DNA from: Oscillibacter sp.
GTDB lineage: Bacteria > Bacillota > Clostridia > Oscillospirales > Oscillospiraceae
Direction: 5' to 3'
Assembly (NCBI GenBank): GCA_017446225.1
Contig: JAFSRH010000031.1
Span: forward strand, 1-37,271
DNA length: 37,271 bases
In this document: positions 1 to 37,271 of the stretch, piece after piece
How positions within the stretch are numbered: position 1 is the stretch's first letter
How the letters are laid out: each line of letters opens with the position of its first letter
Program-made: the position numbers and the translations under genes
Notes under the pieces: model-generated
The model's input: the letters and a program-made list of their open reading frames with translations, nothing else
Databases searched by the model: none
Told to the model about the DNA's origin: nothing

Positions 1-272
1 CTCATATGCTATACTCATTTTACTCGCCTGCTTTCTGTGTTCTCGACAATCACATGATACCACAGGCGACGCCGGAGGACTACCCATGCCCCCCGGCTTT
101 TAGTTTATTTATTTACTTGCCAAGAAAAACTTTACACATACGGTATCACTTTGTTATAGGGATTTTGAGACAGAGTGTCAGAAAGGCCTCAGGGCCTTAA
201 ATAGAGGAGTAACTTTGTCGGAACGGGCAAGAAGAGAGAGCGGCCTGTCGGGGTCGGGCAGGCCGAAAGAAT

Positions 273-298
273 AAAGAAGCGGTCTTCTTTTTCTTTTT
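273..298 (+). terminator. Weak terminator-like hairpin
   Basis: AAAGAAG (273-279) pairs with CTTCTTT (284-290) around a CGGT loop. A T-rich run follows to 298. Just upstream, CGGCCTG and CAGGCCG (241-265) form a second short stem. It could end a plus-strand transcript entering from the left, but the stem is AT-rich and no gene precedes it in the window. Confidence 0.3.
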
Positions 299-502
299 AG
301 GTTTGGCAAGTTTCGAAGGGTTTTGGAGAGAATCGTCATTTTCCTTTTTAAATGCTAAAAATCCCTGCAAAAATATTATGCCGACCGGCGCGTTTCTGTA
401 TTTTGCGCAATAAAAAAGGAAAAGTAAACGAAATTCGCGAAAAAACGGACAAAAGGAATCGCTGTGCGACAAGCCACGACTCTTTTTTGCCCGTCTCAAT
501 AA

Positions 503-550
503 TTGTCGGGATACCCAAAATATTTGCCTGAATTTTGGATATCTCGACAA
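503..550. repeat. 19-bp imperfect inverted repeat
   Basis: The left arm (503-521, starting TTGTCGGGATACCC) and the right arm (532-550, ending ATATCTCGACAA) are inverted copies matching at 17 of 19 positions, separated by 10 nt. No T-run follows on either strand, so it does not look like an intrinsic terminator. A third TCGACAA sits near 572. It could be an RNA hairpin, a protein-binding site or the relic of a mobile-element end. Confidence 0.6.
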
Positions 551-599
551 ATTTTTACTTCTTGCTGATAAATCGACAAAAAACGCTTGCAATTTTCGC

Positions 600-753
600 C
601 GCTATCCGTCATAATAAAAAGCACAATGAACGCTGTACGGCGTCCATTGACAGAAACATAATAAGCGGTAGGCCGTGCAGTGTTACCAGCACCGTACAGC
701 CCTATGATGAGTGAGTACGCACTCAACACAACAGACGATTATGCCTGTACCGT
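600..753 (-). ncRNA. Candidate structured RNA or leader (unassigned)
   Basis: A minus-strand promoter at 760-788 would start a transcript near 753. Within it are a 6-bp hairpin (708-713 with 720-725, TGAGTG/CACTCA) and a 9-bp perfect long-range stem (632-640 with 692-700, GCTGTACGG/CCGTACAGC) enclosing 51 nt. The only frame in this transcript starts at GTG 729 with no Shine-Dalgarno and would encode 77 residues resembling nothing I know. I did not recognise 6S, SRP, RNase P, tmRNA or any riboswitch class. The 3' end is not defined. Confidence 0.25.
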
Positions 754-759
754 GGGCAT

Positions 760-788
760 AGTATACCCGTTTTTCCGCAAGTTTACAA
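760..788 (-). promoter_or_regulatory. Sigma-A-type promoter, minus strand
   Basis: On the minus strand the -35 is TTGTAA (788-783) and the -10 is TATACT (765-760), with exactly 17 bp between them. Transcription would begin near 753 and run towards 500, where no convincing gene lies. This is why an RNA product is considered. Confidence 0.5.
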
Positions 789-953
789 GCCGGAAATCGG
801 GGTGTAATCGTTGTGTCATGGTCTGATTGTATCAGGCGGTGTTGAGTTCACGCTCAGCGCCGCTTGTTTTGTTTCTGACAGGGATGGATCGAACGTTTTT
901 GAGCATTCACTGTCGGACGTATACGAAACGAGGAAGAAAGGAGGTAAAGCGCA

Positions 954-1121
954 ATGGCAGAAAAGTATATTTTGAAATGTGCGTATTGTGGCAAATCTTC
1001 TGGTGCCGCGAGGCCCGGCAGTGCATTCGGTGGCCCGCCGGCCACTTCACCCCCGCCGCCTGTGCCGGGCTCTCGGAATAGCTCTGACAAGAAGCACTAC
1101 TATCAGTGGGTAAGGGTATAA
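954..1121 (+). CDS. Small CxxC protein, 55 aa
   Basis: This small gene has a textbook ribosome binding site, AGAAAGGAGGT, ending 8 nt before the ATG, which strongly supports translation. The 55-residue product has an N-terminal half zinc knuckle (C9-A-Y-C12), a Pro/Gly-rich middle (residues 20-42, including SPPPPVPG) and a hydrophilic end with K-H-Y-Y-Q-W near the C-terminus. The single Cys pair cannot by itself form a four-Cys zinc ribbon; a dimer or the C-terminal His could complete a site. I do not recognise a named family. It converges on rpmB and shares the hairpin terminator at 1188-1220. The function is unknown. Confidence 0.7.
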   Translation: MAEKYILKCAYCGKSSGAARPGSAFGGPPATSPPPPVPGSRNSSDKKHYYQWVRV

Positions 1122-1132
1122 TCATCGCGCAA

Positions 1133-1167
1133 CGGGGCGCGGGGCCAACGCAGGTACCCGCGCCCCG
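1133..1167 (+). terminator. GC-rich hairpin after the small CxxC gene
   Basis: CGGGGCGCGGG (1133-1143) pairs perfectly with CCCGCGCCCCG (1157-1167). It has no T-run of its own and lies just upstream of the classical terminator at 1188-1220. It may assist termination or protect the mRNA 3' end. Confidence 0.5.
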
Positions 1168-1187
1168 CATCGCGCAATAACGGCGAC

Positions 1188-1220
1188 AAAAAAGGAATCG
1201 CGCACGGCGATTCCTTTTTT
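1188..1220. terminator. Bidirectional intrinsic terminator
   Basis: GGAATCGC (1194-1201) pairs with GCGATTCC (1207-1214) over a 5-nt loop. The stem is flanked by six A (1188-1193) and six T (1215-1220). It therefore works on both strands, ending the small CxxC gene on the plus strand and rpmB on the minus strand. Confidence 0.9.
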
Positions 1221-1227
1221 GCTTCGT

Positions 1228-1416
1228 TCATACCGCCCGCGTGACCTTGCCGGACCGCAGACAGCGGGTACATACGTATACGTGCCGGGGGGACCCGTCC
1301 ACAATCGCCTTGACCCGCTTGATGTTCGGTTTCCACATCCGGTTGGAACGCCGGTGCGAGTGGGAAACCTTGATTCCGAATGTTACGCCCTTATCGCAAA
1401 ATTCGCACTTTGCCAT
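1228..1416 (-). CDS. rpmB: 50S ribosomal protein L28
   Basis: This is bacterial L28, a component of the large ribosomal subunit. The 62-residue length is normal for the family. The N-terminus MAKCEFC, the H-S-H-R-R-S-N-R stretch and the C-T-R-C-L-R-S-G-K-V end are typical. The two CxxC pairs (residues 4/7 and 49/52) make this the zinc-binding (C+) form. The start ATG at 1416 is preceded by AAAGGAGG. It is a single-gene unit with its own promoter (1472-1500) and the terminator at 1188-1220. The leader contains a 6-bp hairpin (1447-1452 with 1458-1463), whose role is unknown. Confidence 0.97.
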   Translation of the reverse strand: MAKCEFCDKGVTFGIKVSHSHRRSNRMWKPNIKRVKAIVDGSPRHVYVCTRCLRSGKVTRAV

Positions 1417-1471
1417 TTGCCGCGCCTCCTTTGCCCATGGTTTACGCGCCGTTTGTCACGGCGTGAAAGAT

Positions 1472-1500
1472 ATCATATCAGACTTCGCAACGGATTGCAA
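1472..1500 (-). promoter_or_regulatory. rpmB promoter
   Basis: On the minus strand, TTGCAA (1500-1495) and TATGAT (1477-1472) are spaced by 17 bp. This gives a leader of about 50 nt before the rpmB start. The promoter abuts the end of the upstream glycosyltransferase gene, and I see no clear terminator between them. Confidence 0.65.
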
Positions 1501-1509
1501 GCGGATTTT

Positions 1510-2469
1510 TCAAAAGTTACGGTTTTTTTCCGCGTCCTCGCTGGTTTCGGACAGGACGTAAATCGGCCGCCGCTTCACTTCCAGATACGTTTTCGCCAGA
1601 TACTCGCCTAAAATGCCCATACAGAACAGTTGTACGCCGCCCAAGAACATCACCATGCAGGCCATGGACGGCCAGCCGCCGACCGGGTCCCCGAACAGAA
1701 GCGTTTTTATGATGATGTAAAGGACCATCAGAAACGCGCCCGCGCAGAGCAGGACCCCCAAAAGCGCCACGAATACCAGCGGCACGGTAGAAAAGCCCAC
1801 AATGCCCTGTATGGCGTACACGAACAGCCCCCAGAACGACCATTTTGTCTCCCCGGCGACCCGCTCCTGATTCTCAAACGGGAGCCATTTCGTACGGAAG
1901 CCCACCCAACTGAAAATCCCCTTGGAAAAACGGTTGTACTCGCGCAGGGACAGAATCGCCTCCACCACGCGCCGGGTCATCATGCGGAAGTCACACGCGC
2001 CTTCCACAACTTCCGTGTCGGAAATGCGGTTCATGAGGCGGTAGAAACGCCGGGAAAAGAAACTCCGCAAGGGCGGCTCTCCGGTCCGGGACACCCGCCG
2101 CGCCGCCGCGCAGTCGTATTCCCCCGTGCGCAGTACCGACACCATCTCCCGCAACATGGACGGCGGGTGCTGTAAGTCGGCGTCCATAATCGCCACGTAG
2201 TCCCCGCGGGCGCGTTGCAGTCCGGCGTACATGGCCGCCTCCTTGCCGAAGTTGCGCGAAAAGGACAGGTACCGGATCGCGGTTTCGTTCCGTGCGGCGT
2301 CCCGCAGGACGGACAACGTACCGTCCCGGGAGCCATCGTCCACGAAAAGCAGTTCCGTATCACAGCCGAACTCCGCGAACAGGTCCGAAGCCGTCTGCCG
2401 GAGCGCGTCCAGAAAACGGGGCAACGCCGCCTCTTCATTGTAACAGGGGACCACGACCGATATCATCAT
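1510..2469 (-). CDS. GT2 family glycosyltransferase (GtrB/DPM1-like)
   Basis: It is predicted to transfer a sugar from a nucleotide donor to undecaprenyl phosphate at the inner face of the membrane, making a lipid-linked donor for surface glycosylation. The GT-A domain starts with ISVVVPCYNEE, has the nucleotide/metal motif D-A-D-L-Q-H-P-P and ends near residue 220. Two membrane segments follow in the C-terminal third, the arrangement of GtrB-like enzymes. The ATG at 2469 is chosen because GGAGAGGAG lies at the right distance; a GTG at 2496 that overlaps the upstream stop is an alternative. The upstream neighbour is a GtrII-like membrane transferase, and the two probably form one pathway. No GtrA flippase gene is visible next to them. 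Confidence 0.88.
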   Translation of the reverse strand: MMISVVVPCYNEEAALPRFLDALRQTASDLFAEFGCDTELLFVDDGSRDGTLSVLRDAARNETAIRYLSFSRNFGKEAAMYAGLQRARGDYVAIMDADLQHPPSMLREMVSVLRTGEYDCAAARRVSRTGEPPLRSFFSRRFYRLMNRISDTEVVEGACDFRMMTRRVVEAILSLREYNRFSKGIFSWVGFRTKWLPFENQERVAGETKWSFWGLFVYAIQGIVGFSTVPLVFVALLGVLLCAGAFLMVLYIIIKTLLFGDPVGGWPSMACMVMFLGGVQLFCMGILGEYLAKTYLEVKRRPIYVLSETSEDAEKNRNF

Positions 2470-2492
2470 AAGCGTTCTCTCCTCTCCGGCCG

Positions 2493-4049
2493 TCACCCGG
2501 ACAGTTTTACAACTACCACGCCGTCAATCATCCGTACGCTTCCCTCCGCCGGGAAGGCGGGCATGGCCTTGGCCAGTTCCGAACGCGTCACGCCGGATTC
2601 CCGGTCCCAGAGTACCGGATAGCGCAGGTAGTCGGTCAGGTAACGGCCGAAATTATACGTGGCGGCATGGGTGTGCCAAAGTCCGGTTTGCTGCTGGAAG
2701 TCCCGGAAGGGTTCAAAGGGGACGTCCAACGGCTCGTTGTCGTCAAGGCGTCCAACGAAGGCCACGCGGGTTTCGCCGGGGACGTACCCCGGTACGCTCT
2801 CCATCCGGTCAATGATACGCGCGGCAAGAAGCAGGGTGGACGTCTTTTCAAGGTCCTTTTTCATATAGGCCTGATTCGCGTAAACGACATGGTGCCAGAG
2901 CAGAAGCGAGAGCAGGACGCAGACCGTCACCCGTTCCGGCGAAACCGTCCGGCGCGGCGCGCGTGCCCCCGGCGCGTCCAAGAGGGACAGCGGCAGTAAA
3001 TAGAACAGTTCCCGGGCGTAAGCGGTCAAGTCGTGGGCCTCCCCGGGCATGATGAACGCGACCGAGTAGAGCGTGGCGGGGAGCAGAGCCGAGAAGAGCA
3101 GTACGAGCATACGGTTCTGTACGGGGATACGCCCATCGGTAAGGGCGCGGAGCAGACGCCAGAACAGAAATACCAATAAGCAGCCGTGCGCCACCGGGCG
3201 GAGGGGGCCGAGCACCACCCCGGGACGGAACAGGAAGCCGAAAAACGCGGAGTTGGCCGACATCAGCCGCGCCAGCGGTCCGAAGTCCCGGAAGGACACC
3301 ACGTCACGCGTCTGCGGAATCTGGCACAGGACGCGGAGAAAGGTCCACAAACAGCGATAGAACAGATAGGAGACCGCCAGCAGACTTAACGCCGTAACGC
3401 CCCGGAACAGGACCGTACGGAACCGGCGTCCGTCCAAGGCGTCCCGCAGGAGCGCCAGCAGGCACAGCACCGCCGTAACCGTGGCGTAGGGCTGGTAAAT
3501 GGACAGCGATGCCAACAACGGCAACGTTCCGAACAGCGCCAGCCGTCCGCCGCGCAGGAACAGGAACGCCGCCCCCGCCGCGCCCAGTAACGCGAAGGCG
3601 TATTCGTCCATGCAGTAAACGTACGTGGCGCCGGTGAGGCTGACGGAAACGTTAGTACAGAGAAGTCCGGCGGCCAGCGCGACCGCGGACGGCGTCTGAA
3701 TGTCCAGCAGGTCCGTAACCACGACCGCGGTCAGGCTCATCCAGAGCGTGAACAGAATCCCGATCAGCCACGGCGCGGCAATGGGACCCTTACAGGCTTC
3801 ATAGACCGGAATCAGGAAACGTCCGATTCCGGTATAGAACCGGAATCCCCACTCGGTATAGTTGAAATAGGACACGGAATCATGGGAAAAGAACTCGTTT
3901 GCGAAAAGGAAGCCGTGCGCGGCAACGGCACAGATCGCGGCGGACAGAAACGCGGCCGTACGGCGGCGGTTCGGGTCCTGTGGCGGACGCCGCGGCACGG
4001 AATCCGGATCCGGCGGAAGGGCCGGGTTCTGTTTTCGTCTCTCGGACAT
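2493..4049 (-). CDS. GtrII-like membrane glucosyltransferase
   Basis: This 518-residue polytopic membrane protein has a short Pro/Arg-rich cytoplasmic N-terminus (about 35 residues), roughly ten to twelve hydrophobic segments and an extracytoplasmic C-terminal part. The early motif F-F-S-H-D-S-V-S-Y after the first membrane helix, then Y-T-G-I-G-R-F, is characteristic of the glucosyltransferase GtrII family (GT-C fold, acidic residue after TM1). These enzymes take a polyprenyl-phosphate-linked sugar outside the cell and add it to a surface glycan. The ATG at 4049 follows AGGAGA at 8 nt. It overlaps the downstream GT2 region (stop at 2493) and is likely co-translated with it. The acceptor is unknown; a wall polymer or S-layer glycan is an inference. 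Confidence 0.75.
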   Translation of the reverse strand: MSERRKQNPALPPDPDSVPRRPPQDPNRRRTAAFLSAAICAVAAHGFLFANEFFSHDSVSYFNYTEWGFRFYTGIGRFLIPVYEACKGPIAAPWLIGILFTLWMSLTAVVVTDLLDIQTPSAVALAAGLLCTNVSVSLTGATYVYCMDEYAFALLGAAGAAFLFLRGGRLALFGTLPLLASLSIYQPYATVTAVLCLLALLRDALDGRRFRTVLFRGVTALSLLAVSYLFYRCLWTFLRVLCQIPQTRDVVSFRDFGPLARLMSANSAFFGFLFRPGVVLGPLRPVAHGCLLVFLFWRLLRALTDGRIPVQNRMLVLLFSALLPATLYSVAFIMPGEAHDLTAYARELFYLLPLSLLDAPGARAPRRTVSPERVTVCVLLSLLLWHHVVYANQAYMKKDLEKTSTLLLAARIIDRMESVPGYVPGETRVAFVGRLDDNEPLDVPFEPFRDFQQQTGLWHTHAATYNFGRYLTDYLRYPVLWDRESGVTRSELAKAMPAFPAEGSVRMIDGVVVVKLSG

Positions 4050-4071
4050 AGATAAGGTCTCCTGTCACGGC

Positions 4072-4101
4072 GGAAGCGCGGGAATCGGGTCCCGCGCTTC
4101 C
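4072..4101 (-). promoter_or_regulatory. Intercistronic hairpin
   Basis: GGAAGCGCGGG (4072-4082) pairs perfectly with CCCGCGCTTCC (4091-4101) over 8 nt. No T-run follows on the minus strand. It lies between the SLH-protein gene and the GtrII-like gene, so it more likely tunes mRNA stability or partial read-through than fully terminates. Confidence 0.5.
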
Positions 4102-4106
4102 GGAAG

Positions 4107-5816
4107 TCATTCGTCCACGAAAACTTGCAGGGTTACGGTCAGTTCCCGGCTTGGGACGGTCAGGTAATTGCCGTTGTAGTACATGGCGCTGGACGCGCCG
4201 CCGTCCAGATTGAACGCGTCCACGCACCCCGCGGCAAGCGAAAGTTCGCGCATTTGCTGAATGGTGGCCCCCGCCGGGACGGAAATCAGTAACAGGTTTC
4301 CGTCCGCGTTGACGCCGATTGCCGTACGGGAAGAGGACGCGGTCGTAAAGCGGGCTTCGGTGAAACCGGCCTCCAAATCGGTGACCAGTTCGCCGTCCTG
4401 CACCAGACGGGGCGCGCCGGAAACGATTTCGCGTACGCCGTCCAGCACGAACCCTTCTTCGTCCGCGACCCGGAGATAGTATTCCATGGAAATCGGGGAA
4501 CCCTTCTGCGGGATGTGGAAGTAAGGCTCGGAGGAGTAGCCGCCGCCCATGTAGACCACGTACCCCTGAGGCGGGATGTTGATGGACGCGCCCGCGCTGA
4601 TGGAATAGAATTCCGTCACAACGCCTTGATCCGCGGTCAAGGCCCAGCCGCCGTTGGTCATGACCACCTGTTCCCCGTAGGCGGGGGTATAGAGGACGGA
4701 GGCGTTGTCGTCCTGTTCGGGGGTGTTGATTTCGTACACGGACCATTCGTTGCTTCCGGAAGTCAGGCGCGTAAACACGGCCGGACGTCCGACATAAATG
4801 GCGCCGTCCTCCGTGAAGCCCATGGACGACAGGCCGGAGTTGCCGTAGAGAAAGACGCCGTCCGACATGACATGACCAATCGGAGATTGAAACTTGCTGT
4901 AGGAGTTGAAGAAATTGCCGTTGACAACCGCCGCGGCCCCGCCGGAGTTTTGCACGATTTTCGTAAAGGACGCCGTGTGTCCGAGCTGATTGTCCACAAG
5001 GGCCGTTTTCACGCGTACTTTCGGGTTACGGGTGTTTACCGTCAGAACGTGGGCGGTTACGAGGCCTTCTGAGGTGTGGACGCTCTTCTTTTCATAGTCA
5101 ATGGCGGAATCGCTCCCGGCGGGCGGGTCCCAAGGCATGACGGGCAGGGACGGCTCCCACGTACCGGGCAGAACGCCGGCGGCCCGGCCCTCTTCGGCGG
5201 TAAAGACGCCTTTTTCTGACAGGACCTGTGCCAGCGTGGTTTCGCCGCCCTTGACCGGACAGGTCAGGGCGTGGTAACTCAAGTCCACCATACCGCCGCG
5301 GGTGAGGCCGTTGGCCTCCATGGAAGCGGCTTCGGCGTCCGTCAGAATCCCCAGCGAGACGGCAAAGGGTACGATGTTGTCCCATGTATAATCGCCCGCC
5401 GCCTCACTGTAGCCCATGGCGCGGAGCAGAAAGGCGAGGTAGGCGTTGGCGGACAACGGGCTTCCGGGCGTAAACGTGGAATCGGTCGTTCCATTGGTTA
5501 CGCCCCGGCGGTAGGCGTAAGAAACGTAGGCTTCCCCCTGTCCTGAGACGTCGGTAAAGGGGGAGTCGACCGGGGCGGAAAGGGCCGCTTCCTCTTCCCC
5601 CAAGAAACGGATCATCATAATGAGGCCTTGCAAACGGGTGGGGGTGCGTTCAAGGCTGTAAATCGGGGAACCGTCCTCTTTTACCCCGGTGCCGCGGAAG
5701 AGGCGCAGGGCATAGAGTTTGTCGGCGTACGTAGTGGAATTCGCGGCCAGCGCGCAGGTCAGGCCGCAGAGGAGACATAACGACAACGCCGTGAAAATTC
5801 GGAACAGCTTTTTCAA
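4107..5816 (-). CDS. Secreted SLH-domain phosphodiester glycosidase-like protein
   Basis: The start is TTG 5816, not the ATG at 5843: GAAAGGTGG sits 8 nt upstream of the TTG, and translation from there gives a clean signal peptide (MKKLFRIF, hydrophobic core, A-L-A-A-N cleavage region). About 569 residues. Residues about 25-215 hold roughly three S-layer homology motifs (for example F-T-D-V followed by G-V-T-N-G-T). These would bind pyruvylated secondary wall polymer. Residues about 245-565 form a NAGPA-type (phosphodiester glycosidase) domain with V-N-G-N-F-F-N, S-R-T-A-I-G-V and F-N-L-D-G-G-A-S-S motifs. It is likely displayed on the wall and cleaves a phosphodiester-linked sugar. It has its own promoter (5895-5923). 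The neighbouring surface glycosyltransferases suggest action on wall polymers (inference). Confidence 0.85.
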   Translation of the reverse strand: MKKLFRIFTALSLCLLCGLTCALAANSTTYADKLYALRLFRGTGVKEDGSPIYSLERTPTRLQGLIMMIRFLGEEEAALSAPVDSPFTDVSGQGEAYVSYAYRRGVTNGTTDSTFTPGSPLSANAYLAFLLRAMGYSEAAGDYTWDNIVPFAVSLGILTDAEAASMEANGLTRGGMVDLSYHALTCPVKGGETTLAQVLSEKGVFTAEEGRAAGVLPGTWEPSLPVMPWDPPAGSDSAIDYEKKSVHTSEGLVTAHVLTVNTRNPKVRVKTALVDNQLGHTASFTKIVQNSGGAAAVVNGNFFNSYSKFQSPIGHVMSDGVFLYGNSGLSSMGFTEDGAIYVGRPAVFTRLTSGSNEWSVYEINTPEQDDNASVLYTPAYGEQVVMTNGGWALTADQGVVTEFYSISAGASINIPPQGYVVYMGGGYSSEPYFHIPQKGSPISMEYYLRVADEEGFVLDGVREIVSGAPRLVQDGELVTDLEAGFTEARFTTASSSRTAIGVNADGNLLLISVPAGATIQQMRELSLAAGCVDAFNLDGGASSAMYYNGNYLTVPSRELTVTLQVFVDE

Positions 5817-5894
5817 TGGGCATACCACCTTTCGGAAAGTCATGTCAGCGTCCGCGGAAGCGGAGCGGGAGTAGCCTGTACGTTCGGCGTGGCT

Positions 5895-5923
5895 ATTATA
5901 GCAAAGACCACGGACGATTGCAA
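5895..5923 (-). promoter_or_regulatory. Promoter of the SLH-glycosidase gene
   Basis: On the minus strand, TTGCAA (5923-5918) and TATAAT (5900-5895) are separated by 17 bp. The leader is about 70 nt and ends at the ribosome binding site for the TTG start at 5816. Confidence 0.7.
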
Positions 5924-5943
5924 GGGGTTTCCGTCATTTGGAC

Positions 5944-5970
5944 GAAAAAAGACAGGAAGGGAATTTCCTT
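5944..5970 (-). terminator. Weak terminator after the GTPase-nuclease gene
   Basis: On the minus strand, AGGAA (5969-5965) and TTCCT (5958-5954) can pair, with a TGTCTTTTTT tail ending near 5944. The stem is only 5 bp, so termination may be inefficient. Confidence 0.35.
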
Positions 5971-5993
5971 TTTGTGGTTTTTTGCGTGAAAGG

Positions 5994-8612
5994 TCAGCCA
6001 TCCGGCGGGTTTTTCTGCTTTGCGGCGGCTTCCATGGCGGCGCGTACAGCCCCCGTGGGCGCGGGACGATTGTTTTTCGCAATCAATTCGGCAATCCGGA
6101 TTTTGGCCGCTTCCAGCTCTTCCCGGAACATGGACGCCGAAACCCTCAACGCCCCGTGGCCCAGAATAATCAACTGTTCGGGGCCGTCCGAGGTGGCCAC
6201 CCGTACGCGGTGTTCCTTCGCGATTTCGTACGTGGCCCGTTCGATGTAACTGTCGGCGGTTTCGGCCTCTTTGGTGTAGACGATGTGAATATTGTGGTAA
6301 CGCTCATGGGAGCCGGGGTTTCCGCGCACCTTATAGGCGTCAAAGACGACAATGACCACGCACTCCCGCATGGACTGATAGTCACAGAGCAGGTCACAGA
6401 GGATTTTCCGGGCGGCGTCCAGATGTTCCAAGGCCACGGCCTTGAGGTCGTCCCACGCGAAAATGAGGTTGTAGCCGTCCGCGAGCAGGTATTCGGGTCC
6501 GGACGGCGGACGCGGAACCCGGACGCGTTCGGACGGTTCGCGGCGGGCTTCCCGGATTTGCGCCTCCCGGCGTACTTTGACAGGTCCGTATGTACGTTCA
6601 AAGATGGCTTGCAGTTCCTTGTCCTCTACGGTCCCGGACCCGGCGGCGGACGCGGAACGCGCGGGCGGCGGGGAAGCGTCCGGACGCGCGGCGCGTATAT
6701 GCGCCATGTCCGGGACGAGGTTCCAAGGCACCGCGTATCCGGCCCCGTGCGCGCAGAACACGGACCCGGAAGGGTTGTCGATGTCATGTTCCGGCTCGTA
6801 GCCGATACGCGCCACGACTTCCGCCTGATTGGCGCAGGGCCGGAACGCGGACGCCTGACAGGAAAATTGCCCGAGGCCGTGCGTGTACGCGGCGACTTCC
6901 TTGCCGTAGTCCTTCAGGGCCGCGGCGGGCGCGGAGCCGGTCACAACGGCGCTTTCCGCGAACGTTTCTGGGGGATTACAGTCCCCGCCCAAGCGGCGTA
7001 TATCGTTCAGGGCGCGTCCGGTCTGGGCGGACGGGACTTCCAGACGGAAGTCGTACCAAGGCTCCAGCAGTACGTTTTCCGCCGACATGAGGCCCTGACG
7101 GACCGCGCGGTAGACCGCTTCCCGAAAATCGCCGCCTTCGGTATGTTTTTCGTGGGCGCGTCCGGCCAGCAGGGTAAAGCGGATGTCGGTCACCGGCGAA
7201 CCGGTCAGGACGCCGACATGTTCGCGTTCGGCCAGATGGGTCAGGATGAGGCGTTGCCAGTTACGCGACAGCGCGTCCTCCGGGCAGGCCGAGGCGTAAC
7301 GGACGCCGCTTCCGGGCGGGAGCGGTTCCAATAAAAGATGTACTTCCGCGTAGTGCCGGAGCGGCTCAAAGTGCCCGATACCCTCCACGGGCGCGGCAAT
7401 GGTTTCGCGGTAGACAATCGCGCCGGGTCCGAAGTCCACGGAGAGCTTGAAGCGGTCCATTAGAACCCGTTTGAGAACTTCCGCCTGAATTTCCCCCATG
7501 ATACGGACCTGTAAAAGCCGCGCCGTACTGTCCCAGACGACCCGAAGGGCGGGGTCCTCCTCTTCCAACTGCCGCAGGGCCGAGAGAACGTTATGCGCCT
7601 CCGTGCCGGAAGGAATCAGGACCTGATACCGAAAGACCGGTTCCAGCAGGAAACCGGTCCGGCCGCGTTCAAAGCCGAGTCCGTCCCCGGCGCGGGTACG
7701 CGTCAGGCCCGTGACGGCGCAAATGCCCCCGGCCGGCATTTCCTCCACGGTCCGGTACTTCACGCCCGTGTAGACACGAATCTGGTCTACTTTTTCCTCC
7801 CGGACTTCTTCCGAGGGGGGCGTAAGCCGGTATTTTGCGCGGAGCGTCCCGCCCGTGACTTTCAGCCACGTCAGACGCGCCCCGCGTTCATCGCGGCTGA
7901 TTTTAAAGACCCGCGCGCCGAAGTCGGCCGGGTACGCCGGTTCGGGCGCAAGCCGGGAGAGCGTGTCCAAAAACGCGTCAACGCCCGTTTCGCGCAGGGC
8001 GGAGCCAAAGCGGACGGGAAACAGTTTCCGGGCCGCAATCAGGGCGCGGTACTCCGCGTCCGTGACGTTTCCGCGCTCAAGGTAACGTTCCAAGAGGGCC
8101 TCGTCACACAGCGCGGCCTCCTCCGCGATGGTATCCGCGCTGACGCTGAAATCCGTACAGCCGCCGTCCAGTTTTTCCTTCAACTGCCGCATGAGTTCGC
8201 CGGGGGCAATTCCGGGCAGGTCCGTCTTGTTGACGAACACAAAGACCGGCACCTGAAAGCGTTCCAGCAGACGCCACAGCGTCAGGGTATGCGCCTGTAC
8301 GCCGTCCGTGGCGCTGATGACGAGTACCGCGCAGTCAAGGACACGGAGCGCGCGTTCCGCCTCTGAGGAAAAGTCGTTATGTCCGGGGGTGTCAAGCAGG
8401 AACGCCTCCCTGTCGGCGAGGGGAAAGACCGTGGATTTGGCGTAAATGGTAATTCCGCGTTCCCGTTCGATGGGGTCGGTGTCAAAGTAGGCGTTGCCGT
8501 GGTCCACGCGTCCGGGCTTGCGCAGGACGCCGCTTTTGTGCAGAATCGCTTCCGAGAGCGTGGTTTTACCGGCGTCCACGTGGGCCAGAATTCCGAGTAC
8601 AAGTTGTTTCAT
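5994..8612 (-). CDS. TetM/EF-G-like GTPase fused to YacP/Rae1-type NYN nuclease
   Basis: About 872 residues from ATG 8612, which has GGAGAA at 7 nt (a TTG 15 nt upstream is less likely). Residues 1-640 are a ribosome-binding GTPase of the TetM/EF-G family: A-H-V-D-A-G-K-T-T (G1), R-G-I-T-I (G2), D-T-P-G-H-N-D-F (G3), N-K-T-D (G4), then domains II-V. A charged linker (about 655-700) leads to a C-terminal domain (about 705-860) matching YacP: L-L-A-D-G-Y-N-L-I, V-V-F-D-A-Y, E-T-A-D-S-Y-I-E and V-A-T-S-D-G-P-E-Q. YacP is Rae1 in Bacillus, a ribosome-associated endonuclease that cuts mRNA in the A site; TetM-type GTPases also act at the A site. I infer a ribosome-rescue or mRNA-quality factor. 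Tetracycline resistance is possible but not shown. Confidence 0.88.
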   Translation of the reverse strand: MKQLVLGILAHVDAGKTTLSEAILHKSGVLRKPGRVDHGNAYFDTDPIERERGITIYAKSTVFPLADREAFLLDTPGHNDFSSEAERALRVLDCAVLVISATDGVQAHTLTLWRLLERFQVPVFVFVNKTDLPGIAPGELMRQLKEKLDGGCTDFSVSADTIAEEAALCDEALLERYLERGNVTDAEYRALIAARKLFPVRFGSALRETGVDAFLDTLSRLAPEPAYPADFGARVFKISRDERGARLTWLKVTGGTLRAKYRLTPPSEEVREEKVDQIRVYTGVKYRTVEEMPAGGICAVTGLTRTRAGDGLGFERGRTGFLLEPVFRYQVLIPSGTEAHNVLSALRQLEEEDPALRVVWDSTARLLQVRIMGEIQAEVLKRVLMDRFKLSVDFGPGAIVYRETIAAPVEGIGHFEPLRHYAEVHLLLEPLPPGSGVRYASACPEDALSRNWQRLILTHLAEREHVGVLTGSPVTDIRFTLLAGRAHEKHTEGGDFREAVYRAVRQGLMSAENVLLEPWYDFRLEVPSAQTGRALNDIRRLGGDCNPPETFAESAVVTGSAPAAALKDYGKEVAAYTHGLGQFSCQASAFRPCANQAEVVARIGYEPEHDIDNPSGSVFCAHGAGYAVPWNLVPDMAHIRAARPDASPPPARSASAAGSGTVEDKELQAIFERTYGPVKVRREAQIREARREPSERVRVPRPPSGPEYLLADGYNLIFAWDDLKAVALEHLDAARKILCDLLCDYQSMRECVVIVVFDAYKVRGNPGSHERYHNIHIVYTKEAETADSYIERATYEIAKEHRVRVATSDGPEQLIILGHGALRVSASMFREELEAAKIRIAELIAKNNRPAPTGAVRAAMEAAAKQKNPPDG

Positions 8613-8627
8613 GGCGGCATTCTCCAA

Positions 8628-9338
8628 TCAGCGGAAGAGCAGGGACAGAAGCGCGTAAATGACCGGCTGATGGAGCAGGTACACCCACAGGGAATGACGG
8701 CCCATAACGGTCAGCGGCGGCAGGGACAATTCGGCCAGCGGGCGCGGCGGACGCGGCGCGAGGCCGTAGAGAAAGAACCCGCACCAGAACAGAAACAGCC
8801 ACGGCAGAAGCGGGAAGTAGTCGGTAGAGAAGAATCCGGGCGGCGGGAAGCCGAAACAGGCGGTGAGGCGGTTTCTGTACAACGCCGCGGGAAGCGGGAG
8901 CCGTCCGAGCGTACGGTTCTGGACGCGGTAACAGAGCAGGAAGAGCGCGAAGGAAGCGGTCAGGCCTCCCGCGGCGGGGACGCGTAACAGATACGGCCGC
9001 AGAAGCGCGCTCAGGAGCATGGACGCGCCCAGAAGGGAGAGTATCCCGAAAAAGACGCGGTTTTCGGGCAGAAACAGGACGGTCACCGCGGAGACCAGCG
9101 CCCCGGCGGCGGAGACCGTCACGCCGCGCCGTACCGGACGCCTTCCCAGCCGGAAGCAGTATCCGGACAACAGAATGAACGTCCAGCAGATACTTTGCTG
9201 CCAGAGGAACGCGCCCCGGGAACGGTACCACGCCCAGTCCATGCCGAACATCCAGACGAGGTCCCAACAGGTATGATACGCGGCCATGCTGACAAGCGTC
9301 AGGCCGCGCAGAGTGTCAAGGCCGTCAAGACGTTTCAA
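8628..9338 (-). CDS. DUF1624-type membrane protein (acyltransferase-like)
   Basis: This 236-residue integral membrane protein starts R-L-D-G-L-D-T-L-R-G and has about seven hydrophobic segments. It ends with a G-R-H-S-L-W-V-Y-L-L-H-Q-P motif. This combination fits the heparan-alpha-glucosaminide N-acetyltransferase-like/DUF1624 family, which moves acyl groups across membranes; the substrate here is unknown. The start is a TTG at 9338 with AAAGGGGTG upstream. Its stop lies 15 nt before the GTPase-nuclease start, so the two are probably cotranscribed. Confidence 0.75.
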   Translation of the reverse strand: MKRLDGLDTLRGLTLVSMAAYHTCWDLVWMFGMDWAWYRSRGAFLWQQSICWTFILLSGYCFRLGRRPVRRGVTVSAAGALVSAVTVLFLPENRVFFGILSLLGASMLLSALLRPYLLRVPAAGGLTASFALFLLCYRVQNRTLGRLPLPAALYRNRLTACFGFPPPGFFSTDYFPLLPWLFLFWCGFFLYGLAPRPPRPLAELSLPPLTVMGRHSLWVYLLHQPVIYALLSLLFR

Positions 9339-9383
9339 AGCGCGTCACCCCTTTCGTACGCGTCAAAGGTTGAGTTTCTCCGG

Positions 9384-11858
9384 TTATGTGCCGCGCACGG
9401 CTTCGCACATCGGACGGAAGTCGTTAGCAAGAACAAATACCCTTGCGTAGTCAAAACGCTGTTCGTCAAACCGGAACTGGTAATTTACTTCGCCTGTAAC
9501 TTGCGCGCAACGGACGGCAATCATTTTGCCGCTGTCGCTGAACACCCCGCAGAATACTGACGCGTTGCCGTCAGCGCCCTTGACAGTCGCCTTTACTGCG
9601 TTACCGGAGACCAACACGCCGGAAACGGTCACGCCGGACTGGAAGTCGACCCTGACGGAATCCAACGGGGCGTTAAACTCCCCTTTAGCGGCTTTGAGCT
9701 GTTCCCACTGCGCCGGGGTTCCGCCATAGTGTACCGTGGCGAGTTTGGAACAGGCGTAGAACGCGGCGTACCCGATTTCGGCAACATTGCCCCCCATGGT
9801 AATTTCCGTCAGCGCGGCGCATTCGCGGAACGTGTAGTCGCGAATCGCGGTCACGCCATTCGGAATCGTAATGCGTTTCAGGGAGGAGCATTTATAAAAC
9901 GCGCACTTTCCAATAATGGCGGCGTTCTCCGACATGGTGACATCCGAAAGAGAGGCGCAACCGTAAAACGCGTAATCCCCAATGCCCGCGATGCTGTCCG
10001 AAAGCGTGATTTCTGTCAAGGACACACATTCATAAAAAGTCTTGTCTTGGATGACGCTTACCCCGCTTGGAATTACAATGCTTTCAAGGCATGAACAGCC
10101 GGAAAATGCCTGTATTCCGATACTGATAATAGTATCCGGCATGGTAACTGCTTCAAGACCGGCACATTTGCAGAATGCGTAATCCGAAATCGTGGTCAGT
10201 TTCCCCGGCAAAGAAACGCTTTTGAGGGAATGGCAGTCGTAAAACGCCGCGTATCCAATGTTGATGACGCTGTCGGGGAGTGTGACGCCGGACAAAGAGC
10301 CGCATTTGTAAAACGCGTAATCCGAAAGGATGGAGACGCCTTCGGGAATCGTGATGGACTGTAGCGCGGCGTCTCCGTAAAACGCCTGCTTGCCAATACT
10401 GGTTACGCTCTTTGGAATCTTGACGCTTGACAGGTATCCGCACTCCTGAAAGGCATAGTCTGCAATCGTTGTCACTCCTTCGGGCATATCAACGGCGGTC
10501 AAAGAGGACTGGTAAAACGCAACGTACCCAACGCGTTTCACACTGGCGGGAATGTTTACGGCAGACGCGGAACAACCCTGAAAGGCGTAATTCCCGATAC
10601 TTGTCACGCCGCTTTCAATCCAGACTGACCCGATACGCCCCTTGTACTCCTCCCACGGCGCGGGAGAATCCGCCGTATAGTTCGCCATGTCCCCGGAACC
10701 GCTGATGACCAGCGCGCCGAGGCTGTCCAGCGCGTAAGCGACATTATCGCCCTTCGCGCCGCAAGAGCCGGAAGCGATAATATTTTCTTCGGGAAGCGCA
10801 TAAGGCGCGGTGGACAGCGTCAGCAGAGACGCGCTTTTGTCGTACATATTCAGGTAGTCGATGTCCGTCAAAACATAGGTGTCCGATGGCTTGTCGGGGT
10901 TGTTTCTCTGTATCGTGTAGCCTGTTTGCGGGGTGTTATGTTCTTCCAGCGCGTGTGCCATGAAATACGCGCTGTAATTGCCGTTTTTGGTTCCGTTGCT
11001 GTCGCACCATGTCACGTCCGTCAGGTAATTTCTCCCGCCAAGGGTGACGTGGTTCCACATATGCGCCCCGGAAGCGGAAGTCTTGCCCGACACCAGATAG
11101 GAAGCAAATCCGGGGTCGCGGAAAGTCGATAAATCGCAGAGGTATTTCAAAGCTTTGGAATAGCCCTCACAGGCAATGTTCGTATCGGGATTTCCGTCAA
11201 AGGCGTTGATGAGTTCTCCGGCGGAACTGTTTTCGTTGTCGTAGGAAACCATTTCACAAATGGCGTCCTTGTAGGCTTCCAGCTTCTCATAATCCTTTTT
11301 TACCGTGTTTGCGTTCACAATGCCGCGGGCGGTTTCCCGCACAGTTGCAAGCAACTCCGCAAGGTCGTTTCTTACCTGATAGTCGCTGACTTTATAGACG
11401 GGGGAGACCGGGAAGCGCACAATCATCTCAACAACCTTGCCGGAAAGCACCACTTCATTACCGCTCACCGGCGTATGGTAGAAGTCATGCCAATACAAAT
11501 CATAAGGACAGTCCGCTTTGAGGCACATATGAACTTTCTTGAGTTTCTCCGGGATTTCTTCCTTGACGAGCGAATAATCGCCCAGTTCGCTGATTTTCAG
11601 CTTGATTTCCGTACTCTGGCGCTCTCCCGCCGCGACTTCTTGGACGAACGCCTTTAACTTCGCGTAAAGCGCGGCCTCAAAGCCGGTGAGCTCATCGCCA
11701 ACGCCGCCCATCAGCGACACGTCCGGCAAAACTCCTGCTTCCCGTTCCAGATAGCACATCAGCCGGGTATCGGTGTCCAAATCAACGGCCGCCGCCGTCA
11801 GAGACAGCGCAAGCGCGAACATGACAAACAGGAGTGGACATTTCCAACAGTATTTCAA
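9384..11858 (-). CDS. Secreted transglutaminase-like protein with BspA-type leucine-rich repeats
   Basis: 824 residues. The TTG start at 11858 follows AAGAAGGTGAT. A signal peptide covers residues 1-24. A transglutaminase-like cysteine-peptidase domain lies at about 165-310, with a visible triad: C230 (I-A-C-E-G-Y-S), H266 (G-A-H-M-W-N) and D281 (L-T-D-V-T-W). About thirteen 23-residue BspA-like repeats follow (about 405-735), each with an A-F-x-x-C core and an I-P-x-x-V turn. The last 80 residues form a separate domain ending V-F-V-L-A-N-D-F-R-P-M-C-E-A-V, similar to the end of the LRR protein at 34549. Such proteins are exported and bind or modify host or bacterial surface molecules; the target is unknown. 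Confidence 0.85.
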   Translation of the reverse strand: MKYCWKCPLLFVMFALALSLTAAAVDLDTDTRLMCYLEREAGVLPDVSLMGGVGDELTGFEAALYAKLKAFVQEVAAGERQSTEIKLKISELGDYSLVKEEIPEKLKKVHMCLKADCPYDLYWHDFYHTPVSGNEVVLSGKVVEMIVRFPVSPVYKVSDYQVRNDLAELLATVRETARGIVNANTVKKDYEKLEAYKDAICEMVSYDNENSSAGELINAFDGNPDTNIACEGYSKALKYLCDLSTFRDPGFASYLVSGKTSASGAHMWNHVTLGGRNYLTDVTWCDSNGTKNGNYSAYFMAHALEEHNTPQTGYTIQRNNPDKPSDTYVLTDIDYLNMYDKSASLLTLSTAPYALPEENIIASGSCGAKGDNVAYALDSLGALVISGSGDMANYTADSPAPWEEYKGRIGSVWIESGVTSIGNYAFQGCSASAVNIPASVKRVGYVAFYQSSLTAVDMPEGVTTIADYAFQECGYLSSVKIPKSVTSIGKQAFYGDAALQSITIPEGVSILSDYAFYKCGSLSGVTLPDSVINIGYAAFYDCHSLKSVSLPGKLTTISDYAFCKCAGLEAVTMPDTIISIGIQAFSGCSCLESIVIPSGVSVIQDKTFYECVSLTEITLSDSIAGIGDYAFYGCASLSDVTMSENAAIIGKCAFYKCSSLKRITIPNGVTAIRDYTFRECAALTEITMGGNVAEIGYAAFYACSKLATVHYGGTPAQWEQLKAAKGEFNAPLDSVRVDFQSGVTVSGVLVSGNAVKATVKGADGNASVFCGVFSDSGKMIAVRCAQVTGEVNYQFRFDEQRFDYARVFVLANDFRPMCEAVRGT

Positions 11859-11928
11859 TCTTAATCACCTTCTTTACAGAATGCGCCGTGACGAATAGAT
11901 TTTCTCGCGCTGTATGGGGCGAAGCGTG

Positions 11929-12609
11929 TCATTCCAGTTCCAAGTCGGAAAGGCGATAGGCCAGCAACATCAGGCTGAACATGGCGGCGCGGGCGGCTTC
12001 CGCGTTCCGGTTGCGGATGTAGCGGATCATTTCGCGGTAGTCGCGCAGAAAGACTCCGGCCCGTTCTCTGGAAGCGCTGTTGTACTCCTGTATGGAGTGC
12101 TGAAGCACGGGCATGAGCTGTCCGAAGAGGGGATTGTGTCCGGCGGCGGCTATGGTACAGTGAAAGTCGCGTTCGGCCTGAATGACGGACTGCCCCTGCG
12201 CGGAAAGCCGCTCCATCTGTTCCAAAAGGGACTCCATGTGCTGAAGTTCCTGTTCATCGGCGCGGCGGGCGGCATAGTAGGCGGCGGCGGGTTCGAGGGC
12301 AAGGCGGAACTCCATCAGGTCACGGGCGGAAGCGTCCGTAAGTTCGCGGTCGCCGTTGCCGGGGTCGGCGCGGAGCGCGGGGTCATTGGAGATAACGTAC
12401 GTACCGCGTCCCCGGCGGATTTCGACCAGTCCCCGCGTACACAGAATCCGGATCGCCTCCCGGAGCGTAATCCGGCTGATACCGAGTTCTTCGGCAAGGT
12501 CCAGTTCATTCGGGAGTTTGTCGCCGGGGTGGAAGCGGTGCTGTATGAAAATCATGTCCATGATTTCATTGGAAGCCTGTTCCGACAGGGGCGAGGATGA
12601 GGTTTTCAT
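11929..12609 (-). CDS. FadR-subfamily GntR transcriptional regulator
   Basis: 226 residues. The ATG at 12609 is chosen because CGGAGGA lies 8 nt upstream; the frame is open further upstream, but without a good ribosome binding site. The N-terminal winged helix (about 10-75) has P-G-D-K-L-P-N-E-L-D-L-A-E-E-L-G-I-S-R and R-G-R-G-T-Y-V. The C-terminal all-helical FCD domain (about 90-220) has the R-L-A-L-E-P and D-F-H-C-T-I metal/ligand-binding stretches. FadR-type regulators usually sense a carboxylic acid and control a nearby pathway, but no obvious metabolic target is next to it. Its promoter is at 12795-12823, leaving a leader of about 180 nt. Confidence 0.92.
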   Translation of the reverse strand: MKTSSSPLSEQASNEIMDMIFIQHRFHPGDKLPNELDLAEELGISRITLREAIRILCTRGLVEIRRGRGTYVISNDPALRADPGNGDRELTDASARDLMEFRLALEPAAAYYAARRADEQELQHMESLLEQMERLSAQGQSVIQAERDFHCTIAAAGHNPLFGQLMPVLQHSIQEYNSASRERAGVFLRDYREMIRYIRNRNAEAARAAMFSLMLLAYRLSDLELE

Positions 12610-12794
12610 GATACAAGTCCTCCGTTTTCCGCGCGTTGGCTGTTTCTGATAGAGCGCCGTTCGCAATATTTTCAATGTCGACAGGTTTTCGTTCATACCG
12701 GCGTTACGGCCGCAATGGGAACGTTGGCGTTCGGACCGTATCGCTCCGCGTCCCTTCCAACGCTTGTCCCGTTCGCGGAAACTCCGCGCCCCTG

Positions 12795-12823
12795 ATTATA
12801 CCGAATTTTCGCGGCAAGGTCAA
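12795..12823 (-). promoter_or_regulatory. Promoter of the gntR-type gene
   Basis: On the minus strand, TTGACC (12823-12818) and TATAAT (12800-12795) are spaced by 17 bp. Transcription would start near 12788, about 180 nt before the ATG at 12609. The 12610-12931 region is otherwise gene-free; it holds this promoter and the divergent one at 12868-12896. Confidence 0.75.
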
Positions 12824-12867
12824 TGGGGTTGTTCGGCAGTCATAAAGGTTAGAAATGGTCAAATATC

Positions 12868-12896
12868 TTGACATTCGCAAGAACAAATGTTAAAAT
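12868..12896 (+). promoter_or_regulatory. Promoter of the restriction-modification operon
   Basis: TTGACA (12868-12873) and TAAAAT (12891-12896) have 17 bp between them. The spacer and surroundings are AT-rich. The methyltransferase GTG lies about 30 nt downstream of the expected start, so the leader is short. Confidence 0.8.
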
Positions 12897-12931
12897 TTAA
12901 GAAATAAAATGCGGCGAAGGAGGCGCGGCTC

Positions 12932-13855
12932 GTGGAATTTACTTACATTGACCTGTTTGCTGGTATCGGCGGATTTCATCAAGCCGCTGATTCGTTAGGC
13001 GGAAAATGCCTGTTCGCCAGCGAGATTGATTCCGAAGCCAAAAAAGCGTATGCGGCCAATTATCGCATGACGCCGCAGGGAGACATTACGAAAATCAACG
13101 CTAAAGACATTCCGGAACATGATGTCCTGTTGGCGGGATTTCCCTGTCAGCCGTTCAGCATTATCGGAAATAGACTGGGCTTTGACGATATTCGCGGAAC
13201 GCTGTTCTTTGAAATCGCCCGAATTTTGCAAGCGAAAAGACCTTCCCTATTCGTTCTGGAAAATGTCAAGCAGTTAAAGGGACATGACCGCGGAAAAACG
13301 TTGGAAAAAATTCTCATGAAATTGAATTCGCTGGGGTATAAAGTCTCTTGGAAGATTCTCAACGCGTTGGATTTCGGATTGCCTCAAAAGCGGGAACGCA
13401 TTATCATTGTGGGGTTCCTTGATAACCGCGTTGAGTTCGCGTTTCCGGAAGGAGAAGGCCCCGGCAGACTGGAAGACGTGCTGGAGAACGATGCCGATGT
13501 GGCACCGAGATTTTTCGCAAGCGAACGCATTCAGAAAAAACGCCTTGAAAGCCACGTGAGCCGGTATTACCCCGCTATCTGGCACGAAAACAAGAGCGGC
13601 AACATTTCCAGTTATCCGTATTCCTGCGCCCTGCGGGCGGGGGCTTCCTATAATTATCTGCTTGTCAATGGCGTGAGGCGTTTGACGCCCCGCGAGATGC
13701 TTCGGCTTCAGGGCTTCCCGGATTCCTTCCAAATCGTATGCAATGACAGTCAGACGCGCAAACAGGCCGGAAACGCGGTTCCGGTAAACGTTATCCGCGC
13801 CGTTTTAAAGGAGGCTTTAGATGCGAAGGCCAAAATTGAGAGACAACCGGAATAA
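12932..13855 (+). CDS. DNA (cytosine-5) methyltransferase
   Basis: 307 residues, starting at GTG 12932 with AAGGAGG upstream. All key C5-methyltransferase motifs are present in order: I (D-L-F-A-G-I-G-G-F, residue 7), IV (G-F-P-C-Q-P-F-S, catalytic C72), VI (E110-N-V), VIII (Q152-K-R-E-R), IX (R-R-L-T-P-R-E-M-L-R-L-Q-G-F-P) and X (Q-A-G-N-A-V-P-V-N-V). It methylates C5 of cytosine in a specific site, protecting it from the partner nuclease. The recognition sequence cannot be read from the protein. It is the first gene of a three-gene island with an endonuclease candidate and Vsr, and its base composition is AT-richer than the neighbours, consistent with horizontal acquisition. Confidence 0.95.
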   Translation: MEFTYIDLFAGIGGFHQAADSLGGKCLFASEIDSEAKKAYAANYRMTPQGDITKINAKDIPEHDVLLAGFPCQPFSIIGNRLGFDDIRGTLFFEIARILQAKRPSLFVLENVKQLKGHDRGKTLEKILMKLNSLGYKVSWKILNALDFGLPQKRERIIIVGFLDNRVEFAFPEGEGPGRLEDVLENDADVAPRFFASERIQKKRLESHVSRYYPAIWHENKSGNISSYPYSCALRAGASYNYLLVNGVRRLTPREMLRLQGFPDSFQIVCNDSQTRKQAGNAVPVNVIRAVLKEALDAKAKIERQPE

Positions 13856-14552
13856 AGGGCCATACGAGCCGTATCCCCTCGGACAGATTCCGGACGATGT
13901 CATTTACAATATCGCAAAAGGCATGACTTATTACTTTGCGATTGGCAGAGCCGATATCGGAGGAGATGATTGGGGAGATATTTTCGCCAATGCCGTTGGA
14001 GGCGAGCATTTAGGAAAGCCTATCGGTTTGGCCGATGTTATCTATAAAGGTATGGCGTGGTCCGTAAAATCGGTCAAGGACAACCGCCCTTGGGAGAAAA
14101 AAACCGTTCGGCTGATTTCCGGGCGCAACTCTCCGGATTACTCTTTCAAAGTCGATAATCCGCACGCGAATGTTCAGAAAACCGGCGATATGGCACTGTC
14201 TATCTGGAATGAGCGTGTGAATATCGCTCGGGAACGTTACGAGCCGTTGAGAACCTGCGTTTTGCTAAGAAACCCTCTGACAATGCGATTCGCTCTGTTT
14301 GAAAAAGAAACGCTAAGATATGATGTTTCGGATTTTGAATGGCGCGAAAATAAGAACGGAAACTTCGAGGGATATCATAAATCCACGGAGAAGCATTGTT
14401 TCACATGGCAACCCTCCGGTTCGCAGTTTACTATTATATGCGATGTGCCGTCATCCGCCAAGCGCTTTCAGATAAAGCGTCCGCCAATGCTTGACTTCGA
14501 GGAAACCATGAGGCAAATCGGGTTCGACAAAGAATGGGTTCTGATTCAGTGA
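13821..14552 (+). CDS. Probable type II restriction endonuclease (unrecognised family)
   Basis: 243 residues. The start ATG at 13821 lies inside the methyltransferase gene (35-nt overlap), behind a strong AAAGGAGG. I do not recognise the family. Its position between a C5 methyltransferase and vsr is the classic place for the cognate restriction enzyme. A possible PD-(D/E)xK-like core is D72 followed by S81-V-K83 (in G-L-A-D-V and W-S-V-K-S-V-K). A second K-rich stretch at 92-97 and polar residues up to 125 may complete it. No membrane segment or signal peptide is seen. The assignment rests on context, not on homology. Confidence 0.6.
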   Translation: MRRPKLRDNRNKGPYEPYPLGQIPDDVIYNIAKGMTYYFAIGRADIGGDDWGDIFANAVGGEHLGKPIGLADVIYKGMAWSVKSVKDNRPWEKKTVRLISGRNSPDYSFKVDNPHANVQKTGDMALSIWNERVNIARERYEPLRTCVLLRNPLTMRFALFEKETLRYDVSDFEWRENKNGNFEGYHKSTEKHCFTWQPSGSQFTIICDVPSSAKRFQIKRPPMLDFEETMRQIGFDKEWVLIQ

Positions 14553-14554
14553 CG

Positions 14555-14968
14555 ATGGCGGATAAGTTTACTGCGGAAAAGCGCAGCGAGATTATGTCAA
14601 AAGTGCGCGGCGAGAACACAAAGCCGGAAATCAAAGTAAGAAAACTTCTGCACAGCATGGGCTACCGCTTCCGCTTGCACCGATGCGACCTGCCCGGAAA
14701 GCCCGATATTGTGATGCCCAAATACCGCGCCGTTGTCTTTGTGAACGGCTGTTTCTGGCACGGTTGCCCGACATGCCGCCGCGCCCGTCCAAAGACGAAC
14801 GAGGATTACTGGAACCGGAAGCTCGACCGGAACATTCAACGCGACCAAGAGAATTATCGAAAACTGAAAGAAGCCGGCTGGCGCGTAATCATTGTCTGGG
14901 AATGCGAAACCAAAGACAAAAACATTGCGAGCCTCCGCGAACGTTTGAAAAACGAGCTGACGTTATAA
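14555..14968 (+). CDS. vsr: Very short patch repair endonuclease Vsr
   Basis: 137 residues from ATG 14555 (MADKFTAEKRSEIMSKVR), two bases after the preceding stop, so translation is probably coupled. A start at 14534 would add seven residues, but Vsr proteins usually begin at the equivalent of the chosen Met. Vsr nicks DNA next to T:G mismatches created when methylated cytosine deaminates. The catalytic region P-G-K-P-D51-I-V, the F-W-H69-G-C segment and further C66, C71 and C117 residues (zinc and active-site ligands in the family) are all present. Its presence implies a methylated cytosine made by the upstream enzyme. The strong terminator at 14974-15012 closes the island. Confidence 0.95.
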   Translation: MADKFTAEKRSEIMSKVRGENTKPEIKVRKLLHSMGYRFRLHRCDLPGKPDIVMPKYRAVVFVNGCFWHGCPTCRRARPKTNEDYWNRKLDRNIQRDQENYRKLKEAGWRVIIVWECETKDKNIASLRERLKNELTL

Positions 14969-14973
14969 TTTAA

Positions 14974-15012
14974 GGGTTACGCGCCGCGTTGAAACGGCGC
15001 GTAACCCCGTTT
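14974..15012 (+). terminator. Terminator of the restriction-modification operon
   Basis: A 13-bp perfect stem (GGGTTACGCGCCG, 14974-14986, with 14995-15007) encloses 8 nt and is followed by CGTTTT. It lies 5 nt after the vsr stop and just before the greA promoter, cleanly insulating the island. Confidence 0.9.
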
Positions 15013-15022
15013 TAGAAAACGC

Positions 15023-15051
15023 TTGACAGGATTCTTGAGCCGCCTTATAAT
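15023..15051 (+). promoter_or_regulatory. greA-lysS promoter
   Basis: A perfect-consensus sigma-A promoter: TTGACA (15023-15028), 17-bp spacer, TATAAT (15046-15051). Transcription should start near 15058, about 40 nt before the greA ATG. Confidence 0.92.
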
Positions 15052-15098
15052 ACGGAAACACGCTCCCGGAAACGGGATACAGGAAAGGATGCTTTGTT

Positions 15099-15578
15099 AT
15101 GGCAGCGGAAAAGGAATATAAGATGAGCGCGGCCCGCGCGGAAGAACTGCGGGATGAACTGGCGTATCTGAAAACCACGCGGTCGGATGAGGTGGCCGAG
15201 CAAATTAAAGTGGCGCGCGGATTCGGGGACCTGTCGGAAAACAGCGAATACGATGAGGCGAAAAACGAACAGGGCAAACTCTATTCCCGTATCGCCGAGC
15301 TGGAGGAAATCTTACAGCACGTGGTGATTGTGGACGAAAGCGCGGCCCCGTCCAACGTGGTGACGATCGGCAGTGTGGTGACGGTCGCGGACGCTTCCGG
15401 AAAGGAAATGCCGCCTTACAAGATTGTCGGCTCTCAGGAGGCCGACCCTATGCACGGCGTGATTTCCGAGGATTCCCCGTTCGGGAAGGCCTTTCTGGGC
15501 AGGCAGGAGGGCGACACTGTGACGGTAGAGGCTCCGCGCGGGAATATCGTCTACACGCTGGTCAAGATTGAGCGGTAA
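15099..15578 (+). CDS. greA: Transcription elongation factor GreA
   Basis: 159 residues, the usual length. GreA enters the RNA polymerase secondary channel and triggers cleavage of backtracked RNA. The N-terminal coiled coil (about 1-75) carries the acidic tip G-D-L-S-E-N-S-E-Y-D-E-A-K. The C-terminal FKBP-like domain ends with P-R-G-N-I-V-Y-T-L-V-K-I. AGGAAAGGA precedes the ATG. It is the first gene of a unit with lysS, 11 nt downstream, an arrangement common in Firmicutes. Confidence 0.97.
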   Translation: MAAEKEYKMSAARAEELRDELAYLKTTRSDEVAEQIKVARGFGDLSENSEYDEAKNEQGKLYSRIAELEEILQHVVIVDESAAPSNVVTIGSVVTVADASGKEMPPYKIVGSQEADPMHGVISEDSPFGKAFLGRQEGDTVTVEAPRGNIVYTLVKIER

Positions 15579-15589
15579 GGAGCGGTTTT

Positions 15590-17083
15590 ATGGCGAACGA
15601 AAAGAACCACGGCGAACAGGATTTAGGCGAACAGGCCCGGGTCCGGCGGGAAAAGCTGGCGGCGTTGCAGGCCGAGGGACGCGACCCCTTTCAGATTACC
15701 CGCTTCGACTGGGACATCACGTCCGAACAAATCAAGGCGCGTTTTGACGAACTGGAAGGGACGCCCGTCCGGATTGCCGGACGCCTGATGAGTAAGCGCG
15801 GCATGGGCAAGGTCAGCTTCTGCGACTTGCGGGACCGGGACGGACAAATTCAGCTCTACGCCCGACAGGACGAGATGGACGAGGCCGACTACAAACGCTT
15901 TAAGAAGTACGATATCGGAGACATTGTCGGCGTCCGCGGGGAAGTGTTCCGCACTCAGCGCGGGGAAATGAGCGTCCGGGCGAAAGAAATTACGCTTCTT
16001 GCCAAGTCGCTTCTCCCGCTCCCGGAGAAGTTCCACGGCCTACAGGACCGCGAACTCCGTTACAGACAGCGTTACGTAGACCTGATGGTAAACCCGGAGG
16101 TCAAGCGGAATTTTGTCATACGCTCCCGCTTTCTCCGCTTTGTGCGCGCGTATCTGGACAATCTGGGCTATCTGGAAGTCGAGACGCCGGTCCTGAACAC
16201 GCTTTCCGGCGGCGCGGCGGCGCGGCCGTTCGTCACGCACCACAACACGCTTGACCTTGATATGTACCTGAGAATCGCGACCGAACTGCCCCTGAAACGC
16301 CTGATTGTCGGCGGTCTGGACCGCGTCTATGAAATCGGACGCATTTTCCGTAACGAGGGCATGGACCCGAAACACAACCCGGAGTTTACCAGCGTGGAAC
16401 TCTATCAGGCGTACACGGACTTTCACGGCATGATGGACATCACGGAGGGGATTTTGTCCGGCGCGGCCAAGGAAATTCTGGGCGGCTACGAACTGGACTG
16501 GCAGGGCGAACGCCTTGACCTGTCCCCGGGCTGGCCGCGCGTGACGATGGCGGACGCCGTGAAACAGTATGTCGGCATAGACTTCGGCGCGATCCGCGAC
16601 GACGCGGAGGCGGTCGCCGCCGCGAACGCCCACGGCGTGGAACTCGCCGACAGCGCCGAAAAGACGTGGGGGAACGCCCTTTACGCCTGTTTCGACCAGA
16701 AGGTAGAGGAACATTTGATTCAACCCACGTTCATTACGATGTACCCCGTGGAGGTGTCGCCGCTGACGAAACGCTCCCCGGAGGACCCGCGTCTGACGGA
16801 ACGCTTCGAGTGTTTCATCTGCCGCAGCGAGATGGGCAACGCCTATTCGGAGTTGAACGACCCCATTGACCAGCGGGAACGTTTCCGGAAACAGGCCGAA
16901 TTGCGCGAGCGCGGGGACGATGAGACCGAAATGCTGGACGAGGATTTCCTGACGGCCTTGGAATACGGTATGCCCCCCACCGGAGGCCTTGGAATCGGAA
17001 TCGACCGCTGTGTCATGATGTTGACCAACTCCGATTCCATCCGGGACGTAATTTTGTTCCCCACCATGAAGCCCTTGGACTGA
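15590..17083 (+). CDS. lysS: Lysyl-tRNA synthetase, class II
   Basis: 497 residues, normal for the class II enzyme. It charges tRNA-Lys with lysine. The N-terminal OB-fold anticodon-binding domain lies at about 55-160 (V-R-I-A-G-R-L-M-S-K-R-G-M-G-K). The catalytic domain has motif 2 (F-R-N-E-G-M-D-P-K-H-N-P-E-F-T) and motif 3 (G-G-L-G-I-G-I-D-R). TAAGGAG precedes the ATG. It lies between greA and a lipoprotein gene (start 16 nt downstream), all on one probable transcript. Confidence 0.98.
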   Translation: MANEKNHGEQDLGEQARVRREKLAALQAEGRDPFQITRFDWDITSEQIKARFDELEGTPVRIAGRLMSKRGMGKVSFCDLRDRDGQIQLYARQDEMDEADYKRFKKYDIGDIVGVRGEVFRTQRGEMSVRAKEITLLAKSLLPLPEKFHGLQDRELRYRQRYVDLMVNPEVKRNFVIRSRFLRFVRAYLDNLGYLEVETPVLNTLSGGAAARPFVTHHNTLDLDMYLRIATELPLKRLIVGGLDRVYEIGRIFRNEGMDPKHNPEFTSVELYQAYTDFHGMMDITEGILSGAAKEILGGYELDWQGERLDLSPGWPRVTMADAVKQYVGIDFGAIRDDAEAVAAANAHGVELADSAEKTWGNALYACFDQKVEEHLIQPTFITMYPVEVSPLTKRSPEDPRLTERFECFICRSEMGNAYSELNDPIDQRERFRKQAELRERGDDETEMLDEDFLTALEYGMPPTGGLGIGIDRCVMMLTNSDSIRDVILFPTMKPLD

Positions 17084-17099
17084 GAAAGGCGGAATGACT

Positions 17100-18341
17100 A
17101 TGCAACGGATAAAACTTGTCTGCGCGGCGTTGACGCTCTGCGCCGCGATCCTGACCGGGTGCGGCGGCGGAGGCGGTACGGCCGGTACGGAAACGCCCGA
17201 CAAGGGATTTAAAAACGATGCGACGGCCTACACTATGGAGGACCTGATAGAGGCCGTCAAACCCGGCGCGGACATTGTCCTCAACACGGGCTATTACAAC
17301 CTGAGCGACTACGTAAACGAGATCTGGCTTGCCGATGAGGCGGAGAGTTTCAACGCCACCCACGAGTACGTACAAATTGTCGACTGCTACGATGGCGCGG
17401 AAGTCGTGTTTCAGAACGCCGACAACCTGTCGATTCGCGGCGCGGCCGAAACCGCCTACACCGAAATTGTCATTGAGCCGCGTTACGGGACCGTGTTCAC
17501 GTTCAGCCGGTGCGACAACCTCAAGCTGTCGAATCTGACGCTGGGCCACACGGACACGGGCGAATGTTCGGGAAGCGTGGTGGAGCTGTCCGCGTGCGAA
17601 AACGCGGAACTGCGTGAGCTGGACCTGTACGGGTGCGGCGTTGTTGCGCTGGAATGTTCAAACGGTACGGAAGGCGTGTCTGTGCATGACAGCGCGCTCC
17701 GGGACTGTTCGTGGGGTCCGCTGGGCCTCTATGACGCGGTGGGCAAGATCGATCTGTACAACTGTTCCCTGACCGGTTCCGAGGGCGGCGGCTACTACAA
17801 TTCCGAAGGCCGCTTGGAACTGTCCTTCCACAACTGCGTTTTCGGCGAAGAGGAGACCTACTACTGGGAGTTCGCAAAAGGCGTGGAGTTCGAGGACTGC
17901 ACATGGAACGAACCGGACGGCTACCCGTATGAAGATTATTACGATGATGAGAACCAGTTTGACGAATCCATGGTAGTGTTCCAGACGGACGCCTTGGAAG
18001 AGGCGGTATACGATATGTCCCTGACGGACAGCTCGTGGACCGGCTACTCGACCCTCAATCCGGATACGGACGCCTCAACGGCCATTCCGTCCGGAGAGGA
18101 ACCTTCCGATGTGAGCATGGATCTGCGCGCGGACGGAAGCGGCGTCCTGAACGGGTACTACGAGGACCGCGCCGTACCGTTCCTCTGGGAGCCGAACGCC
18201 GACAACCCCGCCAAACTGGACCTTGTGACGTTGCATGACGGCGCATTTCAGATTACCACGTATCAGGTAACCGCGGAAGACATTCTTCCAAGAATGTGGA
18301 TTGCTTTGCGGACGCCGGACGGGGTCGTGTGGATGTACTGA
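17100..18341 (+). CDS. Lipoprotein with right-handed beta-helix-like repeats
   Basis: About 413 residues from ATG 17100, which is 7 nt from AAAGGCGG; an ATG at 17094 is too close to that site. A lipobox, I-L-T-G-C, anchors the mature protein by a lipidated cysteine followed by a Gly-rich linker, so it is exported and membrane-attached. The body shows repeating short strands rich in N, L and C (for example N-L-S-I-R-G, N-L-K-L-S-N-L-T-L-G, E-L-R-E-L-D-L-Y-G-C) that read like a pectate-lyase-type parallel beta-helix. A C-terminal region (about 330-413) looks like a separate beta-domain. I recognise no catalytic motif. The function is unknown; carbohydrate binding is only a guess from the fold. 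Confidence 0.75.
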   Translation: MQRIKLVCAALTLCAAILTGCGGGGGTAGTETPDKGFKNDATAYTMEDLIEAVKPGADIVLNTGYYNLSDYVNEIWLADEAESFNATHEYVQIVDCYDGAEVVFQNADNLSIRGAAETAYTEIVIEPRYGTVFTFSRCDNLKLSNLTLGHTDTGECSGSVVELSACENAELRELDLYGCGVVALECSNGTEGVSVHDSALRDCSWGPLGLYDAVGKIDLYNCSLTGSEGGGYYNSEGRLELSFHNCVFGEEETYYWEFAKGVEFEDCTWNEPDGYPYEDYYDDENQFDESMVVFQTDALEEAVYDMSLTDSSWTGYSTLNPDTDASTAIPSGEEPSDVSMDLRADGSGVLNGYYEDRAVPFLWEPNADNPAKLDLVTLHDGAFQITTYQVTAEDILPRMWIALRTPDGVVWMY

Positions 18342-18344
18342 GGC

Positions 18345-18373
18345 GCATAACCGGGGACGGGCCGTCATAAAGT
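18345..18373 (+). promoter_or_regulatory. Possible sigma-E-type promoter for spoIIIAA
   Basis: GCATAAC (18345-18351), a 14-bp spacer and CATAAAGT (18366-18373) resemble the mother-cell sigma-E pattern (ATA-containing -35, CATA-type -10). In Bacillus the spoIIIA operon is sigma-E controlled. The leader would be very short, with the ribosome binding site right behind the start point, so this is tentative. Confidence 0.38.
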
Positions 18374-18395
18374 GGAACGTCAGGAGGGATGTTCC

Positions 18396-19304
18396 ATGGA
18401 ACAGCAGGACGCGGCGGCCCGTTACCGCGAGGCGGTGACCGTACTGCCAAGCCGTTTACGCGCGGCGGCGCTGGCCTTGTCGGAGACGCGACAGGCCGCG
18501 GCGGAAGAAATCCGTCTGCGTGCCGGACGGGCCATGACGGTACTTTTGCCGGACGGGGAAGTTTCCACGGGCGCGTGGGTGGAGTCGGAGGACTTGGAAA
18601 CATTATGCGATATCGCCACGGAGTTTTCGCGTTACGCGGCGGCGGAGACTTTGCGGGACGGGTTCCTTTCCGTACGGGGCGGCTTCCGCGTGGGGCTTTG
18701 CGGAACGGCGGTCATGAAAGACGGCGTCAACACCAATCTGAAACAGTTTTCCTCCGCCGTCATCCGGATTGGGCGGGAACGGCGGGATATTGCCAAGGAC
18801 TTGCTCCCGCAACTGTTCCGCGAAAACCGGTTTATGAATACGCTTCTGCTCTCTCCCCCGGGCGGCGGGAAAACCACCCTGTTACGTGACCTCGTGCGGC
18901 AGTTGTCCGCGGGCACGGAGGCGTACGGCGCGCGGCGCGTGGCGCTCATTGACGAGCGCGGAGAAGTGGCCGTTACCGTGCGCGGACAGGCACAGATGGA
19001 CATTGGACCCCATACGGACGTGCTGGACGCGTGTCCGAAAGCGGTGGGCATTCCCATCGTCTTACGGGCCATGAATCCGGAAATCATCGCGCTGGACGAA
19101 ATCACGGTCCCGGAGGATATCCGGGCGGTGACCATGGCGGCGGGGTGCGGGGTCGGACTTCTGGCCACGGTCCACGCGACCGGGAGCGCGGAACTGTCCG
19201 AAAAGCCGCTCTACAGGGACTTGCTCGAACGCCGGATTTTTCATCTTGCCGTACGGATTGCGCGCGAGGGGCAGACGCGCCGCTATGAAGTGGAAGAACT
19301 GTGA
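18396..19304 (+). CDS. spoIIIAA: Stage III sporulation protein AA (ATPase)
   Basis: 302 residues from ATG 18396, which has CAGGAGGG at 7 nt; an upstream in-frame start at 18372 lacks one. SpoIIIAA is the cytoplasmic ATPase of the SpoIIIA-SpoIIQ channel between mother cell and forespore, related to type II/IV secretion ATPases. Walker A is S-P-P-G-G-G-K-T-T (153-161) and Walker B is V-A-L-I-D-E-R (182-188). A-L-D-E-I-T and V-H-A-T-G follow. The stop overlaps the GTG start of spoIIIAB. Confidence 0.95.
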   Translation: MEQQDAAARYREAVTVLPSRLRAAALALSETRQAAAEEIRLRAGRAMTVLLPDGEVSTGAWVESEDLETLCDIATEFSRYAAAETLRDGFLSVRGGFRVGLCGTAVMKDGVNTNLKQFSSAVIRIGRERRDIAKDLLPQLFRENRFMNTLLLSPPGGGKTTLLRDLVRQLSAGTEAYGARRVALIDERGEVAVTVRGQAQMDIGPHTDVLDACPKAVGIPIVLRAMNPEIIALDEITVPEDIRAVTMAAGCGVGLLATVHATGSAELSEKPLYRDLLERRIFHLAVRIAREGQTRRYEVEEL

Positions 19305-19795
19305 AAGCGTGGGGAATCGCCTGTATTTTGCTGGGGGCGTTCTGGGGGACGCGCGTCAGCGTACGCGAACGGCGGCGGAAACGGGTCCTGTTATCGGATT
19401 TGCGGGCGGCGTTTGCGCGGATGGGGGAGGAAATCCGGCTGGCCCGGATACCGCTTCCGGATCTGCTGGAAGGTCTGGCGGAAACGTGCGGGCCGGACGC
19501 CGCCGCGTTTTTCCGTACCGTGGCCGGGGGCGTACGGCAAGGGCGGCCGCCGTCCGTGATTTGGGGCAGGGAAGCGGACGCCCTTCCGCTCTCCCCAACG
19601 GACCGTCTGACGCTCCGCGAACTCTCCCCCGTCTTGCGCGGGGACGAGGAACAGATACGCCGCGCCGTGGACGTACTTTCCGGGCGGCTGGAGCGGAGTT
19701 TACAGGATATGGACCGGTCCGCGGACGCCGACCTTCGCCGCGCCGCCGCCCTGATTTTCTCCGCCGCCGCCCTCCTTGTGATTCTGTTGTACTGA
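19301..19795 (+). CDS. spoIIIAB: Stage III sporulation protein AB-like
   Basis: 164 residues, starting at GTG 19301, which overlaps the spoIIIAA stop (GTGA). The pattern fits SpoIIIAB: an N-terminal hydrophobic segment (A-C-I-L-L-G-A-F-W-G), a charged alpha-helical middle with L-L-S-D-L-R-A-A-F and M-G-E-E-I-R-L-A-R-I-P-L, and a C-terminal membrane helix. It resembles a GspF-type partner of the ATPase. Sequence conservation in this family is low, so position supports the call as much as sequence. spoIIIAC, which normally follows, is absent; a terminator comes next. Confidence 0.85.
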   Translation: MKAWGIACILLGAFWGTRVSVRERRRKRVLLSDLRAAFARMGEEIRLARIPLPDLLEGLAETCGPDAAAFFRTVAGGVRQGRPPSVIWGREADALPLSPTDRLTLRELSPVLRGDEEQIRRAVDVLSGRLERSLQDMDRSADADLRRAAALIFSAAALLVILLY

Positions 19796-19796
19796 A

Positions 19797-19838
19797 AAAC
19801 GGGCGCGCCGCTGGTACGCGGCGCGTCCGTTCGTTTTC
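19797..19838. terminator. Bidirectional terminator after spoIIIAB
   Basis: ACGGGCGCGCCGC (19799-19811) pairs with GCGGCGCGTCCGT (19818-19830) with a single G-T mismatch. A-rich DNA (19795-19799) precedes it and CGTTTT follows. It separates spoIIIAB from the convergent metalloregulator gene. Confidence 0.8.
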
Positions 19839-20223
19839 AGGACCACTCGGGACAGGCCCGGCGGACGAACCCTACAATCTTCTGGTACGTCTCTTCGCTC
19901 AGGTCATGTTCCACCTTGCAGGCGTCCACTTCCGCCTGTCCGGCGGAGACGCCCAGATACTCGAACAGTTTCGTAAGGGTCTTGTGGCGGCCGTATACGC
20001 TGGAAGCGATTTCCATGCCCTTGTCGGTCAGCGTGATGGCGCCGTCACCGGCCATAAGGATGTAGCCGTTTTCCCGTAACTTTTTCATGGCAATGCTGAC
20101 GCTTGGCTTTGAAAATCCCAGACGGTTGACAATGTCAATGGAGTGCACCTGTCCGTGTCCGAGCCGCTCTTCCAGCGCGAGAATTGATTCCAGATAGTCC
20201 TCCGCAGACTGATGAATAACCAT
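19837..20223 (-). CDS. DtxR/MntR-family metal-dependent regulator
   Basis: About 128 residues from ATG 20223 (MVIHQSAEDYLESI), chosen for family alignment and the G-rich ribosome binding site upstream; an ATG at 20238 is an alternative. The winged helix (1-70) has S-I-D-I-V-N-R-L-G-F-S-K-P-S-V-S. The dimerisation/metal-binding part (75-128) has Y-G-R-H-K-T-L and C-K-V-E-H-D-L-S, which carry the His/Glu/Cys ligands expected for Mn or Fe sensing. It lacks the SH3-like third domain of DtxR, as MntR does. It is the last gene of the ymfF-ymfH-lgt/folD unit, 21 nt after folD; no metal transporter is adjacent. Confidence 0.88.
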   Translation of the reverse strand: MVIHQSAEDYLESILALEERLGHGQVHSIDIVNRLGFSKPSVSIAMKKLRENGYILMAGDGAITLTDKGMEIASSVYGRHKTLTKLFEYLGVSAGQAEVDACKVEHDLSEETYQKIVGFVRRACPEWS

Positions 20224-20244
20224 GAAGTCCGCCCCCATTCCGTT

Positions 20245-21090
20245 TTATTCGCCGCTGAGCCTCCGTTTCGCGGCGGTGAGCACATTTTCCAGCAGACGCG
20301 CGCGGGTCATGGGTCCTACGCCGCCCGGTACCGGCGTAATCCAACCCGCCTGTCCCGACACGCCCTCAAAGTCAACGTCTCCGCACAGATTGCCGTTTTC
20401 GTCCCGGTTCATGCCCACGTCAATGACCGTGGCCCCGGCCTTGACCATGTCCGCCGTGACCAGTCCGGGCTTCCCGGCGGCGGAAATCAGGATGTCGGCC
20501 TGACGGGTGATGTCGGCGAGGTGTTCCGTCCGGGAATGGCAGATGGTGACCGTGCCATCGGCGGCGGTCAGGAGCATGCCCAGCGGCTTGCCGACAATGT
20601 TGCTTCGTCCGATAATCACGCAGCGACGCCCCCGGACCGGGATTCCGTATTCCAGCAGGAGCATCATAATGCCGGCCGGGGTACAGGGCAGAAAGACCGG
20701 CTCCCCCATGGAAAGCTGTCCGATATTGGACGGATGGAAGCAGTCCACGTCCTTTTCGGGGGCAATGGCGCGGAGAACTTCCGAAGCGTTGATATGTGGC
20801 GGAAGGGGCAACTGACACAGAATCCCGTCTACGGCGGGGTCCTCATTGAGACGCCGAATCAGGGTCAGGAGCTGTTCTTCCGTGATACTCTCCGGCAGAC
20901 GGCAGGGAAGGGTTTGAATCCCGCATTCGGCGCAGTCCTTTTCCTTGTTCCGGACGTAAATTTGTGAGGCGGGGTCGGCGCCCACGAGGATGACCGCCAG
21001 ACAGGGCGGACGCTGTAACGCGCGGACTTGCTGTTGAATGCGGGCGCGGGTCTTTTCAGCCAGCGCCTTTCCGTCCATCAGGATTGCCAT
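20245..21090 (-). CDS. folD: Bifunctional FolD, likely independently started
   Basis: From ATG 21090 this gives 281 residues, exactly the normal size of FolD. FolD interconverts 5,10-methylene-, methenyl- and 10-formyl-tetrahydrofolate using NADP in one-carbon metabolism. Motifs: Y-V-R-N-K (catalytic Lys), Q-L-P-L-P-P-H, D-V-D-C-F-H-P, G-R-S-N-I-V-G-K-P-L-G (cofactor) and P-V-P-G-G-V-G-P-M-T. AGGACAGGGGG precedes the ATG at a usable distance, so a separate FolD chain is likely even if the fusion is also made. Confidence 0.85.
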   Translation of the reverse strand: MAILMDGKALAEKTRARIQQQVRALQRPPCLAVILVGADPASQIYVRNKEKDCAECGIQTLPCRLPESITEEQLLTLIRRLNEDPAVDGILCQLPLPPHINASEVLRAIAPEKDVDCFHPSNIGQLSMGEPVFLPCTPAGIMMLLLEYGIPVRGRRCVIIGRSNIVGKPLGMLLTAADGTVTICHSRTEHLADITRQADILISAAGKPGLVTADMVKAGATVIDVGMNRDENGNLCGDVDFEGVSGQAGWITPVPGGVGPMTRARLLENVLTAAKRRLSGE

Positions 21091-22062
21091 ATTGTTTCCC
21101 CCTGTCCTTTTTTTTTGCCGTGCCGGCTGACGGTCCGTAAAAGCCGGGTCTTCCTCGAACCATTGCCGGCTCTCCGGCTGGTTGACGTACAGCCGGTCCG
21201 GGGTACGCCGCAGAACGCGGATTTCAAACCAGAGTACCAGCGCGGCCAGTCCCGCCAGACACAGGCTCAAGGCCTGTGAGACCCGGACAGGCACGCCGAA
21301 GAAAGTCCAGTCGAACAGATACAGGCTGTCCGTACGTAAACCCTCAATCCACGCCCGGCCCAGACCGTACCAGAGGAAGTAAAACCACGCGTTTTCCCCG
21401 TCAAAACGCCGCCCGCGTGAGATGACCGTCAACAGCAGAATCAGGCCCAGCAGGTTCCAGAGGCTTTCGTACAGGAACGTGGGGTGAACGTCAACCGCGA
21501 CCGGGACATTGTTTGCCCCGCTGAACCAGAGCCGCATACGCCACGGCAAATCGGTCGGCACGCCGAACGCTTCCCGGTTGACGAAGTTGGCCCAGCGCCC
21601 GATGGACTGCCCGAGGATGAGACCGTACACCAGCGTATCCATCAGCGCGCCGAAGGGAATGAAACGCCGCCACGAGAAGACGAACGCGACCAGTAGACCG
21701 ACAATGACGGTGCCGTACATAGCGATGCCGCCGTCCCAGACGGCCACGGCGCGGCCCCAGTCGAAGGTTCCCGCGGCGTTGCGGTAGAGGGACTGGTTGA
21801 AAAAGACGTAGTACGTCCGGGAGCCGATAATACAGCACGGCGTGGCCCAGAGGACGAAGTCCAGCACGTGGTCCTCCGTGATTCCGGCGTACTTTGCGCG
21901 GCGCATGGAAAGCCACGTCCCGCAGAGCATGGCAACGGCCAGAATGATACCGTACCAGTAGATTCCGTGCCCGATATGGATGGCCACGGGATCGGGATTC
22001 CATGACCAGTCGCCCAAGAGGCCCGGAAAGGCAATGGGCATATTTTTCAAAGCCTGTTCCAT
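20245..22062 (-). CDS. lgt-folD: Lgt-FolD continuous reading frame
   Basis: One 605-residue frame joins two unrelated enzymes. Residues 1-285 are prolipoprotein diacylglyceryl transferase: seven hydrophobic segments and the signature G-R-W-A-N-F-V-N-R-E-A-F-G (155-167). Tyr116 (G-G-I-A-M-Y-G) stands near the place of E. coli His103. Lgt moves diacylglycerol from phosphatidylglycerol to the lipobox cysteine. A hydrophilic linker (about 285-324) then runs into FolD, starting M-A-I-L-M-D-G-K. The FolD start has its own G-rich ribosome binding site, and an A9 run (21108-21116, minus sense) lies in the linker. So the protein may be a true fusion, two overlapping products, or the result of an indel. 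ATG 22062 follows AAGGGGGCGG. Confidence 0.85.
   Translation of the reverse strand: MEQALKNMPIAFPGLLGDWSWNPDPVAIHIGHGIYWYGIILAVAMLCGTWLSMRRAKYAGITEDHVLDFVLWATPCCIIGSRTYYVFFNQSLYRNAAGTFDWGRAVAVWDGGIAMYGTVIVGLLVAFVFSWRRFIPFGALMDTLVYGLILGQSIGRWANFVNREAFGVPTDLPWRMRLWFSGANNVPVAVDVHPTFLYESLWNLLGLILLLTVISRGRRFDGENAWFYFLWYGLGRAWIEGLRTDSLYLFDWTFFGVPVRVSQALSLCLAGLAALVLWFEIRVLRRTPDRLYVNQPESRQWFEEDPAFTDRQPARQKKRTGGNNMAILMDGKALAEKTRARIQQQVRALQRPPCLAVILVGADPASQIYVRNKEKDCAECGIQTLPCRLPESITEEQLLTLIRRLNEDPAVDGILCQLPLPPHINASEVLRAIAPEKDVDCFHPSNIGQLSMGEPVFLPCTPAGIMMLLLEYGIPVRGRRCVIIGRSNIVGKPLGMLLTAADGTVTICHSRTEHLADITRQADILISAAGKPGLVTADMVKAGATVIDVGMNRDENGNLCGDVDFEGVSGQAGWITPVPGGVGPMTRARLLENVLTAAKRRLSGE
21108..21116 (-). 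repeat. A9 homopolymer at the lgt/folD junction
   Basis: Nine A on the coding strand sit 17 nt before the folD ATG. Loss or gain of one A would shift the lgt frame into an early stop and leave folD to start on its own. Homopolymers of this length favour transcriptional slippage, phase variation or sequencing error; the sequence alone does not tell which. Confidence 0.9.
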
Positions 22063-22104
22063 TTCAGCGCCGCCCCCTTTTGCGGAACCGCTCCGCGGCG
22101 GTCC

Positions 22105-23406
22105 TCACACCCCGGCGCATGGAGTTTCCTCCGTCCCGGCGTCCCCGGGTACGATTTCGCTGAGCACGCAGTTTTCCGCCGTGACGTTCTCCCGCAGAAA
22201 CGCGCATACGTCCTCCGGCGTGATGGACTCGAACATTTCCGGGAAACGGAAGGGGTCGTAGCCGTAGAAACAGCCCTCCGTCATGGACACGGCGATGGTC
22301 TCAAAGGAATTGAAACTCCGGACATAGGATCCGTAAATCGTACGCCGTACGCGCTGATAAAGGGCGTGGTCCAACTGACCGCCGCCGATTTTTGCGGCCT
22401 CCTGTAAAATGGCGTCCGTGACGGCGCGGGCGTCCCGGCTGTCGCCTCCGGCATAGAAACAGGCGTAACCGGGAAGGAGTTCGTAGTCTCCGCCGAAGCT
22501 GGAATTGATCAGGCCGCTGTCGTAGAGGCGCAAATACAGGGGGCTGGATTCGCCCAAGAGGAGATCGGAGGCGAGTTCCCCGACAATGGCCTGACGGAAC
22601 CACGCTTCCCCGTGTTCCGCGGGACGGCACTTGAAGCCCGTCAAAAACTGAGGCGTGGCGACTTCCATGGTACGGCGGAGTTCATGCGCGGCGACTTCCG
22701 GCGGTTCCTGTCCGTAATCGCGCGGGATGACGGGGCCGCCAATGGCGGGAAGAATTTCAACGGCGATTTCCTCCACGCGTTCCGGGTCCACGTCCCCGAC
22801 CACGGACAAAATCATGTTGGAAGGCGTGTAAAACGCCTCATGACAGCGGTAAAGGGTATCGGCGGTGATTTCGCGGATACTCTCCACGGTCCCGGCGATA
22901 GCGGTACGGCCGGTGTTGCGCGCGTACATGGCCTGTACCATGCGGTGGTAAATCTGCCAGTCGGGATTGTCCTCAATCATGCGGATTTCCTGCGCGATAA
23001 TGCCCTGTTCCTTGTCCACGCTCTCCTTTGTGAAGTAGGGGACGGACACGAACGATAACAGAATCCGTAAATTTTCCTCAAAATGCCGCGTGGAATCGAA
23101 GTAGTAGCCGGTCAGGGCGTTCGAGGTAAACGCGTTCGGCTCCGCGCCGTTTTTGGCGAGGTCCTGCAAGGCGTTGCCGTCCGGCGTGTCAAACATCTTG
23201 TGTTCCAGATAATGGGCGATACCGGGCGGGGTGTCGAGCCACTGCCCGTTCAACTGGAAACGCGTGTCCATGCCGCCGTAGCGCGTGGCGAAAAACGCGT
23301 ACTTGCGCACGTAGTCCGGACGGGGCACAATACGAAGTTCCAGACCGTTTTCCAGCTTCTTCCGGTATACGCGCTCCCCGATACGGTCGTACTGTGTGAA
23401 ATTCAT
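22105..23406 (-). CDS. ymfH: M16 family zinc peptidase (YmfH-like)
   Basis: 433 residues. The zinc motif HxxEH is present as H-Y-L-E-H (about residue 65), with the distal E in the I-I-A-Q-E-I-R-M-I-E-D-N segment, so this is the catalytically competent subunit. M16 enzymes form a clamshell of two halves that degrades peptides. Its start overlaps the end of the ymfF-like gene (ATGA), a sign of coupled expression of the two halves. YmfF/YmfH pairs are conserved in Firmicutes, but their substrates are poorly defined. Confidence 0.92.
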   Translation of the reverse strand: MNFTQYDRIGERVYRKKLENGLELRIVPRPDYVRKYAFFATRYGGMDTRFQLNGQWLDTPPGIAHYLEHKMFDTPDGNALQDLAKNGAEPNAFTSNALTGYYFDSTRHFEENLRILLSFVSVPYFTKESVDKEQGIIAQEIRMIEDNPDWQIYHRMVQAMYARNTGRTAIAGTVESIREITADTLYRCHEAFYTPSNMILSVVGDVDPERVEEIAVEILPAIGGPVIPRDYGQEPPEVAAHELRRTMEVATPQFLTGFKCRPAEHGEAWFRQAIVGELASDLLLGESSPLYLRLYDSGLINSSFGGDYELLPGYACFYAGGDSRDARAVTDAILQEAAKIGGGQLDHALYQRVRRTIYGSYVRSFNSFETIAVSMTEGCFYGYDPFRFPEMFESITPEDVCAFLRENVTAENCVLSEIVPGDAGTEETPCAGV

Positions 23407-24671
23407 GCCGCCGCCTCCTTTCCTTTGAGGAAGTAGACCGTGTCCAGTCGGACGGTCCGCATGGCTTCAATAATACGCTCGGGGGTCATGGCGCGGACCA
23501 TGTCCGCAAGTTGTTCGGGGGTGTCGGGAAGGCCGGTGACGGCGCGGGACAGGTAGAAGTTTTCGAGTTTGCCCTGCGCGTCCCCCATGGACGCGTACGA
23601 GTTCAGAAGAAGGCTCCGGGCGCTGTCGATTTCCCAATCCTCCCAGCGGCCCTCCTGTACCATGCGGAGCTGTTCCATGATTTCATCGAAAGCGGGCTGG
23701 TAATTGCCGAACTCAATGCCGGACGAAACCGTGATGAGGTTCTTTTGACGGTGAAAGACGGAAGAGGCGTAATAGCACAGGGAGAGCTTTTCGCGCACGT
23801 TCATGAACAGTTTCGAGTTACTGCTTCCGCCGAAGAGGGTATTGCCCATCAGAAGGGCCATATAGTCATCGCTGTCACAGGAGAAGCCGAGTTCAAGTTT
23901 CCCCTGCGTCACGTCCATGGAGTCGGAGACGTGGAGCACATCGGGGCGGGGTTCGTGGGGGCGTACGGCGGGGAGCGTCCGCACGGACACGCGGGGCAGC
24001 GCGGAGAACGCTTCCCGTAACGCGTCCTCCACCTCGTCCGCGGACGCGCTCCCACAATAGACCAGTTCCAGCGGCGCGCTTTGAATCAGGTCACGGTAAC
24101 GCCTGTAAAGGTCCGGACCTTCCAGCGCGTCCGCGTCCGCTTCCTCCCCGAGACGCGATACGCCGTACGGCTCCCCGGCGCACATCTCCGACAACAGACG
24201 CCGTCCGGCCCAGAGGCGTTTGTCGTTCCGGATACTGCCAATGGCGTCCAGCAGATTGGCCTTTTCGCTCTCAAAGTAGGCGGGGACAAACGCGCCGTTT
24301 TCCGTGACGGGGCGGCAGAGGAGTTCCCCAAGCAGAGCGGTAACGGGTTCGAGCAGACGTTCCCCGCCGGGTACGAAACGGTCGTCCAGAAAACTGGCCA
24401 CGAAGCCCGCGCACTGGCATTCCCCGATTTTCCGGACGGTGTCATCCATGCGCGCGCCGTAGAGGTTGTCAAGGCGTTCGGACAGACGGCCCATGTCGGG
24501 GTAGTTCACGGTCCCCCGCCGGAGGACGGACGGAATCAGGGCCACGGCCCCGGCCGCGGACGCCGTCAGCGGTACGGCGAACTGCGCCGACAGAATGCCC
24601 GTCTTGAATTTGCTTACGGGCAGACAGGTCAGCGACACGCCCTCCGCAATGGTTTTTCTCATCATGTTCAA
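23403..24671 (-). CDS. ymfF: M16 family inactive partner (YmfF-like)
   Basis: 422 residues. The start is TTG 24671 with AAGGAG about 9 nt upstream; an ATG at 24665 is too far from it. The M16 fold is recognisable (L-S-E-R-L-D-N-L-Y-G-A-R, F-G-G-S-S-N-S-K-L-F, V-R-E-K-L-S-L-C-Y-Y-A). The HxxEH zinc motif is missing: the equivalent stretch reads R-R-G-T-V-N-Y-P-D-M. It therefore probably completes the chamber of the following YmfH-like peptidase rather than cutting peptides itself. It is the first gene of the minus-strand unit that continues through lgt/folD to the metalloregulator. Confidence 0.92.
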   Translation of the reverse strand: MNMMRKTIAEGVSLTCLPVSKFKTGILSAQFAVPLTASAAGAVALIPSVLRRGTVNYPDMGRLSERLDNLYGARMDDTVRKIGECQCAGFVASFLDDRFVPGGERLLEPVTALLGELLCRPVTENGAFVPAYFESEKANLLDAIGSIRNDKRLWAGRRLLSEMCAGEPYGVSRLGEEADADALEGPDLYRRYRDLIQSAPLELVYCGSASADEVEDALREAFSALPRVSVRTLPAVRPHEPRPDVLHVSDSMDVTQGKLELGFSCDSDDYMALLMGNTLFGGSSNSKLFMNVREKLSLCYYASSVFHRQKNLITVSSGIEFGNYQPAFDEIMEQLRMVQEGRWEDWEIDSARSLLLNSYASMGDAQGKLENFYLSRAVTGLPDTPEQLADMVRAMTPERIIEAMRTVRLDTVYFLKGKEAAA

Positions 24672-24750
24672 TGTTTCAGCTCCTTATTTCCGGCCGGTTC
24701 ACGCCGTCCGGTTTCTGTCATGGACGGGCGTCCATGGAATCATCCCGCCA

Positions 24751-24779
24751 ATTATAATACAAATTTCCGCGTTTGTCTA
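24751..24779 (-). promoter_or_regulatory. Promoter of the ymfF operon
   Basis: On the minus strand, TAGACA (24779-24774) and TATAAT (24756-24751) are spaced by 17 bp, giving a leader of about 75 nt. Confidence 0.7.
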
Positions 24780-24831
24780 TCAGACTTTTTCCGTGTGACG
24801 GGCTTCCCGGCGGAAAAGTCTCTCCAACGGC

Positions 24832-24860
24832 TTGTATTTTCCCGGATAAGCTGTTATAAT
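24832..24860 (+). promoter_or_regulatory. Promoter of the M50 protease/scpAB block
   Basis: TTGTAT (24832-24837), a 17-bp spacer and TATAAT (24855-24860). The -10 is perfect and the -35 is weak. It is divergent from the ymfF promoter and 30 nt before the ATG at 24891. Confidence 0.6.
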
Positions 24861-24890
24861 CAGGGCAATTTGCGAAACAGGGGTGTCCGC

Positions 24891-25535
24891 ATGACCGTTT
24901 ATTTACAAAATCTGTTACAAGCCCTTGATTTTACCTCCCTTCGCGCCACGCTGGCGCGTGTGGCGGCGGTCGTCATCTGCCTGAGCGTACACGAGAGCGC
25001 GCACGGACTCGCCGCGCTGGCCCTCGGCGACCCGACCGCCCGGAATCAGCACAGACTTTCCCTCAATCCCCTGCGGCATATCGACTGGTTCGGACTGATC
25101 ATGATGTTTACGGCGGGCTTCGGCTGGGCCAAGCCCGTCCCCATTGACCCGCGCTACTTCCGTAATCCGAAATGGGGCATGGCCCTGACCGCGCTGGCCG
25201 GACCGGCGTCCAACTTCGTACTCGCGGCGGCGTCCATGCTTCTGGCGCGCCTGACGGCGAACGACTCCGTACTGCTCCTTTTCTGGGGCTACTCCGTGCC
25301 GCTCCTGTCGCTGGGCTTGGGCGTGTTCAATCTGATTCCCTTCCCGCCGCTGGACGGCTCCAAAGTGCTCGCGGCGTTCCTCCCGGACCGGCTGTACGTT
25401 CGCTGGATGCGCTACGAACAGTTCGGAATGCTGATTCTGCTGGCGGTGATTTGGCTGGGCTTGGACGGCAATTTTGTCAGTCATACGGTGGCGTGGCTGT
25501 ACCGGAGCCTGTTGATTCTGTTGTTTTCAAGTTAA
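24891..25535 (+). CDS. Site-2 protease family (M50) membrane metalloprotease
   Basis: 214 residues from ATG 24891, with AGGGGTG 6 nt upstream; the open frame extends far upstream (to 24081), but that part is antisense to the ymfF-like gene. It is a small polytopic intramembrane zinc protease: H-E-S-A-H-G (HExxH) in the first core helix, N-P-L-R-H-I-D-W-F-G, and F-N-L-I-P-F-P-P-L-D-G in the third. It lacks the PDZ domain of RseP/SpoIVFB-type relatives and matches the short YwhC-like group. It sits just upstream of scpAB, a common arrangement in Clostridia. The substrate is unknown. Confidence 0.92.
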   Translation: MTVYLQNLLQALDFTSLRATLARVAAVVICLSVHESAHGLAALALGDPTARNQHRLSLNPLRHIDWFGLIMMFTAGFGWAKPVPIDPRYFRNPKWGMALTALAGPASNFVLAAASMLLARLTANDSVLLLFWGYSVPLLSLGLGVFNLIPFPPLDGSKVLAAFLPDRLYVRWMRYEQFGMLILLAVIWLGLDGNFVSHTVAWLYRSLLILLFSS

Positions 25536-25578
25536 GGTGTCCCGTTTGGGCGGTTTTATCCAGTGAAAGGCGGCGGAC

Positions 25579-26445
25579 ATGGACAGTCCCGTATTTAAAC
25601 TTGAAAAGGTGGTCCGCACCCGTACGGAGGAAATGCAAGACTTTGAGGGGCCGCTGGACCTGATTCTCTTTCTCCTGAGCCGGAACAAGATGGAAATTCA
25701 GGACATTTCCATCACCCTGATCTGTGACCAGTACCTGAACTGGATCGCGCGGCGGCAGAGCATGGACTTGGAAGTAGCCAGCGAATTTATTACCATGGCG
25801 TCCCAACTGATGTACATCAAGTCAAGAATGCTGCTTTCGATCGAGGACGAAGAGGCGCAAACGGAAATGGACGCGCTGATAGAGTCGCTGGAAGAGCGGA
25901 AGCGGAACGAGAGTTACGCGAAAATTAAGGACATGGCGGCGAAACTCGGCCCGCTGGGCGAATTCGGCCGAAGTATCATGACCCGTGACCCGGAGCCGCT
26001 GGAACGCGGCAAAGTGTACGAGTACAACCAGCGTCTGTCGGACTTGAGCGCGGCGTTGGCGGAACTGCGGAGCCGTTCGGCGCGGTCGTTGCCGTCCCCG
26101 GAAGCGGCGTTCCGGGAAATCGCGCGACATGAGCCGTACCCGGTGGAGACGAAGGCCGAAGAACTCTTGCGGCGTCTGCGGGAAGAGGGACCGCTGAAAT
26201 GGCTTGGCGTTTTTTTCGGGAGCCGGAGCCGGAGCGAGATTGTGGCAACGTTTCTGGCGGTGCTGGAACTGTGCCGGAACCGGATGATCCGCCTGTTTGG
26301 GCCGCCGTCCGACTACTCCGTAGAGGCCGTGGACGGCGAAAGCGTGGCGGAGAGTACGGAGGAACGCCCGGAAGCGGCGCCGGAATTTGGTCCGCGCCGG
26401 GGACTGCGCCGCCGTAGACGCGTTGCCGCCGCGCCGCCGGGTTAA
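25579..26445 (+). CDS. scpA: Segregation and condensation protein A
   Basis: 288 residues. ScpA is the kleisin that bridges the two SMC heads in the bacterial condensin. The N-terminal part (D-F-E-G-P-L-D-L-I-L-F-L-L) and the middle (E-F-I-T-M-A-S-Q-L-M-Y-I-K-S-R-M-L-L) are typical, and the C-terminal winged helix lies at about 195-245. After it comes an acidic stretch and a short basic tail (R-R-G-L-R-R-R-R-R-V), longer than usual and possibly DNA-binding. AAAGGCGG precedes the ATG. scpB starts 18 nt downstream. Confidence 0.96.
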   Translation: MDSPVFKLEKVVRTRTEEMQDFEGPLDLILFLLSRNKMEIQDISITLICDQYLNWIARRQSMDLEVASEFITMASQLMYIKSRMLLSIEDEEAQTEMDALIESLEERKRNESYAKIKDMAAKLGPLGEFGRSIMTRDPEPLERGKVYEYNQRLSDLSAALAELRSRSARSLPSPEAAFREIARHEPYPVETKAEELLRRLREEGPLKWLGVFFGSRSRSEIVATFLAVLELCRNRMIRLFGPPSDYSVEAVDGESVAESTEERPEAAPEFGPRRGLRRRRRVAAAPPG

Positions 26446-26462
26446 GGCGAAGGAGGCGGAAT

Positions 26463-27869
26463 ATGGACAGTAAAGAATTGGAATCGGCCGTAGAGGGCAT
26501 TCTGTTCGCTTCCGGGGAGCCGGTACAGGCGGACCGGATTTGTTTTGCCCTGTCGCTGGAACGGGCCGAAGTCGAGCGGATTCTGCGCCGTCTACAGGAT
26601 TATTACGCCTATGAACGCCGCGGTATCCGGCTGTTACAGATGGAGGACCGCTGGCAGTTGTGTTCGGCGCCGGACCACGCGGAGACGATACGGAAAGCGT
26701 TTGAAATCCGTAAGCCCGCGAAACTCAGTCAACCGGCCTTGGAGGCCTTGACCATCATCGCCTACTACCAGCCCACAACGCGCGCCTATGTGGACAAACT
26801 GCGGGGCGTGGACAGCGCCTATACCGTGGGACTTCTGCTGGAACGGGGGTTAATCGAAACCTGCGGAAACTTACAGGCCCCGGGCCGGCCGTTGCTGTAC
26901 CGGACCACGGAAAAATTTTTACGCTCGTTTCACATCAGCAGTCTGGACGAACTGCCGCCGCTGAATGAGGACGACCTGCCCCCGCGCCAGTTAAAGATAG
27001 AGGATTTGCCGGAGACAGAAAAGCCGTCCGATTCCACGGGTGACGCCGTGTCCCCGGACCCGGAGACCGTGGACGCGTCCGAGCCGGAGACTGTGAACAC
27101 GCCCCACCCGGAGACTATGGACGCGTCCGAACCGGAGACCGTGGACGCGCCCCACCCGGAGACCGTAAACGTACCGGACCCGGAGACCGTGGACATGCCC
27201 CACCCGGAGACCGTGGACGCGTCCGAGCCGGAGACTGTGAACACGCCCCACCCGGAGACTGTGGACGCGCCCGAACCGGAGACCGTAAACGTACCGGACC
27301 CGGAGACCGTGGACGCGTCCGAACCGGAGACTGTGGACGCGCCCGAACCGGAGACCGTGAACACGCCCGGGCCGGAGACCGTGGACGCGTCCGAACCGGA
27401 GACCGTGAACACGCCCGGGCCGGAGACCGTGGACGCGTCCGAACCGGAGACCGTGAACACGCCCGAGCCGGAGATTGTGGACGCATCGGAACCGGAGACC
27501 GTGGACGCGCCCGAACCGGAGATTGTGGACGCATCGGAACCGGAGACCGTGGACGCGCCGGAAGCGGCGTTGCCCGTACGGGAACTGCTGGCGGTATCCC
27601 GGCCGCGCCTGCTGTCAAAGCGCGTATCACGCCCCCGCGCCGCGCGGAAGCCCTACCGGCTGGCCGGTACGTTCCGGACACGCCGGAAACGTCCGGGACG
27701 CCGGCGGCGTAAGGCCCGGAAAATCGCCCGGCCGCGTGTCTCCGACCCCGTGAAACCGCCTTCTGTCAGCGTTCCGGTACGCCGGAAGCTGTCCGGGAAA
27801 ACAGTAAGGAGGTGTTTTCGTTGCCTGTTCTTTGGGTGCTGGCTGTCTTGGCCCTTCTGCTCGTTCTGA
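26463..27869 (+). CDS. scpB: ScpB with a long acidic repeat extension and basic tail
   Basis: ScpB binds ScpA and regulates SMC. Residues 1-170 are the normal two-winged-helix protein (E-S-A-V-E-G-I-L-F-A-S-G-E-P, L-S-Q-P-A-L-E-A-L-T-I-I-A-Y-Y-Q-P). Usual family members end near residue 190-200; this one has 468. Residues 200-367 are 21 octapeptides of the type PETVDASE/PETVNTPH, strongly acidic and Pro-rich. A highly basic segment (about 370-450, with R-R-K-R-P-G-R-R-R-R-K) follows. The last residues overlap the next gene's membrane helix in another frame, and an out-of-frame TAA at 27805 lies at its ribosome binding site. So the natural end could differ by a frameshift. GGAGGCGG precedes the ATG. 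Confidence 0.9.
   Translation: MDSKELESAVEGILFASGEPVQADRICFALSLERAEVERILRRLQDYYAYERRGIRLLQMEDRWQLCSAPDHAETIRKAFEIRKPAKLSQPALEALTIIAYYQPTTRAYVDKLRGVDSAYTVGLLLERGLIETCGNLQAPGRPLLYRTTEKFLRSFHISSLDELPPLNEDDLPPRQLKIEDLPETEKPSDSTGDAVSPDPETVDASEPETVNTPHPETMDASEPETVDAPHPETVNVPDPETVDMPHPETVDASEPETVNTPHPETVDAPEPETVNVPDPETVDASEPETVDAPEPETVNTPGPETVDASEPETVNTPGPETVDASEPETVNTPEPEIVDASEPETVDAPEPEIVDASEPETVDAPEAALPVRELLAVSRPRLLSKRVSRPRAARKPYRLAGTFRTRRKRPGRRRRKARKIARPRVSDPVKPPSVSVPVRRKLSGKTVRRCFRCLFFGCWLSWPFCSF
27060..27563 (+). repeat. 21 x 24-bp tandem repeat inside scpB
   Basis: Twenty-one uninterrupted 24-bp units, each encoding P-E-T-V-[DN]-x-x-[EHDG], with codon-level variation such as ACC/ACT and GTG/GTA. 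The 24-bp period keeps the frame whatever the copy number, so length variation between strains is expected. Long antisense frames here are a by-product of the repeat. Confidence 0.95.
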
Positions 27870-28399
27870 TACTCTCCCTGCGTCTGCGGGTGTCGCTCTC
27901 CGCCAAAGACGGCGCGCTGACGGCGGAAGTCCGCGCCGGACCGGTGCGCTACCGCCTCTATCCCCCGCCGGAACGGAAACCGCCGAAGGCGTCCGGCAAA
28001 CCAGAACCGAAGCCTTCCGCGCCCAAACAGAAACGCTCCCCGGACGTGAAGCGGATCTTACGTATCGTCCGCCGCCTCTGGAACCCCGTCTTGGAGGCTT
28101 TGCGCAACGTCCGGGGCGCGGTACGCGTGGACCCGCTGACGCTGCGCGTCACCTACGGCGGGCGCAACGAACCCGCGGACGCCGCCGTACTCTGCGGCGA
28201 TACGCTCGCGCTGGTCTGGGCCGTTATGCCAACGCTGGAACGCCTTTGCAGAATTCCGCGTCCCTGTATCCGCGTGGACACGGATTTTGACGCGCCGGAC
28301 TTGCGGCTGGAAGCGGATGTCGGTCTGACGCTGCGCGTATGGGCGCTCCTGTTCTCCCTGCGCCCTCTGCTGAAAGCATTGCGCAAAGAAGATAAGTAA
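27821..28399 (+). CDS. DUF2953-type membrane-anchored protein
   Basis: About 192 residues from TTG 27821, 8 nt after TAAGGAGG; a GTG at 27812 is too close. An N-terminal membrane helix (V-L-W-V-L-A-V-L-A-L-L-L-V-L-I) is followed by a basic linker with P-P-E-R-K-P-P-K. A domain with R-V-D-P-L-T-L-R-V-T-Y-G-G-R-N-E-P and W-A-V-M-P-T-L-E-R-L comes next. This is the DUF2953 pattern found between scpB and ytfJ in many Clostridia. The function is unknown, but the conserved neighbourhood points to sporulation. The first 49 nt overlap the end of the scpB frame. Confidence 0.8.
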   Translation: MPVLWVLAVLALLLVLILSLRLRVSLSAKDGALTAEVRAGPVRYRLYPPPERKPPKASGKPEPKPSAPKQKRSPDVKRILRIVRRLWNPVLEALRNVRGAVRVDPLTLRVTYGGRNEPADAAVLCGDTLALVWAVMPTLERLCRIPRPCIRVDTDFDAPDLRLEADVGLTLRVWALLFSLRPLLKALRKEDK

Positions 28400-28418
28400 C
28401 CGGAAAGGACGGATTCCC

Positions 28419-28823
28419 ATGGAAAAAAACAATGCCCTGAATGAACTTATGCGCTCTACCCTTGAGCGCGTGCGGGAAATGGCCGATGTCAACACCATTG
28501 TCGGCAAGCCCATCACCACGCCGGACGGCGTGACGCTGATTCCGGTTTCCCGCGTCAGCTTCGGCTTCGGGAGCGGCGGCGGCAGTTACGGCAAAACCTC
28601 GGACGGCTTCGCCGGGGGCGGGGCCGCCGGCGTGAAGATTGACCCCGTGGCGTTCCTGACGGTCCGGGACGGGATTACCCGCGTACTGCCCGTGGCCGCG
28701 CCGCCGCTCAATACCGTGGACCGTATCGTGGACGCCGCGCCCGATATTATGACAAGAGTGGAAAATTATTTCGACAAAAATCACGACCGGAAAGTCCGTG
28801 AACAGGAAACGGAAACCGATTGA
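28419..28823 (+). CDS. ytfJ: Sporulation protein YtfJ (GerW family)
   Basis: 134 residues. GerW/YtfJ proteins are made in the forespore and, in Bacillus, are needed for normal germination through the cortex-lytic pathway. The conserved core is complete: G-K-P-I-T-T-P-D-G-V-T-L-I-P-V-S-R-V-S-F-G-F-G-S, a Gly-rich loop with G-G-A-A-G-V-K, and P-V-A-F-L-T-V. The C-terminal acidic tail is usual. GGAAAGGA precedes the ATG, and dacF follows 47 nt downstream. Confidence 0.93.
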   Translation: MEKNNALNELMRSTLERVREMADVNTIVGKPITTPDGVTLIPVSRVSFGFGSGGGSYGKTSDGFAGGGAAGVKIDPVAFLTVRDGITRVLPVAAPPLNTVDRIVDAAPDIMTRVENYFDKNHDRKVREQETETD

Positions 28824-28870
28824 CGGGGCATACTACCTCTCGGCGTAAATTACACTTGAGGTGAAATTTC

Positions 28871-30268
28871 ATGATAAAAACACCCGTAAGCCGTATTCTG
28901 ACGCTCATTCTGCTGGTTTCGTTCTTCCCGCTCTCGGCTCCGGCGCGCGCCTTGGAGACCTCCGCCTCCGCCGCCATCCTCTACGATGCTACCACCGGAC
29001 AGACGCTTTACGAAAAGAATCCCGATCAGCAAATGCTCATTGCCAGTACGACCAAAATTATGACCGCGCTTGTGGCCCTCAGAGACGGCAAACTGACCGA
29101 TACCGTCACCGTAAGCCGGAACGCCGCCGGGACGGAAGGCTCGTCCATGTACCTGAAAGCCGGGGAGACGCTGACGCTGGAAGCCCTGCTTTACGGTCTC
29201 ATGCTCTCGTCCGGGAATGACGCCGCGGTAGCGATTGCGGAATATGTGGCCGGGAGCGTTCCGGCGTTCGCGGGGCGGATGAATGAAATGGCCCGTTCGC
29301 TGGAGATGTGGAACAGTTCCTTCGCAAATCCGCACGGCCTGAACCATCCGGAGCACTATTCCACCGCGCGCGACATGGCCAAACTCGCCAACGCCGCCAT
29401 GGAAAACGAAACCCTTCGCCGCATTACTTCCACCCGTACCGTCACGCTGGCCGGACGGAGCATGAAGAACCATAACAAACTGCTCGGTTCGCTGGAAGGC
29501 TGTATCGGACTCAAAACGGGCTACACGAAAGCGGCGGGACGTACGCTCGTAACCTGTTGCGAACGTTCCGGACGGCGTCTGATTGCCGTCACGCTGAAAG
29601 ACGGCGATGACTGGAACGACCACCGGAAAATGTACGAATACGGCTTTTCCACGCCGTGGGAACCCGTGCCGGAAGAGCCGGAACTGTCGTGGCCCACGCC
29701 CAAAGCCCCGGAACTCCCGCCCGTGACGCCGCGTAACCTGACGGTCATGGGGAACTTTCTCGGAGAAGTCCCGGTCACGGGCGGACGCTGGGGTACCGTG
29801 CCGCTGATTGCCGGAACGACCCTCGGCGTACAGGTGCCGTACGGCGCGGAGGTCGATATACGGCTGGAACTGGACCGGCCCCTTGTGGCCCCCGTGACGC
29901 TGGGGACAAAAGTCGGCGTGGCGGTGTTTCTGGTCAACGGCGCGGAGTGGGGACGCGTGGACGCGCTGTGCGGGGAAGAAGTGCCCGTTGCGCTGGACGC
30001 GGCCGACACCGTTGCCCCGCTCTCGGAAGAACAGCTCTATGGACTGGAACAGATGTCCGCAACGCCGGAACCGCTCTCTTCCGGCTGGCAGAGTTACGAA
30101 CAGGCTTGGGACCGCTCCTACGGGCGCGGCCAGAGCGCCCCGTACTGGGAACAGGCCTCCGCCCGGGAAACGTCCTACAACCGCGAACAGGCCTCCGCCC
30201 GGGAAACGTCCTACAACTGGGAACAGGCCTCCTATAACTGGGAACAGCTTCCCGCCTCCTTCGGCTGA
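28871..30268 (+). CDS. dacF: D-alanyl-D-alanine carboxypeptidase (DacF/PBP5-like) with repeat tail
   Basis: 465 residues with a signal peptide (1-28, cleavage near A-R-A-L). The S11 peptidase domain (about 30-260) has all three catalytic motifs: S59-T-T-K62, S114-G-N116 and K215-T-G217. It trims the terminal D-Ala from peptidoglycan stem peptides outside the membrane. A PBP5 C-terminal beta-domain follows (about 300-400). The end has no amphipathic membrane anchor; instead it has a Tyr/Trp/Gln-rich tail with short repeats (E-Q-A-S-A-R-E-T-S-Y-N). The position next to ytfJ suggests a role in the spore cortex, as for Bacillus dacF (inference). GAGGTGA precedes the ATG. Confidence 0.93.
   Translation: MIKTPVSRILTLILLVSFFPLSAPARALETSASAAILYDATTGQTLYEKNPDQQMLIASTTKIMTALVALRDGKLTDTVTVSRNAAGTEGSSMYLKAGETLTLEALLYGLMLSSGNDAAVAIAEYVAGSVPAFAGRMNEMARSLEMWNSSFANPHGLNHPEHYSTARDMAKLANAAMENETLRRITSTRTVTLAGRSMKNHNKLLGSLEGCIGLKTGYTKAAGRTLVTCCERSGRRLIAVTLKDGDDWNDHRKMYEYGFSTPWEPVPEEPELSWPTPKAPELPPVTPRNLTVMGNFLGEVPVTGGRWGTVPLIAGTTLGVQVPYGAEVDIRLELDRPLVAPVTLGTKVGVAVFLVNGAEWGRVDALCGEEVPVALDAADTVAPLSEEQLYGLEQMSATPEPLSSGWQSYEQAWDRSYGRGQSAPYWEQASARETSYNREQASARETSYNWEQASYNWEQLPASFG
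30149..30241 (+). repeat. 36-bp repeat in the dacF tail
   Basis: Two 36-bp units (30149-30184 and 30185-30220), identical except for the last codon, are followed by a 21-bp shortened unit (30221-30241). They encode E-Q-A-S-A-R-E-T-S-Y-N-[RW] and E-Q-A-S-Y-N-W, and look like recent in-frame duplication. Confidence 0.9.
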
Positions 30269-30269
30269 T

Positions 30270-30980
30270 ATGGAAACGCGGATACAAAAACTGTTAGGCG
30301 CGCTCTGCTCGCGCCGGACCGCGGAAGCGTGGATTGCCGCCGGACGCGTGACCGTCAACGGACAAACCGCCGTCCCCGGACAAAAGGCCGATCCGGACAA
30401 AGATACCATCCTGCTGGACGGCCGCCCCCTGCCCGCCCGGGAGACGTCCGTCTGTCTCATGCTCCACAAGCCGCCGGGTTACGTCTCCACCATGCGCGAC
30501 ACCCACGGACGGCCCACCGTGGCGGAACTCGTCCGTGACTGCGGGGAACGCGTCTTTCCGGTCGGGAGGCTGGACTTCCAGTCGGAAGGCCTGCTTCTGA
30601 TGACCAATGACGGCGAACTGTCGTACCGGCTGACCCATCCGGCGCGGGAAGTCGAAAAGGAGTACGAAGTCACGGTGCGCGGGGAACTGGCGCAAGCCGC
30701 GGAGCGTCTCGCGGCGGTGCGTACGCTGGACGGCGGGGAGACCATCCGTCCGGCGAACGTGCGCCCGTTGCGCTCCGGACATGGGCGCGCCGTGCTGTCG
30801 GTCGTCATCCATGAGGGGAAGAAGCGGCAGATTCGGCGTATGTGCGCCCAATGCGGCTTACGCGTCACGCGTCTGCGCCGGGTGCGGGAACATACGCTCA
30901 CGCTGGACGCCCTGCCGCCGGGAAAGTGGCGGCGGCTGACCCCGGAGGAAGTCGCGGCCCTCTGGGACGCGGGCCTATAG
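30270..30980 (+). CDS. rluB: RsuA/RluB-family pseudouridine synthase
   Basis: 236 residues from ATG 30270, two bases after the dacF stop; the open frame extends upstream but is out of frame with dacF and not coding there. An N-terminal S4 RNA-binding domain (M-E-T-R-I-Q-K-L-L-G ... V-T-V-N-G) is followed by the catalytic domain. That domain has G-R-L-D-F-Q-S-E-G-L-L-L-M-T-N-D-G (catalytic Asp), L-T-H-P-A-R-E-V-E-K-E-Y-E-V and E-G-K-K-R-Q-I-R-R-M. It modifies rRNA, most likely 23S (RluB), though RsuA cannot be excluded. It lacks an obvious ribosome binding site outside dacF and is probably coupled. Confidence 0.92.
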   Translation: METRIQKLLGALCSRRTAEAWIAAGRVTVNGQTAVPGQKADPDKDTILLDGRPLPARETSVCLMLHKPPGYVSTMRDTHGRPTVAELVRDCGERVFPVGRLDFQSEGLLLMTNDGELSYRLTHPAREVEKEYEVTVRGELAQAAERLAAVRTLDGGETIRPANVRPLRSGHGRAVLSVVIHEGKKRQIRRMCAQCGLRVTRLRRVREHTLTLDALPPGKWRRLTPEEVAALWDAGL

Positions 30981-30994
30981 GAAGGTGAACACTT

Positions 30995-31855
30995 TTGCGT
31001 AAAAACATCCTGCGTGTCATGCAACAGGACATGGACCGCTTTTCCAAGGGACAGAAACGGATTGCCCGTTACATTTTAGACCACCCCGAACGCGCCGCTT
31101 CCATGACCGCCGGCCGGCTGGGCGAACTGGCGCAAGTGAGCGAATCGACCGTAGTCCGGTTCGCCTCCGAACTCGGTTACGGCGGGTACCCCGAAATGCA
31201 GAAGGCTTTACAGGAAGTGCTCCGAAGCCGCCTGACGGCCCCCGAACGTCTGCGGGACGCCGATGCCCGTTTCCCGGATTTGCCCGGCGCGGCCATCCGG
31301 CGCGACATGGAGACGCTCCGTCAGGCCGCCGCGCAAGCCGTCCCGGACGACTTCCGGCGCGTGGCCGATCGCATTCTCTCCGCGCGCCGGGTCTACATCT
31401 TGGGGGCGCGTTCCTCCTTCTTTGTGGCCGGGTACCTCTACTTTTACCTTCACTTCCTTCTGGAACAGGTAACGCTCGTACGCTCCAACGCCGCCGGAGA
31501 AATCTTTGAGCAGTTGTTCCGGATCGGTCCCGGAGACGTCATGATTGCCATCAGTTTCCCGCGCTACTCGCTCGTGACGGTCAACACGGTGAAGTTCGCG
31601 CGGGACCGGGGCGCGTCCATTGTCGCCGTGACGGATAACGTACAGTCCCCCGTGTACGCGCTCTCGGACGCCCCGTTGCTGGTCCCCTGTGAGATGATAT
31701 CGTTCGTAGACTCCATGGTTGCCCCGCTGTCCATGATGAACGCGCTGTTAATCGAACTGGCGCACCGTCTGGACGCGGACGCCTCGGAGACCTTTTCCCG
31801 TTTGGAAACCATCTGGAACGAGTACGGCGTATTCGGCCGCGCGGATGAGGAGTGA
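30995..31855 (+). CDS. RpiR/MurR-type transcriptional regulator
   Basis: 286 residues from TTG 30995, with GGAAGGTGA upstream. The N-terminal helix-turn-helix (about 1-75) has S-K-G-Q-K-R-I-A-R-Y-I-L-D and V-S-E-S-T-V-V-R-F-A-S-E-L-G-Y. The C-terminal SIS sugar-phosphate domain (about 110-260) has Y-I-L-G-A-R-S-S, G-D-V-M-I-A-I-S-F-P-R-Y and A-V-T-D. This family senses phosphosugars such as MurNAc-6-P. No sugar-catabolic gene is adjacent, so the effector cannot be named. It is 14 nt after rluB and 6 nt before the flavoprotein gene. Confidence 0.92.
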   Translation: MRKNILRVMQQDMDRFSKGQKRIARYILDHPERAASMTAGRLGELAQVSESTVVRFASELGYGGYPEMQKALQEVLRSRLTAPERLRDADARFPDLPGAAIRRDMETLRQAAAQAVPDDFRRVADRILSARRVYILGARSSFFVAGYLYFYLHFLLEQVTLVRSNAAGEIFEQLFRIGPGDVMIAISFPRYSLVTVNTVKFARDRGASIVAVTDNVQSPVYALSDAPLLVPCEMISFVDSMVAPLSMMNALLIELAHRLDADASETFSRLETIWNEYGVFGRADEE

Positions 31856-31861
31856 GGCCGC

Positions 31862-33121
31862 TTGACAAACAATCGGAACGTAGTGGTAATCGGCGGCGGG
31901 GCGTCCGGGATGATGGCCGCGCTGACGGCCGCGGAACACGGCGCGCGCGTCACGCTTCTGGAACCCAACGAACGCCTTGGAAAAAAACTGAACATCACCG
32001 GAAAGGGACGCTGTAACCTGACCAATGACGCCGACCGTGACACTTTGCTGGCCGCGATTCCGCGTAACGGACGCTTCCTGTACAGCGCCTTCGCGGGGTT
32101 CGGACCCCGGGACACCATGGCCTTTTTTGAATCGCTGGGGGTGCCGTTGAAAGTCGAACGGGGCCGGAGGGTGTTTCCGGTCTCGGACCGCGCTTTCGAT
32201 GTCAGCGCGGCCCTTGAACGGCGTTTGAAAGCGTTGCGCGTCACGCTGACGCGGGACCGCGCCGTGTCGGTAGATACGGCGTCCGGCGCCGTGACCGGCG
32301 TCACGGGCGAACGGGGCCGCTATGCCGCGGACGCCGTCATCTTGGCAACCGGCGGCGTATCGTATCCGGCGACCGGCTCCACCGGGGAGGGACACCGTAT
32401 CGCGGAAGCGCTTGGACATACCGTCACGCCCCTGCGCGCGTCTCTGGTCCCGCTCCGCGAACGCGGCGGACGTTGCGCGCGTATGCAAGGGCTGACTTTG
32501 CGTAATGTCGGCCTGACCGTCCGGGAGAACGAGAAAACCGTCTACAGCGGATTCGGGGAACTGCTCTTCACACACTTCGGCGTCAGCGGGCCGCTGGTAC
32601 TCTCCGCCTCCGCGCATATGCGGCGATTTGAGAGTTGCCGCTACCGGCTCGAACTCGACCTGAAACCCGCGCTTGACCCGGACGAACTCGACCGGCGTCT
32701 GCTCTCCGACTTGCGCAAGTACGCAAACAGTGACTTTTCCAACACCTTGAACGACCTTCTTCCCCGGAAACTGATACCGGTTATCGTGGACGACAGCGGA
32801 ATTCCGCCCGACCGCAAGGCCCATGACCTGACGCAGTCCCAGCGGCGCGAACTGCTCCGGCTTCTGAAGGCGTTCCCCATTGACATTGCCGGTACGCGTC
32901 CCATTACGGAGGCGGTGGTTACGTCCGGCGGCGTGGACGTGACGGAAGTCCGGCCGAAAACCATGGAATCCCGCCGCGTCCGGGGACTGTACTTCGCCGG
33001 GGAACTGCTGGACGTGGACGCCTATACCGGCGGGTATAATCTGCAAATCGCGTGGTCCACGGGATACGCGGCCGGACGCGCCGCCGCCCTCGGACCCGCT
33101 CTGGAAAGGAACCATTCATGA
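31862..33121 (+). CDS. HI0933/BaiN-family FAD-dependent oxidoreductase
   Basis: 419 residues from TTG 31862. The N-terminal dinucleotide fold has V-V-V-I-G-G-G-A-S-G-M-M-A-A and G-K-K-L-N-I-T-G-K-G-R-C-N-L-T-N. The middle holds A-T-G-G-V-S-Y-P-A-T-G-S-T-G-E-G. The end is G-L-Y-F-A-G-E-L-L-D-V-D-A-Y-T-G-G-Y-N-L-Q. This is the HI0933 family, in which BaiN reduces a bile-acid intermediate in some gut Clostridia. Most members are widespread housekeeping-type flavoproteins of unknown role, so a bile-acid function is not implied here. Its stop overlaps the cmk start. Confidence 0.93.
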   Translation: MTNNRNVVVIGGGASGMMAALTAAEHGARVTLLEPNERLGKKLNITGKGRCNLTNDADRDTLLAAIPRNGRFLYSAFAGFGPRDTMAFFESLGVPLKVERGRRVFPVSDRAFDVSAALERRLKALRVTLTRDRAVSVDTASGAVTGVTGERGRYAADAVILATGGVSYPATGSTGEGHRIAEALGHTVTPLRASLVPLRERGGRCARMQGLTLRNVGLTVRENEKTVYSGFGELLFTHFGVSGPLVLSASAHMRRFESCRYRLELDLKPALDPDELDRRLLSDLRKYANSDFSNTLNDLLPRKLIPVIVDDSGIPPDRKAHDLTQSQRRELLRLLKAFPIDIAGTRPITEAVVTSGGVDVTEVRPKTMESRRVRGLYFAGELLDVDAYTGGYNLQIAWSTGYAAGRAAALGPALERNHS

Positions 33122-33795
33122 AACATTACAGCATTGCCATAGACGGCCCGTCCGGCGCGGGGAAAAGTACGCTGGCCCGCGTGACCGCGGAGAAGTTCGG
33201 CTTCCTGTACGTGGACACGGGCGCGATTTACCGTACCGTGGGCCTGTCGATTCTCCGGGCGGGCGTGGACCCGAAAGACGGGGCGGCGGTGGCCGCGCGT
33301 CTGCCGGAAATGCGCATCGAACTCGCTCACGCCGCGGACGGACTACAGCATATGTACCTGAACGGAGAGGACGTCACGGAGCAGATCCGGACGCCGGAAG
33401 TCTCCATGGCGGCGTCCGCGGTGGGGGCACACGCGGCGGTACGCGCGTTCCTGATGGACCTTCAGCGCAATCTTGCCAAGTCCCACAGCGTGGTGATGGA
33501 CGGGCGCGACATTGGGACGGTCGTCCTTCCGGACGCCGATGTGAAAGTCTTTCTGACCGCTTCCGCGCAGGAACGGGCGTGGCGGCGGACGCTGGAACTG
33601 TCTCAGCGCGGCGCCCCGAAACCCTATGAAGAAGTCCTTGCCGAGCTGGAACGGCGTGACAGGGACGATGTCTCCCGCGATGCGGCCCCGTTGCGTCAGG
33701 CTGAGGACGCCGTACGGCTCGACAACTCGCAACTGACCTTTCAGGAGACCGTGGAGGCATTGGAACAGATTATCCGTGAAAGGACCGCATTATGA
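33118..33795 (+). CDS. cmk: Cytidylate kinase
   Basis: 225 residues from ATG 33118 (ATGA overlap with the previous stop) behind GGAAAGGA; the open frame extends upstream only as noise. It phosphorylates CMP and dCMP using ATP. The P-loop A-I-D-G-P-S-G-A-G-K-S-T is at residue 8. It also has D-T-G-A-I-Y-R, the V-M-D-G-R-D-I-G-T-V-V segment and the R-D-R-D-D lid-type stretch near the C-terminus. It is in an operon with plsC, as in many Firmicutes. Confidence 0.97.
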   Translation: MKHYSIAIDGPSGAGKSTLARVTAEKFGFLYVDTGAIYRTVGLSILRAGVDPKDGAAVAARLPEMRIELAHAADGLQHMYLNGEDVTEQIRTPEVSMAASAVGAHAAVRAFLMDLQRNLAKSHSVVMDGRDIGTVVLPDADVKVFLTASAQERAWRRTLELSQRGAPKPYEEVLAELERRDRDDVSRDAAPLRQAEDAVRLDNSQLTFQETVEALEQIIRERTAL

Positions 33796-34451
33796 ACGAG
33801 ACACCGGAAAAAATAAAGCCCACCAACGCCTTTTACGTGGTGGCCTACTGGCTTTTAAAAGTATACCTTGCCATTGTCCACCCGGTCAAGGTGGAAGGGC
33901 TGGAACGTCTGCCGCGGCACAACGTGCTGTTGTGTCCGAACCACGCCAGCGACTGGGACCCGCTTCTCATTGCCGTGCATTTGCCCGTCAACTACCGTCT
34001 GCACGCGATGGCCAAGGCGGAACTGTTTGAGAATCCGGTTCTGGGCTGGATTTTACGTACGCTGGGCGTATTTCCGGTCCAGCGGGGCGGGGCCGACATC
34101 AAGGCCGTCAAGACCGCGATACAGATTCTACGGGACGGCGATAATCTGCTGATTTTCCCGGAGGGGACCACCATCCGGAACGGCTTGGGCTACGTGGACG
34201 GACTGCCGCCCAAAGCCAAAAGCGGCGCGGTCATGATTGGGAGCCGGACCGGCGCGGCATTGGTGCCGGTCTTTGTGGACGGCCCGAAAAAACCCTTCCG
34301 CCGTACGCGGCTAATCTTTGGCAGTCCCTACCCCTTCCGCCCCGCCGGACGCCGCGCAAGCGCCGAGGAAATGCAGACGGCCGCGGATGAGATGTTAGTA
34401 CAGGCCTACGCCTTGGGCGGACAGGCGGTCGGCGGAAAGCCGTTGGAATAA
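33792..34451 (+). CDS. plsC: 1-acyl-sn-glycerol-3-phosphate acyltransferase
   Basis: 219 residues, starting at ATG 33792, which overlaps the cmk stop (ATGA). It converts lysophosphatidic acid to phosphatidic acid at the membrane. The N-terminal hydrophobic segment (Y-V-V-A-Y-W-L-L-K) is followed by the acyltransferase motifs: N-H-A-S-D-W-D (HX4D), G-V-F-P-V-Q-R-G-G and F-P-E-G-T-T. It is the last gene of the long plus-strand block, closed by the terminator at 34471-34504. Confidence 0.95.
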   Translation: MNETPEKIKPTNAFYVVAYWLLKVYLAIVHPVKVEGLERLPRHNVLLCPNHASDWDPLLIAVHLPVNYRLHAMAKAELFENPVLGWILRTLGVFPVQRGGADIKAVKTAIQILRDGDNLLIFPEGTTIRNGLGYVDGLPPKAKSGAVMIGSRTGAALVPVFVDGPKKPFRRTRLIFGSPYPFRPAGRRASAEEMQTAADEMLVQAYALGGQAVGGKPLE

Positions 34452-34470
34452 CCGTCAGGGCAGAAAATCA

Positions 34471-34504
34471 CGCCGTAACTTTTTCAGAAAAGTTACGGCG
34501 TTTT
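34471..34504. terminator. Intrinsic terminator after plsC
   Basis: CGCCGTAACTTTT (34471-34483) pairs perfectly with AAAAGTTACGGCG (34488-34500) over a 4-nt loop, followed by TTTT. It separates plsC from the convergent LRR-protein gene and may act on both. Confidence 0.9.
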
Positions 34505-34548
34505 CGCGCGTCCCCCCGGAGCGCGTCCGGGGGAACGGTCAGGAAATT

Positions 34549-37271
34549 TTACTGGGCAGGCTGGACGGGATTGCAGAGGGGTTTGTTGCTCTCATCCGTG
34601 AGGAAGAGCCTGACCACGCACTTTTCCGGAAGGTCCGTGCCGAACGTTACGGCCCCGCTGGTCGCGCCGGCTTTCAGGGCCTGTGTGGCGTAACCAATGA
34701 ACTGGCCGTTCCGGTCAAGGAGAACCCCCGTCAGGACAGAGTCGGCCGTGTTCATCAGCTTCGACACTTTCGCGGTACGGCCTTCAACGGTCACGTCACC
34801 GAGTTCATAGGCTTTCTCGAAATAGGCCTTAATGGTGGTGCCGTTATCGTTTTCGGGCTTGAGGTCATAGTAGAGGCGTCCGTTCAGACTGACAGGCGCG
34901 CCGTTTACTTCCACGCGGCTGAGTTTGTAACCGGGTTTGGGCTGGAAGGTGAAGGTCTGCGTCTCGTTCTGGGCGACCTTGACGCTTCCGGCCGGGGAAA
35001 TCGTGCCGCCTTCGCCGTTGGCGGGATCCACGGAAGCCTGAATCGTGGAATAGTCCTCTTGTTTCGTCTCCATCCCGTTGAGGGAGAGTTTCTGATAGGT
35101 GATGTTGGACGAAAGAGCAAGAGAGTCCTTCGCGCCGGAAATGCTGATGGTGTCATCTTTCATGCCTTCGCTTCCGGTGCCGCTGATGGAAAACTCTTTG
35201 TACTGCGAGTCAATGAAGCTGGAGGAGAGTTCCACGGAGTAGGTATCGGTTTCGGCCATGCCTTCGATAAAGACGGTGTTTTCCCGGCTGGCGTCATCCA
35301 CAGCAAACGTAACATTCTTGGAAGAAGTGCTGACGGACGCTTCCAGATTCAGGTCCGTCATGCTGGCCTTGAGTTCCTTGTCGTCCTTGCTGACGATGGT
35401 GTAAAGGTCCTTGGGGAGATAGAGACTGTTCGTCTCGGACCAGTGCATGGACAGTTCCGGAACCTCATAAATTTCCGTACTGTTCGTGACCAGTTGGCCG
35501 TCTTGCAGGCTTGCGACCTCGTTGCCTTCTGCGTCCTGAATGGACACGTTCGCTACATTGACGCTGAGCATTTCCTTGGTCTGGTGGAGGTTTCCGCGCT
35601 TCTCCCAGATGGACCGGATGGTGTCAAAGGGAATGAAGGAAATGAAGCACGGGCCGTTACTGCCCCAGTCGCCGTAGCCGCCCATATTGTACGTCCACTC
35701 TGTGAGGGCGGAGCCGGAGGAGGCTGTCAGGGTGACGTAACGGGTCTTTCCGGGGAAATTGCTGTCATAGACATAAAGCCTGTACTCGGAATCGGAGATT
35801 TTTTCCACCTTATAGGCCAGAATGGCGTGCGCGCCGACGCCCTGTTTTCCGACCGCGATAATGTCGCACTTGCCGCCGGAAACGTCCGTCTGTACGCGCT
35901 GTAACAGATCGTTCAGGGTCTTTCCGGAGGTCAAATCCGTGTTGGTACGTTTGTTCCCCTGATAGTCCTTCGCGAACGGGTCCGTGTACTGGGCAACTTG
36001 CATGGCCTCAATGAACGTCTTAATGTCCACGGAGCCGTTACTGTCCGTGATGGTCATGGAGTAAACGTTGTCGCGGTTGAAGCTGGACGCGGAACCGCCG
36101 ATACCGGCGTACAACAACGCCACCGTGGAGGACAGGCCGTTACAGTTGCCGCCCCACGTGCCGGACTGGCTCTGCTTCCATTTGCTCTTTCCGGCAACGC
36201 TGTCTCCGAAAATCAGCTTGAACGCCGCGTAGGGAATGGGATAATTCTTTCCGCTCAGAGGACTGCCCGTGTAACGGAAGGACTCGGCCTCGTTGACGAA
36301 CGAATAGGCGTCCCGGCTGACGTCAAACGGATTGGACGGAGGCGTGATGGGCTTATCCACGGGGGTATCGGGTTCGGGTTCCACAGCGGGTTCCTCGCCG
36401 GGTACCAGAAGGCCGGATTCAATAATCTGGTGACGGAGTTTGTTGTCCTGCGCGTACGTCAGGCCCTTGCTGTCCTGATAGACATGAAGCGTCAGGGCGC
36501 GGCAGTCGGAGAAGGCGCTCTGCCCGATGGAGGTAACGCTCTTCGGGATGATCAGCGTTTGCAGAGCGGTACAGCCGGAGAACGCGTAGGAGTTGATAGT
36601 CGTCAAGTGGTCCGGGAGGCGCGCCGACAGGAGACTGACACAGCCGGAGAAGGCGTAACTGCCAATGGTTTTCACGCTGTCCGGGATGGTCACTTCCGAC
36701 AGATTGCTGAAACGGTGATCGGAGTTGTAGTACATGACGCCGTAGAAGGCGTGCGCGCCGATCTTGGAAATGCCTTCCGGAATGACCACGGAGGTAATTT
36801 CGTTCCGGTAGCGGTACCACGGGGCTTCCGAACGGTACCAGAGGCCTTCCCGTTCGGCTGTGTTGCGGTTGGCTGGGAAGTCGGCCATTTCGCCGGTCCC
36901 CTCAAATTCCAGTACGCCGTCCGCGTAGAGCAGCCAGTAGATCGGGGTCTTGTAGGGCTGGCCGCACTCTCCGCTGGAAATGACCGTACGCGTGGTGCCG
37001 AAAACCTTGTGTTTCAGGCCGTTTTTCACGGCGTAGGTCTTGCCGGGGGTATCGGGGTAGACCGTGAGGGTCAGGTTGAGGCAGTCGGAGAAGGCCCCGG
37101 CGCCAATGGAGGTGACATAGGGGGGAACTACCATCTCCGAGAGGCCGGAACAGCCCTTGAAGGCGGAGGCCCCGATTTCCGTAACGGAGTCCGGGATGTT
37201 CACGGTGGGGAGCTTGCCGAAACGGTAGTCCTGCTCATAATACTTGACGCCGTAGAAGGCGTAAGCGCCGA
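34549..37271 (-). CDS. Secreted BspA-like LRR protein with candidate cysteine-peptidase region (partial)
   Basis: The 5' end lies beyond 37271: the frame stays open to the window edge, and the residues before the GTG at 37203 continue the repeat pattern. At least 906 residues are visible. The first part is BspA-type repeats (I-P-D-S-V-T-E-I-G-A-S-A-F and similar), interrupted by a longer insert. A Pro/Glu linker then leads to a region with G-N-C-N-G (Cys codon 36142-36144), G-A-H-A-I-L-A-Y (His codon 35827-35829) and Y-V-Y-D-S-N-F (Asp codon 35764-35766). The order and spacing resemble a papain/C39-like triad. Beta-rich domains follow, and a C-terminal module ends R-L-F-L-T-D-E-S-N-K-P-L-C-N, similar to the end of the protein at 9384. 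It is probably exported. Confidence 0.85.
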   Translation of the reverse strand, partial: GAYAFYGVKYYEQDYRFGKLPTVNIPDSVTEIGASAFKGCSGLSEMVVPPYVTSIGAGAFSDCLNLTLTVYPDTPGKTYAVKNGLKHKVFGTTRTVISSGECGQPYKTPIYWLLYADGVLEFEGTGEMADFPANRNTAEREGLWYRSEAPWYRYRNEITSVVIPEGISKIGAHAFYGVMYYNSDHRFSNLSEVTIPDSVKTIGSYAFSGCVSLLSARLPDHLTTINSYAFSGCTALQTLIIPKSVTSIGQSAFSDCRALTLHVYQDSKGLTYAQDNKLRHQIIESGLLVPGEEPAVEPEPDTPVDKPITPPSNPFDVSRDAYSFVNEAESFRYTGSPLSGKNYPIPYAAFKLIFGDSVAGKSKWKQSQSGTWGGNCNGLSSTVALLYAGIGGSASSFNRDNVYSMTITDSNGSVDIKTFIEAMQVAQYTDPFAKDYQGNKRTNTDLTSGKTLNDLLQRVQTDVSGGKCDIIAVGKQGVGAHAILAYKVEKISDSEYRLYVYDSNFPGKTRYVTLTASSGSALTEWTYNMGGYGDWGSNGPCFISFIPFDTIRSIWEKRGNLHQTKEMLSVNVANVSIQDAEGNEVASLQDGQLVTNSTEIYEVPELSMHWSETNSLYLPKDLYTIVSKDDKELKASMTDLNLEASVSTSSKNVTFAVDDASRENTVFIEGMAETDTYSVELSSSFIDSQYKEFSISGTGSEGMKDDTISISGAKDSLALSSNITYQKLSLNGMETKQEDYSTIQASVDPANGEGGTISPAGSVKVAQNETQTFTFQPKPGYKLSRVEVNGAPVSLNGRLYYDLKPENDNGTTIKAYFEKAYELGDVTVEGRTAKVSKLMNTADSVLTGVLLDRNGQFIGYATQALKAGATSGAVTFGTDLPEKCVVRLFLTDESNKPLCNPVQPAQ

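Follow-up and report, generated by a model that had tools for sequence, protein, structure and literature searches.

A translational GTPase joined to a Rae1/YacP-type nuclease domain in Oscillibacter and other Clostridia

The 37,271-nucleotide stretch of Oscillibacter sp. DNA analysed here (contig JAFSRH010000031.1 of assembly GCA_017446225.1; the window) carries on its minus strand a gene (5994..8612) for an 872-aa protein in which five EF-G/Tet-type domains are followed, in a single frame, by a YacP/Rae1-type NYN domain. A sequence-only reading of the same DNA had claimed this fusion, and its coordinates for the gene, with the ATG at 8612 and the stop at 5994, proved exact. According to the cited passages, GTPases of the TetM type move into the A site when a drug has stalled the ribosome (PMC8161019, PMC7456112), Rae1 is an A-site mRNA endonuclease (PMC6613710, PMC11780869), and access of Rae1 may rise on stalled ribosomes (PMC6613710). 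The joining of a GTPase related to TetM to a domain of Rae1 type suggests GTPase-guided mRNA cutting on stalled ribosomes, and we give about even chances to the reading in which the GTPase would engage ribosomes that have stalled with the A site open, where the tethered domain, the sole one of Rae1/YacP type found in the genome assembly, would cut the mRNA. If this is true, a broad set of Clostridia has remade mRNA surveillance of the Rae1 type into an enzyme guided by a GTPase, in which the joined GTPase should set when the nuclease cuts, and the question becomes how a Rae1-type nuclease chooses its ribosomes.

The architecture as such has been printed before. Clostridiales Tet proteins with a YacP-like NYN domain, from ten species, are the subject of one passage of Atkinson 2015 (PMC4342817), in which a resistance role is suggested for them without a test. 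A literature search by title and start of the abstract returned no other paper on a GTPase–Rae1 fusion. The protein thus belongs to a kind already known, and what is new here is the distribution, the ancestry and the evidence from the tip of domain IV. The earlier interpretation was right about the GTPase–Rae1/YacP fusion and in its doubt about the tetracycline label, although the GTPase is a relative of TetM rather than TetM itself; the rescue or translation control by A-site cleavage that it proposed is an inference. Its statement that no functional description is known holds insofar as we found no functional test, but the architecture itself stands in the cited passage of 2015.

Domain architecture and conservation of the two halves

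The minus-strand frame (8627..5994, 877 codons) is opened by a TTG at 8627, but the likely start of the gene is the ATG at 8612, because a GGAG (8625-8622) lies 9 nt 5' of it and the database entry of the fused protein (P0002) is 872 aa long. The domain search that the sequence-only reading had proposed was carried out with Pfam on the protein in its 877-aa numbering, and all six domains scored above their gathering scores: GTP_EFTU (residues 10-228, 164.8 bits; 7944..8600), EF-G_D2, i.e., domain II (236-317; 7677..7922), EFG_III (329-400; 7428..7643), EFG_IV (403-516; 7080..7421), EFG_C, i.e., domain V (519-601; 6825..7073), and NYN_YacP (714-855; 6063..6488), the last with 154.6 bits against a cut-off of 24.6, all on the minus strand. 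The GTPase motifs G1 to G4, described as intact from the letters alone, are all found (AHVDAGKTTL, RGITI, DTPGH with its histidine, and NKTD). The body of the protein matches EF-G structures in Foldseek (best E 3.9e-53) and, by Pfam and Foldseek together, has the five-domain EF-G-like translational GTPase architecture of the Tet class.

Two further segments, also on the minus strand, lie between domain V and the nuclease. The first (6702..6824) is a conserved module with the consensus GYxPCHN..SVFCAHGAGFxVxWD, which is common to unfused sister GTPases and which the aligned Tet(M/W/Q) and EF-G sequences lack; a metal site in this module is doubtful since its Cys and His residues (PC-H-N ... F-C-x-H-G), present in most members, are absent from some. 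The second is a linker (6495..6701), 66-115 aa long among 30 proteins and predicted to be flexible. An AlphaFold2 model of the fused protein built from 42 aligned sequences (mean pLDDT 84, pTM 0.66) gives the linker one short helix and mostly low confidence and does not fix its position; pLDDT falls below 50 at residues 645-663, 675-700, 814-816 and 850-853 (872-aa numbering), mostly within the linker.

The NYN half aligns to the structures of B. subtilis YacP (5mq8/5mq9, E 3e-25), with DGYN, VFDA, TAD and ATSD, the signatures that had been picked out by eye, in register with them. The fused proteins were compared in an alignment of 127 sequences, made up of 20 of the 120 listed homologues and of the named loci with complete frames of at least 800 aa. 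Residues D717, N720, D763, D792 and D814 of the NYN half are invariant in it (127/127), the four aspartates being those that we take to be the catalytic acidic residues of a Rae1/YacP-type domain. The two results that the sequence-only reading had said would count against it, a domain that does not score as YacP/NYN and the absence of its acidic residues, were thus not obtained. The two Glu of TKEAETAD vary more (kept in 114 and 108 of 127). In the GTPase half, the G1 Lys and the DTPGH His are each kept in 126 of the 127 proteins (the exceptions are one gap and one Tyr), and the NKxD asparagine in 119, with Thr in the other 8. Among six close pairs, dN/dS was 0.03-0.12 for the GTPase half and, in five of them, 0.009-0.14 for the NYN half, synonymous saturation making the sixth not computable; both halves are under purifying selection.

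Distribution and ancestry of the fusion

The best 120 of 7995 scored homologues in a protein search all have PF05991 together with the GTPase domains. The host genome (2.18 Mb in 78 contigs, 96% complete) contains a single PF05991 match, the fused gene, and no match over the TetM/W/O/S model cut-off, i.e., neither the separate yacP nor the normal TetM that might have hinted at a mis-assembly. The proposed survey of how often the fusion and a separate yacP occur was run on 197 genomes of the order, 60 of which have YacP, once each. The frame is at least 833 aa long in 57 of them and cut by a contig end, with both halves still in one frame, in two more (G150 and G193); in the last one (G107), YacP lies 54 nt from the end of its contig. 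Hence, 59 of the 60 YacP-bearing genomes carry the fusion, and none is shown to have a free YacP. The GTPase is found without any YacP in 10 of the 69 GTPase-bearing genomes of this sample, and must therefore have a job of its own; judging by these sequences, it can work alone, without the nuclease.

In a sample of 398 genomes of the phylum, YacP was found in 208 (in the part of the matches listed) and this GTPase in 30 (E below 1e-50; the next match is at 3.6e-39), with frames of 857-937 aa in 23 and of 651-674 aa in 7. Each of the 23 long-frame genomes has exactly one YacP match among the matches listed, and four of the seven with the unfused GTPase have a free YacP. We considered the co-occurrence of unfused GTPase and free YacP as a clue to coupling and rejected it: the figures are 4/7 in the phylum sample and 0/10 in the order sample, and there is no argument for coupling in them because 4/7 is about the overall YacP rate (208/398, among the matches listed) and the 10 of 69 order genomes have no YacP at all.

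Of 80 named loci kept, 74 are fused, 70 by motif pattern and four (L179, L197, L208, L210) with longer frames read by eye; three are cut by contig ends (L166, L170, L198), two have shorter frames (L183, L189) and one is unfused (L229). The top fused relatives with names belong to Flavonifractor, Pseudoflavonifractor, Dysosmobacter and Oscillibacter, and further ones of the fused type to Blautia, Hungatella and Butyrivibrio; Caproicibacter is another carrier. Fused-type proteins (55% and 50% identity) are also present in two unannotated faecal records filed as 'Bacteriophage sp.' (MT835563.1 and MT835514.1), which are either bacterial scaffolds deposited under a phage name or copies that were transduced. 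The unfused sister GTPases (L138-L143, L268-L278, P0122-P0241), of ~630-675 aa and often named TetM-type in databases, come from Paenibacillus, Brevibacillus, Cohnella and some members of the window's order, one genome of which (G106) has two different copies (C78:47845-48558 and C63:4840-5559; L271, L274). We know of no functional study of these proteins.

A tree built from 69 sequences of the GTPase half (593 columns, LG+F+G4, IQ-TREE with iterations limited to 300) separates 54 fused sequences and one unfused Bifidobacterium sequence from the rest with UFBoot 100 and, with the same support, sets the family apart from Tet(M/W/Q) and EF-G. The term 'TetM/EF-G-like GTPase' of the sequence-only reading is accordingly right as to the translation-factor type, but the family forms a clade separate from TetM and is also found without the nuclease. 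In a second, FastTree tree of 80 taxa, enlarged by 11 unfused sequences of the window's order, the fused sequences and the Bifidobacterium one group with SH 0.995, and 20 unfused sequences form their sister group with SH 0.87, with L144 outside it. The support of 0.10 at the fused ancestor in the first FastTree tree after re-rooting was discarded as a moved label because the same clade, taken as a split, has UFBoot 100 and SH 0.995. For the NYN half, a tree of 63 sequences splits 38 fused from 25 free ones, fetched from among the best-scoring free YacPs, with UFBoot 100. One well-supported clade per half points to a single fusion event. The Bifidobacterium polysaccharolyticum copy (L229:2529-4550, 673 aa) ends after the module, with no NYN seen downstream of it, and is drawn inside the fused clade, a weak placement with support of 30-55 in IQ-TREE; probably, this copy was acquired from Clostridia and shortened, and the NYN domain was lost.

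The fusion may, of course, do no more than fix the expression or stoichiometry of two proteins that act apart. Both halves do exist alone elsewhere, the linker is long and of low confidence, and the Bifidobacterium copy, which falls in or beside the fused clade, lacks the NYN domain. However, all but one of the 80 named loci are fused (74) or else cut or shortened (5), and the distances of the two halves correlate among 30 proteins (Spearman 0.57, with 0 of 2000 permutations as high), and we consider two uncoupled jobs unlikely.

Another possibility is that the GTPase serves ribosome assembly or acts as a subunit factor, with the NYN domain trimming stable RNA in rRNA or tRNA maturation. A stable-RNA role was once proposed for NYN domains, as cited in a passage of PMC4342817, and the free gene has a suggestive location: in B. 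subtilis, yacO (the rlmB homologue) and rae1 are adjacent and co-transcribed, as described in PMC6613710, and in seven of the eight genomes with rlmB located (the exception is G505) free yacP directly follows rlmB, an rRNA methyltransferase gene. The fused genomes examined no longer show this link, and none of them has yacP directly after rlmB. Where yacP is at rlmB, the next gene encodes 213-225 aa and is SigH in the one genome scanned (G334); in 12 fused genomes outside the window's order, a gene for 195-251 aa directly follows rlmB, the best model being of SigH type in 9 of the 9 scanned (seven over the SigH cut-off, G588 and G417 below it), and in seven genomes of the window's order, the host among them, the frame after rlmB is long and is not yacP. 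Since the rlmB-adjacent yacP is missing from the fused genomes examined, the fusion most simply either took the place of the free gene or took it in. Rae1, the relative that has been characterised, is moreover an endonuclease of mRNA in the A site according to the same source (PMC6613710), and a maturation role appears rather improbable.

The surroundings of the fused gene give little guidance. A conserved operon was sought as a functional clue across 31 loci, where the largest cluster of neighbours occurs in 7, and none was found; a defence system was likewise rejected, with no PADLOC match up to E 1. The window contains no Rfam match and so no RNA leader beside the gene; in five relatives, Rfam matches are limited to three tRNAs, a T-box that lies ~1.7 kb upstream in L082 and, immediately downstream in L083, a molybdenum riboswitch. 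The neighbours in the window are a protein with S-layer and phosphodiester glycosidase domains (4110-5843), an 824-aa BspA-type leucine-rich-repeat protein (9387-11858) and, on the plus strand, a C-5 cytosine DNA methylase gene (12932-13852) followed by a 243-aa frame without Pfam match.

The tetracycline-resistance label

The third rival, which follows the suggestion of Atkinson 2015, is a tetracycline protection protein with an RNase, in which tetracycline would be driven off by the GTPase and the RNase would contribute further to resistance. Besides that printed suggestion, its basis is that the best NCBIfam match among those listed is the general Tet model, that two of the best 120 fused homologues (P0054 and P0076) are named as TetM/TetW/TetO/TetS family, and that the DFR after the domain IV tip is common to fused proteins and Tet. 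Yet the general model gives 397.6 bits against a cut-off of 775, the specific models listed score lower still, and the protein is below the cut-off of every Tet model among those listed (25 of 33 families); identity to Tet(M) is ~28%. The tip itself (EKHTEGGDFR; 7122..7151, minus strand) has, in the alignment, Lys494 in the place of TetM Pro509, the residue described in PMC7456112 as overlapping tetracycline: among fused proteins, 125 of 127 have Lys here, whereas all 19 unfused ones have Lys or Glu and the three aligned Tets Pro. As the motif that replaces Pro509 is itself conserved, with Thr496 kept in 127 of 127 fused proteins, the tip probably serves a purpose other than tetracycline displacement. 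Only 2 of 1370 matching plasmid records cover at least 80%, one of them a 518-kb circular Monoglobus record, and no Rfam leader adjoins the gene in the window.

This rival thus seems to us quite unlikely, and plain tetracycline resistance, doubted already in the sequence-only reading, was dropped as the main reading in view of the Tet scores below cut-off, the Lys at the tip and the few plasmid records. Because of the scores and the tip Lys, 'tetracycline resistance' is probably the wrong label for the fused protein; if so, false Tet labels can be removed from databases, where some fused and unfused copies are named TetM/TetW/TetO/TetS despite lacking the tip residue that contacts the drug. 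That an assembly artefact joined two genes in this 78-contig draft is practically out of the question, being already refuted by the recurrence of the same fusion in the best 120 homologues and 59 of 60 YacP-bearing order genomes, and in named isolates, MAGs and one circular record.

Possible mode of action and relation to known systems

In the preferred reading, GTPase-guided cutting on stalled ribosomes, the GTPase would bind at the EF-G/TetM site with domain IV in the decoding centre, where the KHTEGG tip would probe the decoding site rather than expel tetracycline. Domain IV and Rae1 are expected in the same A site and could not occupy it at once, and the steps would therefore be sequential or take place on neighbouring ribosomes, either of which the linker length of 66-115 aa allows. 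In the first case, domain IV would withdraw after GTP hydrolysis and make room for the NYN domain, held on a tether of ~70 residues; alternatively, the NYN domain would act on the neighbouring ribosome. The cut mRNA would then be passed on to an enzyme of RNase J type, and tmRNA would receive the stranded ribosome; the host genome encodes both tmRNA and a protein of the RNase J family. The sequences show the fusion itself, its distribution, the retained GTPase and NYN residues, purifying selection on both halves, a single fused clade for each and the missing yacP after rlmB in the fused genomes examined; ribosome binding, cleavage and the coupling of the two are inferred. Besides the crowding of the A site, this reading has to contend with the facts that Bacillus Rae1 works as a free protein, that the same GTPase occurs without any YacP in the 10 order genomes mentioned above, and that the linker is unplaced by the model and the neighbourhood not conserved. 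Loss of Rae1 suppresses an efp mutant, as reported in a passage of PMC6613710, and a known substrate of Rae1 is S1025, named in PMC11780869.

A more specific version of GTPase-guided cutting, held tentatively and with somewhat less than even confidence, is a bacterial 'enter and cut' factor, whose GTPase would sample stalled ribosomes with an empty A site and hand the site over to the tethered nuclease. It is conceivable, if a little doubtful, that one polypeptide in this way both recognises the stall and destroys the message. In eukaryotes, two proteins share the corresponding task, a rescue GTPase and a no-go-decay endonuclease.

Several known systems can be set beside the fused protein. The unfused sister GTPases have the same HTxGGDFR-type tip and SVFCxxG module, but end after the module, without an NYN domain. 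Proteins of the TetM/TetO type share the five-domain EF-G-like body; the fused protein differs from them in the replaced Pro509, the extra module after domain V, the nuclease domain and scores far below the Tet cut-offs. With the Tet-NYN proteins, as described in the passage of Atkinson 2015, it shares the domain order, a Tet-like GTPase and a YacP-like NYN domain in one protein, and the kind of organism, a clostridial genome, and is a member of that architecture, the account of which predates the characterisation of Rae1. B. subtilis Rae1/YacP has the same NYN_YacP domain with aligned signature residues; however, Rae1 stands alone as a protein of <200 aa whose gene adjoins yacO/rlmB, whereas here the Rae1-type domain is absent beside rlmB and forms the C-terminal fifth of a GTPase.
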